Below, in pieces: positions 1 to 64,000 of a stretch of DNA of 64,000 bases. The position numbers were made by a program, and so were the translations under genes. The stretch is from Caulobacteraceae bacterium (GTDB lineage: Bacteria; Pseudomonadota; Alphaproteobacteria; Caulobacterales; Caulobacteraceae): positions 1 to 64,000 of the forward strand of contig CANJME010000017.1 in assembly GCA_947475875.1 (NCBI GenBank), in the 5' to 3' direction. How positions within the stretch are numbered: the stretch's first letter is position 1; the number at the start of each line of letters is the position of its first letter. The notes beneath the pieces were generated by a model. That model made no database searches, had not been told where the DNA came from, and worked only from the letters and a program-made list of their open reading frames with translations.

Positions 1-378
1 CTATCAAGCAGCAGATGACCCCATAAAGTGAGGCAAAGACGATTGCCGACCTCTTCTGTCGTTGCCAATCCATCCGGCGATCATAGCGGGGTCCAAGTGG
101 GCGCGCTATGCTTGTCAACGATCAGATTTGGGAAACTGAGACACTACCCCCCCGTGAAACGGGGGAGGGGGACCGCCGACTGGCGGTGGTGGGGGCGAGC
201 TGCATCCACCAGCCGTGGATGTACCCGATGAACATTCTGCGGAGCGTGGGGCTCGCCCCCTCCGACATCCTTGCGGATGTCTGCCTCCCCCACTGCATGG
301 GGGAGGTGTTTTGATCCGCGTAATAAATATCCGCGCCGGAGGGCGTAGACTGCGCCGCTCACCAGAGTCCCCCACGCC
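1..378. other. Non-coding stretch before the first gene
   Basis: I see no convincing coding region here: the short frames lack Shine-Dalgarno sites and family-like composition, and they cross strong hairpins. A minus-strand gene could end at the left edge, but nothing shows which. The stretch is occupied mainly by the paired inverted repeat at 141-310, listed separately. The rest (about 1-140 and 311-378) should contain the promoter of the following SulP gene, but I cannot point to clear -35/-10 boxes. Confidence 0.5.
141..310. repeat. Paired inverted 60-bp double-hairpin repeat (REPIN-like)
   Basis: Positions 141-200 and 251-310 are imperfect inverted copies of one 60-bp unit separated by about 50 bp. 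Each unit has an outer hairpin of the CCCCC...GGGGGAGG type, a small second hairpin (GACATCC-GCAA-GGATGTC in the right copy, ACCGCC-GACT-GGCGGT in the left) and a closing GGGGGCGAGC. Conserved structure with compensating sequence differences is typical of REP/REPIN elements, which are usually non-autonomous and mobilised by RAYT-type transposases. No transposase gene is nearby. Unit boundaries are judged by eye. Confidence 0.65.
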
Positions 379-1659
379 ATGCCTGACGGAACCGCCACCG
401 CTCATACCCTTTGGCCCAAGCTCGCGACCATGCTGAGCGAAGGCTACCGGCTGGACATGCTGCGCAAGGATGCGGTGGCCGCGCTCACGGTCGCCATTGT
501 CGCCCTGCCGCTGTCCATGGCCATTGCGGTCGCCTCGGGGGTTTCGCCTGACCGGGGGCTCTACACGGCGATCATCGGCGGCTTCCTGGTCTCGGCCCTG
601 GGCGGCAGCCGGTTTCAGATCGGCGGGCCGGCGGGGGCCTTCATCGTATTGGTGGCCGCTACCGTGGCGAGGTTCGGCCTGCAAGGTTTGCTGGTGACCG
701 TGATGATGTCGGGGGTGATGCTGACCTTGCTAGGCCTTTTGAGGCTGGGCTCGCTGATCCGTCATATTACGGACGCCGTGACCGTCGGCTTCACCTGCGG
801 GATCGCCGCGACCATCCTTGCGAGCCAGCTCAAGGATCTGGGCGGACTGACACTGACTGGCGTTGAACCCGGACCGTTTTTTCCGAAGCTTTTCGCGCTG
901 GGGCAGGCGCTCCCCAGCGTCAATCCCGTCGCTGCAGGGATTGGCGCCGGCGTTGCGGCGCTGATCTTCCTGGTCCGCAGGTGGCGGCCGACCTGGCCCG
1001 GGATGCTGATCGCCGTGGTTGCCGCCGCGCTCGCCGCGTTTGTCTTCCACCTTCCGGTCCAGACCATCGGGGGAAAGTTCGGCGGCATTCCGCACGGCCT
1101 GCCCATGCCGGCTCTGCCGCCCGTATCGCTCGATCTGTTGTGGCTGCTCTTGCCCACAGCGCTGTCCTTTACCCTGCTGGGTGGGATCGAGAGCCTGCTC
1201 TCGGCCAAGGTGGCCGACGGCATGACGGCCCGCAAACACCGGCCGAACATGGAACTGGTAGCCCAGGGCATCGCCAACATCGCCTCGGCCCTGTTTGGCG
1301 GCATCAGCGTGACCGGGACGATCGCCCGGACCGCTACCAATGTCCGGGCCGGCGCCGTCAGCCCGCTGGCCGGGATCATGCACGCGGGCTTCATCCTGGT
1401 CTTCATGCTGGTCGCAGCGCCGCTGGCGATTTTCATCCCCCTGTCAGCGCTCGCCGGCGTGCTGGTGGTGGTGGCCTGGAACATGGCCGAGAAAAAGGAG
1501 TTTGCCGCGCTGCTGCGGGACTGGCGAACGGGCGCAGTGCTGATCGCGACCTTCGGATTGACGCTGGTGAAGGATTTGACCTGGGGCATCGTGGCGGGGT
1601 GTTTGCTGGCGGCGGTGTTCGCGCTCATGAAGCGGTTTGGTCCGGCGGCGAAGGCCTAG
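379..1659 (+). CDS. SulP-family anion transporter lacking a STAS domain
   Basis: This 426-residue inner-membrane protein has the SulP core: the N-terminal stretch with PLSMAIAVASGVSPDRGLY, a glycine-rich GGSRFQIGGPAGAFIVL segment, and about ten to twelve hydrophobic spans continuing to the end. SulP members move sulfate, bicarbonate or dicarboxylates; the substrate cannot be told here. Typical members are about 550 residues with a C-terminal cytoplasmic STAS domain. This one stops at ALMKRFGPAAKA straight after the last span, so the STAS domain is absent rather than frameshifted: I see no continuation downstream. The ATG at 379 is used; an ATG at 430 is an alternative. The gene stands alone ahead of the leu leader. 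Confidence 0.88.
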   Translation: MPDGTATAHTLWPKLATMLSEGYRLDMLRKDAVAALTVAIVALPLSMAIAVASGVSPDRGLYTAIIGGFLVSALGGSRFQIGGPAGAFIVLVAATVARFGLQGLLVTVMMSGVMLTLLGLLRLGSLIRHITDAVTVGFTCGIAATILASQLKDLGGLTLTGVEPGPFFPKLFALGQALPSVNPVAAGIGAGVAALIFLVRRWRPTWPGMLIAVVAAALAAFVFHLPVQTIGGKFGGIPHGLPMPALPPVSLDLLWLLLPTALSFTLLGGIESLLSAKVADGMTARKHRPNMELVAQGIANIASALFGGISVTGTIARTATNVRAGAVSPLAGIMHAGFILVFMLVAAPLAIFIPLSALAGVLVVVAWNMAEKKEFAALLRDWRTGAVLIATFGLTLVKDLTWGIVAGCLLAAVFALMKRFGPAAKA

Positions 1660-1697
1660 GGCGGCCACAATCCTTGCCCTTTGGCCCAACCCGCGTT

Positions 1698-1781
1698 ATG
1701 TGCACCGCCATGTGCACGCAGCGCACCCTTCTTCTGACGCTTCTTCCGCTGGGGCTTAGCCGCCCCTGGGCGTCCGTCTGA
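1698..1781 (+). CDS. leuL: Leu-rich leader peptide ahead of leuA
   Basis: A 27-codon frame reads M-C-T-A-M-C-T-Q-R-T followed by LLLTLLPLGL, then SRPWASV and TGA. Seven of ten consecutive residues are leucine (five CTT and two CTG codons). It lies 83 bp before leuA and is followed by complementary segments able to form alternative stems. This is the classic layout of a transcription-attenuation leader peptide: ribosome stalling at Leu codons under leucine starvation would favour the antiterminator. An internal ATG at 1710 could also start it. The peptide itself is presumably only a sensor. Identification rests on codon content and position. Confidence 0.75.
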   Translation: MCTAMCTQRTLLLTLLPLGLSRPWASV

Positions 1782-1820
1782 GCCTGCGTCCTTAGCCGCG
1801 GGTCCGGCGCTCAGGGGTTT
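1763..1820 (+). promoter_or_regulatory. Candidate leu attenuator stems
   Basis: CCCCTGGGCG at 1763-1772, the last part of the leader-peptide coding region, is complementary to CGCTCAGGGG at 1808-1817, allowing one G-U pair. A GC-rich stretch at 1796-1810 can form a competing hairpin. A short TTT follows at 1818-1820, so a canonical U-run terminator is weak and the attenuation mechanism is inferred mainly from the leader peptide. Folding of 1690-1864 would be needed to assign terminator and antiterminator. Confidence 0.45.
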
Positions 1821-1864
1821 CGAAATTCACCCCAGAAAATGCACCGAACCTGAAGAGCACCACA

Positions 1865-3439
1865 ATGAACACCACCCCCACACAGACCTCGTCCTCGAAG
1901 GATCGGGTCATCATCTTTGACACCACCATGCGTGACGGCGAGCAGTCGCCGGGCGCCTCCATGAGCCATGACGAGAAGATCGAACTGGCCAAGATCATGG
2001 AAGAGATGAAGGTCGACGTTATCGAGGCCGGTTTCCCGATCGCCTCCAACGGCGATTTCGAGGCCGTCCGCGCCGTCGCGCAAGTGATCACCGAGAGCAC
2101 CGTTTGCGGTCTCTCCCGCGCCGCGCCGGCGGACATCGAGCGCTGCGCCGAGGCCATCCGTCCGGCCAAACGCGGCCGCATCCACACCTTCATCGCCACC
2201 TCACCCCTGCACATGAAGCACAAGCTCTTGATGGAGCCTGAGGCGGTGCTGGAATCCATCACTGGCTCGGTGACGCTCGCCCGCAACCTGTGCGGCGATG
2301 TGGAATGGTCGGCGGAGGACGCCACGCGGTCGGAGCGCGATTTCCTGCGGCGGGCGGTGGAAGCGGCAATCAAGGCCGGGGCCGGCACCATCAACCTGCC
2401 CGACACCGTGGGCTACGCCTATCCGACCCAGTACGCGGCCATGTTCCGCGACCTGATCGAGAACGTACCGGGCGCCGACACCGTGGTCTTCTCCACCCAC
2501 TGTCACAACGACCTCGGTTTGGCCGTCGCCAATTCCCTGGAAGGCGTGATGGGCGGGGCGCGCCAGATCGAGTGCGCCATCAACGGCATCGGCGAGCGGG
2601 CCGGCAACGCGGCCTTCGAAGAGATCGTCATGGCCATCCGCACGCGCTCCGACGCGCTGGGCGTGCATACCGGCATTGCGCCGGAGCACATCATGCGCGC
2701 GTCCCGCTATGTCTCGGCGATCACCGGTTTTCCGGTGCAGTACAACAAGGCCATCGTCGGCAAGAACGCCTTCGCCCACGAGGCCGGCATTCACCAGGAC
2801 GGCATGCTCAAGAACCGCGAGACCTATGAGATCATGCGGCCCGAGGATGTCGGCCAGGGCGCGACCAACCTCGTTATGGGCAAACACTCGGGCCGGGCGG
2901 CGTTCCGCGACAAGCTGAAGGGCCTGGGCTACGAGCTGGGCCAGAACGCCCTGAACGACGCCTTCGTGAAGTTCAAGGAATTGGCCGACAAGAAAAAGCT
3001 CGTTTACGACGACGACATCATCGCCCTGGTGGACGATGCCCTGGCCCACACCGCCGACCGCATCCAGGTGGCGCGCCTGCGGGTCGTCGCCGGCACCGAG
3101 GGGCCGCAATCAGCCGAGCTGACCGTGACCATCGACGGCGTCGAGAAAACTGCCTCCGCGACGGGCGACGGGCCGGTTGATGCGGTGTTCAACGCCATCC
3201 GCATGGTTGTGCCCCACACCGCGGCGCTGCGCCTGTTCCAGGTGCATGCGGTGACCGAAGGGACTGACGCCCAGGCTCAGGTTTCCGTGCGGCTCGAGGA
3301 AAACGATCGCATCGCCTCAGGCCAGGCGGCCGATACCGACACCCTCGTCGCCTCGGCCAAGGCCTATATCGGGGCGCTCAACAACCTGATGGCCCGGCGC
3401 GAGAAGAGTGCTCCCGACGCCGTCGCGGCGAACGGGTAA
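1865..3439 (+). CDS. leuA: 2-isopropylmalate synthase
   Basis: It condenses acetyl-CoA with 2-ketoisovalerate, the first committed step of leucine synthesis. The 524-residue protein has the alpha-isopropylmalate/homocitrate synthase signature 1 ([15 protein letters not shown], about residues 19-33) and signature 2 with the metal-binding HCHND motif followed by [15 protein letters not shown]. The C-terminal 130 or so residues form the LeuA allosteric domain that senses leucine, so both transcription (leader peptide upstream) and activity are likely to be leucine-controlled. Length is normal for the type-1 LeuA family. It is followed by an inverted repeat that may end transcription. Confidence 0.96.
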
Positions 3440-3452
3440 CAACAAAAAGCTC

Positions 3453-3585
3453 GTCATCCTCGGGTTCGGCGCAGCCGAATCCCGAGGACCCAGCATCCCC
3501 GCTTCCGGTGACAGCGCCTCGCTGTGTCGCCACCGGAGCTGCTGGGTCCTCGGGCTTGGCCGAACGGCCAACCCGAGGATGACGG
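3453..3585. repeat. Paired inverted repeat, family B (REPIN-like)
   Basis: The left arm at 3453-3494 begins GTCATCCTCGGGTTCGGC and ends GAGGACCCAGC. The right arm at 3541-3585 is its inverted copy with changes, and about 46 bp lie between. Each arm is itself a hairpin (GGTTCGGC...GCCGAATCC). A second full copy with the same layout is at 33142-33269. The element fills the space between leuA and the next gene and could act as an intrinsic terminator or mRNA-stabilising structure. Confidence 0.75.
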
Positions 3586-3603
3586 GGCAATTTGGATTTT
3601 CCC

Positions 3604-4488
3604 ATGCTGCTCTTCATCCCCATCACCGCGCTCGCCGCGACGTTTCAGGTCGCCCGCAACGCCCTGCAGCGGGGTCTCATGGCCGAGGCCGGCCCGTGGG
3701 GCGCCACGTTGGTGCGGTTTCTGTTCGGGCTGCCGTTCTCCCTGCTCTTTGTCGCCGCCTGCTGGGCGATCTGGCCGGCCGCGAGCGCGCACTTCACCGC
3801 CCGGTTCTGGGTGGCGGCCAGCCTCGGCGCGGCGGCCCAAGTGGGCGCGACGGCCGCCCTCCTCACCTCGATGGGCAAGTCCGGTTTCGCTCTGGGCGCC
3901 GCCTTCCAGCAGAGCAGCCTGCCCTTTGCCGCCCTGGTCGGCTGGGCGCTGCTGAATGAGGGGCAGACGCCGCTTGCAATCGCCGGCATCGGGCTGGCGA
4001 GCGTGGGCTTGCTGGCCCTGTCCTGGCCTAAGAGCGGGGTCGGCAAGGACGCGATGTCGGGCGTCGTTTTCGGCCTGGTGTCCGGCGCCTGTTACGCCAT
4101 CGCACTCAACGCCTATCGCGCCGCCAGCCTGGAGATCGATCCGCATCACGCCGCCTTCGCGGCGGTGGTCACGTCCAGCACCACGCAAGCCATGCAGTCG
4201 GCGGGCCTGGTGGCTTGGCTGGCCTGGAAAAGCCCGGCCTCGTTGCGGGCGGTCTTGCGCGGCTGGCGCGCCTCGTTGGGCGCCGGGTTCGCCGGCGCGG
4301 CGGCCTCGGCCCTGTGGGTCACGGCGCTTGCGCTGGCGCCGGCCGCACCCGTTCGGGCGGTGGGCGTCATCGAGCTGCCGCTGTCGGCGCTGGTTGGGCG
4401 GCGCCTCTTCGCAGAGCGCCTTAGCCTTTGGCAACTCGGCTGGGGCGGGGCGACGGCACTGGGCGTTGCCCTTGCCGCTTTGGGCTAG
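3604..4488 (+). CDS. EamA/DMT-superfamily transporter
   Basis: About 294 residues with ten hydrophobic segments arranged as two EamA halves. The first half begins MLLFIPITALAATFQVARNA; the second repeats the pattern around residues 145-290 and ends in a GATALGVALAALG helix. Such proteins are drug/metabolite permeases with varied substrates, so no substrate is proposed. A TTG at 3592, four bases after a GGGG, is an alternative start adding four residues; I prefer ATG 3604 because the upstream bases belong to the repeat element. Confidence 0.82.
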   Translation: MLLFIPITALAATFQVARNALQRGLMAEAGPWGATLVRFLFGLPFSLLFVAACWAIWPAASAHFTARFWVAASLGAAAQVGATAALLTSMGKSGFALGAAFQQSSLPFAALVGWALLNEGQTPLAIAGIGLASVGLLALSWPKSGVGKDAMSGVVFGLVSGACYAIALNAYRAASLEIDPHHAAFAAVVTSSTTQAMQSAGLVAWLAWKSPASLRAVLRGWRASLGAGFAGAAASALWVTALALAPAAPVRAVGVIELPLSALVGRRLFAERLSLWQLGWGGATALGVALAALG

Positions 4489-4531
4489 TTTATCGCACAC
4501 GCCCAGTGCCGGCGCCCAGGCCCGCCTCGTG

Positions 4532-4771
4532 ATGCTCAACAGCAAGACCGGGACCGAACTGACCGGCGTGACCGCCGCGAGCGTGGGCGACGCCAACGGC
4601 GACGGCAAGGTCGACATCATCATCAACACGGGCGGACCCGCCGGCATCATCATCAACCGGGGCAGCATTATCATCAACAAGGACGGGGTCCCCACGGCCA
4701 CCGGCCATGTGAAGGTGTTCGACGGGATCACCGGCGCCGCGATTCGCCTCGCTCCCGCGCCCGCCCGCTGA
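4532..4771 (+). CDS. Short ORF with a calcium-loop motif, possibly a gene remnant
   Basis: This 79-residue frame contains VGDANGDGKVDIII, which matches the DxNxDGxxD calcium loop of FG-GAP, dockerin and EF-hand-like repeats, followed by three irregular IIIN repeats and a VKVFDGITGA motif like those of FG-GAP propeller proteins. GTG 4529 or ATG 4532 could start it. The frame stays open upstream into the 3' end of the EamA gene, where a signal-peptide-like stretch follows a TTG at 4466. It may be a fragment of a larger secreted repeat protein or a true small gene in front of the Hcp-like gene, which begins 33 bp later. Function unknown. Confidence 0.4.
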   Translation: MLNSKTGTELTGVTAASVGDANGDGKVDIIINTGGPAGIIINRGSIIINKDGVPTATGHVKVFDGITGAAIRLAPAPAR

Positions 4772-4804
4772 TACCCTTTCCAGACAAGCAACAGGGGAAG
4801 GACC

Positions 4805-5311
4805 GTGAAGACACAATTCCTTTCGACGGCCGCAATCGTCGGCCTCGTCAGTGCAGTAGCCCTGACGTCCGCTCCCGCCTTCGCCGCGGCTTACATGAAG
4901 CTCGGCGACATCAAGGGCGAGATCGCCGCCGCGCCGAAGACCGCCGCGGCCCGTGCTGCGGGAGGCTGGATTGAGATCGACAGCTACAGCTTCGGCGCGG
5001 TCGGCTCCAGAACCTGCACCGGCCAGGCAGGACCCGGCCAGATCAGCGCTGGCGGCCAGCGTAGCGCCTTGCCGCGCCCCGGAGCGAATCGTCTGCCGAA
5101 GGTGTCGCTGCAGGTCGAAAGACCCGGCGGCGGTACGCTCGGCGTCGTGCTGGAGAACGTGCTGATCACTTCGGCCACCGGCTCAGCGCCGGACAAGCCG
5201 ACTGAAACTCTGACGCTGAACTACACCAAGGTGAGCTGGAGCCATTCTGCCTGCTCGGCTGGCATGCTCTTGCCGGCAATTCAAAAGGTGCGCGAGGCCA
5301 CGACCCGCTGA
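4805..5311 (+). CDS. Secreted Hcp-like (type VI tube-fold) protein
   Basis: The 168-residue product has a cleavable signal peptide (MKTQFLSTAAIVGLVSAVAL...APAFA). It is followed by YMKLGDIKGE, WIEIDSYSFGA and, near the C-terminus, TLNYTKVSWSH, all typical of Hcp tube proteins (YLKIDGIKGE, WIEVLSFSWG and a beta strand ending the barrel). Hcp proteins of type VI secretion form hexameric rings and carry no Sec signal; no other T6SS gene is present here. An extracellular protein with the Hcp fold therefore seems likelier than a secretion-system component. It starts at GTG after a good AGGGGAAGG ribosome site. It ends in LLPAIQKVREAT. Confidence 0.72.
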   Translation: MKTQFLSTAAIVGLVSAVALTSAPAFAAAYMKLGDIKGEIAAAPKTAAARAAGGWIEIDSYSFGAVGSRTCTGQAGPGQISAGGQRSALPRPGANRLPKVSLQVERPGGGTLGVVLENVLITSATGSAPDKPTETLTLNYTKVSWSHSACSAGMLLPAIQKVREATTR

Positions 5312-5520
5312 TTTTCAGGAGTGTCGGCGGCGGCGAATGCCCTCGCGCCGCCGGTCACCGCGGACACCAATACTGCACCGTGGCGACGAAACCCGGGCAT
5401 GGGATAGAAAAGCCACGCTCGACGCGCTGAAATCACGCAGAATTTCTTACAATTAGACCTTGAACTTGACACACGACGGATGCAAAGGGGCTGTTCACCC
5501 CTAGCGCCTCAAGGCTTTGA

Positions 5521-6564
<1,044 letters not shown>

Positions 6565-6601
6565 TACTCTATCCTCCTGATTTTCGGAGCCGAATCACGA
6601 C

Positions 6602-7924
6602 GTGTCCTTCCGGGACGGATCGTTCAACAATCTGAAGGTTCCGCTCTCCTGGGCGGCGGCGGCGGCGGTTGTGCTGGCGCTGGCGGCGGCTGTGACACTG
6701 CTGATGAGCGACCGGCGTGAAACCCTCGAAGCCACAGCCTATTCGCCGGTGCGAAAGGTGGCCGACACCGTCCAGAAACCGGTCAACAGCGTGCTCTCGG
6801 CGCCGGTGCGCTGGGTAGACAGCGGCGTAGCCGGCGTGCGCGGCTATTTCGGCGCAGTGTCGGAAAACCGCCGCCTTCGCAAACAGCTCGAACAGATGAA
6901 CGACCTGAAGGCGCAGCTGGCGCTCGAGAAGGACTTGAACAGCCGCTATGTGGCCGTCCTCGGCCTGCGCGTCGATCCGCCGGTGGAGATGGTCACGGGG
7001 CGAATGATCAGCGATTCCCGCGGACCCTTCGGCAATTCGCGACTGATCGACGTGGGGTCTGACGCCGGCGTCAAGGTCGGCAATCCGGTTATGAGCGAGA
7101 ACGGACTCGTCGGCCGTATCGTCGGGGTTTCGCCCAAGGTCAGCCGGGTTCTGCTGTTGACAGACGTGGCCTCGCGCACGCCGGTGATGATCGATCGCAC
7201 CAACGCCAGGGCCATCCTGACCGGAGACGGAGGGGGCAACCCCAAGCTCGCCTATCTTCGCGGCCGCACCCAGGCCGGCGACGTCCTGGTTACCTCGGGA
7301 GACGGCGGGATGATTCCACGCGGTCTGCCGGTGGGCGTGGCCGTGCAGGGTCTCGACAAGAGCTGGCGCGCGCGCCTGTCCTCGGACCGGGGGGCGATCG
7401 ACTATGTGCGGGTCCTGAAGTTCCAGGACTTCGCCCAGCTGGCCGATCTTGCCAGATTGTCCGAGGTCGCCAGGCCCCAGGACATGGGCGGACAACTGCC
7501 GCCGCGTCCAGCCGCCGCTGGCGCGCCCGTCGCCGCCCTGCCCAAGCCCGCGATGACAACACCGGCCGTCCCGGCAAAGGCGGCGCCCGGCGCGGCTAGT
7601 CCCGCCACCCCGTTAAAGGCCGCGACAGTCCCGTTGGCAGCCGCCAAGGCCGCCGTCCCAGCGCCCGCTGCCGCCAAAGCCCCGTCCCCAACGGCTGCAG
7701 TCACGCCCGCGCCTAAGGCGGCGGCGACGACCCCGGTTCTCAAGGCCGCTCCGTCGCCCCCTGCGCCCAAGACCCCGCCCACCACGACCGCCGCGCCGAA
7801 GACGCCCGCGCCCGCCCCGGCCAGGGCCGCCGCTTCACCGCCCGCACCCAAGGCCGAGCTCAGCTATGAGCGCGCCCAGACTCCCGACCGCCCGCCGGTG
7901 GCGACCAGCGGAGTGGCTCCATGA
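6602..7924 (+). CDS. mreC: Rod-shape-determining protein MreC with a long Ala/Pro tail
   Basis: A bitopic protein linking MreB filaments to periplasmic PBP2/RodA. The N-terminus has one membrane span (LSWAAAAAVVLALAAAVTLLM, residues 15-35), a coiled-coil near residues 85-115, and the beta-barrel domain containing GRMISDSRGPFGNSRLIDVG and LVGRIVGVSPKVSRV. After about residue 295 the protein becomes a roughly 145-residue low-complexity tail of Ala, Pro, Lys and Thr. At 440 residues it is longer than the 280-370 usual for the family because of that tail. It starts at GTG, 37 bp after mreB, and its end overlaps mreD by four bases (ATGA). Confidence 0.93.
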   Translation: MSFRDGSFNNLKVPLSWAAAAAVVLALAAAVTLLMSDRRETLEATAYSPVRKVADTVQKPVNSVLSAPVRWVDSGVAGVRGYFGAVSENRRLRKQLEQMNDLKAQLALEKDLNSRYVAVLGLRVDPPVEMVTGRMISDSRGPFGNSRLIDVGSDAGVKVGNPVMSENGLVGRIVGVSPKVSRVLLLTDVASRTPVMIDRTNARAILTGDGGGNPKLAYLRGRTQAGDVLVTSGDGGMIPRGLPVGVAVQGLDKSWRARLSSDRGAIDYVRVLKFQDFAQLADLARLSEVARPQDMGGQLPPRPAAAGAPVAALPKPAMTTPAVPAKAAPGAASPATPLKAATVPLAAAKAAVPAPAAAKAPSPTAAVTPAPKAAATTPVLKAAPSPPAPKTPPTTTAAPKTPAPAPARAAASPPAPKAELSYERAQTPDRPPVATSGVAP

Positions 7925-8439
7925 GCGGCTTTCAGTCCGGACGGACCCTGGAGCCGCTGACCTGGCTGTTTCTGCCGGTGGCGGCCTGCATGCTGGCGAC
8001 CCTGATCCTGACCACACCCCTCCGGATTTGGGGCTTTCGCCTGCCAGAACCCGTGTTCGCCTTCGTGCCCGTGTTCGCTTGGGCGGTGGTGCGGCCCTCG
8101 GTGATCGGACCGATCCTGCTGTTCATTCTCGGCGTCTACATGGACCTGATGTGGGGGACGGCGCTGGGGCTTTGGGCCGCTTCGCTGATCGTCACCTACG
8201 GCTTCGTCGTGGCCACGCGCGGGTTCATGGGCGGCCAGGCGCGGCTGGTCATTTTCGGCTGGTATGTCAGCGCCTGCGTGATCGGTTTCGGCGCCGCCTA
8301 TCTGATGACCCTGATGGACATCAATTCCTCGCCCAATCTGATCGCGGTGTTCTGGCAGTTCGCGGTGACCCTGGCGCTCTATCCGCTGGCCTTCAGGCTT
8401 ATCGAGCGCTTCGAAGACGCCGACGTGAGGTTCCGCTAG
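7921..8439 (+). CDS. mreD: Rod-shape-determining protein MreD
   Basis: A small integral membrane component of the elongation complex, 172 residues with about five hydrophobic spans and the conserved early segment LILTTPLRIWGFRLPEP. It partners MreC in the inner membrane. The ATG overlaps the mreC stop in ATGA, which implies translational coupling. It is followed at a three-base gap by the PBP2 gene. Family sequence conservation is low, so the assignment leans on topology and operon position. Confidence 0.92.
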   Translation: MSGFQSGRTLEPLTWLFLPVAACMLATLILTTPLRIWGFRLPEPVFAFVPVFAWAVVRPSVIGPILLFILGVYMDLMWGTALGLWAASLIVTYGFVVATRGFMGGQARLVIFGWYVSACVIGFGAAYLMTLMDINSSPNLIAVFWQFAVTLALYPLAFRLIERFEDADVRFR

Positions 8440-8442
8440 CTC

Positions 8443-10464
8443 ATGGCCGAGCCGTCAATCATCTTTGATGAGGTCAATCAGCGTCAGGGGGTGTTCACCC
8501 GGCGCGTCTTCCTGCTGGGCGGCCTCACTGCAGGCGCGATGGGGGTGCTGACCGGCAGGCTGGCCCAGATCCAGCTGGTGGAAAACAAGCAGTACCGCGA
8601 ACAGGCCAAGCAGAACCAGTTTCGCCGGACCGTCATTATCCCGCCGCGCGGGGTGATCCTTGACCGCAACGGGGTGTCGCTGGCCTCCAACCGGCCGAGT
8701 TTCAGGGTGATGTTCACGCCCGCCGACGCCCCGGACGCCAATGTGGCGCTGGACGCCATCGCCTCAGTGCTGGAAATCCCGGATGAGCGGCGCGAATCCA
8801 TCCGCCGAGCCATGGCGCGCGCCCCGAAATACCGGCCGATCGAACTGGCCGAAGACATGACCTGGGAGCAGTTCTCGGCGGTCAATATCCGCACGCCCGA
8901 ACTGCCGGGCGTGACGGTGAGCGATTCAAACGCGCGGGTCTATCCGTTCGGCGGCGCCTTTGCCCATGTGGTTGGCTATGTGCACGCGGTCTCGAAGGGT
9001 GACTTCGACCGTCCGGGCATCGTCCGTAACGACCTGACCATGAACCCGGCCTACCGGATCGGCAAGACCGGTGTCGAGCAGGCCCTGGAGGTTCAGTTGC
9101 AGGGCGTGGCCGGAGCCGAGATGAACGAGGTCGACAACAAGGGCCGGGTCGTCCGCCGGCGGGCGGAGGAAGACATCCAGCCGGTCGCCGGCGCGGAGGT
9201 AAAGCTCACCCTCGACGCCGATATCCAGAACCGGGCCATGGAGGTGTTCGGCGAGGAGAGCGGGGCGGCGGTCATGATGGACTGCCGGACGGGAGACATC
9301 CTGTGCCTGGCCTCTGCCCCCGGGTTTGATGCCAACGCCTGGGTCAAGGGCGTGTCGCAGCGCGAGTACGCCGCGCTTAGCGCCTATGAGCGAAAACCCT
9401 TGTTGAACAAGGCGTTCGGCGGCACCTATTTCCCCGGTTCGACCTTCAAGATGACGGTGGCCCTGGCGGCCCTGACGAAAGGAATTCCTGAGACAACCAC
9501 CCACACCTGCACCGGCGGGTGGCCCTACGGTGGTCGGACCTGGCACTGCGACGCCGCGCACGGCACCATCAACATGCACGACGCCATCCGGGTGTCCTGC
9601 GACATCTATTTCTACCAGACCGCAGTCGCCATCGGTCCCGAAGTCATTGCCGAGACGGCGCGAAAGCTGGGCCTGGGCGGGGTGTTCGATGTCGGCATCA
9701 ACACACCGAAGCAAACGCCCGGCACGGTCCCCGACCCGGCCTGGAAGCGCGAGTATTTCAAGAATCGTAACAAGGACCAGATGGCCTGGTACGGTGGTGA
9801 CACGGTCAGCATGGGGATCGGCCAAGGGCTGATCACCGTCAATGCATTGGAACAGTGCGTCATGGTCTCGCGCCTCGCCAACGTGAACCGCAAGGCGCTG
9901 ATTCCGCGGCTGATAAAGTCGGTCGGCGATGCCGAGCAGCCGTCTGGCGCGGCGGTGCCGGATCTGGCTTTTCCACCCGCTCACATCGATTTCATCCGCT
10001 CAGCCATGGCCTCCGTGGTCACCGGCGGCACGGCCGCGAGCTCGGCCCAGCTTAATCTTGGCCCGATCAAGATGGCCGGCAAGACCGGCACGGCCCAGTC
10101 ACACGGGTATGGAACCGGATCGCGCGCCACCTTGCATCTGGGTTGGGACCAGCGCGACCACGCCTGGTTTGTCGCCTTCGCCCCCTATGACGATCCGCGC
10201 TACGCGATTGCCGTGCTGGTCGAACATGGCGGCTGGGGCGCTTCGGCGGCCGCGCCCAGGGCCCGCGAGATCATGCGCACGGCCCTGCTCAAGGACCCGG
10301 ACATTCGCGAGCGGATCAAGAACCCTGCCAGTTTCACTGACCCGTACGGCATTGCGGCGAATGTCGCCGGCCCGGTAAATTCCGCCAGTCCGGTGAAGGA
10401 CTTGCCCGAGTCCGTGGAGCCGCCGCCGCCTCCCGACATCATTCCTGCTGGAGCGCCGCAATGA
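8443..10464 (+). CDS. mrdA: Penicillin-binding protein 2 (elongasome transpeptidase)
   Basis: A class-B PBP that cross-links peptidoglycan during lateral growth. One N-terminal membrane anchor (residues 20-45) is followed by the dimerisation domain with IIPPRGVILDRNG. The transpeptidase domain has the SxxK nucleophile in PGSTFKM (serine near residue 331), SCD as the second motif as in other PBP2 proteins, and the KTGT box in AGKTGTAQ (near 547). The C-terminal 30 residues are proline-rich and probably disordered. Length (673) is slightly above the family mean. It overlaps rodA by ATGA, the standard partnership of SEDS polymerase and class-B PBP. Confidence 0.96.
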   Translation: MAEPSIIFDEVNQRQGVFTRRVFLLGGLTAGAMGVLTGRLAQIQLVENKQYREQAKQNQFRRTVIIPPRGVILDRNGVSLASNRPSFRVMFTPADAPDANVALDAIASVLEIPDERRESIRRAMARAPKYRPIELAEDMTWEQFSAVNIRTPELPGVTVSDSNARVYPFGGAFAHVVGYVHAVSKGDFDRPGIVRNDLTMNPAYRIGKTGVEQALEVQLQGVAGAEMNEVDNKGRVVRRRAEEDIQPVAGAEVKLTLDADIQNRAMEVFGEESGAAVMMDCRTGDILCLASAPGFDANAWVKGVSQREYAALSAYERKPLLNKAFGGTYFPGSTFKMTVALAALTKGIPETTTHTCTGGWPYGGRTWHCDAAHGTINMHDAIRVSCDIYFYQTAVAIGPEVIAETARKLGLGGVFDVGINTPKQTPGTVPDPAWKREYFKNRNKDQMAWYGGDTVSMGIGQGLITVNALEQCVMVSRLANVNRKALIPRLIKSVGDAEQPSGAAVPDLAFPPAHIDFIRSAMASVVTGGTAASSAQLNLGPIKMAGKTGTAQSHGYGTGSRATLHLGWDQRDHAWFVAFAPYDDPRYAIAVLVEHGGWGASAAAPRAREIMRTALLKDPDIRERIKNPASFTDPYGIAANVAGPVNSASPVKDLPESVEPPPPPDIIPAGAPQ

Positions 10465-11618
10465 CCTCCAGCGCCCTGTCCCAGGTCGGCGAGCGCGAGC
10501 GCGCCAGCGTCAAGTTCGCCGAAATCGACTGGCTGCTGTTCACCGTGGTCTGCCTGATCGGCGCGGCGGGCATCGCCATGCTCTATTCCATCGCCGGCTC
10601 GTCGTGGAAGCCGTGGGCGCTCAATCAGGTCCTGAGGTTTGGCGTTGGTGTCGTGCTGATGCTGACTCTGGCTCTGATCAGCCTGAGGGTCGTGTTTTTC
10701 CTGGCCTATCCCATCTACGCCGTGGCCCTGGCGCTGCTTGCCGTCGTGCCGTTCATCGGGACGGAATCGCACGGCGGTCGCCGTTGGCTGGATATCGGGC
10801 CGGTGCAGCTGCAGCCCTCGGAACTGATGAAGATCGGCCTCGTCCTGGCGCTGGCGCGCTTTTATCAGGGCATATCCGCCAAGGAGGCGAACTTTTCGTG
10901 GAAGCTGCTCATTCCGGCGGCCCTGATCGCGGTTCCCGCCGGTCTGGTGAAGATCGAGCCCGATCTTGGCACCTGCATCCTTCTGTTGCTGACGGGCGCC
11001 GCGGTGGTGGTGCTGGCGGGACTGAGCTTTCGGGTCATCGCCGCCGCCGTGGTCGCGGGGCTCGCGTCCATTCCGGTGATTATCGAGTTTGGCCTCGAGC
11101 CCTATCAGCGTGAGCGGATCATGACCATGTTCACCGGCCATGACTCCGATCCTCACGGGGCAGGGTTCCAGATCAAGCAGGGCATTATAGCCATGGGATC
11201 GGGCGGGGTGCTGGGCCGCGGCTATGGGCTGGGATCGCAAAGCCAGCTGAGCTTCGTTCCCGAGAAACACACTGACTTCATCTTCGCGACCTTCGCCGAG
11301 GAGTTCGGTTTTGTGGGCTGCGCTTCGATCCTGTTCCTGTTCGCCCTGGCGATTTTCATTTCCCTGCGCATCGCGGCGGTCTCGCACAGCCATTTCGGCC
11401 GGCTGGCGGCGGCGGGCGTGACCGCTACCTTCGCCGCCTATCTGATGATCAATGGCGCCATGGTCATGGGACTTGCGCCCGTGGTTGGCATTCCCATGCC
11501 GTTGATGAGCTACGGCGGCACCGTGATGCTGACGGTGATGATCGGCTTTGGACTGGTTCAATGCGTGCGGGTTCACCGCTACGACGAGGTCGGCAGCGGC
11601 AGGGGGACCTTGTTCTAG
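10461..11618 (+). CDS. rodA: SEDS-family peptidoglycan glycosyltransferase RodA
   Basis: Polymerises lipid II into glycan strands together with PBP2. The 385-residue, roughly ten-span protein shows the SEDS signatures HGGRRWLDIGPVQLQPSE and GRGYGLGSQSQLSF followed by VPEKHTDFIF with the essential loop aspartate, and ends in the usual VPMPLMSYGGT-like element (IPMPLMSYGGTVM). It is the last gene of the mre operon; its TAG overlaps the stop codon of the convergent pip gene by two bases, leaving no room for a separate intrinsic terminator. Confidence 0.96.
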   Translation: MTSSALSQVGERERASVKFAEIDWLLFTVVCLIGAAGIAMLYSIAGSSWKPWALNQVLRFGVGVVLMLTLALISLRVVFFLAYPIYAVALALLAVVPFIGTESHGGRRWLDIGPVQLQPSELMKIGLVLALARFYQGISAKEANFSWKLLIPAALIAVPAGLVKIEPDLGTCILLLLTGAAVVVLAGLSFRVIAAAVVAGLASIPVIIEFGLEPYQRERIMTMFTGHDSDPHGAGFQIKQGIIAMGSGGVLGRGYGLGSQSQLSFVPEKHTDFIFATFAEEFGFVGCASILFLFALAIFISLRIAAVSHSHFGRLAAAGVTATFAAYLMINGAMVMGLAPVVGIPMPLMSYGGTVMLTVMIGFGLVQCVRVHRYDEVGSGRGTLF

Positions 11619-12607
11619 AGTCTAAGCGCCGCGTCCGTCGCGCGCACCAGTCCATCGATGATGCCCGGCTCGGTCGAGGCATGGCCGGCGTCCCAGATGA
11701 CCTTGAGCTCGCCCTTCGGCCAGGCGCCCGCCAGACGCCAGGCCGACGTCATGGGGGTGACCACATCGAAGCGGCCCTGGACGATCCAACCGGGAATGCC
11801 GGCCAGCACATCGGCGTTCTTGATGATCCAGTCTTCCTCGGGAAAGAAGCCGCTGTTGATGAAGTAGTGGCACTCGATCCGCGCGAAGGCGACGGTGAAG
11901 TCTTCCTCGTTGAACTTGGACGGCCGGGCATCAGGCCCGCGCAGCGAGATGGTGTCACCCTCCCACTGGCTCCAGGCCGCCGCGGCTTCGACCCGGACCG
12001 CCCGGTCGGGATGGGTGAGCCGGCGGTGATAGGCGCCGACCATGTCGCCGCGTTCGGCCGGCGGGATGGGGGCCACAAAGCCTTCCCAAGCGTCAGGGAA
12101 CATCATCGAGGCGCCGCGCTGATAAAACCAGTCCAGCTCCGGTTGGGTCAGCAGGAAGATGCCGCGCAGGACAAGGGACTCAACGCGCTCGGGATGTTTT
12201 ATCGCGTAGGCCAGCGCCAGGGTCGAGCCCCAGGAGCCGCCGAACACGCACCATTTCTCGACTCCGAGATGCTTCCGCAGCAGCTCGATATCGTCGATCA
12301 GGTCCCAGGTGGTGTTGTCCTCGAGGCTGGCGTTCGGCGTCGAGCGCCCGCAGCCGCGCTGATCGAGCAGCACCATCCGCCAGGCCTTGGGATCGAAAAA
12401 ACGGCGCATGGTCGGGTTGATCGCCCCGCCCGGACCGCCATGCAGGATCACACAGGGTTTGCCCGTGGGCGCGCCGCATTCCTCGTAATAGATCTCATGG
12501 ACGCTGTCCGTCGGCAGCCAGCCACGGGCGAAGGGTTCGTTCTCTGGATAGAGACCGCGTCGCGAAGCCGAAGCGCCGGCAGGAGGGCTGGTGAGGGAGT
12601 GATCCAT
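11615..12607 (-). CDS. pip: Proline iminopeptidase
   Basis: An alpha/beta-hydrolase (peptidase S33) that removes N-terminal proline from peptides. Within 330 residues it has the oxyanion-region HGGPGGAINP, the LLDQRGCGRS motif with the conserved arginine, the nucleophile elbow GGSWGSTLALAYA, and the C-terminal Asp and His regions (GRFDVVTP and WDAGHAS). The start at 12607 is chosen because homologues begin shortly before the GLYPENEPFARGWL segment; the frame is open for another 84 codons upstream, but that part overlaps the DUF423 gene and does not resemble the family. It converges with rodA. Confidence 0.94.
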   Translation of the reverse strand: MDHSLTSPPAGASASRRGLYPENEPFARGWLPTDSVHEIYYEECGAPTGKPCVILHGGPGGAINPTMRRFFDPKAWRMVLLDQRGCGRSTPNASLEDNTTWDLIDDIELLRKHLGVEKWCVFGGSWGSTLALAYAIKHPERVESLVLRGIFLLTQPELDWFYQRGASMMFPDAWEGFVAPIPPAERGDMVGAYHRRLTHPDRAVRVEAAAAWSQWEGDTISLRGPDARPSKFNEEDFTVAFARIECHYFINSGFFPEEDWIIKNADVLAGIPGWIVQGRFDVVTPMTSAWRLAGAWPKGELKVIWDAGHASTEPGIIDGLVRATDAALRL

Positions 12608-12680
12608 GGGCGGCGGACCATAGCCCGCAAAGGCTGGGGGCAACCAGAGGCGATGAAGCCTTGCCGGAAAAAAGTGTGGT

Positions 12681-13061
12681 TCAGCCGACCCGCTTGGGGT
12701 CGATATCCAGCGCCGCCCAGGCCAGGACCGCCCAGCCGATGATGAAGGCAACGCCCCCCAGCGGCGTGATCGCGCCCAGCCAGCTTGGCCCACCGAGCGC
12801 CATGGCGAAGAGCGAGCCGGAAAACAGCAATATGCCGGCCAGAAAGAAGGCAGGGGCAAAGCGGGCCTTGCGGGCGTCTAGGGTCATGAAGATCGCGCAG
12901 GCGAAGGTCGCCATGGCGTGCATGAAGGCGTAGGTCGCGCCGGTGTGCAGAAGCTCGATCGATCGGGGATCGCTCATGCCGTGGGCGGCGAAGGCCCCGC
13001 CGACCACGGCCAGAAGGCCCGCGAGGGCGGCCAGACACATCCAGACTTTGCGGCTCCACAT
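12681..13061 (-). CDS. DUF423 small membrane protein
   Basis: A 126-residue inner-membrane protein with four hydrophobic spans, starting MWSRKVWMCLAALAGLLAV and including the family-typical AAHGMSD, GATYAFMHAMA and LGGPSWLGAITPLGG segments. DUF423 (YwdK/YgdD type) proteins have no established biochemical role. It lies directly downstream of the epimerase gene on the same strand and may be cotranscribed. Confidence 0.88.
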   Translation of the reverse strand: MWSRKVWMCLAALAGLLAVVGGAFAAHGMSDPRSIELLHTGATYAFMHAMATFACAIFMTLDARKARFAPAFFLAGILLFSGSLFAMALGGPSWLGAITPLGGVAFIIGWAVLAWAALDIDPKRVG

Positions 13062-13066
13062 GTCGT

Positions 13067-14044
13067 CTATCCCCAGAGCGCCGCATCGGGCGGGTAAATG
13101 GTGGAGCCTTCGTAGCGCAGACCGGGCTCGCGGTCTTTGGCCAGCAGCAGTGGGCCATCGAGATCGACCACGGCGGCGCCCTGGGCGATCAGCATGGCCG
13201 GGGCCATCGACAGCGAGGTGGCGACCATGCAGCCGGCCATGATTTCCAGGCCCGCCGCTCGCGCCCGGGCCGTGAGCGCAAGCGCCTCGGTCAGTCCGCC
13301 GGTCTTGTCGAGCTTGATGTTCACGCAGCCGTAGCGGCGGGCGCAGAGATCAAGGTCGCCGGGCAAATGCAGGCTCTCGTCGGCGCAGAGCAGGATGGGT
13401 GAGGCATAACCTTCCAGCGCCTCATCGGACCCAGCGGGCAGGGGCTGTTCGATCATCGTCACGCCAAGCCGTTTAAAATCCGGGGCGAGTCGCTTGAGAT
13501 CTTCGAAAGGGAGAGCCTCGTTGGCGTCGACGACAAGTTGAGCTGCCGGCGCGGATTCGTGCACCGCCTCAACGCGGGCAAGGTCGTCCGGGCCACCGAT
13601 CTTGAGCTTGAGCCAGGGCCGGCCGGCGGCCGCGCTGGCGTCGGCGGCCATCTTGGCGGCGTCCGCCAGGCTGATGGTGAAACAGGTGGTGACCGGACCG
13701 GGCGCCGGAAGGCCGGCCAAGGTCCAGGCGCGCAAGCCTGCCTGCTTGGACTCCAGATCCCAGAAGGCGCAGTCGACGGCGTTGCGGGCAGCGCCCGGCG
13801 GCAGCAGGGTCTGCAGTGCGATGCGATCAGCGCCGGCTTCGAGGGCCGGGCGGACGGCCTCGATGGCCGCGATGACGCCGTCGACGGTTTCGCCATAGCG
13901 GGGGTAGGGAGTGCATTCGCCCCGGCCGCGGGCCTCGCCGCTGTCCAGTTCAACCACGACCACGGCGGCCTCGGTCTTGGAGCCGCGCGAGATGGTGAAG
14001 ACGCCGGCGATCGGCCAGCGTTCCTCGTAGGTCCTCAGCTTCAC
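13067..14044 (-). CDS. Dipeptide (L-Ala-D/L-Glu) epimerase
   Basis: A 325-residue enolase-superfamily enzyme of the muconate-lactonizing subgroup. Visible catalytic features are KLKIGG (the KxK acid/base lysines), VDANEA, EQPLP and CADES for the three metal-binding acidic residues, and NIKLDKTGG with the second lysine. These match L-Ala-D/L-Glu epimerases, which recycle murein peptides. Its first codon overlaps the stop of the upstream TipN-like gene by ATGA, so translation is probably coupled. The exact dipeptide specificity is not readable from sequence. Confidence 0.85.
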   Translation of the reverse strand: MKLRTYEERWPIAGVFTISRGSKTEAAVVVVELDSGEARGRGECTPYPRYGETVDGVIAAIEAVRPALEAGADRIALQTLLPPGAARNAVDCAFWDLESKQAGLRAWTLAGLPAPGPVTTCFTISLADAAKMAADASAAAGRPWLKLKIGGPDDLARVEAVHESAPAAQLVVDANEALPFEDLKRLAPDFKRLGVTMIEQPLPAGSDEALEGYASPILLCADESLHLPGDLDLCARRYGCVNIKLDKTGGLTEALALTARARAAGLEIMAGCMVATSLSMAPAMLIAQGAAVVDLDGPLLLAKDREPGLRYEGSTIYPPDAALWG

Positions 14045-16563
14045 GTGGTCTCGCCGACCGCTGCGTCGACCAGCAGGAAGGCCCGTCCCTCGGCGGTGGC
14101 CAGGAGGACGCCGATGGCAAAACCTTCACGATCCTTGGTGGCGGCCTCGTCCAGCTGAGCCTCGAAGCTCGTCTTGAAGGCAGCCGCCTGATCACGCATC
14201 GACGGCACGGTCAGGATGCTGCGAGACAGGCGCCGCATGGCGACGGGCGCGAGACGCCGGACGATTTCGCGGGCGCCGCCGTGGTCGCCGGCCTGCAGCA
14301 CGGGCGCGATCTCGTCCAACCGGCTTTGCGGCAACAAAGCCTCAGGATCGATGCCGAGGCCGGTGATCTCGTCCAGAAAGCCGCGCTCAGGATCGACCTT
14401 TGCCTTTGGCGATCCGCCGTCCACCGAGGACAGCAGTTCACGCCAGGTCCAGCCGTCTTCTTCGGAGCGGGCCGGATGCACCGGCGGCTCCTCGCTGGGC
14501 GGCGCAGGAGCGGGCTCGGCGACGGCGTCAATGGACGAAGGTCGAAGTCGCAGGCGCGGCCGCTCACCCGTATCTGTGACGGGAGGGGGGGCAGGCTGCG
14601 CCAGGTCGGGCATGCGCGGCGGCACGGTGCGCGCGGGCCGGGGCGAGGGCGCGCCGCCGCCGACAGCGCCCATCAGCCGGACGGCCTCGCTCAGCATCTC
14701 GTAGTTGCGGCGCACGCGCTCGTGGAAGGCCGCGTCGATGGCCTGGGTTTCCTCGGCGGCCTTGCGGGCGGTGTCGAGCAGTTCCTCGACACCCTGTTCG
14801 ACCGCGGCCTTCACCTCGGCGCTACGGGCGCGGGCCTCGGCCGGCATGTTGCTGGCGCGAGCATCGACCTCGCGCAGCAGGCCTTCCAGCTGATGAATGG
14901 TTGCTCGGGCGGCGTCCAGACCTTCGACGAGCCGAGACCCGGCGCGGCGGCCGGCGTCTTCCACCAGACTAACCGACTGGTCGATCAGGGCCTGGGCCTC
15001 GCTGAAGCGGGCCTCGAACGAGGCGTCGGCCTTCTGGCCGGCCATGTCGGCCGCGTGGCTGAGCGCATCGATACGTTGACGGGCGCTCTCGGCCTGGGCC
15101 TCTGTGGCGGCGCGGGCCTCGGCGGCGGATCTGGCCAGGCTCTCGAGCGTGCGTTGCGCCTCGGCGCTGAAGGTCTCGCGTTCGTGGCGGGCGGCTTCGG
15201 AGATGGCGCCGATGGATTTCAGGGTCGAGGCGCCGAACAGGTCGCGTTCCTCGGCGGCGGCCTCGGCCACGTCACGGAACTGTTCGGCGGTGGCTGAAAC
15301 GAGGTCGCGCAGGGATTCGCCGCTGGCGTTGGCGCTGATGGAGAGGTCCGCGGCGCCATGGCGCAGCTGGTCGAGCACTTCGGTGAGCTGGGCCTGCTGG
15401 GTTTCGATCTGGGCGGCGAAGTCCTCCTGGTCCTCGCGCAGCTGGTGCGAGACCGAGACGATGGCGGCGCGCTGTTCGGCCAGGGTCTCCTCAACCGAAC
15501 GGACCTGTTCGATGACAAAGGTTCCGGCGGTTTCCAGCCGTGTCGCCTGGCGGGAGAGGTCATCACCGGCGGTCTGGGCGGCCTGGGTGGTTTCTGCGGC
15601 GGCGGCGGCGAGATCGCCGGTGCGCGCATTGAGGGTGGCTTCGGCTTCGCGCAGCTGGGTTTCGGCCAGATCCGAGGCCTCGGCGACCATGCGGGCCTGG
15701 CGGGCGATGGCCTCGGCGGTGGACTCCACCTGCCGCCCCAGATCGCCGGAAAGGGATTCCAGCGCGCGGCGCTCGTCGCCGATCGACTGGGTGAGCGCGG
15801 CAGCCGTGCGGGCGGCGCTGGCGGCGGCCTCGACCAGTTGGGCGGTTTCGGCCGCCAGCACTTCGCGCAGGGTTGTCAGTTCGTGCCGGGCCTGGGCGGC
15901 GGCGGTCACCGCGCTCTCGATCTCGTTTCGAACCAGGGTGACGGCGCGGCTGGTTTCGCGGGAGGCCAGACTCGCCGGCTCCATCATGTCCATCGCCTGA
16001 GCGCGGCTGGTGCGAGCCTCGGCGGCGAGGCGCGCGCCCTGGCTGGCGGTGTAGGCCACGGCCCAGAAGACAGCGATCATGCCGGCGGCGATGATGCCGA
16101 CCACGGTCATGGCTACCGGCTCAAGCGTCAGGGATTTGATGTCGTAGACATAGCCGGAGAAAAAAGCGCCCAGCAGGGCGACCCAGATCACCGATATCCC
16201 GGCGGCCAGGCCATAGACCCAGCGGCCGGAGGGCGGCGGCGCGGCTGGAGCTGGCGCCTTGACCAAGCGCTTGCCGGGGGCTTTGCGCGGGGTTTCCTGC
16301 ACCGCCGTGGAGGTCTTGAGTTCGGTGATCACGGCGGTCAGCGGCTCGAAAGTCTTTGCGGCCTTGGCGGGTTTTTCATCGGGAGTGGCCTCGGCGGCGA
16401 AAATGCCCTGGGGACCGGTCTCAATGTCGGGGGTGGATATCTCCAGGTCGGCGTCCGGTTCAGCCTCGGGCGCGAGCTCCACGGCCGCCGCCTCGGCAAG
16501 CGTCGAGGCGGGCTCGTCCTCTCCCGAAAAATCGGCCGGCGGCGGTGGTTTGTTGCGCTTCAT
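14041..16563 (-). CDS. tipN: TipN-like polar coiled-coil membrane protein
   Basis: The 840-residue product begins with about 110 acidic, proline-rich residues, then has two close transmembrane helices (about 115-139 and 149-172), then roughly 470 residues of Ala/Glu/Arg-rich coiled coil, a proline-rich linker, and a conserved-looking C-terminal domain starting WTWRELLSSVDGG. This is the architecture of TipN, the Caulobacter new-pole birth-scar protein that orients division and flagellum placement; identification is by architecture and family context, not alignment. The start is the ATG at 16563 because the 28 codons above it lie in non-conserved, arginine-rich sequence. The end overlaps the epimerase gene by four bases. 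Confidence 0.65.
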   Translation of the reverse strand: MKRNKPPPPADFSGEDEPASTLAEAAAVELAPEAEPDADLEISTPDIETGPQGIFAAEATPDEKPAKAAKTFEPLTAVITELKTSTAVQETPRKAPGKRLVKAPAPAAPPPSGRWVYGLAAGISVIWVALLGAFFSGYVYDIKSLTLEPVAMTVVGIIAAGMIAVFWAVAYTASQGARLAAEARTSRAQAMDMMEPASLASRETSRAVTLVRNEIESAVTAAAQARHELTTLREVLAAETAQLVEAAASAARTAAALTQSIGDERRALESLSGDLGRQVESTAEAIARQARMVAEASDLAETQLREAEATLNARTGDLAAAAAETTQAAQTAGDDLSRQATRLETAGTFVIEQVRSVEETLAEQRAAIVSVSHQLREDQEDFAAQIETQQAQLTEVLDQLRHGAADLSISANASGESLRDLVSATAEQFRDVAEAAAEERDLFGASTLKSIGAISEAARHERETFSAEAQRTLESLARSAAEARAATEAQAESARQRIDALSHAADMAGQKADASFEARFSEAQALIDQSVSLVEDAGRRAGSRLVEGLDAARATIHQLEGLLREVDARASNMPAEARARSAEVKAAVEQGVEELLDTARKAAEETQAIDAAFHERVRRNYEMLSEAVRLMGAVGGGAPSPRPARTVPPRMPDLAQPAPPPVTDTGERPRLRLRPSSIDAVAEPAPAPPSEEPPVHPARSEEDGWTWRELLSSVDGGSPKAKVDPERGFLDEITGLGIDPEALLPQSRLDEIAPVLQAGDHGGAREIVRRLAPVAMRRLSRSILTVPSMRDQAAAFKTSFEAQLDEAATKDREGFAIGVLLATAEGRAFLLVDAAVGETT

Positions 16564-16660
16564 GCGCCCCCGAATTCCTTTGGTGCGGGCGCGCCCCTGC
16601 GGCACCGCGCGAGGAACGAAATAAACACGCCTCAGGGGCGCCCGCAAACCGCCATTGCGG

Positions 16661-17776
16661 TTAGCCTTGCGAAAAGGGCGAATAGTCGCGGGCCAGGGCG
16701 GCCATTTCGTCGGCGACGGCGGCGCGTTCCTGTTCGAGATAGCGCGCGACGGGCGCGCGAAGGCCCGGATCGGCGATGTAATGGGCTGAATAGACCGGGG
16801 CGGGCAGATAACCGCGGGCGATCTTGTGGGGACCCTGAGCGCCCGCCTCGACCCGCGAAAGACCCAGGGCGATGGCCTGCTCTATGGCCTGGTAATAACA
16901 GAGCTCGAAATGCAGGAAGGGGATATCCTCGACACTGCCCCAATTGCGGCCGTAGAGGGCGTCCGCGCCCATCAGATTGAGCGCGCCGGCCACCCACCGC
17001 CCCGCTCGCCGGGCCATGATCAGCAGAACCTTGTCGGCCATTCGCTCGCCGAGCAGCGAGAAGAACTGGCGATTGAGATAGGGGCGGCCCCACTTGCGCG
17101 AGCCGGTATCCATGTAGAAGGCGAAAAAGGCGTCCCAGTGGGCTTCGGTAAGATCCGGGCCGGTCAGGGCGACGATCTCCAGGCCTTCGGCCGCGAGGCG
17201 CCGTTCGCGGCGGATGGTCTTGCGGTGGCTGGAGGACAGGGAAGTCAGGAAATCGTCGAACGTAGCGTACCCGTTGTTTTTACAATGAAATTGCAGGTCC
17301 TGGCGCAACAGCAGGCCCGCCTCGCCCGCCAGCTTCCATTCGTCTTCCTCCAGGAAGGTGATGTGCAAGGACGAGGCCGATAAGGGCCGGGTCAGGCCCG
17401 CGGCGGCGGTGAGCAGGGCGCGCCTGGCGGCAGGGTCGGGGCCCATCAGGCGCGGGCCGGTGACCGGGGTGAACGGAACTGCTGACTGCAGCTTGGGATA
17501 ATACGCTCCGCCGGCCCGCTCATAGGCCTGGGCCCAGCCATGATCGAAGACGTACTCGCCCTGGCTGTGAGTCTTCAGATAGAGCGGCATGACCGCGCCA
17601 TCGAGGGCAAGGTGACAGGGCGACCAGCCGGTTTGGGCGGAAACGCAACCGCTTTCCTCAAGGATATGCAGAAAATCGTAGCTGACGAACGGATTGCCGG
17701 ATGAAGCCGCGGCCGCGTCCCAGACCTCTCGGCCGATTTCAGTGATGGAAGCGTGGACCGACGGGGCCCGGCTCAG
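16661..17776 (-). CDS. COG3146/DUF482 GNAT-fold protein, probable CTG start
   Basis: The first ATG gives only 309 residues (from 17590), but the same frame continues upstream with good family resemblance: ASITEIGREVWDAAAA, then NPFVSYDFLHILEESG and TGWSPCHLAL, which are the normal N-terminal motifs of these roughly 380-residue proteins. The in-frame stop is at 17780-17782 and no ATG, GTG or TTG lies between it and the conserved part. The only near-cognate codon is CTG at 17776, which overlaps the stop of the upstream gene as CTGA. The family, once labelled peptidoglycan-biosynthesis-related, has a FemAB/GNAT-like fold; the substrate is unknown. Core motifs include SSSHRKTIRRERR and GRNWGSVEDIPFLHFELCYY. 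Confidence 0.82.
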   Translation of the reverse strand: MSRAPSVHASITEIGREVWDAAAASSGNPFVSYDFLHILEESGCVSAQTGWSPCHLALDGAVMPLYLKTHSQGEYVFDHGWAQAYERAGGAYYPKLQSAVPFTPVTGPRLMGPDPAARRALLTAAAGLTRPLSASSLHITFLEEDEWKLAGEAGLLLRQDLQFHCKNNGYATFDDFLTSLSSSHRKTIRRERRLAAEGLEIVALTGPDLTEAHWDAFFAFYMDTGSRKWGRPYLNRQFFSLLGERMADKVLLIMARRAGRWVAGALNLMGADALYGRNWGSVEDIPFLHFELCYYQAIEQAIALGLSRVEAGAQGPHKIARGYLPAPVYSAHYIADPGLRAPVARYLEQERAAVADEMAALARDYSPFSQG

Positions 17777-18519
17777 GGCTCAAAACTCTCGAAGATCAGG
17801 TTGTCGGCGTGAGCCTTGACCTTGGCCCATTCGGCGGTTGAACGGACGGTCCAGGCGATGACCGGCATGCCCTTTTCGCGCAACTTGGCGGCCGCGGGGC
17901 TGGCGACGATATCGCAGCCAAGCGCCAGGAAGTGCGGCTTGGTCAGACCAACATGCTCCAGCGCGGCGTAGGCCCGGCGCTGTTCGCGGGCCAGGGTCTC
18001 GTTGTCGCGATAGGAATAGCTGTCGAGGCCACGCAGGATCTGGGGGTGATGCTGGGCGAACCAGGCGTGGGAATAGGGGTTAAAGCCGATCACCGCGGTC
18101 GGGCCATTGTGGTCGATCAGCACCTCGCAGACGCGTTTTTCAAGCGCGCCGACGTCGCCATAGGGGGTCTTGAGCTCGATCAGCACCATGGCCTGGTGGC
18201 CGATCACCGCCAGCGCCTCGGCCAGAGTCGAAATAGTCTCGTCCGTGCCCATCAGCCTGGTTTTCGCCAGGTCAGCGGTGTGGTGGTCGGACAGCCGGCC
18301 TTCCGCGCCGGTCAGCCGCTCCATGGTCAGGTCGTGGAAGACCATGGCCTCGCCGTCAGCGGAGAGCTGCACGTCCAGTTCGATGCCGTAGTTGGCGCCC
18401 GCCGCCATCTGGAACGCGGCCAGCGAGTTTTCCGGCGCGCCGCCGGGACTCCACAGGCCGCGGTGCGCGATAGGCGGCTTGAACAGAAGGTCCCAGGCTT
18501 CCCCGTGCTCGTGTCTCAC
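17773..18519 (-). CDS. Glycerophosphodiester phosphodiesterase
   Basis: A 248-residue GDPD-family TIM-barrel enzyme hydrolysing glycerophosphodiesters to glycerol-3-phosphate and an alcohol. The characteristic HRG (IAHRGLWSPGG), PENS, ELDVQ and VFHD motifs, which bear the catalytic histidines and metal ligands, are all present in the first 70 residues. There is no signal peptide, so it acts in the cytoplasm. It overlaps RidA upstream by ATGA and the COG3146 gene downstream by CTGA, so the three look translationally coupled. Confidence 0.93.
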   Translation of the reverse strand: MRHEHGEAWDLLFKPPIAHRGLWSPGGAPENSLAAFQMAAGANYGIELDVQLSADGEAMVFHDLTMERLTGAEGRLSDHHTADLAKTRLMGTDETISTLAEALAVIGHQAMVLIELKTPYGDVGALEKRVCEVLIDHNGPTAVIGFNPYSHAWFAQHHPQILRGLDSYSYRDNETLAREQRRAYAALEHVGLTKPHFLALGCDIVASPAAAKLREKGMPVIAWTVRSTAEWAKVKAHADNLIFESFEP

Positions 18520-18974
18520 AGGGCCTCCACGATGGCGTCAACTTCAACGGCGAAATTCAGCGGCAGGCGATAGACGCCGACGGCGGCGCGGGCATGGCGG
18601 CCGGCGTCGCCAAAGGCTTCCACCATAAGGTCGGACGCGCCGTTGAGCACCTTGGGAATCTCGTAAAAATCGGGTCCGGCCTGCACAAAGCCGTTGAGCT
18701 TGATCACGCGCTTGACCCGGTCAAGATCGCCGACCGCCGCGCGCATCTGGGCCAGCAGGTTGATGCCGCACATCTGAGCCGCTTCCCGCGCCTTCTCGGG
18801 CGAAACGTCGACGCCGACGACGCCCTTGATCCCACCCGTCTCATCGATGCTGACCTGGCCGGAGATGTGCAGCAGGTTACCCGCCCAGGTGAACGGCACA
18901 TAGGAGCCCACGGGCGACATTGGCTGGGGCAGGCTGATGCCCAGGGCGTTCAGGCGATTTTCGACTTCGCTCAT
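18516..18974 (-). CDS. RidA/YjgF-family protein
   Basis: A 152-residue trimeric chorismate-mutase-like fold protein. RidA proteins hydrolyse reactive enamine/imine intermediates from PLP enzymes. This sequence belongs to the longer subgroup with LLHISGQVSIDETGGIKG near residues 35-52 and VEAFGDAGRHARAAVGVYRLP toward the end. The canonical RidA arginine is present in GRHARAAVG. The gene is first in the minus-strand run and is divergent from divK, separated by about 175 bp. Confidence 0.88.
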   Translation of the reverse strand: MSEVENRLNALGISLPQPMSPVGSYVPFTWAGNLLHISGQVSIDETGGIKGVVGVDVSPEKAREAAQMCGINLLAQMRAAVGDLDRVKRVIKLNGFVQAGPDFYEIPKVLNGASDLMVEAFGDAGRHARAAVGVYRLPLNFAVEVDAIVEAL

Positions 18975-19048
18975 GCGATCTCCTCAAGGTGAGGGGCTAA
19001 GACCTTGCGGGCGGCGGCGCAAGGCCGGGCGGCCCCGCCAAAACGCGG

Positions 19049-19063
19049 CTAACGCGATTTTAG
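19049..19063 (+). promoter_or_regulatory. Candidate CtrA half-sites upstream of divK
   Basis: CTAA-N7-TTAG at 19049-19063 differs by one base per half from the CtrA consensus TTAA-N7-TTAA and lies 87 bp before the divK start codon. divK of Caulobacter is reported to be cell-cycle-regulated through CtrA, which makes the match plausible, but two-mismatch sites of this kind also occur by chance. No other promoter element is clear. Confidence 0.3.
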
Positions 19064-19150
19064 GGATATCGGCCGCACATTGGCGGCCCAAAGGAGCGCG
19101 AAATCCGCGAGTCGCGGAGCGTTGCCCTAAAGAGAACCGGTCGGGGTCTG

Positions 19151-19516
19151 ATGCCTAAGAAAGTCCTCATCGTCGAGGATAACGAGCTGAACATGAAACT
19201 CTTTCATGACCTGCTCGACGCCCAGGGCTACGAGACCCTGCAGACCCGTGAAGGGCTGCAGGCGCTGGCGCTCGCCCGCCAACATCATCCCGACTTGATC
19301 CTGATGGATATTCAGCTGCCCGAGATTTCCGGTCTGGAAGTCACCAAATGGCTGAAAGAGGACGACGAGCTGTCCCACATCCCCGTCATCGCCGTGACCG
19401 CCTTCGCCATGAAGGGCGATGAAGAGCGGATCCGCGAAGGCGGCTGCGAAGCCTATCTGTCGAAACCCATATCGGTGGCTCAGTTTCTTGAGACCGTCCG
19501 GAAGTTCCTGGGATAA
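19151..19516 (+). CDS. divK: Cell-cycle response regulator DivK
   Basis: A single-domain receiver of 121 residues. The acidic pair and phosphoacceptor are in [16 protein letters not shown] and [16 protein letters not shown] (Asp near residue 53), with the conserved Thr in [13 protein letters not shown] and Lys in YLSKPISV. In Caulobacter, DivK is phosphorylated by DivJ/PleC and acts through DivL/CckA to control CtrA. Sequence and its position directly before pleD, with a six-base gap, support the assignment. It has no output domain, as expected. Confidence 0.95.
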
Positions 19517-19522
19517 GGGCCG

Positions 19523-20887
<1,365 letters not shown>

Positions 20888-20890
20888 GAT

Positions 20891-20944
20891 TTTCCCTCCC
20901 GCTAGTCGGGAGGGTGGCTCGCCGAAGGCGAGACGGGTGGGCCA
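20891..20944. repeat. Double-hairpin repeat, left copy (inverted with 21497-21548)
   Basis: Begins with CCCTCCCG-CTAGT-CGGGAGGG (8-bp stem), continues with CTCGCC-GAA-GGCGAG and ends ACGGGTGGGCCA. It has the same two-hairpin layout as the element at 141-310 and is an inverted partner of the copy at 21497-21548. It starts six bases after the pleD stop and may serve as its transcription terminator despite lacking a T-run. Confidence 0.7.
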
Positions 20945-20995
20945 ATCTGGGTCAAACTAGGCACTGGGAATTCGGCATCCTACGCCCACCAAACG

Positions 20996-21439
20996 TCACA
21001 GCCCTTTGGCAGATGCCTCATCTTCGCTGAGAAGGTCCCAAACAAAACACATTAGATCCGCGAGATTACGACCGTCCGCGAGATGCTTGTCGAGATAGCT
21101 TGGAAACGCGTTGCGGCCTTCTGCAATGAAATCGACACGCTCTTGGAGGGCAACAAAATCTCGCGATGCAGCTTCAGCGGTGCGCTCCACGCGTTCGTTC
21201 CACGGCAGCGCCGTGTCCACCGATTTGTAGGTGTCCACTTCCACCCAATAGCACTCGCAGATACCACCATCTGGTAGTCGAAATTGAAGTTGGCCGCCGA
21301 TGTTGGCCAAATTGGCCGCTCTCGCCGCCTCGATTACTCCAGGAATGTCAGCGATCCGCCAAGCATATTCGTTGCCAGCGAGTGATGCGCGACCAAGAAG
21401 GTCATGCGGCAAACGGCTCTCAGCTAAATCGCGTCCCAT
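20996..21439 (-). CDS. Orphan protein of unknown function between inverted repeats
   Basis: I do not recognise this 147-residue, mostly soluble protein. It has no signal peptide or membrane span; notable stretches are GGQLQFRLPDGGICECYWVE, probably beta, and a charged helical C-terminus. The base composition is visibly less GC-rich than neighbouring genes, there is no clear Shine-Dalgarno site before the ATG at 21439, and it sits opposite in direction to pleD. Inverted copies of one double-hairpin repeat flank it on both sides, suggesting it arrived as a cargo gene or was inserted between the arms of a repeat pair. Confidence 0.6.
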   Translation of the reverse strand: MGRDLAESRLPHDLLGRASLAGNEYAWRIADIPGVIEAARAANLANIGGQLQFRLPDGGICECYWVEVDTYKSVDTALPWNERVERTAEAASRDFVALQERVDFIAEGRNAFPSYLDKHLADGRNLADLMCFVWDLLSEDEASAKGL

Positions 21440-21496
21440 ACGCCTAGATAGGCATGAATTGTGATGTCCATGCTAGCGATGATGGCCAATCAACGC

Positions 21497-21548
21497 TGGC
21501 CCACCCGGGCTGCTTGGCAGCCGTCCCTCCCGACGAGCGGGAGGGAAA
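21497..21548. repeat. Double-hairpin repeat, right copy
   Basis: Inverted counterpart of 20891-20944: TGGCCCACCCGGG at the outer end, a middle hairpin (GGCTGC-TTG-GCAGCC), then CCCTCCCG-ACGAG-CGGGAGGG. Stem sequences differ between copies while pairing is kept. It lies just beyond the rpmG terminator. Confidence 0.7.
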
Positions 21549-21556
21549 TAGGAATC

Positions 21557-21583
21557 AAAAACGCCCGGGTTTGAGCCGGGCGT
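21557..21583 (-). terminator. Rho-independent terminator of rpmG
   Basis: Read on the minus strand, ACGCCCGG, a seven-base loop and CCGGGCGT form an 8-bp stem followed by a run of T (plus-strand A at 21557-21561). It begins about 30 bases after the rpmG stop codon and is the clearest intrinsic terminator in the window. Confidence 0.85.
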
Positions 21584-21610
21584 CTTCAAAATATCAGCAA
21601 GCGACAGGCG

Positions 21611-21778
21611 CTATTTGATCTTGCCTTCCTTGAACTCGACGTGCTTGCGCGCGACGGGGTCGTACTTTTTCAGCACCAGCTTTTCGGTCATGGTGCGGGC
21701 GTTCTTCTTGGTCACATAGAAGAAGCCGGTGTCCGCCGAGGAGTTGAGGCGGATCTTGATGGAGGCTGGCTTGGCCAT
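21611..21778 (-). CDS. rpmG: 50S ribosomal protein L33
   Basis: A 55-residue protein reading [20 protein letters not shown], then [20 protein letters not shown] and [15 protein letters not shown]. It is the cysteine-free (zinc-independent) type of L33 usual in alphaproteobacteria. It is a component of the large ribosomal subunit near the E site. It has its own intrinsic terminator just downstream and is divergent from the lipoprotein gene at 21957. Confidence 0.97.
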
Positions 21779-21956
21779 GTCTGCGGTTTCACCTTGTGGG
21801 GCTAAGGGCCCCGGAAAATCGGAAGGCGCGGAACATACGCATTAAGCCCGTGAAGTCAACGCGCTGCGTTGCAGCAGGTGTCATACAATTGCCCGGCTTC
21901 GAACGAATCCTGCGTTCGACCGTTGTCGAAGCATAGCGTTACGAAAGGATCGTCAG

Positions 21957-22352
21957 ATGAAGTCCAGGATAATCAAGACGTTGGCGGTCGCGGGCCTGGC
22001 GGTGGCTCTGGCCGCCTGCGCCGCGGAGGACAAGCCCCAGCTCATGGCCGAGGGCGCCCAGTGCTTCCGGCCGGGCGATGTGGTGGCTTTCAAACAGACC
22101 AGCGAATCCAGTTTTGTCGTCCACACCCTGCGCGGCAAGGTGTTCAGCGCCGACCTGCCGGCCTGCACGGGGATGGACTGGGCCCAGCAGGTGGGGTTCT
22201 CGGCCATCCGCGGCAGCCAGATCTGTGAGGGCGACGAAGCCAAGATCATCACCCGCAGCCCGGCCGGGCGCGACATGGCCTGCAGCATCTTCAGCGTGCA
22301 TGAGCTGTCGGCCGCGGAAGTCGCCGCCCTGCCACAGCGGGCGCAGCCCTAG
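21957..22352 (+). CDS. DUF6491-like lipoprotein
   Basis: A 131-residue protein with a lipoprotein signal (MKSRIIKTLAVAGLAVALAAC; lipobox LAAC, Cys 21). The mature part has CFRPGDVVAF, a central beta-rich stretch and ICEGDEAKIITRS with two further cysteines, resembling DUF6491 lipoproteins common in Caulobacterales and other proteobacteria. No function is established. The stop codon overlaps that of the convergent DUF5990 gene. Confidence 0.72.
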   Translation: MKSRIIKTLAVAGLAVALAACAAEDKPQLMAEGAQCFRPGDVVAFKQTSESSFVVHTLRGKVFSADLPACTGMDWAQQVGFSAIRGSQICEGDEAKIITRSPAGRDMACSIFSVHELSAAEVAALPQRAQP

Positions 22353-22762
22353 ACCACGCGCCAGGCGGATTTGCCGACGGTGGCGCAGGCCGGATCACCC
22401 TTCTTGCCGCGCCCGGCAATGATCGTCTCCAGGATCGCGCCGCCTTCGGCCCTCGCGACCAGCTCGGCGGGAATATCCTGGATGTCGATCTTTGCCCGGC
22501 GGCTCCAGCATGACGCAAAATCCCCGGCCGCCGTTCCAATCGAGATATAGACAAAGCGGCGCGTCGGGCCTTCGGCGCGGACGAAGTCGCCCAGCCAGCG
22601 CGGTCCGGGCGCCACGCGCACCGGGACGTCGAACGAGAGCGGCGCGTCCGTCGCATCCTGGCGGCCCACGGGGTGATTGGCCTTGTTGCACAGGCTGTAG
22701 GCGACGCCAGGGACAGGGTCCTCGATGGTCAGGCGCAGGGTAACAGGCGTTCCGATCGCCAT
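22349..22762 (-). CDS. DUF5990-family protein
   Basis: A 137-residue soluble protein recognised by its opening (VTLRLTIEDPVPGVAYSLCN), the central GDFVRAEGPTRRFVYISIG and the cysteine in DFASCWSRRAKI. Members are found widely without known function. The ATG overlaps the Nudix stop codon (TGATG), so it is the last gene of the rnr-Nudix-DUF5990 transcript. Confidence 0.8.
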   Translation of the reverse strand: MAIGTPVTLRLTIEDPVPGVAYSLCNKANHPVGRQDATDAPLSFDVPVRVAPGPRWLGDFVRAEGPTRRFVYISIGTAAGDFASCWSRRAKIDIQDIPAELVARAEGGAILETIIAGRGKKGDPACATVGKSAWRVV

Positions 22763-23466
22763 CAGATCGGCGTCGCCTTGCTCTTGAAATTGACGAACCG
22801 CATGAAAATCGCCGGCCGGTCGGGATGGTTGATGCGTTCAGCGATGTCGCGCACGACAAATCGGGTGATGCTGGGCAGTTCCAGGGCCAGGGCTTCGTCG
22901 AGGTCGACCCAGGCGATTTCGTCCAACTCACCGCAATCGGGGCGGGGCTCGAGGCTGTACAGGGCCTCGGCGGGCGCGAGCAGAAATCGCGCGTCGAACC
23001 GCTTGGGCAGATGGGGCGGGGTGATCGCGCGGGCGACCATATCGAGCCTGGAGATGTCAGGCAGCGCGCCCTGGGCCAGGAATTCGTGCCAGGGACCGGC
23101 CCTGGGGCTGGTTTTGGCCGGGTTGCCGATCAAAAGGCCGGTTTCCTCGAAGGTTTCGCGGATGGCGGTCAGCGCGATGGCGCGGGCGCGTGACGCATTC
23201 AGGCCGTGCCGCAACCGGCGTTCAGTTTCGGGTTTCAGATCCCCGGTGAACGGCACGTGATAGTCGCCGCGGTCGATCTTGCCGCCCGGGAACACCCACA
23301 TGCCGGGCATGAAGTTGTGACCCTTGTGGCGGCGGCCCATCAGCAGGCGCGGTTTCTTGCCGTCCTTGCGCAGCACGATCAGCGTCGCCGCATCCTTCGG
23401 CTTGACGGCCGGGGGCCTCGGGCCCTTGGGCGGAGAATTGTCAAACAGCGGATCAGCGGCGGCCAC
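22762..23466 (-). CDS. Nudix hydrolase with a split Nudix box
   Basis: A 234-residue Nudix-fold hydrolase. The box is interrupted: the leading GGKIDRGD is followed by about 35 residues before AIRETFEETGLLIG supplies the RExxEExG metal-binding helix. Insertions at this place are known in NUDT19-like enzymes that act on CoA derivatives, which suggests, but does not prove, that type of substrate. The start is taken as GTG 23466, which has an excellent GGGGAGG five bases ahead and overlaps the rnr 3' end by 14 bases; the frame is open much further upstream but there it only shadows rnr. Confidence 0.86.
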   Translation of the reverse strand: MAAADPLFDNSPPKGPRPPAVKPKDAATLIVLRKDGKKPRLLMGRRHKGHNFMPGMWVFPGGKIDRGDYHVPFTGDLKPETERRLRHGLNASRARAIALTAIRETFEETGLLIGNPAKTSPRAGPWHEFLAQGALPDISRLDMVARAITPPHLPKRFDARFLLAPAEALYSLEPRPDCGELDEIAWVDLDEALALELPSITRFVVRDIAERINHPDRPAIFMRFVNFKSKATPI

Positions 23467-25696
23467 GGCTGCCTCCCCGGAAAGGTTTGTCCTCGCGCCG
23501 GCGGACGGCCAGGCGCGGCGGCGGCGCCTTGGGATCTCGGGGCAGGGGGTCGGACAGCATCTCGAACAACAGGCCGCCGGTGAGCGGCGTGGCTTCGACA
23601 AGCTTGACGGAACATTCCATGCCGAGCGGATAGCGCACGCCGGACCGCTCGCCAATGAGGGCGTGGGCGCGGTCGTCGTGGACGAAGTATTCATCGCCGA
23701 GCGACGAGACGGGAACCAGGCCGTCGGCGCCGGTTTCCGAGAGCTTCACGAACAGGCCAAACCGCGTGACGCCGGTCACCCGCCCGGCGAACTCGGCGCC
23801 GACGCGGTCCGACAGGAACAACGCCACATAGCGGTCGGTGGCGTCGCGTTCGGCGGCCATGGAGCGGCGCTCGGCGAAAGTGATCCGCTCGGCAGTGTCT
23901 TTCAGTTTCGGGATTTCGGCCTCGGCCAGGCCGTCGTGGCCGAGATCGAGCGCCCGGATCAGCGCGCGATGAACGATCAGGTCGGCGTAGCGGCGGATCG
24001 GACTGGTGAAGTGGGCGTAGCGCGACAGATTCAGCCCGAAGTGGCCGATATTGTCGGAATTGTAGTGCGCCTGCATCTGGGTGCGCAGCACCACTTCGTT
24101 GACGATCTCGGCATGCGGGCCGCCCCGGGTCTGATCGAGCAGGCGGTTGAAGCGGGCGGTGGTGGAGGGCTCACCTTTCGACCAGGGCAGGCCGACGGTG
24201 AACAGGAAGTCGGCGAGGTTCTGCAGCTTTTCCAGGCTGGGTGTGTCGTGCACCCTGTAGATCAGCGGCGAGCGCTTTTGCTCGAGGGTTTCAGCGGCCG
24301 CGACATTGGCCTGGATCATCATTTCTTCGATGAGCTGCATGGAGGCCAGCTGTTCGCGCACGGTGATGGCGGCGATCTTGCCGTCGGCGCCGAACTGCAC
24401 CCGGCGTTCGATCGAGGCGATGTTCAGCGGTGATCTGGTCTCGCGACCCTTGAGCATGGCGGCGTAGGCGGCCCACAGCGGCGTCAGCACGCGCTCGATC
24501 AGAGGGCCGGTGGCGTCGTCGGGCGCGCCGTCGTGGGCGGCCTGGACCTGCTGGTAGGAAAGCTTGGCGGCCGAGCGCATCAGGCCGCGCACGAACTTGT
24601 GGCCGGTCTTGCGGCCGGACTTGTCGAAACTCATCCGCACGGCCAGGCACGCGCGGTTCTCACCCTGGCGCAGCGAGCAAAGCCCCGCCGACAGCACCTC
24701 GGGCAGCATCGGTTCGACCCGGTCGGGGAAATAGGTCGAATTGCCCTTCTCGCGCGCCTCGGTGTCGAGGGCCGTGCCAGCGCGGACATAAGCGGCCACA
24801 TCGGCGATGGCGACCCAGACGGTCCAGCCGCCGGCCTCATCCGGCTCGGCATAGACCGCATCGTCGTGGTCGCGGGCATCCACGGGATCGATGGTGATGA
24901 AGGGAATGTCCCGCAGGTCTTCGCGGCCCGCCAGCGTCGGCTCTTTGGCGGCCGCGGCCTCAGCCTCGGCGGCCTCGGAAAAGCCCACCGGAATGCCGTG
25001 CGCGTGGATGGCCAGCATGGAAGCGGCGCGGGGGTCATCTTCGCGGCCGAGCACCTCCAGCACCTTGCCGCGTTTGGGTCCGTATTTGCGATCGGCCTCG
25101 GAAGCGGACGCCAGCACCAGATCCCCGTCCTTTAGCTCGCCCGCCGGGCCGGTGATCACCAGGCTGTCGCGGGATTTGCGGTCGACCGGTTCGATGCGGA
25201 TCTCGCCCCGGTATTTGCGGACGACGCCGAGGATTTTCGTCGCGCCCCCGGAAAGACGCTTGATGATTTTCGCCTCGAACGAGCCGTCGTCGCGCCGCTC
25301 GAAGCGCACCAGCAGCCGGTCGCCCAGAGCCGGCGCGCCGGCGACCGCTTCGCCCTTGCCGGGCGCCAGCCGGACCGGCGGGATATCATCGCCGCCCTTG
25401 GCCAGCCGCACATAGAGGTCGCCGTCGACATCGCGGTCGACCACATCGGCGACGCCCACCGGCGGCAGGGCGCCGGCTTCGGAAAACCCGCGCCGGCCGC
25501 GCTTGCCCAGCGCCCCTTCGTCCTGAAGAGCCTTCAGCATATGGCGCAGCGCCCGGCGGTCCTCACCCTTCAGACCGAAAGCCCTGGCGATATCGGCTTT
25601 CTCAGCCTCGCCGGACTCGCGCAGAAAGGCGATCAGGGTTTCCCGGTCGGGTAACCCTTGCGCGCGTTTCGGCCTAGGCGGACTTCCTTTGGGCAC
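23453..25696 (-). CDS. rnr: Ribonuclease R
   Basis: A 747-residue 3'-5' exoribonuclease that degrades structured RNA. An N-terminal winged-helix region (about residues 17-75) and cold-shock-like domains precede the RNB catalytic domain, whose metal-binding aspartates lie in ITIDPVDARDHDDAVYAEPD; FTSPIRRYADLIVHRAL is the second family signature. A C-terminal S1 domain (GRVTGVTRFGLFVKLSETGA) and a basic Arg/Gly tail finish it. GTG 25696 is used as start; it overlaps the end of sodB by 23 bases. Usual family length is 730-810. Confidence 0.96.
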   Translation of the reverse strand: MPKGSPPRPKRAQGLPDRETLIAFLRESGEAEKADIARAFGLKGEDRRALRHMLKALQDEGALGKRGRRGFSEAGALPPVGVADVVDRDVDGDLYVRLAKGGDDIPPVRLAPGKGEAVAGAPALGDRLLVRFERRDDGSFEAKIIKRLSGGATKILGVVRKYRGEIRIEPVDRKSRDSLVITGPAGELKDGDLVLASASEADRKYGPKRGKVLEVLGREDDPRAASMLAIHAHGIPVGFSEAAEAEAAAAKEPTLAGREDLRDIPFITIDPVDARDHDDAVYAEPDEAGGWTVWVAIADVAAYVRAGTALDTEAREKGNSTYFPDRVEPMLPEVLSAGLCSLRQGENRACLAVRMSFDKSGRKTGHKFVRGLMRSAAKLSYQQVQAAHDGAPDDATGPLIERVLTPLWAAYAAMLKGRETRSPLNIASIERRVQFGADGKIAAITVREQLASMQLIEEMMIQANVAAAETLEQKRSPLIYRVHDTPSLEKLQNLADFLFTVGLPWSKGEPSTTARFNRLLDQTRGGPHAEIVNEVVLRTQMQAHYNSDNIGHFGLNLSRYAHFTSPIRRYADLIVHRALIRALDLGHDGLAEAEIPKLKDTAERITFAERRSMAAERDATDRYVALFLSDRVGAEFAGRVTGVTRFGLFVKLSETGADGLVPVSSLGDEYFVHDDRAHALIGERSGVRYPLGMECSVKLVEATPLTGGLLFEMLSDPLPRDPKAPPPRLAVRRREDKPFRGGSRGRR

Positions 25697-26285
25697 TCAC
25701 GTCCTCGGAGGCGGGGTAGGCGAAAGCCTCGCCCTCGCCCTTCGAGGCCCTAAGCTGCTTTTCCGCGAAGCGCCAGTTGGCGGTCTTGTCGAACCAGGCT
25801 TCGAGGTAGGCTTTGCGATCATTCTGGCGATCCAGATAGTAGGCATGCTCCCAAAGATCGCAGACGATCAGCGCCGTTCCGGGATGCTTAAGCGCCGTGC
25901 CGGCGTCATGGGTGGTCACAACCGTAAGCTCGTCGCCGGTCGCGATCATCCAGACCCAACCGGAGCCAAAGTGTTTCTTGCCTTCCTTGATGAAGGTATC
26001 GCGAAGCTCGGCGAACGGCGCCGTGGGCTTTTTGAAATCCGGGGTCATGCTCTCCCAGTAGAAGGCGTGGTTCCAGGCCTGGGCGGCATTGTTGAACAGC
26101 TCGCCGGTCGTGGACTTGATCACCGATTCCAGAGACCTGCCCGTCAGACCTTTTTCGGCCACGAGCTTGTTGGTCTTCTCGATGTAGGCCTTGTGGTGCT
26201 TGTCGTGGTGGAATTTCAGGGTTTTGGCCGAGATGGCGGGTTCTAGCGCGTCATAGGCGTAGGGCAGCGGCGGCAGGATGAACAT
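25674..26285 (-). CDS. sodB: Superoxide dismutase (Fe/Mn type)
   Basis: Converts superoxide to hydrogen peroxide and oxygen. Its 203 residues include the four metal ligands: His in LKFHHDKHHKAY, His in WNHAFYW, and Asp and His in CDLWEHAYYLD. The GSGWVW motif is also present. Residues near the metal look like the iron-type or cambialistic group. There is no signal peptide, so it is cytoplasmic. The ATG lies in the 3' arm of a strong hairpin (26283-26317) that also includes the AAGGAG ribosome site. It overlaps rnr downstream. Confidence 0.95.
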   Translation of the reverse strand: MFILPPLPYAYDALEPAISAKTLKFHHDKHHKAYIEKTNKLVAEKGLTGRSLESVIKSTTGELFNNAAQAWNHAFYWESMTPDFKKPTAPFAELRDTFIKEGKKHFGSGWVWMIATGDELTVVTTHDAGTALKHPGTALIVCDLWEHAYYLDRQNDRKAYLEAWFDKTANWRFAEKQLRASKGEGEAFAYPASEDVSAQRKSA

Positions 26286-26317
26286 CGGTTGCTCCTTTTC
26301 GAGGAGAACAACCGATG
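26283..26317 (-). promoter_or_regulatory. Hairpin sequestering the sodB ribosome site and start codon
   Basis: On the minus strand the sequence runs CATCGGTTG, TT, CTCCT, a short loop, AGGAG, CAACCGATG. The outer nine bases and the inner five pair perfectly, leaving only a two-base bulge. AGGAG is the sodB Shine-Dalgarno core and the last ATG of the stem is the sodB start codon, so both are buried in one stem of 14 pairs. This would repress translation unless melted, opened or processed. Alternatively it could be a terminator of the upstream DUF2332 gene, but no U-run follows. Confidence 0.65.
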
Positions 26318-26342
26318 GGGAGCCGTTGGGTTCAAACCCAGG

Positions 26343-27398
26343 CTACTCGAAAAGTTCGACGCCTTTGCCGTGCGGGTGGGCGACTCCCAGCACGCGCTCG
26401 GCTCCATCCGGCCAGAGGGTCAGGCGGATGCTGGGTTTTCGATCAAATTCCGGATCGGCCTCCATCCGCAGCCAGGCGAAGGGCGCGTCCTTCGTCGCTC
26501 GCGCACCGACTTTGTCAGCATGGGCGCGGATGCGCTCCTGGGTTTCAGCCGGAAAATACTGGTAGGCGATGGTGTGATAGAGCGCGCGGATCACGCCCGG
26601 CGTCGGCTCCGGCAAGAGGGTCTGTTCAGTCCAGGCGGCGGCGTCGCTCACATCAATGTGCGGCGGGAACTTCAGGGCCAGGTCGACGGCCGCCCGCACG
26701 CGGGCCAGGCGCTCGGCCTGTTCGGGCCAGACGTAGGCGATCAGGCGTTCGCGATCCTCGGGCTTGCGGACGTCGAGCGGCGAGATGTCGACACCGCGCG
26801 TCGAGAGGATTTCAACGCGGGCGGAGGGCGGCGGCGGGCCGACCCATTTGGGCTTAAGGTGAACGGGCGAGCCTACCGGGCCCTGGGCGACGCCGCCCAG
26901 GTCATAGCTGAACCGGGCCAGGTTGAGATTGAGGCCGGCGCTGCAGCCGAGCTCGAAGAGTTCGAACGGCAGCGGGTATTGCGCCGCGACGGTCATCAGG
27001 CCGGTCATGATCGCGGCGGCGCGGCCGGCTTCGTTGGTTTGCGGCGCGACGGCCAGTCGCTGGATGAGCGCGCCCGGATGGGCGGCGATGGTGTCGCTTA
27101 AGGCGCCCCAAAGCGCGTCCGGCGAGGGTGTGGGGTTCGGTGGATAGAGGGCGGCGAGCGCCGGCGCTTCGCCGTTCATCACCAGGGCGTGCAGACTGCC
27201 CGCCAGTCGCAGCGGCAGATTGTCGGCCATGGGGTCCGGATCGCCGCTCCAGCCCAACACGGCTTTGCCGACCGGTGTTGCGGCATCGAGCCGCTCGCCC
27301 GCCAGCTTGCACACCAGGCCCGTGAACGGCGAGCCCAGCTTCTCGGCCCAGTAGGCCTGGCTGGCGAAGGCTTCGCGGATATGGGCCTCGGTGGTCAT
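26343..27398 (-). CDS. DUF2332-family protein
   Basis: A 351-residue cytoplasmic protein beginning with IREAFASQAYWAEKLGSPF, with LPFELFELGCSAGLNLNLAR mid-protein and TIAYQYFPAETQERI later. The ELGCSAGLNLN motif looks like a glycine-rich SAM-binding loop of methyltransferase folds. DUF2332 proteins have no established substrate. The gene ends 57 bases before sodB on the same strand. Confidence 0.83.
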   Translation of the reverse strand: MTTEAHIREAFASQAYWAEKLGSPFTGLVCKLAGERLDAATPVGKAVLGWSGDPDPMADNLPLRLAGSLHALVMNGEAPALAALYPPNPTPSPDALWGALSDTIAAHPGALIQRLAVAPQTNEAGRAAAIMTGLMTVAAQYPLPFELFELGCSAGLNLNLARFSYDLGGVAQGPVGSPVHLKPKWVGPPPPSARVEILSTRGVDISPLDVRKPEDRERLIAYVWPEQAERLARVRAAVDLALKFPPHIDVSDAAAWTEQTLLPEPTPGVIRALYHTIAYQYFPAETQERIRAHADKVGARATKDAPFAWLRMEADPEFDRKPSIRLTLWPDGAERVLGVAHPHGKGVELFE

Positions 27399-27484
27399 CG
27401 GGCGGGGATAGCCGATGGAGGGCTTCGGTCAAGGCTGTTTGGAACTCGGCGGGGGGGTCAACCCGGCTAAGGCGAAGAAGCTGC

Positions 27485-28654
27485 TTAGGCCGGCTGCTCT
27501 TCGGCGTCCCGATAGCCGGTCCAGACGGGCGGGGCGATGAGCAGCCAAAGGCCGCCCAGCACCTTGAAGAGCCCGCCGAGCGCCGCACCCGCGATGGCCA
27601 GCGCGATCATCGGGGCCAGCGGCAGGGGCGGGCCATAGCGGAAGGATGTTTCAACCCAGACCAGCAGGCCGGTGAAGCTGTGGGCTTCCATGAAGGCCGT
27701 GAGGGACGAGCTGGTCCACAGCCAGTTGGCCAGCGCCATCAGGGCCACACCGATGGCGATGTCGAACGCGCCGCGCAGGCGCACCGCCCAGGGGGAGATC
27801 AGCATGAACACCGCCTGCAGCACGATCAGCGCTTCATAGCCCACGACCGGCCAGAACAGCGTCTGGTGCAGAGCTGTCCAGTTGAAGCCCGCGAGCGTTC
27901 CGGCATCGACGCCCAGGCGGCGCAGATCGTCCTGGCTGCCGATAATCGGGAAGTGGATGGCTCCGACCCACCAGAGGGTGAAGACGATGGCCCAGACCAC
28001 GGCCCAGATGGCGCTGGCGGTGCGCGAGGCCCGGCGGCGGCGGCGCCAGTCGCGGCGGGCGGCCCGGCGAGCTTCCCGGTTGTCGGCCGGCGAGCAGGCC
28101 GGTCCGGCGGCGCTGGCCGCGGCCGGGCGGGGCCCGCGCCCGTCCCAGTCCCAGGCGGCGAAATCGAGGAAGCGCAGATCACGCACCCGCCAGCGATCGA
28201 AATAGCTGACGCTGAGTTTCTGGCGCTCAAACAGCCACGCCGCAGCGGTGGCCAGGCCAATGAGGACCAGCAGGCCGCTTATACCCGTGCCGATGGCCTG
28301 TCCCAGCGCCTGATTGAAATTGCCGCTGGCGACAGTGTGGGCAAAGAGCACGATCACGGAGATGAACAGCTGGATGGCGCAGGCGACCTTCACCGCGAAC
28401 AGCCAGTAGGGATAGAGCGTCGGGCCCACGACGTGCTGGGGCCCTTCGCGATAGCGGGCGGCGACGACCAGCGGGTGGCCGATCTCGCGCAACACGGCCT
28501 CGGTTTCATCGTCAGTCAGGGCGCGGCCCAGCTCCTCCTCGCGGGCTTCGATCCGGCTGAGGATGGTGTCGCGCAACTCGGCGATGATGTCGTCGCGCTG
28601 GGCCCTGGGCAGCAGGATCCCGACGGTCCGCAGATATTCGTCGATGAGCTTCAT
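27485..28654 (-). CDS. HAAS-domain membrane protein paired with a PadR regulator
   Basis: 389 residues: an N-terminal helical HAAS-type domain (about 1-75, with VGILLPRAQRDDIIAELRD and LTDDETEAVLREIGHP), then about seven to eight hydrophobic spans, with an Arg/Ala/Pro-rich cytoplasmic loop near residues 165-205. HAAS domains are commonly encoded beside PadR regulators and are thought to link membrane state to PadR output. It starts 21 bases after the padR-like gene, so the two form an operon. The specific signal is unknown. Confidence 0.78.
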   Translation of the reverse strand: MKLIDEYLRTVGILLPRAQRDDIIAELRDTILSRIEAREEELGRALTDDETEAVLREIGHPLVVAARYREGPQHVVGPTLYPYWLFAVKVACAIQLFISVIVLFAHTVASGNFNQALGQAIGTGISGLLVLIGLATAAAWLFERQKLSVSYFDRWRVRDLRFLDFAAWDWDGRGPRPAAASAAGPACSPADNREARRAARRDWRRRRRASRTASAIWAVVWAIVFTLWWVGAIHFPIIGSQDDLRRLGVDAGTLAGFNWTALHQTLFWPVVGYEALIVLQAVFMLISPWAVRLRGAFDIAIGVALMALANWLWTSSSLTAFMEAHSFTGLLVWVETSFRYGPPLPLAPMIALAIAGAALGGLFKVLGGLWLLIAPPVWTGYRDAEEQPA

Positions 28655-28675
28655 GGGTTTGTCTCCGGGGCCGCG

Positions 28676-29011
28676 TCAGGGCTGGGTGATTTTTTCTAGG
28701 GAGGCGCTGATGGATCGCCATTCGGCGAGCAGGCGCTCCAGCATGGCTTCGCCGGCGGGCGACAGGCGGTAGAAGCGCTTCTTGCGCTTGTCCTCTTCGC
28801 GCCATTCGCTGACCAGCAGGCCTTGCGTCTCCAGACGGCGGAGCAGGGGATAAAGGGTGCTTTCCTCCATCTCCAGCCCGTCGGCGGCCAGCGCCTGGCG
28901 CAGGGTGTAGCCGTAGCGCTCAGTCCGCAGCCGAGCGAGCACGCCCAGCGTCAGCGAGCCACGGCGCAGCTCTAGCCGCAGGGATTCATAAAGGTCGCCG
29001 TCCGGGTTCAT
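28676..29011 (-). CDS. PadR-family transcriptional regulator
   Basis: A 111-residue winged-helix repressor. The typical PadR pattern is seen in LELRRGSLTLGVLARL, YGYTLRQALAADGLEMEEST, LYPLLRRLETQGLL and RKKRFYRLSPAGEAML. PadR proteins bind short inverted ATGT/ACAT-type operators and usually repress their own operon. The direct-repeat palindromes at 29019-29048, eight bases before the ATG, are a likely operator. It is first in the operon with the HAAS membrane protein. Confidence 0.9.
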   Translation of the reverse strand: MNPDGDLYESLRLELRRGSLTLGVLARLRTERYGYTLRQALAADGLEMEESTLYPLLRRLETQGLLVSEWREEDKRKKRFYRLSPAGEAMLERLLAEWRSISASLEKITQP

Positions 29012-29018
29012 GTGGCCT

Positions 29019-29048
29019 CATACAGTGTGTGCCATACAGTATGTGTGG
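29019..29048 (-). promoter_or_regulatory. Candidate PadR operator
   Basis: Two near-identical units, CATACAGTGTGTG at 29019 and CATACAGTATGTG at 29033, lie 14 bp apart. The second contains the perfect palindrome CATAC-A-GTATG and the first the same with one mismatch. The segment is conspicuously AT/GT-rich for this genome and abuts the regulator's start codon, as expected for autoregulation. Confidence 0.55.
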
Positions 29049-29085
29049 TACAGGGTGGAGTCAAGAGTCCGCCCCATACGACCCG

Positions 29086-29209
29086 CTCATCCCCGCGAAG
29101 GCGGGGACCCATGCGATCCATCCGCGTCTCAGCAATTCGTTGTTGTGTCGGGCTTTGGTTGGATCCCCGCATTGGCTTCGCCTCACTGCGTTGTCGCGGG
29201 GACGATCGG
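29086..29209. repeat. Degenerate inverted repeat pair, family C
   Basis: CTCATCCCCGCGAAGGCGGG continuing to GACCCATG at 29086-29113 is a compact hairpin of a kind widespread in alphaproteobacterial genomes. A degenerate inverted partner lies at 29160-29209 (GGATCCCCGC ... CGCGGGGACGA), with an insertion in its loop. The stretch between the padR-like and paiB-like genes contains nothing else recognisable. Confidence 0.55.
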
Positions 29210-29224
29210 AAGAGGGGTGCAGGA

Positions 29225-29833
29225 CTACTCTTTCAGCTTCCGCATCAGACCTGACACCACGGTCTCACCATCCGCTTCCAGCCCGGCGATAACCCCTTCC
29301 CGGTCCGCCGTTCCACGGTTCTGCGACAGTTTCCGCACCGCTTCCACCCGCTCGACCGTCACCTCGACGCCGGTGATGCGGGTGAGCGCGCCGGCGATGT
29401 AGTCGGCGGGGGCGTCGGCAACCGCCCAGGGCTCGGCCCGGTCGGCTTCGAAACGATTGGTAAGGGTCGAGACCGTCTCGCGCAGCCAGTCCACATCGCT
29501 GGTGAACCGCACCCGGCCGTACACATGCACGGCTTCGTAGTCATAGGTCGGCACCACCTTGCCGTGCTCGGCCTTGGAGGCATACCAGGAGGGCGAGACG
29601 TAAGCCGAAGGGCCGCCGAAAATGACCAGCGCCTCGCCCTCGTGCGTTTGCTGGGCGTTCCCCCGCGCCACATGCCCGCGAAGGGTCTTGCCGTCGGCCG
29701 AAAGGAACAGCGGCAGATGCGTGGCGGCAAATCCGTCCGACCCTTGCGTCACCAGCAGGGCGAGCGGCGCCCTCGCGATCATTTCGCGGATCAGCTCCGG
29801 ATCATCGGTCGCGAAGGCGGGCGGGATGTACAT
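29225..29833 (-). CDS. PaiB-like FMN-binding protein
   Basis: A 202-residue split-barrel flavin-binding protein of the PaiB/Transcriptional-regulator (pfam04299) family. It opens MYIPPAFATDDPELIREMI, has THLPLFLSADGKTLRGHVARGN, the conserved YVSPSWYASK motif and VPTYDYEAVHVYGRVRF. In Bacillus, PaiB influences protease and sporulation genes; elsewhere the role is unclear. It is transcribed away from the repeat at 29086-29209 and lies just downstream of the CDF gene. Confidence 0.9.
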   Translation of the reverse strand: MYIPPAFATDDPELIREMIARAPLALLVTQGSDGFAATHLPLFLSADGKTLRGHVARGNAQQTHEGEALVIFGGPSAYVSPSWYASKAEHGKVVPTYDYEAVHVYGRVRFTSDVDWLRETVSTLTNRFEADRAEPWAVADAPADYIAGALTRITGVEVTVERVEAVRKLSQNRGTADREGVIAGLEADGETVVSGLMRKLKE

Positions 29834-29865
29834 GGGCGGGCTTAGACCCCTTCAGGAGCGAGTGA

Positions 29866-30450
29866 TCAAGACGCTGCGGCCTTCTCTTCGCGGGCGGCCT
29901 CCCAGACCTCGCGGGCGGCGCCCAGGTTCATCAGTGCGATCGCCAGACCCACGATCACATCAGGCCAGAGCGAGTGTGTGATGAGCGTCGCGAGTCCGGC
30001 GGCGATGATGCCGACATTGGCCAGGGCGTCGTTGCGCGCCGACAGGAACGCTGCGCGCGACAGGCTTCCGCCGGTATGGCGGTGGGAGGCCAGGATGAAT
30101 GCGCAGGCGAGGTTGACGACGAGCGCGCCCGCGCCCGTCACGCCCAGGCTGAACGCCTCAGGAGGGGCCGGGTGGCTGAATTTGCTCCACAGGGCCCAGA
30201 GGAACGCGACGGCCGGGACCAGCAGGAATCCGGCCAACGCCATCCCCATCCGCGCACGGGCTTGCGGACGCCAGCTTAAGGCCAGCAGCACGAGCAAATT
30301 GACCGCCGCATCCTCCAGAAAGTCGACGCTGTCAGCCAGCAGCGACACCGCGTCGATGGTGAGCGCCATGGTGAACTCGACGCCGAAATAGGCGAGGTTG
30401 AGGATGGCGACGATGGCGACAGCGCGGCGAAGAGCAGAGGTCGTCGCCAT
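29866..30450 (-). CDS. CDF-family cation transporter lacking the cytoplasmic domain
   Basis: 194 residues with about six hydrophobic spans. The LLADSVDFLEDAAVNLL segment and the later SARNDALANVGIIAAG segment are the paired metal-site helices of cation diffusion facilitators. Normal CDF proteins are about 300 residues with a C-terminal dimerisation/metal-sensing domain; here the protein ends at EVWEAAREEKAAAS soon after the last span. It starts 12 bases after topA on the same strand. The ion is not predictable. Confidence 0.8.
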   Translation of the reverse strand: MATTSALRRAVAIVAILNLAYFGVEFTMALTIDAVSLLADSVDFLEDAAVNLLVLLALSWRPQARARMGMALAGFLLVPAVAFLWALWSKFSHPAPPEAFSLGVTGAGALVVNLACAFILASHRHTGGSLSRAAFLSARNDALANVGIIAAGLATLITHSLWPDVIVGLAIALMNLGAAREVWEAAREEKAAAS

Positions 30451-30462
30451 GGCCGTGTCCGC

Positions 30463-33039
30463 CTAGCCTGCCTTTGCCTTCTTGGCGGTGGGCTTCTTCT
30501 TCGCCGGCGCCTTTTTCGCCCCGGCCTTGGCCTTCTTCCCGCCGGAGGGTTTGCCGGCGCGGGCGGCCAGCAGTTCGACGGCCTGCTCAAGGGTCACGTC
30601 CTTGGGGTCGGTTCCGCGGGGGACATTGGCGTTGGTGGCGCCGTGCTTGATGTAGGGGCCGAAGCGGCCGGAGAGCACGCGGATCGGCTGGCCATCGGCG
30701 GGGTGTGCGCCCAGCTCGGCCAGGGCGCCGGCCGGTGCGCGGCCGCCTGCGCCTTTGCCGGCGCGCTTTTCGGCCAGGACGTCGACGGCGCGGTTGATGC
30801 CGACCTCGAAGACCTCATCGGCCGTGGGCAGGTTGGCGTAGGTTCCGTTGTGCTGGACGTAGGGGCCATAGCGGCCGATGCCGGCCAGGATCATGCCGCC
30901 CTCGTCCGGGTGATTGCCGACCTCGCGGGGCAGGGACAAAAGGCGCAGGGCCTTGTCGATGTCCATGTCGGCCGGCGGCCAGCCCTTGGGCAGCGAGGCG
31001 CGCTTGGCTTCCTTGGCCTCGCCCATTTCGACGTAGGGGCCAAAGCGGCCGTTCTTCAGCCAGACGGCCTGGCCGGTGGTCGGGTGGGCGCCCAACTGAC
31101 GGTCGCCGGTCGCCCCGCCGTCCTCGGCGTCGCTGGCCGCGATCGGGCGGGTGTAGCGGCACTCGGGATAGTTCGAACAGCCGATGAAGGCGCCGAAGCG
31201 GCTGGTCTTCAGCGACAGCTTGCCGGCGCCGCAGGAGGGGCAAAGGCGCGGATCGGAGCCATCAGCCTTGGCCGGGAAGATGTGGGGGCCAAGCGCTTCG
31301 TTCAGCGCATCGAGCACCTGGGTGGTGCGAACCTCGGAAATCTCGGCGGCCTTGGTGTTGAAATCCTTCCAGAATTCCCGCAGCAGCTCCTTGTAGTCCA
31401 TCTCGCCGGCCGAGACCTTGTCGAGCTTCTCCTCAAGGTCGGCAGTGAAATTGTAGTCGACGTATTTGCGGAAAAATTCTTCCAGGAACGCCGTGACCAG
31501 CCGTCCCTTGTCCTCCGGGACAAAGCGGTTCTTGTCCATGCGCACATATTCGCGGTCACGCAGTACGGTGAGGATCGAGGCGTAGGTTGAGGGCCGGCCG
31601 ATGCCCAGCTCTTCCATCTTCTTGACGAGGCTGGCTTCGGAATAGCGCGGCGGCGGCTCGGTGAAGTGCTGGTCAGCGCGGGCGGCGGCGATCTTCGCAT
31701 CAGCCCCTTCGTGGATGATCGGCAGGCGGCCGGAATCCTCATCGTCGCCGTCGTCGTCGCGGCCTTCTTCATAGACCGCCAGATAGCCGTCGAAGAGCAC
31801 CACCTGGCCGGAAGCCCTCAACGTCGTTTGCCCGTCCGCCGACTCCAGATCGACGGCAGTCTTTTCGATGCGCGCCGATTCCATCTGGCTGGCGATCATC
31901 CGCTTCCAGATCAGCTCGTAGAGGCGCCCCAGATCGCCTTCGAGCCGCAGCGAGCCCGGATTGCGCGACAGGCTGGTCGGCCGGATCGCTTCGTGCGCTT
32001 CCTGGGCGTTCTTGGCCTTGGTCTTGTAGAATCGCGGCACGTCCGGGACGTAATCCTTGCCGAAACGCCCGGCGATGACCGTGCGCGCCTCATCGATCGC
32101 CTCGGGCGAGGACTGCACGCCGTCGGTCCGCATGTAGGTGATCAGGCCCACCGTCTCGCCGCCGATGTCGACGCCTTCATAGAGTTTCTGCGCCGCCTGC
32201 ATGGTGCGCTGGGCGGCGAAACCCAGCTTGCGCGAGGCTTCCTGCTGCAGGGTCGAGGTGGTGAAGGGCGGGGCGGGGCTGCGCTTGGCCGGCTTCTTCT
32301 CGACCGAGGCGACCTTGAAGGTCGCGGCCTCAACCGCGGCCTTGGCGGCGTGGGCGAGCGTGGTGTTGTTCAAATCAAACTTGGTGAGTTTCTTGCCCTG
32401 GTGTTTGGTCAGGCGGCCGATGAAGGGGTCGGACCCGGCGGAAACGTCCGCTTCCACCGTCCAGTATTCCTGGGCGATGAATTTCTCGATCTCCATCTCG
32501 CGCTCGACGACGAGCCGCAGGGCGACCGACTGCACGCGGCCGGCCGATTTTGCGCCCGGCAGCTTGCGCCAGAGCACCGGCGAGAGGGTGAACCCTACCA
32601 GATAATCCAGCGCCCGGCGGGCGAGATAGGCGTCGACCAGTTCCATGTCGATCTGGCGTGGGTTGGCCATCGCCTCGGTGACCGCGGTCTTGGTGATGGC
32701 GTTGAATACCACCCGCTCGACCGGGATATCCTTGATCGCCTTCTTCTTGTTCAGCACTTCCAGCACGTGCCAGGAAATGGCTTCGCCCTCGCGATCCGGG
32801 TCGGTGGCCAGGATCAGGCGCGAGGCCCCCTTCAGGGCGTCGGCGATGTCGGAAAGCCGCTTGGCGGACTTGGGATCGACGTCCCAGCTCATCGAAAAAT
32901 CGTCGTCCGGGCGGACCGATCCGTCCTTGGACGGCAGGTCGCGCACATGGCCATAAGAGGCCAGCACTGTGTAGCCTGAGCCCAGATACTTGTTGATGGT
33001 CTTGGCCTTGGCCGGGCTCTCTACGACAACGACATTCAT
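30463..33039 (-). CDS. topA: DNA topoisomerase I
   Basis: Relaxes negative supercoils. The 858-residue type-IA enzyme starts MNVVVVESPAKAKTINKYLG (Toprim domain), carries the catalytic tyrosine in LITYMRTDGVQSS (near residue 300), and then has a C-terminal zinc ribbon (CPSCGAGKLSL ... CSNYPECRYTRP) and further topoisomerase C-terminal repeats (RFGPYVEMG, RYGPYVQHN, RFGPYIKHG). It ends in a lysine/alanine-rich tail. The frame is open 11 codons further upstream, but ATG 33039 is where homologues begin. Confidence 0.97.
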   Translation of the reverse strand: MNVVVVESPAKAKTINKYLGSGYTVLASYGHVRDLPSKDGSVRPDDDFSMSWDVDPKSAKRLSDIADALKGASRLILATDPDREGEAISWHVLEVLNKKKAIKDIPVERVVFNAITKTAVTEAMANPRQIDMELVDAYLARRALDYLVGFTLSPVLWRKLPGAKSAGRVQSVALRLVVEREMEIEKFIAQEYWTVEADVSAGSDPFIGRLTKHQGKKLTKFDLNNTTLAHAAKAAVEAATFKVASVEKKPAKRSPAPPFTTSTLQQEASRKLGFAAQRTMQAAQKLYEGVDIGGETVGLITYMRTDGVQSSPEAIDEARTVIAGRFGKDYVPDVPRFYKTKAKNAQEAHEAIRPTSLSRNPGSLRLEGDLGRLYELIWKRMIASQMESARIEKTAVDLESADGQTTLRASGQVVLFDGYLAVYEEGRDDDGDDEDSGRLPIIHEGADAKIAAARADQHFTEPPPRYSEASLVKKMEELGIGRPSTYASILTVLRDREYVRMDKNRFVPEDKGRLVTAFLEEFFRKYVDYNFTADLEEKLDKVSAGEMDYKELLREFWKDFNTKAAEISEVRTTQVLDALNEALGPHIFPAKADGSDPRLCPSCGAGKLSLKTSRFGAFIGCSNYPECRYTRPIAASDAEDGGATGDRQLGAHPTTGQAVWLKNGRFGPYVEMGEAKEAKRASLPKGWPPADMDIDKALRLLSLPREVGNHPDEGGMILAGIGRYGPYVQHNGTYANLPTADEVFEVGINRAVDVLAEKRAGKGAGGRAPAGALAELGAHPADGQPIRVLSGRFGPYIKHGATNANVPRGTDPKDVTLEQAVELLAARAGKPSGGKKAKAGAKKAPAKKKPTAKKAKAG

Positions 33040-33141
33040 GAAGGGTGAGGCGCTCGGGGGGCTGACGGGCAAGGCGGCGGAAAGTGGGGGCGACCGGCGG
33101 CGCTGTCAATGAGGGGTGATTTCAACCCCTCAAAATACGCC

Positions 33142-33269
33142 GTCATCCTCGGTTTGCCCGCCAGGGCAAGACCGAGGACCCAGCCGCACGGTGGTGAAGC
33201 TGCGAAGTTCGCATCAAGAGCGGGGATGCTGGGTCCTCGGGATTCGGCGGCGCCGAACCCGAGGATGAC
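33142..33269. repeat. Paired inverted repeat, family B, second copy
   Basis: Same element as 3453-3585: GTCATCCTCGG at the left outer end, GAGGACCCAGC at the inner boundary, and an inverted copy finishing GAGGATGAC at 33269. The inner spacer differs in sequence from the first copy while the arms are conserved. It separates topA from the divergent lipoprotein gene. Confidence 0.75.
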
Positions 33270-33323
33270 GGGTTTATTGTTTGGCCGGCGTAGGTCACAC
33301 TCGCTCGGGATGAAGGACACCAC

Positions 33324-33776
33324 ATGAACAGGCGGCTGATGTTGACGGCCCTTGCAGCGCTGCCCCTGGCCGCCTGCGCCACCGCGGCCCCCGACCACGC
33401 CGCCATGGCCGGCATGGCCGGCATGGATCACGGCAACATGCCCGGCATGGACCACGGCGCCCAGGCCGACCAGGAAGCCGCCATCCACCTGCCGGAGGGT
33501 CTGAAGGGCCCGACCCTACAGTTCACCGAAGCCTCGGTCGCCTTCTATGTCGAGAACGACGGCACGCACCTTGTGGCGATCAACAACAACGGCGAGCGCA
33601 TGTGGCGGCGCGAGCCCTTCGTCGAATACCCCATCGAAGGCGAGCGAGCCTCGCCGATCCGCGCGCTGCAGATATCAGGCTACGACCAGAGGTCCGGCCA
33701 CCGCGTCCTCATCGTCCGCAACGCCACCAGCTTCCGCGGCCTCGACATGATCAGCGGCGACTACGTTATGGGGTGA
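33324..33776 (+). CDS. Met/His-rich lipoprotein of unknown function
   Basis: A 150-residue protein with a lipoprotein signal (MNRRLMLTALAALPLAAC; lipobox LAAC). Immediately after comes a methionine/histidine-rich run with MAGMAGMDHGNMPGMDHGAQ, like copper-binding segments of CopA/PcoB/CusF-type periplasmic proteins. The rest is a soluble, probably beta-rich domain (LQFTEASVAFYVENDGTHL, LIVRNATSFRG) I do not recognise. A role in metal binding is inferred only from composition. The 3' end overlaps that of dprA by 11 bases. Confidence 0.7.
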   Translation: MNRRLMLTALAALPLAACATAAPDHAAMAGMAGMDHGNMPGMDHGAQADQEAAIHLPEGLKGPTLQFTEASVAFYVENDGTHLVAINNNGERMWRREPFVEYPIEGERASPIRALQISGYDQRSGHRVLIVRNATSFRGLDMISGDYVMG

Positions 33777-34866
33777 CGACCAAACCGCCCGACAGCAATT
33801 CCGCCTTTCCCGCCAACGCCAGTTCCACCAGCGCCGCCGCCACCTCGGCCGCAGGCGCGCCTGTCGCCCGAACGAGGTCGTCGCGGCTGACGGGGGTGGG
33901 AGAGAGCAGTTCCTCCAGCTTGCGGCGCAGTTTGTCGTCGGCCTCGGCGGGCGTATCGCCCGGGCCCTGCCAGTCGCCGGCCGGTTCCTCCACCCTCGGC
34001 AGCGTTTCCAGCACGCGCAGCACATCCTCGGGCCCCGCGCAGATGCTCGCGCCCTGACGCAACAGCTCCAGGCATCCGACGGTGCGGGGATCGAGCGGGC
34101 TGCCGGGGACAGCAAAGACCTCGCGGCCCTGTTCGCCGGCCAGACGCGCGGTAATCAGCGAGCCGGAGCGCATCTCGGCCTCGACCACCACGACGGCCAG
34201 CGAGAGCCCGCTGATCAGCCGGTTGCGGCGGGGAAAGTCCCTGGCCTGGGCGCGGTAGCCGACGGCGCTTTCGGAGACCAGGCAGCCTTTGGCGGCCAGG
34301 CGCGCATAGAGCTCGGTATTTTCCGGCGGGTAAATGTCATCGATGCCGCCAGCGAGCACGGCGATTGTCCCGGCGCTCAAGGCAGCGTCGTGAGCCGCCG
34401 CATCGATGCCGCGCGCCATGCCGGAGACCACGACATAGCCGGCCTGTCCCAGCCCTTCGGCCAGGGTGCGGGCGAACCGCTGGCCGGCGGCCGAAGCGTT
34501 GCGGGCCCCGACGATGGCGACGGTGGGGCGCGAGAGCAGGGCCGCATCGCCCCGGGCCCAGATCAGCGGCGGCGGCCCGTCGATGGCGGCGAGCTGACGG
34601 GGAAAGGCGCTTTCGCGGTTGATCAGCAGCCGCGCGCCCAGAGACTCCCCGGCGGCGATCTCGCGGGCGGCTTCGGCGACACTCGGAGATTTGGGGGCCG
34701 AAACCCGGCCGCCCCGGCGAGCGAGTTCGGGCAATTCCTCCAGCGCGCGGGCGGCATTGCCGTAACGCTGGATCAGCTGCTCGAAGGTGACCGCCCCAAC
34801 GTTTTCGGTGCGGGCCAGGCGCAGCCAGTCGCGGCGCGCTTCCGGCGTCGGCTCAAAGCGCGTCAC
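33766..34866 (-). CDS. dprA: DNA-processing protein DprA
   Basis: Loads RecA on incoming single-stranded DNA during transformation. 366 residues: an N-terminal helical region (RRDWLRLARTENVGAVTFEQ), the Rossmann core with VAIVGARNAS, YVVVSGMARGIDAAAH, YPPENTELY and DFPRRNRLISGLS, and a C-terminal winged helix (TPVSRDDLVRATGAPAAEVA). The start is GTG 34866, overlapping the plsY stop as GTGA; the longer frame above it is a plsY shadow. Confidence 0.95.
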   Translation of the reverse strand: MTRFEPTPEARRDWLRLARTENVGAVTFEQLIQRYGNAARALEELPELARRGGRVSAPKSPSVAEAAREIAAGESLGARLLINRESAFPRQLAAIDGPPPLIWARGDAALLSRPTVAIVGARNASAAGQRFARTLAEGLGQAGYVVVSGMARGIDAAAHDAALSAGTIAVLAGGIDDIYPPENTELYARLAAKGCLVSESAVGYRAQARDFPRRNRLISGLSLAVVVVEAEMRSGSLITARLAGEQGREVFAVPGSPLDPRTVGCLELLRQGASICAGPEDVLRVLETLPRVEEPAGDWQGPGDTPAEADDKLRRKLEELLSPTPVSRDDLVRATGAPAAEVAAALVELALAGKAELLSGGLVVTP

Positions 34867-35471
34867 GCCTTCTTGGCCCCGATTTTCGGCTCGTCGCCCT
34901 TCAGCAGCCGGGTGATGTTCTGATGGTGGCGGACGAAGACCAGGATGGCCATGAACAGCGCCAGCCAAATCACCGGATAACCGCTGTGCCAGGGCCAGAA
35001 AGCAAAAAGCGGGGCCAGCGCGGCGGCCGTGAGGGCTGAAAGCGATGAGTAGCGGCCGATGCCGGCCACGATCAGCCAGGTCGCGCCGGCGGTCATCCCC
35101 AGGCGCCAGTCGACCGCGAAGAGCACGCCGAGGAAGGTCGCAAACCCCTTGCCACCCTTGAATTTGAGCCAGACCGGAAACAGGTGGCCGAGAAACGCAG
35201 CGCCGCCCGCCAGGCACGCGATAGTCTGGTCATGAGTGACGAACCAGGCGGCCAGCACCGCCGCCCCGCCCTTGCCGGCGTCGCCGATCAGGGTGGCGAG
35301 CGCCAGGTCCTTGCGGCCCGTGCGCAGCACATTGGTAGCCCCGATATTGCCCGAGCCGATCTGACGGATATCGCCCAGCCCGGCCATCCGCGTGACAACC
35401 AGCCCGAACGGGATCGAGCCCAGCAGATAGCCGCCGAGCACGCTCAAGACCCACGGAAGAAATGCCCCCAT
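34863..35471 (-). CDS. plsY: Acyl-phosphate:glycerol-3-phosphate acyltransferase
   Basis: A 202-residue inner-membrane enzyme acylating glycerol-3-phosphate at position 1 with acyl-phosphate, the entry to phospholipid synthesis. The three conserved cytoplasmic loops are visible: GSGNIGATNVLRTGRKDLA, the GHLFPVWLKFKGGKGFAT region, and HHQNITRLLKGDEPKIG near the end. It is translationally coupled to dprA. The toxin-antitoxin module lies upstream, divergently. Confidence 0.96.
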   Translation of the reverse strand: MGAFLPWVLSVLGGYLLGSIPFGLVVTRMAGLGDIRQIGSGNIGATNVLRTGRKDLALATLIGDAGKGGAAVLAAWFVTHDQTIACLAGGAAFLGHLFPVWLKFKGGKGFATFLGVLFAVDWRLGMTAGATWLIVAGIGRYSSLSALTAAALAPLFAFWPWHSGYPVIWLALFMAILVFVRHHQNITRLLKGDEPKIGAKKA

Positions 35472-35526
35472 TGTCCGACCCTATGACGCCGCCACTTCTT
35501 GCGATAGCCGTGAGCATGATGTAATG

Positions 35527-35544
35527 ACGTTGTATATACGTTGT
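35527..35544 (+). promoter_or_regulatory. Direct-repeat operator of the toxin-antitoxin promoter
   Basis: ACGTTGT occurs at 35527-35533 and 35538-35544, 11 bp apart (about one helical turn), with a TATATA between that may be part of the -10 region. Such tandem sites on one DNA face are what ribbon-helix-helix antitoxins bind in pairs. It lies 24 bases before the antitoxin start codon. Confidence 0.5.
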
Positions 35545-35567
35545 CCATACCTTTTTGGAGCGAGCCC

Positions 35568-35870
35568 GTGGCCAAGGACGCCGTTTTCACCATGAAGATC
35601 GAGCCCGAACTGCGGGATAAATTCATGGAAGAGGCCGAGCGCCTGGATCGGTCGGCTTCGCAGGTGGTGCGCGAAATGATGCGCGAGTTCGTGTCCAAAC
35701 AGGAGGAGGAGCGAGTGTACGACAAATGGTTCCGCGCCGAGTTGGAGGAAGCCATTCGCGAATCCGATGACCCGAATGCTGAGACTTTCTCCCACGAACA
35801 AGTGATGGCCGAAACGCGCGCGATCATCGAGGAACGCATCCGCGCGGCCAAATCAGCCCGTGACGACTAG
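35568..35870 (+). CDS. Ribbon-helix-helix antitoxin
   Basis: About 100 residues beginning (GTG) AKDAVFTMKIEPELRDKFM, a classic beta strand plus ARERLD-type helix: EEAERLDRSASQVVREMMREF completes the RHH fold. The rest is an acidic helical tail that would wrap the toxin. The start is set at GTG 35568 because GGAG lies about eight bases ahead and homologues begin at this strand. It overlaps the toxin by 11 bases and is expected to repress its own promoter. Confidence 0.85.
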   Translation: MAKDAVFTMKIEPELRDKFMEEAERLDRSASQVVREMMREFVSKQEEERVYDKWFRAELEEAIRESDDPNAETFSHEQVMAETRAIIEERIRAAKSARDD

Positions 35871-36144
35871 GTGGTCGAAACGTGCGCGCGCCGATCTGCG
35901 AGGGTTGGCCGGCCACATTTCTATCGACAATCCACGAGCCGCTTTGGCCGTGTGGGACAAAATTGACGAGAGGGTCGGCAGGCTAGCCGAGCAAACTGAA
36001 ATCGGCCGGCCCGGGCGGGTCAAGGGTACGCGAGAACTGGTCATCACCCGCACACCTTATATCGTCGTCTATCGGCTGGACGACGGTGTGGTTCACATCG
36101 AGCGAGTCCTCCACGGCGCCCAGCGCTGGCCGCCGAAGCGCTAG
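35860..36144 (+). CDS. ParE/RelE-superfamily toxin
   Basis: A 94-residue protein starting at GTG with WSKRARADLRGLAGHISIDN, then AALAVWDKIDERVGRLAEQT, GRPGRVKGTRELVI and PYIVVYRLDDGVVHIERVLHGAQRWP. This is the ParE pattern (helical hairpin then four-stranded sheet, ending HxxQRWP). ParE poisons gyrase while RelE cuts mRNA; sequence favours ParE. Its 3' end overlaps pyrC' by four bases, convergent. Confidence 0.88.
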   Translation: MTTRWSKRARADLRGLAGHISIDNPRAALAVWDKIDERVGRLAEQTEIGRPGRVKGTRELVITRTPYIVVYRLDDGVVHIERVLHGAQRWPPKR

Positions 36145-37427
36145 CCGCCGAACACCACGCGGCCGTCCACCAGGGTCATCACCACCTCGCCCTGCAGGCG
36201 GCGGCCGTCGAAAGCGGAGTTCTTGGATTTCGACAGCAGCTTGTCGGCGTCGATCAAGCGGGGGGCATTGAGGTCGACAAGGATCAGGTCCGCCGGAGCG
36301 CCCCTCGCGATGCGCCCGCACTTGAGGCCCAGCAGGTTGGCCGGTTTCAGGGTGACGGTGGCGATGAGGTCGGTCAGCGGCATGCGCTCGTCGTGGTGCA
36401 GGGCCAACAGACCGGGCAATAGGGTCTCAAGCCCTACCGATCCCGGGGCGGCTTCGTCGAAAGGCAGGCGCTTGCTTTCGGCTGGTTCCGGCGCGTGAGC
36501 CGACACAACGATGTCGATCAGGCCGCTGGCCAGGGCCTCGATCAGCGCCTGGCGATCGTCCTCAGCGCGCAACGGCGGGTCGAGCTTGGCGAAGGTGCGG
36601 TAGTCGCCGACGTCCAGCTCATTGAACGACAGGTGGTTGATTGACACCGAAGCCACCACGTCGATGCCGCGAGAGCGGCCGCGGGCCAGGCTCTCCAGCC
36701 CCTCCATGCTGCTGATCTGGTCGACCAGCAGGCGGGATTTCGTCACTTCAGCGATGGCGAGGTCGCGCTCCAGCATGATCCGCTCGGCGATGGCCGGAAT
36801 GGACGGCAGGCCATAGCGACCGGCAAATTCGCTGGCGTGGACCGCGCCGCCCTTGGCGAGCCACGGATCGACCGGACGGTGGGCGACCATCATCCCGAAC
36901 CCGGAGGCGTAGGTCAGGATGCGACGGAACAGTTTGGAATCGACGATCGGGCGGTCGCCGTCGGTGATGTAGACCGCGCCCGCGTCCTTCATCAGCCCGA
37001 TCTCGGCCATTTCCGCGCCGCCCAGGTCCCGCGTCGCCGCACCGGCCGGATAGACGTGCACCAGCTCGATGTCGCGGGCCCGGCGCAGGATGAAATCGAC
37101 CATGGCCGGCTCGTCGATGGCCGGCAGGGTGTCGGGCTGGACGACAATGGAGGTGACGCCCCCGGCCGCCGCCGCCCGGCTGGCGGACTTCAGGGTCTCC
37201 TTGGTCTCCGAGCCCGGCTCGCCGGTCTTGACCCGCATGTCGACGAGCCCGGGGCAAAGCAAGCGGCCCTTGCCGTCGATGACCTGGATGTCGGGGCCAG
37301 TATCGGCCGCCGCGCCCCGCGCCACCTCGACGATCAACCCGTCGCGCACGATGATCCCGCCGGGGCCGTCATAGGCGGTCTCCGGATCGACCAGCCGCAC
37401 ATTGGTGAAAGCGATGGGGCGGCTCAT
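36141..37427 (-). CDS. pyrC': Catalytically dead dihydroorotase paralogue (PyrC')
   Basis: 428 residues of the dihydroorotase/amidohydrolase fold. The metal site is lost: the HxH strand-1 motif (DxHVHxRxPG) reads [10 protein letters not shown] at residues 63-72, the later DHAPH-type motif reads SAHAPEP, and the histidine strand around QISSMEGLE lacks His. Such PyrC' proteins, known from Pseudomonas, are inactive as DHOases and serve as scaffolds required for aspartate carbamoyltransferase assembly. It overlaps the pyrB stop by ATGA, the same partnership. A functional pyrC must lie elsewhere in the genome. Start is the ATG at 37427. Confidence 0.88.
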
Positions 37428-38599
37428 CGCATGTTCCCCAGACGCGCCGCCAGGCTCGCCAGCACCGCCATGCGCGCGGCGACGCCCATTTCGACCTGGT
37501 CCTGGATCAGGCTGATGGAGAGATCGTCAGCCACGTCGGAATCGATCTCGACGCCGCGGTTCATGGGCCCCGGGTGCATGACGCGCGCCCCCGGTTTGGC
37601 GAAAGCCAGCTTCTCGCGATCGAGGCCGAAGAAGCGGAAGTATTCGCGGGTGGAGGGCACGAAGCCGCCCTGCATGCGCTCAAGCTGCAGGCGCAGCATC
37701 ATGACAACATCGCAGCCCTCCAGCCCCGTCCGCATGTCGGTGAACACCTCGCAGCCCCAGCGGTGGGCTTCAGACGGGATCAGGGTCTTGGGGGCGATGA
37801 TGCGCACGCTCGCGCCCAGGATCTGCAGCATGCCGATGTTGGAGCGGGCGACCCGGGAATGCAGGATGTCGCCGCAGATGGCGACGGTCAGACCCTCGAC
37901 CTTACCGAAGGCGCGCTTGATGGAGAGCGCGTCCAGCACAGCCTGCGTCGGATGCTCATGCTGGCCGTCGCCGGCGTTGATGACGCTGCCATCGACCTTT
38001 TGCGCCAGCAGCGAGGCCGAACCCGACGACTTGTGGCGGATGACCAGCAGGTCCGGCTGCATCGCGTTCAGCGTCGCGGCCGTGTCGATCAGGGTTTCGC
38101 CCTTGGCGATCGAGGAGGCGCCCGGGTTCATGGTGATCACGTCCGCGCCCAGCCGCTTGGCGGCGATCTCGAAACTGGCCTGGGTGCGGGTGGAGTTTTC
38201 GAAGAAGAGGTTCACCAGCGTGCGCCCGGCCAGCAGGTCCGAATGCTTGGCTCGCTGGCGCGAGAGGGCGACGAAGGCATCCGAAAGGTCGATCAGGGCC
38301 TCGGCGTCGGGGCGGGTGAGGTCGTGCACCGACAGGAAATGCTGGCCGGGGAAGGAGAACAGCCGCTCGTGGATCAGATCCTCAATCTCGCCGGGTGCGG
38401 CGGCGACGCTGGGCATGCCGTCGAGGTTTGGGACGCCCAGCACTTCAGACAGGCGCGCAACATCGGAGCGGGTGGGTTCGGTTCGCCCCCGCTCCCACGA
38501 CGAAACCGTGGTCTGGGCCTGGCCCAGCGCCTGGGCCAGCCTGGCCTGTGACCAGCCCTTGCGGTTGCGGGCGGCCGCGATCTTGTCACCGATGTCCAT
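37424..38599 (-). CDS. pyrB: Aspartate carbamoyltransferase with N-terminal Cro/C1 HTH
   Basis: One uninterrupted 391-residue frame. Residues 1-57 are an XRE/Cro-type helix-turn-helix: [20 protein letters not shown], then [17 protein letters not shown] and a final helix ending LSEVLGVP. A 20-residue linker follows, then a complete ATCase catalytic chain: [13 protein letters not shown] (carbamoyl-phosphate loop, 132-144), [17 protein letters not shown] (209-225) and PGPMNRG. Ordinary PyrB is about 310 residues and has no DNA-binding domain. An internal ATG at residue 62 could give a plain ATCase, so both forms may be made. It follows an AEC permease gene by 50 bases and is coupled to pyrC'. 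Confidence 0.9.
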
Positions 38600-38649
38600 C
38601 GAGTCTTCAGTTTGCGGACGGCGAGAGCAATGTCAACGACATTTTGTGC

Positions 38650-39576
38650 TTAGCCGGTGGTGACGCCGAAAACCGCCAGCAGGACTGGAATGGTGATCAG
38701 GCTGGCGGCGGTCGTGAACGCCACAATCCCGGCCATCAGCCGCGCATCGCCGCCCATCTGGCGGGCGAGCACATAGGAGGCGGCCGCGCCGGGCGCCGAG
38801 CCGCAGATCAACGCGATGCCGAGCGCCGTCGCATCGCCCCCCAAAGCCCGGCAGAGGGTCCACATCAGGATCGGCAGGACCACCAGTTTCACCGCGCTGA
38901 CCCCACCGATCAGCCAGGGGCGGGAAAGCGCGTAGGTAAAGGACAATCCCCCGCCGGCGACGATCAGACCGACCGCCAGCGCCGCATCGGAGAGCAGCTT
39001 CAGCGCGCTCATGACGATCTCGGGCTTGGGAACGTGCAGCAGGTTGAGCGACAGGCCGATGGCGCACGACCAGATCACCGGATTGGCGGCCAGGCCCATC
39101 AGCGAGCCGCGCCAGCCGCCGCCCTGGCCCTCGCCCCAGCGGCTCATCACAAGCACGCTCATGATGTTGATGGCCGGGATCAGCGCGCCCAGGACGATGG
39201 CCGCCAACCCGGACCCCTTGTCGCCATAGAGGGCGACGGTCAGCGGCAGGAACACGAAACTATTCCAGCGCAGCGCCCCCTGAAAGACGCTGGTGAAGGC
39301 CGGGCCGCTGATCTTCAACAAAGGCCGCACCGCCAGCACTGCGGCCGCCACGATGACCACGCTGGCGATGGTGGAAAGGCCCAGCGCTCCGGCCGAGCCG
39401 TTCGCAAAGTCAGCCTTCCAGGCCGCCGGGATCAGAAATCCCGGGTAGAAGACGAAATAGGCCAGCCGCTCGATCGGGCTCCAGGCGTTTTCGGGAATGA
39501 CCTTGGAGACCCGCAGGCCCCAACCGATACCGATGATCGAAAACACTGGCAGAACGCCGAGCAGGATGGTGTTCAT
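38650..39576 (-). CDS. AEC-family permease
   Basis: A 308-residue membrane protein with ten spans in two five-helix halves, of the auxin efflux carrier/malonate-type family. Recognisable segments are SVFQGALRWNSFVFLPLTVA, GLAANPVIWSCAIGLSLNLL and the C-terminal LICGSAPGAAASYVLARQMG. Substrates in bacteria include malonate and other organic acids; none is implied by context. Its ATG overlaps the ruvX stop by four bases. Confidence 0.87.
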   Translation of the reverse strand: MNTILLGVLPVFSIIGIGWGLRVSKVIPENAWSPIERLAYFVFYPGFLIPAAWKADFANGSAGALGLSTIASVVIVAAAVLAVRPLLKISGPAFTSVFQGALRWNSFVFLPLTVALYGDKGSGLAAIVLGALIPAINIMSVLVMSRWGEGQGGGWRGSLMGLAANPVIWSCAIGLSLNLLHVPKPEIVMSALKLLSDAALAVGLIVAGGGLSFTYALSRPWLIGGVSAVKLVVLPILMWTLCRALGGDATALGIALICGSAPGAAASYVLARQMGGDARLMAGIVAFTTAASLITIPVLLAVFGVTTG

Positions 39577-40040
39577 GGGTCGAACTTCTGGGGCCGCAGC
39601 CGGTCCAGGGCGCCTTGCAGAATGTAGGCGGCGGCGAGTTTGTCGACCAGCTGGGCGCGGCGGGCCCTGGTCAGGTCCATTTCGTCGACCATCATGCGGT
39701 TGACGGCGGCGCTCGACAGCCGCTCGTCCCAGAAGGCGATAGGCATGTCTTTCAGCCGCAAGATATTGCGCGCAAAGGCGCGGACCGACTGGCAGCGCGC
39801 GCCCTCGGTGCCGTCCATGTTGATCGGCAGGCCGATGACCAGGCTTTGCGCGCCCCGTCCGCCCATCAGGCGAAACAGGCTGGCCGCATCGTCGCCGAAC
39901 TTGCCCTTTTTCAGCGTCTCCAGCGGTGAAGCGATCATCCAGCTGACGTCGGAAGCGGCGATGCCGATAGTTTTTTCACCGAGGTCGAGCCCGAACAGAG
40001 GCGCGCCGCGCGGCAGATCGGTGAGCTCGACAATGGCCAT
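39573..40040 (-). CDS. ruvX: Holliday junction resolvase-like protein RuvX/YqgF
   Basis: A 155-residue RNase-H-fold nuclease needed for pre-16S rRNA 5' processing. The signature LFGLDLGEKTIGIAASD with the first catalytic aspartate, VIGLPINMDGTEG, and FWDERLSSAAVNRMM with the second acidic site are all present; the last Asp is in KLAAAYILQGALD. The start at 40040 is chosen because the frame upstream overlaps non-conserved sequence next to the divergent gene. It heads the ruvX-AEC-pyrB-pyrC' transcript. Confidence 0.93.
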   Translation of the reverse strand: MAIVELTDLPRGAPLFGLDLGEKTIGIAASDVSWMIASPLETLKKGKFGDDAASLFRLMGGRGAQSLVIGLPINMDGTEGARCQSVRAFARNILRLKDMPIAFWDERLSSAAVNRMMVDEMDLTRARRAQLVDKLAAAYILQGALDRLRPQKFDP

Positions 40041-40145
40041 GCCCCCCCCATACGCGGGTTTGCGCGATTGTGCAGCCGGGGCCATGAGATCCGCAGGGCG
40101 CGCCGACGCGTATAGCCTCACAACAACCTATTGGCGGAGGGGCCG

Positions 40146-40460
40146 ATGAGCCAGATTATCCTGACCTACAAGCTGAAGGCGGGCGTCAGCCGCGAGAGCT
40201 ACGAGACCTGGACCCGGACGGTCGACTATCCGGCCATGCGTGGCCTGAAGCGCGTGGCCTCGTTCGTAAACCATCGCGTCACCGGCCTGCTGATCGGTGA
40301 GGGCGAGCCTACCTGCGATTACGTCGAGGTCTTCGACGTGCCCGATCTGCCCGGCTTTCTGGCCGAGGACATGGGCGGACCGGTGGTGCAGAAGATCATG
40401 GGTGAGTTCATGGGCTTTGCCGACAATCCTCAGTTCCTGGTGGCCGAGCCTGTAGTCTAG
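40146..40460 (+). CDS. REDY-like/HapK-type small protein
   Basis: A 104-residue protein with a dimeric alpha/beta-barrel appearance (IILTYKLKAGVSRESYETW, CDYVEVFDVPDLPGFLAEDM). It resembles the REDY-like HapK proteins (named after a prodigiosin-pathway protein) that are common in Caulobacterales without a known role. ATG 40146 follows an excellent GGAGGGG. It is divergent from ruvX and 53 bases before gatC. Confidence 0.65.
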   Translation: MSQIILTYKLKAGVSRESYETWTRTVDYPAMRGLKRVASFVNHRVTGLLIGEGEPTCDYVEVFDVPDLPGFLAEDMGGPVVQKIMGEFMGFADNPQFLVAEPVV

Positions 40461-40513
40461 GCTTGTCAAACGGCGGCGCGCCCGGCTAACCCCTAGCCGC
40501 AAAGGAGCGCCCC

Positions 40514-40801
40514 ATGGCCATCGACGTCGCGACCGTGCGCAAGGTCGCCCGCCTTGCCCGCATCGCCGAACCGGAAGACCGGCTCGAAGGTCTGGCGCGC
40601 GAGCTGAACGGCATCATGGCCTGGATCGAACAGTTGGCTGAGGTCGACACCGACGGCGTCGAGCCGATGACTTCTGCGGTCGAGCAACCTCTGCCGATGC
40701 GCGAGGACGTGGTCACCGAAGGCGGCGATCCCCGCCTGGTGCTGGCCAACGCACCGAAGATGAAATCAAACTTCTTCGTCGTGCCGAAGGTGGTGGAATA
40801 G
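40514..40801 (+). CDS. gatC: Glutamyl-tRNA(Gln)/Asp-tRNA(Asn) amidotransferase subunit C
   Basis: A 95-residue subunit stabilising GatA in the GatCAB complex that converts misacylated Glu-tRNA(Gln) or Asp-tRNA(Asn). Typical elements are [35 protein letters not shown] and the C-terminal [15 protein letters not shown] precedes the ATG, and the stop shares one base with the gatA start. Confidence 0.96.
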
Positions 40802-42273
40802 TGAGCGATCTCACCCAGCTCACCCTGAAGGCCGCACTGGACGGTCTGGCCTCGAAAGCATTTTCGTCCGAAGAGATAACGGCTGCTCACATCAAGGCCA
40901 TCGAGGCCGCGCGGGCGCTGAACGCTTATGTGCTGGAAACCCCGGAAAAGGCGCTGGGCATGGCGCGGGCTTCGGACGCCCGCCGTGCGAAAGGCCAGGC
41001 CGGCGCCCTTGAAGGCGCGCCGCTCGGTATCAAGGACCTCTTCTGCACCGAAGGCGTGCGCTCGACCGCCTGTTCGAACATCATCGGCAACTTCGTCCCG
41101 ACCTATGAGTCCTCGGTCACCACCAATCTGTGGCGCGACGGGGCGGTCATGCTCGGCAAGCTCAATATGGACGAGTTCGCCATGGGCTCGTCGAACGAGA
41201 GCTCGGCCTTCGGGCCAGTGACCAATCCCTGGCGGCTGAAGGGCTCGAACCGGCCGCTGACGCCGGGCGGATCCTCGGGGGGCTCTGCCGCCGCCGTGGC
41301 CGCGGACCTCTGCCTCGGCGCCACCGCCACCGATACCGGCGGATCGATCCGCCAGCCTGCCGGTTTCACCGGAACCGTCGGGATCAAACCGACCTACGGC
41401 CGCTGCTCGCGCTGGGGCATCGTCGCCTTCGCCTCCTCGCTCGACCAGGCCGGACCCATCGCCAAGACGGTCGAGGACGCGGCGATCCTCCTGACCTCCA
41501 TGGCGGGGCACGACCCGAAGGACTCTACGAGCTTATCGGTGGAAGTTCCTGATTTTGCATCGTTTGTAGGCAAGTCCATAAAAGGCCTTCGCATCGGCAT
41601 TCCGGGCGAATATCGGCTCGATGGCATGCCGTCGGAAATCGCCGCCCTTTGGGACCAGGGCGTCGCCTGGCTGAGGGAGGCCGGGTGCGAAATCGTCGAC
41701 ATTTCCCTGCCGCACACCAAATACGCCCTGCCGGCCTACTACATCATCGCTCCGGCCGAAGCCTCATCGAACCTCGCCCGCTATGACGGCATGCGGTTCG
41801 GCCTGCGGGAGGAAGGCGGCAACCTCACCCAGACCTATGAGAACACCCGCGCCTCGGGTTTCGGCGCCGAGGTCAAGCGGCGCATCCTGATCGGCACCTA
41901 TGTGCTCTCCGCCGGCTACTACGACGCCTACTATCTGAAGGCGCTCAAGGTCCGCCGCCGCATTGCAGACGACTTCACCGCCGCCTTCGAAAAGGTCGAC
42001 GCCATCCTGACCCCCACCGCGCCCTCGGCGGCGTTCCCGATCGGCGAGCGCTCGGACGATCCGGTGGCCATGTATCTGAACGACGTCTTCACAGTGACGA
42101 CGAACCTGGCCGGTCTGCCCGGTCTTTCACTTCCGGCCGGCCAGTCGGCAGACGGCCTGCCGCTGGGCCTGCAGCTGATCGGCCGCCCGCTCGACGAGGG
42201 GACCCTTTTCTCGCTGGCCGGCGTTATGGAGAAGGCGGCAGGTGGCCGCCGTCGGCCGGAGCGCTGGTGGTAG
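40801..42273 (+). CDS. gatA: Glutamyl-tRNA(Gln)/Asp-tRNA(Asn) amidotransferase subunit A
   Basis: The 490-residue glutaminase subunit of GatCAB, amidase-signature family. The catalytic Ser-cisSer-Lys triad is seen as Lys in [11 protein letters not shown], cis-Ser in [17 protein letters not shown] and the nucleophile in [15 protein letters not shown]. It starts at GTG immediately on the gatC stop. gatB is not in the window. Length is usual for the family. Confidence 0.97.
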
Positions 42274-42274
42274 G

Positions 42275-42541
42275 GTGTTCGAAGACAACAAGCTGAAACA
42301 TCGCTTCGAGTGGACCGAGCAAGGTCTACTGGCTTTCGCCGACTATCACGAAGGGGACGGGGTGGTGTTCCTGCCTCACGTCGAGGCGGACATGGCTCTG
42401 CGCGGCAAGGGCGCTTCTGGCAGGCTGATGGAAGCGATCGCCGCCCACGCGCGAGGAGCGAACCTCAAGCTGCGGCCCACATGTCCGTATGCGGTTTACT
42501 GGTTCAAGCACCACCCGGATGCGGCGGACGTGCTCGCCTAA
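42275..42541 (+). CDS. Small GNAT-like N-acetyltransferase (YjdJ type)
   Basis: An 88-residue minimal GNAT of the pfam14542 kind: FEWTEQGLLAFADYHEGDGV, then VEADMALRGKGASGRLMEAI (the acetyl-CoA loop, usually RGxGxA/G) and CPYAVYWFKHHPDAADVL. GTG 42275 directly follows the gatA stop; the frame is open further back but there overlaps gatA. It is likely read from the gat transcript. Substrate unknown. Confidence 0.8.
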   Translation: MFEDNKLKHRFEWTEQGLLAFADYHEGDGVVFLPHVEADMALRGKGASGRLMEAIAAHARGANLKLRPTCPYAVYWFKHHPDAADVLA

Positions 42542-42594
42542 GGTCGCGCTTGCGGACGGCGAACCGAAGCCCACTTCGCCTGGAAGCGTTCCGC

Positions 42595-42912
42595 CTATTT
42601 CAGCTTCGGCATCGGCACGCGGCCGAGCAGGGAACTGAAGGTTTCCATCTTGGCGTAGAGGTCCTCGGTCATGCGTGAGGCGAGCTCGCGGATGCCGGCC
42701 GGATAGGCCTCGCCTCCGTTGGCGATCTCCTCGGACTGAATCGCCAGAAGCTTGATCCCCTTGGTCAGTTCCTCGATCTGCTCACGCGCCAGGAGTTTTG
42801 CTTCGTTTTGCAGGCGGCGGATACGCTGGGACGGGGTCTCGGGTTTGCGGCCAAGCTGATAGACTTCGTCGGAAACCACAGTAAGCGTTGTACTGGATGC
42901 TTTAGCGGCCAT
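42595..42912 (-). CDS. Conserved small helical protein of unknown function
   Basis: A 105-residue, highly charged protein with probable helices (RIRRLQNEAKLLAREQIEEL, IRELASRMTEDLYAKMETFS). There is no signal peptide, membrane span or cysteine. A strong GGAGGAG site precedes the ATG, supporting expression. Its look recalls short phasin-like or cell-cycle-associated helical proteins, but I cannot assign a family. Confidence 0.7.
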   Translation of the reverse strand: MAAKASSTTLTVVSDEVYQLGRKPETPSQRIRRLQNEAKLLAREQIEELTKGIKLLAIQSEEIANGGEAYPAGIRELASRMTEDLYAKMETFSSLLGRVPMPKLK

Positions 42913-43023
42913 GACGGCTAACTCCTCCTCGAAGGAGCTAATGCATGTAGGCCGATTCGTGTTCCCACGGTTTTTGCGGTCGAAGATTCTTGACGCAATT
43001 TTGTCACAGCGCCGTTTGGAGCC

Positions 43024-43557
43024 TCAGGGCGCGGCCTTCACCGCAGATGAGTCGATAATGCCTTGTGGGGTCTCAATGGCGCCGGGGGGCAGGCCCGCCG
43101 GACAGGTCTCGGCGAGCCATTTGGCGTTGACGGTGGCGGTCTGGGTGCCGTTCAGGGCGGCGTTGGACGCGCCCTTGATGGTGGTGGTCAGGTTGATCGA
43201 ATAACTGGTTTGCAGGTCGCCGCGCATCTCCCCCGAGAGGGTCAGGGCTCCATTGGCGCCCGCATCGCAGCTACCGGCGATCGACCAGACGCCATCGGCG
43301 GATTTGGTCCGCTGAACATTCGAGCACTGGGCCGGACCCATAAAGGGCCCGCCGTGGGCAGCGTCGGCGCAGGTTTTCGCGGTCTGCGCCTCGGACCCGG
43401 CCATCGAGACGGCGTATTCCCATAGACCTGGCCGCACGGTGTCGGACCTTGCGGCCACCGGGGCGGTCGCGTCCGCCTTTTCGTCGGTCTTGGCGCCGCA
43501 TGCGACAAGCGCCAGCGCCGCCGCCGCGATTGTCAAAGCCTTGATGGTGGTGGTCAT
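43024..43557 (-). CDS. DUF3617-type lipoprotein, copy 1
   Basis: 177 residues with lipoprotein signal MTTTIKALTIAAAALALVAC. The mature part has the family layout: RPGLWEYAVSMAG (the GLWE-type opening), paired cysteines (TCADAAHGG, AQCSNVQRT), a beta-rich middle with SIAGSCDAGANGALTLSGEM, and a last cysteine in WLAETCPAG. DUF3617 proteins have no known function. The longer frame above 43557 is a shadow of the divergent gene. One of five related copies in this window. Confidence 0.82.
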   Translation of the reverse strand: MTTTIKALTIAAAALALVACGAKTDEKADATAPVAARSDTVRPGLWEYAVSMAGSEAQTAKTCADAAHGGPFMGPAQCSNVQRTKSADGVWSIAGSCDAGANGALTLSGEMRGDLQTSYSINLTTTIKGASNAALNGTQTATVNAKWLAETCPAGLPPGAIETPQGIIDSSAVKAAP

Positions 43558-43705
43558 GCTGTCCCCTTTGATGGCCGCGAGGCTAGCGCTCAGCCGGGCC
43601 AAGGCCAAGGGATGTTGATTCTGCGACCAATCGCCAGCGCCGCGGCGAGGTCGGCGTTGCGTCGGCGAGGGTTTGAGGCGATGTTTTGTTTCAGGGAACC
43701 GGCGC

Positions 43706-44818
43706 ATGAGACTCTTCACCTGGACGATCGCTTGTCTGGCCGCGCTTTTCGCGGCGAGCGCCGCCGCCGCCGCGCCCATGACCTTCAAACTGGCCTCGAA
43801 CCGCGGAACCTGCGCCGACTGTCGCTGGATCGCGGCCGACGGCGAGATCGTCGAGACCACGCCCTCGCGGCTGGCCAAGTTCCTGAAAACCGCGCCGCAG
43901 GCCGAAGGACTGATGGTCCGCTTTAATTCGGACGGTGGCGACCTGACCGCCTCCATCGAGCTTGGCCGGCTGATCCGCGAACGGGGTCTCAACACTGGCG
44001 TTTCGCGCACCGTTTTCGAACCCCGCACGGCCAAGGATCGCCTGACCGCGCGCTGGTCTAAGGGCGCCTGCGCGTCGGCCTGCACCTATGCTTTCCTGGG
44101 CGGGGTGGAGCGTCGCATCGACGAGGGCTCGCGTTTGGGCGTACACCAGTTCTATTCCGACGCCCCGCGCGGGCGGGGAGGAGCCGGGCGCGGCTCGTTC
44201 GCGGTCGCCCAGACGGCGATCAATGACCTGGGCGTCTACATGGCCGACATGGGTGTGGCCGGAGGCCTGATCCTGGCGGCGGCGTCAACCTCGCCCGTCA
44301 ACATGCACTGGCTCAATCGCGAAGAACTCGAAACCTATCACGCGGTCACCGATGTGCGCGCGCCGGCGGAAGCGGCCTGGTCATTCGCCCAGGCCCGCGA
44401 GGGCCTCTATCTGGTCAGCCGCCAGCAGCAGAAGAACGGCTCGGTCACCGAGTACCGGCTGAGCTGCGCGAAAAACACGCGCGCCATCCATCTGATCGCC
44501 GCCCGGATTTTGCATCCCGGGACCGACGGCGCTGGCGAGATCCGCAAGCAGGTACACGGCGCCAAGCTGCATACCACCTCCGAAAAGGTCAGCGACCTGA
44601 CCTTCGCCGACATCGCTGTGGTGGCTGACACACTGAAAGTCGCCGGCGATATCGATCGCCTGCGGTTCCAGAAGATGATCGGCGAGAACGCGGTCGAGCT
44701 CTATGTGAACCTGGACGTATCCGATGATGCGGCCGGCGCGGTCGGCGGCGCCTCTCACCGGTTCCCGGTGACCAACTTGGGCCAGGCGATCCCCGTACTG
44801 ATGAGGAACTGTTCATGA
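43706..44818 (+). CDS. ClpP-like periplasmic protein (COG3904 type)
   Basis: 370 residues with a signal peptide (MRLFTWTIACLAALFAASAAAAAP). The following domain has the crotonase/ClpP-like turns: VRFNSDGGDLTASIELGRLI (SxGG), then KGACASACTYAFLGGVERRI, where the serine in ASAC corresponds to the ClpP/SppA nucleophile position, and LGVHQFY resembling the catalytic histidine region. The C-terminal half (after about 215) is unrecognised. Proteolytic activity is inferred and unproven. It heads a seven-gene operon and overlaps the first hydrolase by ATGA. Confidence 0.72.
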   Translation: MRLFTWTIACLAALFAASAAAAAPMTFKLASNRGTCADCRWIAADGEIVETTPSRLAKFLKTAPQAEGLMVRFNSDGGDLTASIELGRLIRERGLNTGVSRTVFEPRTAKDRLTARWSKGACASACTYAFLGGVERRIDEGSRLGVHQFYSDAPRGRGGAGRGSFAVAQTAINDLGVYMADMGVAGGLILAAASTSPVNMHWLNREELETYHAVTDVRAPAEAAWSFAQAREGLYLVSRQQQKNGSVTEYRLSCAKNTRAIHLIAARILHPGTDGAGEIRKQVHGAKLHTTSEKVSDLTFADIAVVADTLKVAGDIDRLRFQKMIGENAVELYVNLDVSDDAAGAVGGASHRFPVTNLGQAIPVLMRNCS

Positions 44819-45630
44819 AATCCATGATCGCAAGCGCCGCCCTGGCGGCTGCCTTGCTGGCCGGCGCAGCCTGGGCGGCTTTCCCGCCGGTGACGGACTA
44901 TTCGGCGCCGGGACCCTTCAAGGTGGTCTCGAAGGAAGAAGGGCCGGACTGCGCCGTCTTCCGCCCGGAAACCCTGGGCGAGGGCGGGCTGAAGCACCCG
45001 GTCATCCTGTGGGGAAACGGCACCCGCTCGCGCGTGCCGGCCTACACGCCGATGCTGACCCAGTGGGCGAGCCAGGGGTTCGTCGTGGCGGCGGCCAACA
45101 CCAACAGCGCCGGTTCCGGCAAACCCATTCTCGACTGCCTCGACTATCTGACCGCGCAAAATACGGCCGACGGCAGCATCTTCAGGGGCAAGCTGGATCT
45201 GTCGAAAATCGGCGTCTCCGGCCACAGCCAGGGGGGCGGCGGCACGATCATGGCCGGGCGCGATCCGCGCATCACCACCACCGCGCCGATCGAGCCCTAT
45301 ACGGTCGGCCTGGGCTATGTGAAGGGCGCGGAAGCCGCCCAGCACGGCCCGATGCTGCTGCTTTCGGGCGGCATGGACACCACGGCCACGCCGGACGCCA
45401 ATCAAAAGCCGGTGTTCGACGGGGCCAAATCGCCGGTCATCTGGGCGACGCTCAAGGCTGCCAGCCACTCGGTTCCGGCCACCGAAACATCCGGTGAGTT
45501 CCGCCCCGTGACCACCGCCTGGTTCCGCTGGACGCTGATGGACGACATGACCGCCGGAAAGTTGTTCCAGGGCCCCAATTGCGACCTCTGCCGCTCGGCC
45601 AGCTGGACGATCGAACGGCGCGGCGGCTGA
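44815..45630 (+). CDS. Secreted alpha/beta hydrolase, paralogue 1
   Basis: 271 residues with signal peptide (MKSMIASAALAAALLAGAAWA). The nucleophile elbow is GVSGHSQGGGGT, the acid is probably Asp in LLSGGMDTTATP, and the base His in KAASHSVPATE, giving a cutinase/dienelactone-hydrolase-like triad. HPVILWGNGTRS supplies the oxyanion region. Four cysteines are visible in the mature protein: PDCAVFRPE, LDCLDYL and a terminal CDLC. Esterase or polyesterase activity is a guess from the fold. Coupled to the previous gene; two close paralogues follow downstream. Confidence 0.82.
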   Translation: MKSMIASAALAAALLAGAAWAAFPPVTDYSAPGPFKVVSKEEGPDCAVFRPETLGEGGLKHPVILWGNGTRSRVPAYTPMLTQWASQGFVVAAANTNSAGSGKPILDCLDYLTAQNTADGSIFRGKLDLSKIGVSGHSQGGGGTIMAGRDPRITTTAPIEPYTVGLGYVKGAEAAQHGPMLLLSGGMDTTATPDANQKPVFDGAKSPVIWATLKAASHSVPATETSGEFRPVTTAWFRWTLMDDMTAGKLFQGPNCDLCRSASWTIERRGG

Positions 45631-45632
45631 CT

Positions 45633-46976
45633 TTGAGGCGATCGGTCCTGGTTCGTTGCGCGGGTATCCTGGCCTGCCTCGCGCTGACCGGCCAGGCGCC
45701 GGCGGGCCCGACCTTTGAACGCAACTATCCCCTTGAGCCCGACCAGGGTGTGTTTGCCTATTCGCGCATTTCGCCCGATGGCCGCTATCTCGCCTATGCG
45801 GCCGAGAAGCTGAACTCCCTGCCGCCTGGCAACATGGGCGTCAGGGGCGCGCCGCAGATCGCCCAGACGGTCAAGGTCGTGGACCTGACCACCAAACAGA
45901 TCCTCTTCAATGAGGTCGGCATCGACGCCTACTGGTCGCCGGATAGCGAGCGGATCATCTTTTCCAGCTATGCGGCCGGCTCGGTGAGCATCTGGCATCG
46001 ACCCGACAACTCGATCACTCGCAACGTCGTCCCGATCGCGCTGGGGGATTATTTCAGCTGGGCCGAGCGCGACGGCAGGCAGCTGATCGCCACCATCACC
46101 AGCAACTATTACTACCTGAACGGCGACAAGGCGGTGTTGCCTGCCGGCCGGGTCACATCGTGCCCGAACATCGGCGTTGGCGACCGGCCGTTGATCTCCA
46201 AGGACGGGCGGCGGATCAGCACCTTCGTCCGCGGAACCGTCGTGGTCCGGAGCCTGAGCGACTGCAAAGACATCATCGACACTGGCCTGCAGGGCGCCAA
46301 GGCCGATTTCAGCTTCGACGGGCGCTACCTCGCCCTCCACGACGCCAAACCGGACGGCAATGGCGAGCAGATCGAGGTGGTCGACCTGCAAAAGCGCACC
46401 GTGCGCACCGTCACCTCCGGCCTGCCGGGCTCGAGCCTCTTTCCCAGCTGGACCCGCGATGGCCGGCTATCCTTCCGTTACGACGGCCCCGACTATCGCG
46501 GCTTCATGATGGCCAGCAATGTGCTGAGCGCGCCCGAGCGCCCGTTGCCGGCGACCCCGCGCAAGCTCTCCATGAACCGCCAGTGGCGTGACATTTTTCC
46601 CGAAACGCCGGCGCCTCGACGGAAGCTCACCCTGGTGACCATCTGGGGCACCTGGAGCGCCCATAGCCCGGTCGTGTTGCGCGACCTGCAGCGGGCGGAG
46701 GCGGATTTTAAATCTCGTCGCCTGGATGTGAGCCTTCTCACGGCCGTCGAGCCGGCGAGCTACCGGTCCGATCTCGACCGCATCCGCCGCCAGAACAACA
46801 TTACCCTGCCGGAGATTCCTCTGACGCCCGCCCGTTTCGCGCTGACCGAGGCCGTCAACCAGAGTCCCAGCACCCTGGTTTTTAAAGGCGGCAAGTTGAT
46901 CGACCGGCGGCTGGGACCCCAATCCTACGACGACCTGCGCGCCTGGGTCGGTGAATTGACCAGAAGGAAGACATGA
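45633..46976 (+). CDS. Beta-propeller fused to a cysteine-less thioredoxin fold
   Basis: The start is TTG 45633, two bases after the hydrolase stop, giving 447 residues with a signal peptide (RRSVLVRCAGILACLALTGQ). Residues about 35-320 have TolB/WD40-like blades (ISPDGRYLAYAAE, YWSPDSERIIFSS, ISKDGRRISTFV, FSFDGRYLALHD, WTRDGRLSFRYD). Residues about 335-447 are thioredoxin-like: TLVTIWGTWSAHSPVVLRDL, where WCxxC has become W-S-A-H-S, then the cis-proline strand QSPSTLVFKGGKLID. The fold is kept but redox cysteines are gone. Its 3' end overlaps the amidohydrolase by ATGA. Confidence 0.78.
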   Translation: MRRSVLVRCAGILACLALTGQAPAGPTFERNYPLEPDQGVFAYSRISPDGRYLAYAAEKLNSLPPGNMGVRGAPQIAQTVKVVDLTTKQILFNEVGIDAYWSPDSERIIFSSYAAGSVSIWHRPDNSITRNVVPIALGDYFSWAERDGRQLIATITSNYYYLNGDKAVLPAGRVTSCPNIGVGDRPLISKDGRRISTFVRGTVVVRSLSDCKDIIDTGLQGAKADFSFDGRYLALHDAKPDGNGEQIEVVDLQKRTVRTVTSGLPGSSLFPSWTRDGRLSFRYDGPDYRGFMMASNVLSAPERPLPATPRKLSMNRQWRDIFPETPAPRRKLTLVTIWGTWSAHSPVVLRDLQRAEADFKSRRLDVSLLTAVEPASYRSDLDRIRRQNNITLPEIPLTPARFALTEAVNQSPSTLVFKGGKLIDRRLGPQSYDDLRAWVGELTRRKT

Positions 46977-48025
46977 CCGCAGAACCCATCCTCGAGCCCG
47001 ATCTGCCGATCGTCGATCCCCATCACCATCTGTGGGATTCCACCGCCGCCATCCGCGCCAAGGCGCCGCCGCCGACCCATGGCTTTTCGAAAGTGACGGC
47101 GAAGTCCCCGCGCTATCTGCTGGATGAGCTGCTCACAGACCTGACGAGCGGCCACCGCGTGATCGCCACGGTCTATCTGCAGTGCGGCTCGATGTACCGC
47201 GCCGAGGGCCCGGCGCACTTGCGGGCTGTCGGCGAGACTGAATTCGTCAATGGCGTCGCGGCCATGACCGCCAGCGGGCTTTACGGCCCGGTGCGCGCCT
47301 GCGCAGGCATCATGGGTTTTGCCGACCTGACCTCGGGCGCGTTGGTGCAGGAAACCCTGGAGGCCCACATCGCTGCCGCGCCGGCTCGCTTTCGCGGCGT
47401 TCGCCACGGCGCGTCCTGGGACGCCGATCCGGAAGTTCTCGGCCCCCTCAATCGTGGCCAGCCGAGCGGGCTTTATCGCCTGGATACATTCCGCGAAGGG
47501 TTTGCCAAACTGGCGCCGCTGGGCCTGTCCTTCGACGCCTGGTTGCTGGAGCCGCAACTGCCGGACCTGATCGATCTGGCCCGGGCGTTTCCGCAAACGC
47601 CGATCGTGCTGGATCACGTCGGCACCCCGCTGGGCGTGGCCAGCTATGCGGGTCGGCTGCCCGAGCGCTTCGGGGTGTGGCGGGACAATATCCGCGCCCT
47701 GGCCAAATCGGACAATGTGACCGTCAAACTCGGCGGCCTGGCCATGGCCTTCTGCAATTTCCCCTCGTTCCTGTCGGAGCCGCCGGCCTCGTCGGCCCAG
47801 CTCGCCGAGGAGTGGCGGCCCTACATTGAGACCTGTATCGAAGCATTTGGTGTCGAGCGGTGCATGTTCGAAAGCAACTTCCCGGTCGACCGGGGCGCGG
47901 CCGACTACCGGACCTTATGGAACGCCTTCAAGCGCATCGCCGCCGGCTGTTCGGCCGACGAAAAGACCGCGCTGTTCAGCGGGGTTGCGACGCGGGTTTA
48001 CCGGCTCGATCTGCCCGCTTTCTAA
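46973..48025 (+). CDS. Amidohydrolase-family TIM-barrel hydrolase (COG3618 type)
   Basis: 350 residues, no signal peptide. The metal motif is IVDPHHHLWD at residues 14-23; later histidine and aspartate sites include VLDHVGTP and MFESNFPVDRG. This family (amidohydrolase_2) includes lactonases and decarboxylases acting on sugar-lactone or aromatic acids. It is translationally coupled to the propeller-thioredoxin gene and followed after 78 bases by the second hydrolase. Confidence 0.86.
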   Translation: MTAEPILEPDLPIVDPHHHLWDSTAAIRAKAPPPTHGFSKVTAKSPRYLLDELLTDLTSGHRVIATVYLQCGSMYRAEGPAHLRAVGETEFVNGVAAMTASGLYGPVRACAGIMGFADLTSGALVQETLEAHIAAAPARFRGVRHGASWDADPEVLGPLNRGQPSGLYRLDTFREGFAKLAPLGLSFDAWLLEPQLPDLIDLARAFPQTPIVLDHVGTPLGVASYAGRLPERFGVWRDNIRALAKSDNVTVKLGGLAMAFCNFPSFLSEPPASSAQLAEEWRPYIETCIEAFGVERCMFESNFPVDRGAADYRTLWNAFKRIAAGCSADEKTALFSGVATRVYRLDLPAF

Positions 48026-48103
48026 GCCCGGCGACAAACTCCGGCCCCTCAGCTAAGGTTGCGACCGATAAAAACAGAAACCAGCGGACGGAGGACCGCA
48101 ATC

Positions 48104-48979
48104 ATGATGAAACTCTCAATGAAAACCTGCGTCTTCGCGGCGGTGTCCGGCCTGATGGTCAGCGCGGCGGCGGTCGCCACCTGGGCTCAGCCGGCCGCCG
48201 CCCCGGCGGCTCCCGCGGCAGCCCCCGTCCCGACGCCGGCGGCGCTGGCGGCCTACGACAAGGCCGGCCCGGCCAAGACCGTGAAGAACGCTGAAGGCCC
48301 GGACTGCACCGTCTTCCGTCCGGAGACCCTGGCGGCTCGCACGCCCGTCATCGTCTGGTCCAACGGCAATCGCCAGACGCCCGACAAGTACGCGACCATG
48401 CTGGATCAGCTGGCCTCGAACGGCTTTGTCGTCGCCGCGGCCAATTCCGGAAATGCCGGCACGGGCGCCGAGCCGCTGGCCTGCCTCGATTACCTCACCG
48501 CCGAAAACGGCAAGGCGGGCAGCGTCTATCAGGGCAAGCTTGACCTGACCAAGGTCGGCGCGGCCGGCCACAGCCAGGGCGGCGGCGGTACGATCATGGC
48601 CGCCCGGGATGCGCGCATCAAGGCCACCGCGCCGATCATGCCCTATACCCGCGCGGGTCTCGGGTTCGATCCCACATCAGTTCCGCTGCAGAAGGTTCCG
48701 ATGCTGCTGATGTCCGGCGGCGCCGACACCGTTGCTCCGCCGGCGACCATGCATCAGCCGGTCTATGACGCGCTTACCAGCCCGGTGTTTTGGGGCAATC
48801 TGGCCGGCCAGGCGCACGCAGCCCCCGCAACAGGCGACTCCGGCCAGTACCGGCCCCTGGTCATTGCCTGGTTCCGCTATCAGCTGATGGGCGACACCCG
48901 CGCCGCGGCCGTGTTCACCGGCGCCGCCTGCGGCCTGTGCTCGGCGCAAGGATGGACCGTCCAGAAAAAGGGACTCTGA
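48104..48979 (+). CDS. Secreted alpha/beta hydrolase, paralogue 2
   Basis: 291 residues. The signal peptide is followed by an Ala/Pro linker, then the same domain as paralogues 1 and 3: PVIVWSNGNRQTP, GAAGHSQGGGGTIMAARDAR, LLMSGGADTVAPP and QAHAAPATG for the nucleophile, acid and base, and a terminal CGLC before WTVQKKG. GGAGG precedes the ATG at 48104. The long C-terminal similarity to its neighbours shows recent tandem duplication. Function unknown beyond probable esterase. Confidence 0.82.
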   Translation: MMKLSMKTCVFAAVSGLMVSAAAVATWAQPAAAPAAPAAAPVPTPAALAAYDKAGPAKTVKNAEGPDCTVFRPETLAARTPVIVWSNGNRQTPDKYATMLDQLASNGFVVAAANSGNAGTGAEPLACLDYLTAENGKAGSVYQGKLDLTKVGAAGHSQGGGGTIMAARDARIKATAPIMPYTRAGLGFDPTSVPLQKVPMLLMSGGADTVAPPATMHQPVYDALTSPVFWGNLAGQAHAAPATGDSGQYRPLVIAWFRYQLMGDTRAAAVFTGAACGLCSAQGWTVQKKGL

Positions 48980-48982
48980 TCA

Positions 48983-49906
48983 ATGCGGCCGGCGTTCTCT
49001 CTGACGCTGGTCGCGGCGGCCTCGGCGCTGGTTCTCTCCAGCGCCGGGTTCGCCCAGCAACCTGCGCCTGCGCCGGCGGCGCCTTCCGCCACTGCGCCCG
49101 CCGCGACCCCGGCTCAGGGTCAGGCCGGGCGCGGCGTGGGCCGTGGCCCGCCGATGGCGGTCTCGTCCGCCCTGGCGGCGTTCGACAAGGACGGACCGCT
49201 CAAGACCAGGGGCTATGACGAGGGCAGGGGCTGCACGATCTTCCGGCCCGAGACCCTGACCGGAAAATCTCCGATCGTCCTTTGGGGCAACGGCACCGGC
49301 GTTACGCCCGCCGGCTATGCGGGCATGCTCAACCAGCTGGCAAGCCACGGTTTCGTGGTGGCGGCGGCCAACACCACCAACGCCGGCACGGCAGTGGAAA
49401 TGCTGGAGTGCCTGAAATACCTGACCGAGGAGAACAGCCGCGCCGGCAGCCGCTATGAGGGCAAGCTCGACGTCTCAAAGGTGGGAGCCAGCGGCCACTC
49501 CCAGGGCGGCGGCGGCGCGATCATGGCGGGGCGCGACGAGCGGGTGAAAACCACCGCGCCCATTCAGCCCTACACCCTTCGCCTTGGCTATGAAGCGGGC
49601 GCCCAGACCAGGCAGCACGGCCCCATGCTCCTGCTCTCAGGGGGCGCCGACACCATTGCCCGGCCCGAGCCCAACCAGAAGCCGGTGTTCGATGAGGCCA
49701 ATGTGCCGGTATTCTGGGCGACCCTGGCGGACGCCAGCCACCTTGTGCCCATGCAGCCCGACTCCGGCTCCTTCCGGCCGGCCATCATCGCATGGTTCCG
49801 CTATCAGCTGATGGACGACCGACAGGCCGCGGCGCTATTCACGGGCCCGGCCTGCGGTCTTTGCACCGCCTCCGACTGGACTGTGCAGCGCAAGGGCGGC
49901 GCCTGA
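48983..49906 (+). CDS. Secreted alpha/beta hydrolase, paralogue 3
   Basis: 307 residues with signal peptide (MRPAFSLTLVAAASALVLSS...FAQ) and a Gln/Pro/Ala/Gly-rich spacer to about residue 60. The catalytic domain repeats GASGHSQGGGGAIMAGRDER, LLSGGADTIARPEPN and DASHLVPMQP, and ends CGLCTASDWTVQRKGG. It begins three bases after paralogue 2. Charged and spacer residues differ most between copies, so substrates may differ. Confidence 0.82.
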   Translation: MRPAFSLTLVAAASALVLSSAGFAQQPAPAPAAPSATAPAATPAQGQAGRGVGRGPPMAVSSALAAFDKDGPLKTRGYDEGRGCTIFRPETLTGKSPIVLWGNGTGVTPAGYAGMLNQLASHGFVVAAANTTNAGTAVEMLECLKYLTEENSRAGSRYEGKLDVSKVGASGHSQGGGGAIMAGRDERVKTTAPIQPYTLRLGYEAGAQTRQHGPMLLLSGGADTIARPEPNQKPVFDEANVPVFWATLADASHLVPMQPDSGSFRPAIIAWFRYQLMDDRQAAALFTGPACGLCTASDWTVQRKGGA

Positions 49907-49913
49907 GAGGGCG

Positions 49914-50459
49914 ATGATCGTACTTCGGGGCGACCTTACACATGCCGAAGCGACGGGAGCGGCCGATCCGGCGCCCGCGCCGTTGCGCCTGCCTGCCTGG
50001 GCGCCGATCGCCATTCCTGTGGGCGCCATCGCGGGTGGTTTGATCCTCGGCGCCATGACCGACCTCTTCATCCCCGCCACCCAAGGGATGGCCTGGGAGT
50101 TTGGCGTGGCGCTGGGCCTGGCCGGCTATTTCACCTGGCGCGCCCGGCCGCATTGGTTCCGGTTGCCCCGTGCGGCGGCGGAAGCTCCGTCCACCTTGCC
50201 CTGGCGGCTGGTGATGACCGGCAAGACGCTGGGTTATGATTTTGGAGCGGCCAGTTTTCGGGTCGAATGGACGGCGGTTACGGCCTTGGTTCCGGCGGGC
50301 GAGGCCTGGGTTTTTCAATCCGCCTCCGGCCCGGTGCGCGCGCCCCGCAGACTGATGACCGCGCCAGGCGCCGAACAGGGATTTCTCAAGCGCGCCCTGG
50401 CTCACCTTGATCAGGCGGCGCGCGCCGCAAGCCCCGACGCGGCCAGGCGAGCGGGCTGA
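49914..50459 (+). CDS. Small membrane protein, YcxB-like C-terminus
   Basis: 181 residues with two hydrophobic spans (about 31-50 and 62-78) followed by a soluble region with FRVEWTAVTALVPAGEAWVF and FLKRALAHLDQAARA, resembling the C-terminal domain of YcxB-like membrane proteins. No function is known. It is the last gene of the hydrolase operon, seven bases after paralogue 3, and converges with DUF3617 copy 2. Confidence 0.65.
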   Translation: MIVLRGDLTHAEATGAADPAPAPLRLPAWAPIAIPVGAIAGGLILGAMTDLFIPATQGMAWEFGVALGLAGYFTWRARPHWFRLPRAAAEAPSTLPWRLVMTGKTLGYDFGAASFRVEWTAVTALVPAGEAWVFQSASGPVRAPRRLMTAPGAEQGFLKRALAHLDQAARAASPDAARRAG

Positions 50460-50460
50460 C

Positions 50461-50940
50461 TTACTTGCCCTTGGCAGCCGTCCCGCAGGTCGACCGAACC
50501 CACTTGGCGCTCACCGATTCATGCACGACGGTCTTTTTGGCCGGATCGGCTGCGTCGGTCGTGGTGATGTACCGTTCGATCAGATAGGCGCGCTGGAAAT
50601 TTCCCCAGACCATGCCTTCCGTGACCTTGTTGGGCGTGGCCGCGCAGGTCTCGGCGAAATTCCAGACACCGTCCTTGGGGTCCAGCTCGATCTGGCCGGG
50701 GCAGCCGAGATGGATGGCCAGGCTCACGCCCGCCGGCCTGGGATCGGCGGCGGCGCAGACCATGGAAATGACTGGCCGGCCCGGCCTGGCGTCAACGCCG
50801 GCGCGCCGGTGATCGACGGTCGTAGCGACGCGCCAAAGCCCGGGCCTGAGCGGTTTGATCGCGTCGGTGGGTTTTTGACCGCACGCAACCAGTCCCATCG
50901 CCGCCAGCGCAAGCGCCGCCTGTCTTGCGCCGTTCAACAA
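50461..50940 (-). CDS. DUF3617-like lipoprotein, copy 2
   Basis: 159 residues with lipobox in ALALAAMGLVACGQKP. RPGLWRVATTVDHRRAG corresponds to the GLWE-type opening of DUF3617. Cysteines occur in MVCAAADP, LGCPGQIE, ETCAATP and RSTCGTA, in the positions of the family's disulfides. Family assignment is by pattern. It converges with the hydrolase operon and is followed on the same strand by nothing before the strand switch. Confidence 0.72.
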   Translation of the reverse strand: MLNGARQAALALAAMGLVACGQKPTDAIKPLRPGLWRVATTVDHRRAGVDARPGRPVISMVCAAADPRPAGVSLAIHLGCPGQIELDPKDGVWNFAETCAATPNKVTEGMVWGNFQRAYLIERYITTTDAADPAKKTVVHESVSAKWVRSTCGTAAKGK

Positions 50941-50977
50941 GACCGTTCTCCCGAACGCCTTATGGCCAGACGTTCTG

Positions 50978-51547
50978 CTATTTCGGCGCCGTAGGCATGG
51001 TCGGCATCTTTATCGACATGCCGGAGGGCATGTTGGGCATGCCGGAGATCCTGGCCTCGCCCGGCGCCATGCCGGCCGGGCAGTCGCCCTTGCGCACGGC
51101 GTGAACCGTCATGGTGCGCGATCCGTTCACCGCCGCCTGGGGCGCGCCGCTCGTCTCGCTCTGCAGGGTGACTGTATAGTCAGAGCCGACATTGCCGGTG
51201 ACCGTGCCGGTGGATTTGACGGTTCCGCCTGTCGGCATGGTGCAGGTCGAACTGAAGGTCCAGCCGTCAGCCGTGCGATGGAATTCCCGTTGGGAACAGG
51301 GCATGTCCTTGGGATCCTTGCCGAAACCAGCCGAGGCCGTTGTGGCGTCCAGGCAGATCGAGCTGGTCATCTGCGGTAGGCCCTCGCCCATCATGGTCTG
51401 TTCCCACAGGCCGGCGCCCGGCGTCGGGATGGCCTCGGCGGCAGCCGGCGCGCCCTCGGTCTTGGCCTCGCCGGATCCGGTCTTGCTGCAGGCGGCCAGC
51501 GTCAGGCTGGCGCCGGCCACAGCCAGAATAAACATCGTACGGTTCAT
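50978..51547 (-). CDS. DUF3617-type lipoprotein, copy 3
   Basis: 189 residues: signal MNRTMFILAVAGASLTLAAC, then GAGLWEQTMMGEGLPQ, SICLDATTAS, MPCSQREFHRTADGWTFSST, CTMPTGGTVKS and GNVGSDYTVTLQSETSG. This is the clearest DUF3617 match of the five. It ends in a Met/Pro-rich tail (MPNMPSGMSIKMPTMPTAP). ATG 51547 is preferred to 51553 because GGGG is then eight bases away. Confidence 0.84.
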   Translation of the reverse strand: MNRTMFILAVAGASLTLAACSKTGSGEAKTEGAPAAAEAIPTPGAGLWEQTMMGEGLPQMTSSICLDATTASAGFGKDPKDMPCSQREFHRTADGWTFSSTCTMPTGGTVKSTGTVTGNVGSDYTVTLQSETSGAPQAAVNGSRTMTVHAVRKGDCPAGMAPGEARISGMPNMPSGMSIKMPTMPTAPK

Positions 51548-51617
51548 GGTCATTTCCCCGGGTTATGCGGACGATCAGCTTAGGCGAGCTTTCCGGGCGG
51601 AGATAGTCCCCGCGCCG

Positions 51618-52532
51618 TCAGGAGGACTGAGGCAACTGATCCAGTTCGAACAGCAGGTCTCGCCAAAGGGAGCGGTTCATCCAGCCGCCCAGAGCCTCGA
51701 AATGGCCTGCCGTTTGACGGTTTACCAGGAACGGCAGGATGAACAGCTTCTCACCCGTTTCGCCAAACCCGCGATGGAAATCGATGTGCTCGCTGACCTG
51801 CCAGCCGACCTCGCGAAACCCCTCAGGCGTGCGCATGGTTCGCGTCTTGAAGCCTGTCGACCGCCGGGCGTTCCGGATCACGCTGGATATCTTGTAGATT
51901 CCGAGTCCGCCGAATGCCGAGGTCACCTCGATGGGGGGGTCGTGCCGGCCCAGGCTGCGTACGCTGGGCGCGACAACCGCGTTGAACACCTCAAGATCCG
52001 TGCCGCCCTTCGCCAGAAAATGGTCGAGCGCGGCCTCCCACACATCGCCAGGCTGCCAGGAGGGATGCCGCAATGCCGCCAGGTCGTCATAGACGCCGTC
52101 CTGGTTGGGAAAAACCCCCGCGCAGCGGGGCTCGCGATCCAGAAACTCGATGGCACGCCGGAACGCCAGATGGTCAATATGAAAGGTGTTGGTCTGGTCG
52201 CAGTCGACGACCAGCATGTAGTCGTAGTCGGCGTAGTGCTCGTTGATCAGCGACAGGGCGTGGTCGCGCAGCCAGGCCCGCCGCACACTCGCCACCGGAT
52301 GCGAGGCCGCAAGGCCGTCGAAATGCTCCAGCCGGGTATTGGGCCGCACGTCGCGATAGGCTTCCAGATAATCGCGCGTGCGGTCGGCCGAGTCGTTTTC
52401 GAGATAGATGTAAGCCTTGTCACTGAAGCAGCTCGCCATGCGGTCGATGTTCAGGAACACCGCCATCAGCTGATCGGCGCAGTCGCGCGCCAGGCCGACC
52501 ACGACAATGCGAGCATCGATGATGTCTTTCAT
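51618..52532 (-). CDS. CAP59-like GT-A glycosyltransferase, paralogue 1
   Basis: 304 residues. An N-terminal strand (IVVVGLARDCADQL) precedes YIYLENDSADRTRDYLEAY, DYMLVVDCDQ with a DxD-like site, and WQPGDVWEAALDHFL. The EndSxDxT and RN/RD-type motifs resemble alpha-1,3-mannosyltransferase CMT1/CAP59 domains. There is no signal or membrane span. The ATG overlaps the stop of the dehalogenase gene by four bases. Pairwise similarity to the 53464-54378 product is obvious along the whole length. Confidence 0.62.
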   Translation of the reverse strand: MKDIIDARIVVVGLARDCADQLMAVFLNIDRMASCFSDKAYIYLENDSADRTRDYLEAYRDVRPNTRLEHFDGLAASHPVASVRRAWLRDHALSLINEHYADYDYMLVVDCDQTNTFHIDHLAFRRAIEFLDREPRCAGVFPNQDGVYDDLAALRHPSWQPGDVWEAALDHFLAKGGTDLEVFNAVVAPSVRSLGRHDPPIEVTSAFGGLGIYKISSVIRNARRSTGFKTRTMRTPEGFREVGWQVSEHIDFHRGFGETGEKLFILPFLVNRQTAGHFEALGGWMNRSLWRDLLFELDQLPQSS

Positions 52533-53461
52533 TGCCCTGTTCGGGCGCCGGGTAGATCGCCCCACCGCTCAAGGGCCGCCCGCGCCAGCGGGGCGCCATG
52601 CTCTTGAACAAAGTGGCCCACCCCGGGAAGCATCATAGGCTCGGGACAGCCGCGAATGTCCTTGCGCAGGCGCGTCATGATCGGGGGGCCAAGCACAGGA
52701 TCCGCCGCGCCGATACCCATGAACGATAGTCCGTCGAACGAATCGCGCCACCAGTCGCGAGCCGCGCGGCCGATGGCCATGGCCCCCTCGTCTGCATCCT
52801 CACCACGCACCGGAACGAGCTGGGGGAACCGCCGCACGCCGGCCTTGAATGCGGCGGTCGGGAAAGGTGCGTCATAGGCGGCCGCCTCGGCGGCCGTCAG
52901 GGTCTTGTCGCTGCGCCGGAAGAGGGCGCCGACGTCGAGGTTGGGCGTGCGGGCCACATAGTCGCGCCACGCCAGGAAACCCTCGCTGGGTTCGGCCCCG
53001 GTCGGAAAGGCCGTGTTCATGATGAGAAGTCGCGCGATGCGCTCTGGCATGGTGACGGGCAAGGTCAGCCCCAGCAGCCCGCCCCAGTCCTGGACGACCA
53101 GCGTAATGTTCGAGAGGTTCAGACGTTCCACGAGCGCGATCAGCAGGTTGCGGTGGAAACCGAACGTGTAGGCCGCGTCGTCGATCGGCTTGTCCGACCG
53201 GCCGAACCCCAGAAAATCCGGAGCCACGACCCGCGCCCCGGACTCCAGAAAGACCGGGATCATCTTTCGGTAGAGGTAGCCCCAGCTTGGCTCGCCGTGC
53301 AGGCAAAGGAAAGTTCGGGAGGCGTTCCTCGGGCCCTCATCGACGTAGTGGGCCCGCAGCCCCTCATAGCCCGGCAGGTCCTCGGTGTAGTGCGGCGCAT
53401 AGGGCCAGTCCGGGAGGTCGGCAAATCTCTCGTCGGGCGTTCGCAGGGTTCTCAGCGCCAT
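52529..53461 (-). CDS. Haloalkane dehalogenase
   Basis: 310 residues of the alpha/beta-hydrolase HLD family. HGEPSWGYLYRKMIP gives the oxyanion loop, VVQDWGGLLGL carries the nucleophilic aspartate followed by the halide-binding tryptophan, GAADPVLGPP is the acid region and PGVGHFVQEHG has the base histidine. An intact Asp nucleophile argues for genuine C-halogen hydrolysis rather than epoxide hydrolase, though epoxide hydrolases share the Asp. It is sandwiched between two glycosyltransferase genes with a two-base gap upstream and a four-base overlap downstream. Start at 53461; the frame beyond lies in the neighbouring gene. Confidence 0.85.
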   Translation of the reverse strand: MALRTLRTPDERFADLPDWPYAPHYTEDLPGYEGLRAHYVDEGPRNASRTFLCLHGEPSWGYLYRKMIPVFLESGARVVAPDFLGFGRSDKPIDDAAYTFGFHRNLLIALVERLNLSNITLVVQDWGGLLGLTLPVTMPERIARLLIMNTAFPTGAEPSEGFLAWRDYVARTPNLDVGALFRRSDKTLTAAEAAAYDAPFPTAAFKAGVRRFPQLVPVRGEDADEGAMAIGRAARDWWRDSFDGLSFMGIGAADPVLGPPIMTRLRKDIRGCPEPMMLPGVGHFVQEHGAPLARAALERWGDLPGARTGQ

Positions 53462-53463
53462 GA

Positions 53464-54378
53464 TCACGCGTTTTCGCCGAGGTCCGAAAGCTCGAAGATG
53501 AAGGTGCGGAAGGCCGAGGCGTAGATGGCGCCGCCCAGTGCGCTGTCCGCGTCGATGGTCGTCCGGTTGATCAGATTTGGCATGATGTAGAGCCCCTGGC
53601 CTATGGCCGAAAACCCCTCGTTGAAACTGACGTGCTCGCACTGTTGCCAGCCCACCTCGCGGCGGCCATTGCTGGTCAGCAACGTGCGGCGCTTGTAGCC
53701 GACATAGGCGTTAGGGTTCTGGAGCACACTTGGGATCTTGTAGACGGCCATGCCGCCGAAGGCGGAGGTGACCCGCATCGGCGGATCGGAGGCCGGCACA
53801 TTACCCACCCGCGGCGTGAAGACCGCCTTGAACACCTCTTGATCCGACCCGCCGTGCTGCACAAAGTGATCAAGGGTCGCTTCCCATATATCGCCCGGAC
53901 ACCAGGTCGGATGCCGCAGCGCCCACAGGTCCTCGTAATAGCCGTCCTGGTTGGCGAATAGCCCGGCGCAACTGGGCTCGCGGATCATGTAGCGGATCGC
54001 GCGCGCGGCGATATCGAGGTCGATGACCCCGCCGTTGGCTTCGCTACAATCCATCAGGAACAGAAAGTCCCAATCGCTGAAATCATCGCGGATCAGAGCG
54101 AGAGCCCGGTTTCGCACCTGTGCCATGCGCACGGTGCGCAGCGGGCAGGAAGCCAGCAGGCCGTCCATTTCGACAACCCTGGCATTCTCGTGGCGCGCGC
54201 ACCACGCAGCAAGGTCGGCCTTGGTGTTGTCGGTCGAGTCGTTTTCGAAAAAAACGGCGGCCGACTGGGTGAACAGGCCCTGCAGCCGTTCCACGTTTTC
54301 CAGCATCGGCGCCAGGGCCTCGCCGCTGTCGCGGGCCACGCCCACGAATACGGCCCTGGCCGAAATCAGTTCACTCAT
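53464..54378 (-). CDS. CAP59-like GT-A glycosyltransferase, paralogue 2
   Basis: 304 residues: AVFVGVARDSGEALAPMLEN, then AAVFFENDSTDNTKADLAAW, VRNRALALIRDDFSDWDFLF and FLMDCSEANGGVIDLDIAAR, aligning by eye with paralogue 1. The DxD-like site is LMDCSE here, so the metal-binding acid pattern differs. Later blocks (WCPGDIWEATLDHFVQHGGS, MRVTSAFGGMAVYKIPSVL) are nearly shared. GGGGAG precedes the ATG. First gene of the three-gene minus-strand operon. Confidence 0.62.
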   Translation of the reverse strand: MSELISARAVFVGVARDSGEALAPMLENVERLQGLFTQSAAVFFENDSTDNTKADLAAWCARHENARVVEMDGLLASCPLRTVRMAQVRNRALALIRDDFSDWDFLFLMDCSEANGGVIDLDIAARAIRYMIREPSCAGLFANQDGYYEDLWALRHPTWCPGDIWEATLDHFVQHGGSDQEVFKAVFTPRVGNVPASDPPMRVTSAFGGMAVYKIPSVLQNPNAYVGYKRRTLLTSNGRREVGWQQCEHVSFNEGFSAIGQGLYIMPNLINRTTIDADSALGGAIYASAFRTFIFELSDLGENA

Positions 54379-54432
54379 GAAGGTACTCCCCGCCCCTGAT
54401 ACCGTCTGGGAAGGGCGGGGTGAAGGCCGAGG

Positions 54433-54948
54433 TTAGGCTTTGGGGCCCTTCATTTCGGACAATTCTTTGTCTTCCTGACGGCGGATCGCCCTGAATGTCA
54501 TCCAGGCGCCCAACCCGCCGAGCAGCAGAGCCAGTACGGCGATGACCTGCAGCACGCGTCCGAACAGCTTGGTGTCATAGACGCTGTATTCATGGGGATC
54601 GGCCGGATTGAAGGTCACAGTCAGGACTTCACCCTTGGCCACGGGAGTCTTGGTTTCGTAAGGAACGATGATGTCTTTCTGACCGGTATTGAAGGCGATG
54701 ACCTGGTCGGTGGTAAAGGCGATCTCGCGCTTTTCGTCGCGCAGCAGTTCGTGTGCGCTGCCGACCGTGCCGGTGACCTGATTATGGAATTGCGGACGGG
54801 TCGCCGCCCAGCCCAGGCCCGAGGCGATGCCGACAATGAAGATAAGGGCCAGGGTCAGCAAACCCCAGTACGGGTGGACCTCACGGGGTAGGGGTTCAAC
54901 GACCGATTCGTGAAGCCGGTCTTCAAAAACACCATGCACCATAGCCAT
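54433..54948 (-). CDS. DUF3592-type membrane protein
   Basis: 171 residues with spans near 28-48 and 132-152. The extracytoplasmic part between them has VTGTVGSAHELLRDEKREIA, VPYETKTPVAKGEVLTVTFN and ADPHEYSVYD, resembling DUF3592, a fold of unknown role. It is 54 bases upstream of the glycosyltransferase operon on the same strand, so could be its first member. Confidence 0.72.
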   Translation of the reverse strand: MAMVHGVFEDRLHESVVEPLPREVHPYWGLLTLALIFIVGIASGLGWAATRPQFHNQVTGTVGSAHELLRDEKREIAFTTDQVIAFNTGQKDIIVPYETKTPVAKGEVLTVTFNPADPHEYSVYDTKLFGRVLQVIAVLALLLGGLGAWMTFRAIRRQEDKELSEMKGPKA

Positions 54949-55042
54949 GATAGCCTGCCCTGGTCTGTTCCGCCGCCCGACTGAGAGGGCGCGCGATGGT
55001 TAAAGTGACCACGAAATGTCCAGAAGAGCAAGTTATTTTTCA

Positions 55043-55066
55043 GGTTTGCAACACATGCAACAAACC
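55043..55066. promoter_or_regulatory. Palindrome in the promoter gap before the DUF3592 gene
   Basis: GGTTTG and CAAACC bound a 24-bp imperfect palindrome with an inner TTGCA-ACACA-TGCAA. It lies about 95 bases upstream of the minus-strand gene at 54948 in a locally AT-rich gap. It could be an operator or the terminator of the sulfotransferase gene; nothing decides between them. Confidence 0.35.
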
Positions 55067-55097
55067 GGGACACAGTGTGTCGCAACTGCTTCGCGGT

Positions 55098-55745
55098 CTA
55101 AGGTTTGCCCTGTTCGGCGATCTGGCGGGCCAGCGGCGACTGCGGACCCGCCGCCATGCGCGCCATGAACTCGGCGCGCGAGTTTTCGGAAGGGTAGGGC
55201 TCATCGGGAACGGACACGCCCAGGAAATCGCACAGCGGCTCCCAGCCCTGACCGGCCTCGTAGATCAGCAGGCGTTCGGCCGGAATGGTGTTCACTACTT
55301 CTTCGGTGTGGCGGCGAAAGTGGTCGGTCATGAACCCGCGATCATGTAGGTGCGGGCGGATGTCGCCCAGGAAGCTGTTGAAGAAGGCCGACATCGGCCC
55401 TTCGGCGAGCGCCCGGGACGTCGGCGAAAAGATCGTCGACTGGGTCGACTCGAACCACGCGTCCGGATCGCGCACGGAGTGCAGCACCTTCGCGTCGGGA
55501 TAGAAGGCGGCAAGTTCGCGCCAGTAGCGGGCGCCCGGATAGTCGACCATCGAATGATAGCCGGCGAAGATCGCATCCCAGTCCGGCCGTCCGGCCCCGG
55601 CTTCGACCCACAGGGGCACGCTGTCGGGATGCTGGAAGACCTCGACCATGTGATGACAGGGCCCGACGCCCAGCATGTTGAGCGCGGTCTGCAGCGACTT
55701 TGTCCCGGTGCGGCCAAGCCCCGACCCAACAACCTTCAACGCCAT
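55098..55745 (-). CDS. Sulfotransferase-family protein (Sulfotransfer_4 type)
   Basis: 215 residues starting MALKVVGSGLGRTGTKSLQT, the P-loop-like 5'-phosphosulfate motif of PAPS-dependent sulfotransferases, with VLHSVRDPDAWFES as the 3'-phosphate motif. Members transfer sulfate to carbohydrate or small hydroxyl acceptors; the acceptor is not known. GGAGGAG precedes the ATG. Near the glycosyltransferase pair, sulfation of a glycan is possible but inferred. Confidence 0.8.
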   Translation of the reverse strand: MALKVVGSGLGRTGTKSLQTALNMLGVGPCHHMVEVFQHPDSVPLWVEAGAGRPDWDAIFAGYHSMVDYPGARYWRELAAFYPDAKVLHSVRDPDAWFESTQSTIFSPTSRALAEGPMSAFFNSFLGDIRPHLHDRGFMTDHFRRHTEEVVNTIPAERLLIYEAGQGWEPLCDFLGVSVPDEPYPSENSRAEFMARMAAGPQSPLARQIAEQGKP

Positions 55746-55813
55746 GATGTCTCTCCTCCGCCGCCGACCCTAACAGGAAACCGGCGGATGGCGAGGCGGG
55801 CCCGCGCCCCGGC

Positions 55814-56296
55814 TTAATGGCAGATCTTGTCGATCCACTGCGCCTGCAGGGACTGGCGCACCACCCCGTTGCGGGCCGAATCGGTGGCCCCGCTCGTCGT
55901 CAGCGTCATCTGCACGCTGTAGCGGTCCTTGAAGTCGCCGGTTGCGGTTCCCGAGATGGTGACCGTCTCTCCGGACGGCGAAGGGCAGGTCTTGTTGAAC
56001 GTCCAGCTCGGCGGCGGTCCCGAAAACGTCAAAGGCCCGAAACATCCGGGCGGCAGATTGACCGGCAGATCGGTGGCGCCCTTGGGCGTTGGATCGACAC
56101 ACTGGGTGGTCGTCGCCACCCCACCGTTGAGAACCAGGGCCTCGCTGGTCATGGTCAGGCGCCAGAGCCCAGGCCGGCGTCCGCTCCAGGTGGGTTTCGC
56201 GGGCCCGCAACCGGTGGCGAGCGCCACGACCAGCAGCGCCCCCATCCGCCAGCGCCCGCTTGATCGGTTAAGGGCCTCAGGCAAAGTGGGCCTCAT
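55814..56296 (-). CDS. DUF3617-like lipoprotein, copy 4
   Basis: About 160 residues with lipobox in MGALLVVALATGCGP. Pattern: RRPGLWRLTMTSEALV, TTQCVDPTP, PPGCFGPLTF, WTFNKTCPSPSGE and QWIDKICH, agreeing with copies 1-3 and 5. ATG 56296 adds a basic n-region (MRPTLPEALNRSSGRWR) ahead of the hydrophobic core; ATG 56245 is the alternative. With 56296 its start codon overlaps the divergent ATG at 56295. Confidence 0.72.
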   Translation of the reverse strand: MRPTLPEALNRSSGRWRMGALLVVALATGCGPAKPTWSGRRPGLWRLTMTSEALVLNGGVATTTQCVDPTPKGATDLPVNLPPGCFGPLTFSGPPPSWTFNKTCPSPSGETVTISGTATGDFKDRYSVQMTLTTSGATDSARNGVVRQSLQAQWIDKICH

Positions 56297-56816
56297 GAAG
56301 CTGCTGACATCGCGACATCTGAGGGGTCCCAATATTCACGGCTCGACCTCGGGTCTTCTGGCGACGATCGTCTGGGGTGGCGCCGAAAAGCCCCTCCTGG
56401 AATGGAAGCCGGGCGCCGGGTTTGCCGCCAGGCTGGGGCAGGCGCTGACCCTTGCGCCGGACGCTGCGCTTCTGCAAGCCGGGGATCGGGTCGTGGCGGG
56501 ATCGCCGCCGTTTTTCGAACTGATCTTCGTCGTGTTCGATCATCTAACCCGGGACTACAGCCTGCGACAGGCGGCCGGGCGCATCGTCTCGCGGGGCGAA
56601 GATCAGGTCCAGGTCTTTCTGCCGTGCGACGAAAACCGCATCGCCACTTCGGCGCTGGTCTTTGCGCTGATGGCGGGCGAGGCGGTCGCGAGAAGCGCTG
56701 GACCTCCTGATCTGGCGGAAAAATACAACCAGGTGCAAGCGTTCCTTCGCAGCGAGGGCCTCGCAGCCCCGTCGATGGCGCTGGCGCGCGCCGCACTTGC
56801 CCCGTGCATCGTCTGA
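56295..56816 (+). CDS. Cyanophycin-synthetase-like N-domain, separate ORF
   Basis: 173 residues starting MKLLTSRHLRGPNIHG, which matches the beginning of cyanophycin synthetase CphA (K-x-L-x-x-R-x-L-R-G-P-N-I-W). The rest has LFVVFDHLTRDYSLRQAA-type sequence (residues about 80-100) and DQVQVFLPCDENRIATSAL. In CphA this N-domain is fused to the ligase domains and holds the growing polymer. Here it stops at 56816 and overlaps the next ORF by 13 bases. Divergent from DUF3617 copy 4. Confidence 0.75.
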   Translation: MKLLTSRHLRGPNIHGSTSGLLATIVWGGAEKPLLEWKPGAGFAARLGQALTLAPDAALLQAGDRVVAGSPPFFELIFVVFDHLTRDYSLRQAAGRIVSRGEDQVQVFLPCDENRIATSALVFALMAGEAVARSAGPPDLAEKYNQVQAFLRSEGLAAPSMALARAALAPCIV

Positions 56817-58663
56817 CCCGGCAAATCCAGGTGCAGGCGCTGGGCGAGGGCGCTCATGTGCGCCGGGTCATCAACGGCGCGGCCGACGAGACCGGGGTCT
56901 CGGCAGCACTGATATCGGCCGACGATCACCTCACCCTTTCGGTTCTGCGGCGTCAAACCCTGCCGACTCCGGAGTGGGATCTGGCAAACACGCCACGCCA
57001 GGCCGAGCGGCTGGCGGGAACCCTGGGCTATCCGCTGACGGTCAGGCCCCGAAAGGGCGGCCGCAGGGCGATGATCCTCGTCGAGAGCGAGGCCGGGCTG
57101 GCCGAGGCGCTGGTACAGGCCGGTCCGATCCGGGACGGCGTCCTCATGGAGCGCCCCCTCGAAGGTCTGGATCACAGCCTGCGGGTGAGCGGCGGCCGGT
57201 GTCTACCAGTCGGCGCCGCCGCGGCCCATCCTGAAAACCGCATCCTGGCCGAGCGGGCGGCGCGGGTGATCGGGCTTGGCAACGCGGACGTGGTCATTCG
57301 AACGCCGGATATCGCCGCCTCGTGGCGCGAGACCCCCGGTGTGATTCTGCAGGTCAAGGCGCCGCCCGGCGCCCTGGCCCCACCCACCTCGCTCGTTCGC
57401 GAAAGCCCGCTCGCGACGCTGGAGCGGCTGTTCCCCGGCGGCTGCAACGGCCGGATACCCACGGTCGGGGTGACCGGCAGTCTCGGCAAGTCGACCACCT
57501 GCCACATGGTCGCAGCCATATTGGACAAGGCCGGCTGGGTGGTCGGCCGGTCGACCACCCAGGGCGCCTGGATTGGCGAGGAGAAGATCCTTACCGGAGA
57601 CTATGCCGGGGGTGGCGCGGCCACGAGCCTGCTGCTCGACCCGACGGTGGAGGCCGGCGTCTTCGAACTCGCCCGCGGGGGGCTGGCCCGATACGGCATG
57701 GTTATCGACGGCGTCGATGTCGGGGCCATGCTCAATGTCCACGACAATCATCTGGGTCTGGACGGGATCAATACCCGTGAGGAACTGGCCGAGGTGAAGG
57801 GCCTGGTGGTGCGTCATGCCCGCAGGCTTGCCATCCTCAACGCGGACGATCCCCTGTGCCTGCAGATGCGCGAGCGAGTCACCGCACCCAGGGTCTGTCT
57901 GATCTCGACGGCGGCCCGCAACGCCACTGTGCGCGAGCATCAGGCCGCAGGCGGGGCGGCCGGTCTGCTGGTGAGGTCGGACGCAGACGACCGGCTCACG
58001 GAAATCCGCCTGTTCGAGGGCGAGAGGCTGATCGGCTCCATGACGGCGGGCGAGATTCCGACCAGCCTTGGCGGCCGGTTTGAGCCGCCGTTGACCAATG
58101 CCCTCTACGCCGCCGCCGTCGCTTACGGCCTGGGCGTGGATTTCGAGGTGACCCGTGCGGCGCTCAGCGGCTTTGAATCGACCCAGGAGACCAACCCGTT
58201 CCGGATGAACCTGTTCGAGGGTTTTGCCTGCCCGTTGTGGCTCACCTGGGCGGACGGGCCCGCGCCCTTTGCCGCGCTCGGCCGATTTGTGGCGAACACG
58301 TCGGCGGAAGGATCGAAAATCCTGATGTTCAGCATGATGGGCGATCGTACCGACGCTTTCATGGAAGAGACCATGGCCGCTCTGGCCGCCGTCGATGCGT
58401 TTGACCACTACGTCGTCAGCGACTGGGACCTGCTGCGCGGCCGGGAGCCGGGCGAGGCGTGCGAGCGGCTGATCGCATGGCTCACGTCCGGCGGCGTCGC
58501 CTCCGACCGGATCACACGCGCCGGCAGTTATGATGAAGCGTGCGATTTAACCCTGGCCCGCGGCCGGCCGGGTGACCTGGTGGTGATCATTACGCCCCGC
58601 ATCGGCGGCGAGCGGCTGGTCAGGAAGCTTGAGGCCCTGAGGGGCGCTGTGGCTCACCCCTGA
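56804..58663 (+). CDS. Cyanophycin-synthetase-like ligase (short ATP-grasp + Mur domain)
   Basis: 619 residues. The start (QVQALGEGAHVRRVINGA) corresponds to the CphA segment before its ATP-grasp domain. ATP-grasp remains (YPLTVRPRKGGRRAMI, DGVLMERPLEGLDHSLRVSG) but a block of about 60-70 residues seen in CphA seems missing before AERAARVIGLGNADVVIRTPD. The Mur half keeps VGVTGSLGKSTTCHMV (normally GTNGKTTT), ELARGGLARYGMVIDGVDVG, NVHDNHLGLDGINT and NADDP, but the usual DYAHNP is TWADGPAP and the region GDRRDE reads GDRTDA. Substrate likely differs from Asp/Arg. Its end overlaps the Rieske gene by 44 bases, convergent. Confidence 0.72.
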   Translation: MHRLTRQIQVQALGEGAHVRRVINGAADETGVSAALISADDHLTLSVLRRQTLPTPEWDLANTPRQAERLAGTLGYPLTVRPRKGGRRAMILVESEAGLAEALVQAGPIRDGVLMERPLEGLDHSLRVSGGRCLPVGAAAAHPENRILAERAARVIGLGNADVVIRTPDIAASWRETPGVILQVKAPPGALAPPTSLVRESPLATLERLFPGGCNGRIPTVGVTGSLGKSTTCHMVAAILDKAGWVVGRSTTQGAWIGEEKILTGDYAGGGAATSLLLDPTVEAGVFELARGGLARYGMVIDGVDVGAMLNVHDNHLGLDGINTREELAEVKGLVVRHARRLAILNADDPLCLQMRERVTAPRVCLISTAARNATVREHQAAGGAAGLLVRSDADDRLTEIRLFEGERLIGSMTAGEIPTSLGGRFEPPLTNALYAAAVAYGLGVDFEVTRAALSGFESTQETNPFRMNLFEGFACPLWLTWADGPAPFAALGRFVANTSAEGSKILMFSMMGDRTDAFMEETMAALAAVDAFDHYVVSDWDLLRGREPGEACERLIAWLTSGGVASDRITRAGSYDEACDLTLARGRPGDLVVIITPRIGGERLVRKLEALRGAVAHP

Positions 58664-59789
58664 TAGCGGCGTCGATCTCCTTGTGCAGGCGTGTCAGGGC
58701 GCCTTCGAACAGGCCGAAGGTGAGCACCGCGTTGGCGCCGGTCGCCAGCCCCTTCTGGACGGCGCTGACCACCATGCGGTCTTCCTCGGCGCCGGCGGCG
58801 ACGAAGTCGCGACTGATGTCGACCAGGCGGTTGTCCTCCGGGGTCTCAGGCGCATCGGTGACGATGAAGGTCTCCAGCCTGGACCGGTCGGGCGCCAGGG
58901 GCTCGACGATGGTGATCTTGCGGGTCTTGGGGAAGGTCGAAATCACCACATTGGGGAAGATGTGCCAGACGCTGGTCATGCCGCCGCCCGCCCTGCGCTG
59001 GCCCGGCGGGAAGGCGCGCTGCTTTTCGACCGCCTGATAGGGGAAGGTCACCCGGTTCCCGCGCCCGAAGTCTTCGATGACGTTCACGTTGTCATACTGC
59101 CGAGGATAGAAGGTCTCGGTGTGGGTCGAGCGGATGTGATACCCCTCGAGAAACCCCTCGCAGATCAGCTTCCAGTTCGCTTCCATCTCGACGATGGTTT
59201 GGTCGAGCACCCGGGTTTTCCCGCCGATCAGCCCGGCCATCTGGCCCAGAGCCGGATCGAGCTCGGCCTCGCCGTCCTGAATCACGAAAACCAGGCCGTG
59301 CCGCTCGATGGCCTTGACCGGAACCAGCCCGTACTCGCGCTTGTCGAGGCCCGGAAAACCGTATTCGTCCGGCACGCCGCGCAATGATCCGTCCAGACCA
59401 TAGGTCCAGGCGTGATAGCGGCAGGTCAGCACCTTCTTGCAGCCCGCGCCCTCGGCCACCTGCATGCCGCGATGCCGGCAGGCGTTCATGAACACCCGCG
59501 CCACCCCGTCCTGGCCCCGCGTCGCCACCAGCGGCCGGCCTGCGACGGTGCGCGCTACGTAGGATCCGGCCTCGGGCAGGGCGGCGGAAGGACAGAACGG
59601 CGTTGCGGTGCGCCTGAAGACGCGCTCCAGCTCCGCTTCAAGACGCTCGCCTGACGCATAGTGGTCGACCGGAACCTCATAAACCGCCTCGGCCAGATCG
59701 GTGGTGCCGGCGTCGATATGGCCCAGCACCCGGGCGACAAGGGCGTCTTCGCTCAACAGGGTCATACGCGGGTCCCAAAGTTCGGCCAT
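58620..59789 (-). CDS. Rieske-type aromatic-ring-hydroxylating oxygenase, alpha subunit
   Basis: 389 residues. The Rieske cluster ligands are CRHRGMQV and CRYHAWTYG (near 107 and 127), and the mononuclear iron site is in LICEGFLEGYHIRSTH with a later aspartate. The C-terminal catalytic domain includes GNRVTFPYQAV and FPNVVISTFPKT. The N-terminal 30 residues are typical of the p-cumate/choline-type subgroup. No reductase or ferredoxin gene is nearby. Substrate unknown. Confidence 0.9.
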   Translation of the reverse strand: MAELWDPRMTLLSEDALVARVLGHIDAGTTDLAEAVYEVPVDHYASGERLEAELERVFRRTATPFCPSAALPEAGSYVARTVAGRPLVATRGQDGVARVFMNACRHRGMQVAEGAGCKKVLTCRYHAWTYGLDGSLRGVPDEYGFPGLDKREYGLVPVKAIERHGLVFVIQDGEAELDPALGQMAGLIGGKTRVLDQTIVEMEANWKLICEGFLEGYHIRSTHTETFYPRQYDNVNVIEDFGRGNRVTFPYQAVEKQRAFPPGQRRAGGGMTSVWHIFPNVVISTFPKTRKITIVEPLAPDRSRLETFIVTDAPETPEDNRLVDISRDFVAAGAEEDRMVVSAVQKGLATGANAVLTFGLFEGALTRLHKEIDAAIRGEPQRPSGPQAS

Positions 59790-59903
59790 GCGCGGCCAGG
59801 CGGCAGGGTGGCGAAAGGCGCGGTCCAGTCAAGCCGCGTCAGCCACCGGACACAGCGGATTTTTCTCGCGCCCGGCGCTTGGCCTCCCGTGCGCGACCCA
59901 GGC

Positions 59904-61088
59904 CTATCTCACCGCCGTCGGCCTCGCCGCCTGTTCGGCCGCGCGGGCCCCGGCCAGCATGTCTTCCATGGCGTAGTTGCCTTCGTGGCAGGCGTATTCC
60001 TCAACCCGCATGCCGCGGGGCAAGGCCGAAAACTCGTATTCACCGCCCCAGGCCGCGTCCCAGGTGTCCGGGTCCTCGATGGTGAACTGGTAGAGCAGTC
60101 GCGTGGGAGCGACGCGGGTGAACTTCTCGGTCACCTTCAGATTGCGCCATGAGGTGTTGTAGGCCTGGCTCTGCGGAATGTTGGTGGTCTCCACCACCAG
60201 GGTCTCGCCCTCGTAGTGGCCGATGGTATCGCCGAACCAGGGACGCACGCCGTCGGTGCGGTGCTTGCCGCCCAGCCGCACGATACGCGCGTCGTGGACC
60301 ATCTCGGACATGATCGCCACCGAGTCCTTGCCCTGCGCGATCTGGTAGTTGTTGTTGTAAAAGCCATTGGGCAGCATCGGCGGGCCGGCGTTGCGGCCGA
60401 ACGAGACCAGGCACCGGTCGCCGTTGGGCATGGATTCCGGATTGTCCATCGCGCCGCCTCGCGCCGGAACAGTCACCGCGCCCCTGGCCGGTGCGCCGGC
60501 CGCCGGCGCCGCGCCTGCCCGCGCGGGCGCCGCGCCGCCACGCGCCGGAACCCCGCCGCCTCTGGCCGGCGTCGCCGCGGCCACCGCACCTTTTCGCGCC
60601 GGAACCTGGCCGTTCGGCGTGGTGATCAGCGAATTGCGCGACTCGCCCCGCACCCGCATGACGAAGGTGCCGGGGTCCATGAAGCCGCGGTCATAGTTGC
60701 CGGCGATCCCCGGTCCGCCACGGGCCAGGATGACGCCGTCGGTCAGGGGTTTGGTATTGTCGATGCGCTTGTTGCCGGCCTCGATGCCGTCCTGCAGGGC
60801 GCCTTCGAGCTTCGCCACCTCTTCGGCCGTGTAGGTCGAGCGGGTTCCAAAACTGGCGACGCGGCTGGTGGGTGTGATTGTCGCGTTTGACCAGGCGCCG
60901 CTGAAATCCGGCTGACCGAAGCTGTTGTGAGGGGCCTTCCAGGCCCCGGCCTTCGCTGGTGCGGGCGCTTTCGCGGCCGGCGCCGCGGCTTTCGCCGGGG
61001 CCGGCGCCTTGGCGGTTTGCGCCAGAGCGAGTGGCGCTAACGCGGCAGTTACGGTGAGTGCGGCGATCAGGATCGTGGACTTGGTCAT
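59904..61088 (-). CDS. Secreted protein with an Ala/Pro/Arg-Gly insert, function unknown
   Basis: 394 residues with a signal peptide (MTKSTILIAALTVTAALAPL...ALAQ), an AKAPAPAK low-complexity linker to about residue 48, a domain starting NSFGQPDFSGAWSN, a long repeat of PARGGAAPARAGAAPA-like units (about 163-210), and a conserved C-terminal part (ESMPNGDRCLV, NGFYNNNYQIAQG, WFGDTIGHYEGETLVVETTN). Such GQPDFSG-W proteins are common in Acidobacteria and Caulobacterales with no assigned activity. The insert divides an otherwise continuous domain. Confidence 0.7.
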   Translation of the reverse strand: MTKSTILIAALTVTAALAPLALAQTAKAPAPAKAAAPAAKAPAPAKAGAWKAPHNSFGQPDFSGAWSNATITPTSRVASFGTRSTYTAEEVAKLEGALQDGIEAGNKRIDNTKPLTDGVILARGGPGIAGNYDRGFMDPGTFVMRVRGESRNSLITTPNGQVPARKGAVAAATPARGGGVPARGGAAPARAGAAPAAGAPARGAVTVPARGGAMDNPESMPNGDRCLVSFGRNAGPPMLPNGFYNNNYQIAQGKDSVAIMSEMVHDARIVRLGGKHRTDGVRPWFGDTIGHYEGETLVVETTNIPQSQAYNTSWRNLKVTEKFTRVAPTRLLYQFTIEDPDTWDAAWGGEYEFSALPRGMRVEEYACHEGNYAMEDMLAGARAAEQAARPTAVR

Positions 61089-61142
61089 GTCTTCCCCTCT
61101 ATGCGGTCAGATTAGACCGGAATCGCAGGTGGGGTATAGGCT

Positions 61143-61592
61143 CTAGGGTTGAGTTGAGGGCTGGCAGGTGTCGCTCAGCCACACCGCCTGGGTCGTCTGC
61201 ACCACGGGTTTGACGTCAGCCGGCGCGTCCGGGTTGCCGACCGTCATGCGGATTTCATAGCTGTCCTGGAAATTGCCGCTGACCGTTCCCAGAAAGCGGG
61301 TCGTCACCTTGGGTGCGATGGGGCAGGTTATCTGGAACACCCAGCGCTTGTCCCGGACATCGAAGTTGATCGGTCCGTCACAGCCGGGCGGAAAGGCGAC
61401 CGGAACGTCGAGAACATCGTCTTTTTCGGGCAAGACGCACTGCTCGACCACGCTGTCGGTAGTCGCCGTGCTGTGGGTGATCAGGCGCCACAGCCCTGGC
61501 TTGCGGCCCTTCCAGAAATCCTGGGCTTTCGGCGGCGGGGCGCAGCCGCTGACCAGGATCATCAACAGCACCGCCCACCCGGCCTTGCTCAT
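61143..61592 (-). CDS. DUF3617-like lipoprotein, copy 5
   Basis: 149 residues with lipobox in MSKAGWAVLLMILVSGCAPP. RKPGLWRLITHSTATTD is followed by EQCVLPEKDD, PPGCDGPINF, VFQITCPIAP and LSDTCQPS, again the five-cysteine DUF3617 pattern; closest in appearance to copy 4 (PPGCxGPxxF). It is followed upstream by a divergent GFA gene. Confidence 0.74.
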   Translation of the reverse strand: MSKAGWAVLLMILVSGCAPPPKAQDFWKGRKPGLWRLITHSTATTDSVVEQCVLPEKDDVLDVPVAFPPGCDGPINFDVRDKRWVFQITCPIAPKVTTRFLGTVSGNFQDSYEIRMTVGNPDAPADVKPVVQTTQAVWLSDTCQPSTQP

Positions 61593-61712
61593 GGAGAGTG
61601 AACCTAACGCCCCGTCGCGGTGGAGAAAAGAGGCTTGGCCTTGTCACTTCCGCAACCCGGGTATTCAGTGCTCCTGGGGGCGGAGAGGACCGCCGAAGGA
61701 ATGGAGGCAATC

Positions 61713-62135
61713 ATGGCGCACGTCGGAAGCTGTTTCTGCGGAGCGGTGGAACTGGAGGTCGAAGGCGCGCCGGAGGGGATGGGCTATTGCCACTGCCGCT
61801 CGTGCCGCTCGTGGTCAGGAGGGCCGGTCAACGCCTTCACCTTGTGGAAGCCCGAGACAGTGAAGGTGACCAGGGGCGCCGAGCACCTCGCGACCTATCA
61901 GAAGACCGAGGTCAGCCAGCGCCAGTACTGCACCAAATGCGGCGGCCATCTGATGACCAACCATCCGCCTCTTGGCCTGGTGGACGTATTCGCCGCCACT
62001 ATCCCGACCCTGGACTTCGCGCCGGGCGTCCACATCAACTACGCCGAGACGGTGTTGCCGATGCGCGATGGCCTGCCCAAGCTGAAGGACTTCCCGGCCG
62101 AATTCGGCGGCTCAGGCGAGATGATCGCCGAATAG
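61713..62135 (+). CDS. GFA-family (CENP-V/glutathione-dependent formaldehyde) protein
   Basis: 140 residues. Zinc-binding cysteines are in GSCFCGAVELEV, YCHCRSCRSWSGG and YCTKCGGHLMT, the standard Gfa fold. Despite the name, biochemical activity in most members is unknown. ATG 61713 is preferred over 61620 and 61701 because GGAGG lies five bases upstream. Confidence 0.9.
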   Translation: MAHVGSCFCGAVELEVEGAPEGMGYCHCRSCRSWSGGPVNAFTLWKPETVKVTRGAEHLATYQKTEVSQRQYCTKCGGHLMTNHPPLGLVDVFAATIPTLDFAPGVHINYAETVLPMRDGLPKLKDFPAEFGGSGEMIAE

Positions 62136-62149
62136 CGGTCTGCTCGCGG

Positions 62150-62848
62150 TCAGTTGTGGTTGGTGTAGGCCACGCACAGGCCCTGGTTCCTGAACGAGGG
62201 ACTGGAAAAGGCTTTCCAGCCGTTACCCTTGCAGTCGTCCTTGCTGACCGGACCCTTGCGCGGCGGCGGAACGCTCGCGGCCTCGTTGACATAGAGCTGG
62301 AAAACGAGATCCGACCCGATGATGTCGCTCCAGATCCCGGAGTCGGACTGCACCAGCCCGCGGCCGCCCAGGTAGCCGTCGCCGGGCGCCAGGCTCACCC
62401 CGCCGCAACAGGCCGAGGCGTTCAGGACGACGGCGTACTGGGCGCCGGCCGTTACTTTTGCGCCCGTGCCCGTGAAGTCGAAGATGACCGGCGTTGTCAG
62501 GAACTCCCCCGAGTTGCTCACCGGGTTGGTCAGGCTGGCGCTCGCCAGGGTAGCCGCGGGAAGGCCGAGGCCGTCGAGCAGCACAAGGCTTGCCTGTAGC
62601 CCGGGCGGCGGGTTGCTGAACCAGCCGGCGCTGAGGGTCAGACGTGAAACTGCGCCGGAGTGTTCGGCGGTGAAGGTCTGGGCGACGGCGGCGTTGAACA
62701 TCCCCGGCCCGAAGATCTGGCCGACCACGCCGGGGCCGGGCAAGCCGGCATGGGCGTCGGCGACTTCCGCCGCCAGGGCGGCTGGAGCGGAGAGGGCGAG
62801 CACCGCGCAGGCGGCGGCCGATCCCAGGATGCGGAGGGAGGTGGGCAT
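62150..62848 (-). CDS. Secreted protein with a C-terminal CKxxGWxxF/NQGxCV motif
   Basis: 232 residues: signal peptide (MPTSLRILGSAAACAVLALS...ALA), a beta-rich middle (VAQTFTAEHSGAVSRLTLSA, VIFDFTGTGAKVTAGAQYAV, CCGGVSLAPGDGYLGG) similar to extracellular beta-sandwich domains, and a C-terminal stretch KDDCKGNGWKAFSSPSFRNQ followed by GLCVAYTN. That tail recurs at the ends of many secreted proteins in other phyla with the pattern CKxGGWxxF..KNQGxCVxYV. Function unknown. Convergent with the GFA gene. Confidence 0.7.
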   Translation of the reverse strand: MPTSLRILGSAAACAVLALSAPAALAAEVADAHAGLPGPGVVGQIFGPGMFNAAVAQTFTAEHSGAVSRLTLSAGWFSNPPPGLQASLVLLDGLGLPAATLASASLTNPVSNSGEFLTTPVIFDFTGTGAKVTAGAQYAVVLNASACCGGVSLAPGDGYLGGRGLVQSDSGIWSDIIGSDLVFQLYVNEAASVPPPRKGPVSKDDCKGNGWKAFSSPSFRNQGLCVAYTNHN

Positions 62849-62884
62849 AAAATATCATCCTTGCCGGGCCCCAATGGCCAAGCT

Positions 62885-62990
62885 GGACGCTAGAATAATC
62901 AAAAAATGAAATCAAGATATTTTAAGTAATATAGAGTAAATATGAAAGTAATTGTTAATCTTTAGTAGTATTAATTTCAGTTATCCATAA
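62885..62990. other. Unusually AT-rich intergenic block
   Basis: The stretch beginning AATAATCAAAAAATGAAATC and running on through TATTTTAAG and TTAATTTC is almost free of G and C for about 100 bases, in sharp contrast to the rest of the window. It precedes the secreted protein gene (minus strand) and ends at the oxidoreductase gene. It probably contains the promoter of the former. I see no gene in it. Confidence 0.8.
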
Positions 62991-63008
62991 CCCACATCTG
63001 CGCCAACA

Positions 63009-64000
63009 CTACGCGACCTTGACCATCCGCTTGCCGATGTTGCCGCCGGCCAGCAGGCCGATCAGCGCGTCCGGCAGGTTTTCCAGGCCGTCGATGACGT
63101 CTTCGCGCACTTTCAGCTGGCCGCTTTCGACCCAGCCCTTCAGCTCGGCCACCGCCGCATCCCGCCCGCCGTAGTAGTCGGTGACGATGAAGCCCTTGAG
63201 CGTCAGGCGCTTCACCACTACCAGGCCCGGCACCGTCATGACGCCCCGGCGCGGCCCGTCATAGGAAGCCAGGCTGCCGCAACAGACGACGCGCCCCTGA
63301 TTGGCCATGCAGAACATCGCCACGTCGAACATCGAGCCGCCGACATTGTCGAAATAGACATTGGCCCCGCCGCCGCAGGCCTCAGCGACCGCGCGTCCCA
63401 GCGAACGCAGATCCTCGCCAAAGGCCTTGTAGTCGACGGCCGCGTCATAGCTGAGTTCATCAGTCAGAATGGCGCACTTGTCGGCCCCGCCCGCGATGCC
63501 GACCGCGCGGCAGCCCTTGATCTTCGCGATCTGCCCGACAATCGAGCCCACCGCCCCGGCCGCCGCTGAAACCAGCACCGTCTCGCCGGCTTTCGGCTGA
63601 CCGCACTCGAGCAAGCCGAAATAGGCGGTCAGGCCCGCCACGCCATAGATGCTGATCAGATGGCTCAGCGGCTCGGCCGATCCGGCCTTGGTGGCGGCGC
63701 TCGCCGGCTGCACTGAATAGTCCTGCCAGCCGGTTTCGACGAAAACCAGGTCGCCAGGCCTGAACGCCGGGCTCCGGCTCTCGACCACTTCCGCCAGGCC
63801 GTACCCGGCCATCACATCCCCGGCCAGCACCGCCGGCCGATAGGTCGGCCCCTGCATCCAGGCCCGCGCCGCCGCATCGATCGAGACAATGCGGGTCTTG
63901 AGCAACAGCTCGCCATCGGCCGGCGAGGGCATCGGTCCCTCCGACTGGCGGAAATGGCCCGGCGTCAGCTTGTCGGTGGGAACGGTGTCGAGAATGATCT
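63009..64000 (-). CDS. NADP-dependent MDR-family oxidoreductase (5' end outside the window)
   Basis: The reading frame runs to the right edge: before the ATG at 63932 it continues as IILDTVPTDKLTPGHFRQSE, matching the N-terminus of leukotriene-B4-dehydrogenase/CurA-like enzymes, so the true start is beyond 64000. Visible features are GDVMAGYGLAEVVESRS, VSAAAGAVGSIVGQIAKIKG (the NADP-binding glycine pattern) and VYFDNVGGSMFDVAMFCMAN. These enzymes reduce alkenals or 2-alkenones. About 330 residues are seen. Confidence 0.9.
   Translation of the reverse strand, partial: IILDTVPTDKLTPGHFRQSEGPMPSPADGELLLKTRIVSIDAAARAWMQGPTYRPAVLAGDVMAGYGLAEVVESRSPAFRPGDLVFVETGWQDYSVQPASAATKAGSAEPLSHLISIYGVAGLTAYFGLLECGQPKAGETVLVSAAAGAVGSIVGQIAKIKGCRAVGIAGGADKCAILTDELSYDAAVDYKAFGEDLRSLGRAVAEACGGGANVYFDNVGGSMFDVAMFCMANQGRVVCCGSLASYDGPRRGVMTVPGLVVVKRLTLKGFIVTDYYGGRDAAVAELKGWVESGQLKVREDVIDGLENLPDALIGLLAGGNIGKRMVKVA

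Follow-up and report, generated by a model that had tools for sequence, protein, structure and literature searches.

Cyanophycin synthetase (CphA) is a natural two-site polymerase, and its one-site relatives show which half survives alone. In Mur ligases, as in the M domain of CphA, Mg-ATP activates a carboxylate, which is then attacked by an amine. CphA2 keeps the ATP-grasp (G) domain, which is its working site, and has lost the Mur ligase (M) domain. PMC10206079 gives the activity of CphA2 as the joining of beta-Asp-Arg dipeptides. In PMC9427784, the G domain of TeCphA1 begins at residue 162 and comprises Gcore, Glid and Gω (325-399, aspartate recognition), alanine at E215, R309, R323, N394 or R458 impairs activity, and K499, T500, T522, E558 and R731 have roles in the M site. 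According to PMC9262961, an HxxEH metallopeptidase motif marks active CphA1 N domains, and SuCphA1 was given the double change D585A/H586A to inactivate its M site.

Here, we show that two ORFs in the window (the whole 64,000-nucleotide stretch of DNA analysed, which lies on contig 17 of a draft genome totalling 2.85 Mb in 49 contigs) form, by their sequence, a rare cyanophycin synthetase relative in which the G half is dismantled while the amide-forming M half is kept and rebuilt (Table 1). The earlier note had described an N-domain ORF overlapped by an ATP-grasp/Mur ORF in CphA order; both are present, and homology identifies them as N and as G plus M, respectively. GC content by codon position (0.72/0.51/0.75 in ORF1 and 0.71/0.52/0.82 in ORF2) is like that of five neighbouring genes. 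The closest solved structure to ORF2 by PDB sequence match is CphA1 (E = 5e-74). Against the CphA equivalog TIGR02068, ORF2 alone reached 356.6 bits, below the cut-off of 850, a score lowered to some extent by the location of the N domain in ORF1; a fused homologue, L052, reached 595.6 bits and a canonical control (L065) 1081.4 bits.

Table 1 Features of the cphA-like locus, in positions of the window
Feature	Position	Strand	Description
ORF1	56295..56816	+	CphA N-domain homologue, 173 aa, starts MKLLTSRHLRGPN; ATG 56295, TGA 56814-56816; without HxxEH metallopeptidase motif
ORF2	56804..58663	+	Degenerate G (ATP-grasp) and M (Mur ligase) domains, 619 aa; GTG start 56804, TGA 58661-58663; frame differs from that of ORF1
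ORF1/ORF2 junction	56799..56816	+	Overlap of 13 nt, counting the stop codon
Residual G domain	56804..57439 (end approximate)	+	Te/SuCphA1 numbering used
Gω module missing here	57212..57226 (approximate)	+	TeCphA1 325-399, aspartate site
M-domain P-loop TGSLGKST	57473..57496	+	K229 = K499, S230 = T500
P-loop L227	57473..57496	+	Stands where adenine-stacking N497 sits
HDNH, residues 313-316	57740..57751	+	H586 kept; D585 replaced by N
TWADGPAP, residues 481-488	58244..58267	+	Where DYAHNP is expected

ORF1 resembles the N domain of L052 (blastp E = 1e-8 in a small local set) and had no Pfam match up to E = 1. All eight PDB matches of its AlphaFold model (pLDDT 77) at E <= 0.001 are cyanophycin synthetase chains, although this fold match is not independent of the sequence match because the AlphaFold input was an alignment of CphA N domains. 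The HxxEH peptidase motif of active CphA1 N domains was not found in ORF1 in the N-domain alignment. Structure prediction had been suggested in the earlier note as a check, and the models of both ORFs match cyanophycin synthetase or CphA1. For ORF2 (pLDDT 86, pTM 0.85), CphA1 ranked first among the fold matches and MurE next (1e8c, Foldseek E = 7.5e-22).

To judge from its residues, the G site of the window protein is dead: Gω is lost, and almost every catalytic or Mg-site residue examined is missing or replaced. Pfam ATP-grasp models matched ORF2 at E = 0.08 or weaker. In the alignment to the CphA1 PDB sequence, TeCphA1 residues 323-404 have no counterpart in ORF2, and alignment columns 142-237 hold 11 residues in the window protein, 94 in a canonical Deinococcus CphA and 95 in L052. 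A missing ATP-grasp block had been proposed from the DNA alone; the loss stands, whereas the proposed size of 60-70 residues was too small. Site numbers were counted by hand along the CphA1 alignment, where E215, H267 and R309 matched the expected letters. K261 is replaced by R and R309 by S, N266 and H267 are deleted, R323, N394, S396 and R458 are absent, and the D, E and N positions that we take to be the ATP-grasp Mg site read V, Q and K; G456 is kept. E215 is replaced by L, but this column is variable (E in 20 of 38 canonical rows). H is present at the H267 column in 30 of these rows, and, E215 apart, the remaining named G columns are invariant in all 38. The CphA1 G-site set (K261, H267, R309, the E and N Mg-site residues and the Gω aspartate site) is not found in the window protein.

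The preserved N-G-M order across both ORFs would fit a working two-subunit polymerase of the cyanophycin type, i.e., a split CphA. We regard this as very improbable, as the residues and the module for backbone extension are missing and a cyanophycinase-family gene is lacking. PF03575 (cyanophycinase family) had no match in the whole window genome, which extends to the genome the earlier remark that no cyanophycinase is nearby, nor in the genome carrying L052 (G416); controls matched in 10 of 14 cases.

The M half has fared differently. ORF2 exceeds the cut-off of the Pfam Mur_ligase_M model (PF08245; 63.1 bits, cut-off 24) and falls just short of that of Mur_ligase_C (PF02875; 26.3 bits, cut-off 28.4). 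We counted a column as invariant when it was conserved in at least 35 of the 38 rows of the canonical alignment, from which ORFs of <780 codons, rows with unknown residues, near-duplicates and L085 were left out (40 selected). On this measure, the window protein keeps 61 of 78 invariant M columns and 33 of 60 G columns outside the missing block (Fisher p = 0.005), with 2 of 30 inside it. K499, T500 (as Ser), T522, E558, H586 and the lid residue R731 are kept; Ser at T500 also occurs in 16 of the 38 canonical rows. The window protein thus has K499, the Mg ligands T500/T522/E558 and H586 of the CphA1 M site, and it carries N315, D484 and L227 at D585, H748 and N497, respectively. D745 and N749 are replaced as well, and positions 497 and 748 are invariably N and H, respectively, in the canonical alignment (38/38). 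The P-loop GSLGKSTT and the TWADGPAP in place of DYAHNP, both pointed out in the earlier note, are as described. In HDNH, an Asp sits one position before the D585 site, a feature common to L052 (HDMH).

With the adenine and gamma-phosphate contacts changed (N497, H748), the protein could be a non-catalytic member of the CphA family in which the Mur fold serves for binding or as a scaffold. A plastid RNA polymerase subunit, a MurE-like, non-ligase case, is among the fold matches of ORF2. This explanation nevertheless appears improbable, as the protein retains its P-loop Lys and Mg ligands as well as H586 and R731.

L052 is a single fused ORF of 873 aa in a genome of the same order (G416, contig C8). 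Among 145 loci with an M-like frame, none but the window gene and L052, each represented by three copies of one locus, carries the altered motifs (HD-x-HL, DG-x-AP and GG-x-AATS). These come from 184 fetched loci, the other 39 lacking an M-like frame and being left out of the motif count; many of them are ATP-grasp-only or DNA-search hits. L052 reads TGSVGKTT, HDMH and DGAAP, so that D-G-x-A-P is common to it and to TWADGPAP of the window. In an M-domain tree of 48 selected rows, the two are sisters (support 100/99), apart from 46 CphA and CphA-like rows, and they pair again in a second tree of 35 rows, 33 of them others. They have in common 28 M residues (and 2 in G) that no more than one of the 38 canonical rows carries; the highest count in any of 464 canonical pairs of <=45% identity was 5, canonical pairs being compared with 36 other rows and the window pair with 38. 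Among the 21 ungapped invariant columns altered in both, the replacement is identical in six (shuffle mean 1.3, p = 0.0009). The M domains of the pair are 36-38% identical, whereas the window protein shows higher identity (41-42%) to an ordinary CphA (L055), and the L052 branch, with a length of 2.0, was flagged as long. A long-branch artefact is unlikely because of the 28 shared private residues.

Like the window protein in its private M residues and altered motifs, L052 differs from it in being fused, in having Gω and in keeping most of G. In L052, E215, K261, R309, R323, N394, S396, the Mg-site D/E/N and R458 are kept, N266 is changed to S and H267 to K, and the M lid is eroded; 45 of 78 invariant M columns, 44 of 60 G columns (p = 0.07) and 23 of 30 columns in the block remain. 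Columns kept by only one of the pair number 6 (window) and 17 (L052) in G, and 18 and 2 in M (Fisher p = 3.6e-5). Therefore, the two proteins have eroded different halves.

This pattern bears on the main rival explanation, in which a former cphA-like gene is decaying: its frame has split, Gω has been deleted and G has died in the course of that decay, with M lagging behind. It is consistent with the occurrence of this form in a single genome, the lack of the gene in both congeners searched and of any cyanophycinase-family gene, a frame broken where that of L052 runs on, and several changed M-site residues. Yet the frame stays open over 619 codons whose GC content by position is normal, M keeps 61 of its 78 invariant columns, the fold is predicted with confidence, and 28 M residues are common to a distant sister and found in almost no canonical row; decay must also explain the uneven retention. 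We consider it unlikely, though less so than a scaffold role.

The split itself invites a separate explanation. ORF1 homology ends and ORF2 homology starts at adjacent positions of L052, without a gap across the junction, and the cut falls about 18 residues inside Gcore rather than at the N/G boundary, taking the limits given in PMC9427784. An evolved domain split would not be expected to cut there. The N-domain alignment has 39 further rows, all from ORFs that contain G and M too, and the same cut occurs in none of them. Taken with the fused state of the only sister, these observations give no support to the split as a design feature. It is probably a frameshift, mutational or technical, in one genome. 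A Shine-Dalgarno-like match covers 2 of 6 bases before the ORF2 GTG and 4 of 6 before the ORF1 ATG. Programmed frameshifting was considered and set aside, since a strict XXXYYYZ heptamer begins nowhere within 56740-56812. A sequencing or assembly error, with the gene being one continuous frame, is a real possibility that falls clearly below an even chance: the gapless homology, the fused sister, the draft state of the assembly (49 contigs) and the poor match before the GTG all fit it, and it is compatible with the other readings. It would explain the split alone, since the conclusions on G and M, including the absence of Gω and the loss of G-site residues, are independent of the junction.

Genomic context offers little guidance on function. 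Around the locus lie two glycosyltransferase-like genes, one assigned by a Pfam match below cut-off and one by resemblance, together with genes for an alpha/beta hydrolase, a sulfotransferase, a Rieske oxygenase and DUF3617 proteins. The window cphA-like gene was not found in either congener searched; in one of them (G001), a single contig holds homologues of the hydrolases, the glycosyltransferase, the sulfotransferase and the Rieske oxygenase in a different order and without the cphA-like gene, and the L052 locus has none of the 16 other window genes tested. The neighbourhood therefore supports no functional conclusion. Mur_ligase_M matches the window genome at five further places, of which four lie near one another on contig C2. 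Matches to the protein were found in 5 of 60 relatives (E <= 0.001), at E <= 1e-30 in 26 of 398 genomes of the order, 36 of 348 of the family and 1 of 105 of the family of L052 (L052 itself), and at E <= 1e-40 in 25 of 349 of the phylum and 6 of 137 of a third family. With L052 as the query, 31 of 385 genomes of the class matched at E <= 1e-30, many in G only. The genome samples overlap, and the counts take in the window's own genome where it was drawn. The fetched loci exclude G879, G941, G861 and G985 (family sample), G734 (class sample) and several second matches in the order, class, family and phylum samples. We also sought viral relatives: a profile scan of viral contigs returned 43 stretches, none of them a relative, and a motif pattern scan returned none. 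Five phage records had weak partial ORF2 matches.

Loss of G with retention of M is not peculiar to this protein and recurs elsewhere. In a plasmid-borne CphA paralog of D. taeanensis (WP_225523393.1), the block region is down to 31 residues, and the protein carries K261R, H267A, R309H and, at the Mg site, E to A and N to R with D kept; all M residues checked are intact. In D. deserti WP_012695043.1, nearly all of G is missing and M is kept. Both have canonical M motifs, and a tree places them with ordinary CphA and not with the window protein, so that their G loss is independent of that in the window. In Deinococcus sp. KNUC1210, the gene for WP_239051849.1 directly follows the cphA, isoaspartyl peptidase and cyanophycinase genes. 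As aligned, this protein keeps E215, R309, R323, R458 and one Mg-site Asp, with K261R and two altered Mg positions, and it is itself cut before the M lid, which lies in a second ORF.

Furthermore, an M-bearing ORF of 521-676 codons with TGTNGK[ST] and D-F-A/G-HN adjoins cphA in 40 of 42 contig loci. Its start lies from 252 nt upstream to 20 nt downstream of the point where the cphA frame ends; in the remaining two loci, the contig ends 11 and 0 nt past that frame. This is not a survey of cphA genes, since the loci were picked by peptide patterns of the window protein. None of the four such ORFs that were aligned has a G domain, and their start, RRLTGPN, is CphA-like. PMC10687191 mentions gene clusters carrying cphA twice. 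G-less, M-bearing proteins are not described among the full-text matches listed, in a literature source that covers subscription journals poorly, and the word Mur was not found in PMC10206079 or PMC10687191.

We tentatively favour, at nearly an even chance, a one-site, Mur-type ATP-dependent amide ligase derived from a CphA-like N-G-M enzyme. The G site, responsible in CphA for backbone extension with Asp, would be dead and probably a scaffold only. The M site would still bind Mg-ATP and would probably turn a carboxylate into an acyl phosphate, whose reaction with an amine would give one amide per cycle, a functional mirror image of CphA2. A single amide per cycle appears to be the best-supported chemistry because the ATP/Mg residues are kept and G is dead. 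The altered M site, common to L052, would point away from a growing cyanophycin chain and arginine as substrates, and the changed D585/H748 region, together with the N domain, likewise suggests another substrate. The products of ORF1 and ORF2 presumably act together, the N domain being separately encoded today most likely via a frameshift.

The one-site ligase is supported by the uneven retention of M and G, the 28 private residues, the confident ORF2 model and the recurrent G loss elsewhere. Changes at D585, D745, H748, N749 and the adenine-contact N497 count against it, as do the restriction of this form to one genome, an M identity highest to ordinary CphA and an L052 locus without shared neighbours. 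More broadly, G loss with M kept could mark a recurrent, unnamed class of one-step amide ligases, which the window lineage, with the rebuilt M shared by L052, would have reached independently and with a substrate outside cyanophycin metabolism. This generalization is more doubtful than the one-site ligase itself, being clearly less probable than an even chance. CphA relatives with one site removed supply ready candidates for amide ligases that form a single bond. CphA2 is the known example, and the M-only set, including the ORFs adjacent to cphA, is testable at once.

Compared with known systems, the window protein is like CphA1 (TIGR02068; PDB 7wac, 7lg5, 7lgm, 7lgn) in N-G-M order, fold, M P-loop and Mg ligands, and differs in having no Gω, no HxxEH, lost G catalytic residues, an altered M site and an N domain in a separate frame. 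CphA2 (PDB 7ta5, 8fxh) is likewise a CphA relative with a single active site and an N domain without the peptidase motif, as described in PMC9262961 and PMC10206079. The functional G domain that characterizes CphA2 is not found in the window protein, whose G residues are lost. CphA2 matches in the PDB to L052 end inside M, in agreement with the loss of M in CphA2. In terms of sequence, the contrast with CphA2 drawn in the earlier note thus stands: M survives in the window protein (61 of 78 invariant columns), and the G active site is gone. MurE has the fold of the window M half at 19% identity. The Deinococcus plasmid paralogs, finally, lack most of Gω or G and keep M, as the window protein does, but their M motifs are canonical, unlike those of the window.

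Around the cphA-like gene of the window lie several small proteins that resemble one another (see table). Downstream lies the gene for a 394-aa protein, which had no match in Pfam. The two congeners gave 35 and 30 matches, the majority of which trace to the DNA of this gene (window 59903-60951), and it therefore seems, from these sequence matches, to be a member of a large paralogous family.

Among the 42 loci fetched with peptide patterns from the window protein (L007-L048), 40 carried an open frame, 521-676 codons long and bearing CphA-type Mur ligase (M) motifs, directly following or overlapping the end of a canonical cphA; at the remaining two, the sequence stops at a contig edge. The ATP-grasp (G) domain was absent from all four of the cphA-adjoining ORFs that were aligned, and the two tested with NCBIfam gave CphA matches below cut-off only.

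Features near the window gene and at comparison loci
Feature	Location	Strand	Basis
394-aa protein gene	window 59904-61088	-	
Small protein, DUF3617	window 55814-56332		Pfam, above cut-off
Small protein, DUF3617	window 50461-50940		Pfam, below cut-off
Small protein	window 50978-51553		resemblance judged by eye
Small protein	window 61143-61592		resemblance judged by eye
M-motif open frame beside cphA, example	L010:7252-8970		
M-motif open frame beside cphA, example	L036:7271-9115		
Deinococcus plasmid CphA paralog	L182:5392-7891		
Deinococcus plasmid CphA paralog	L183:5080-7596		
Deinococcus plasmid CphA paralog	L184:4176-6350		

In the phylum sample, about 15 other Pseudomonadota genomes (loci L158, L159, L160 and L161, among others) had a second CphA-like gene beside the best cphA match, with open frames of about 720-910 codons.

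On Deinococcus plasmids, the KNUC1210 CphA paralog, whose own frame is broken before the M lid, adjoins genes for cphA, isoaspartyl peptidase and cyanophycinase. In the Deinococcus plasmid paralogs (L182, L183 and L184), G is eroded or deleted and M retained.
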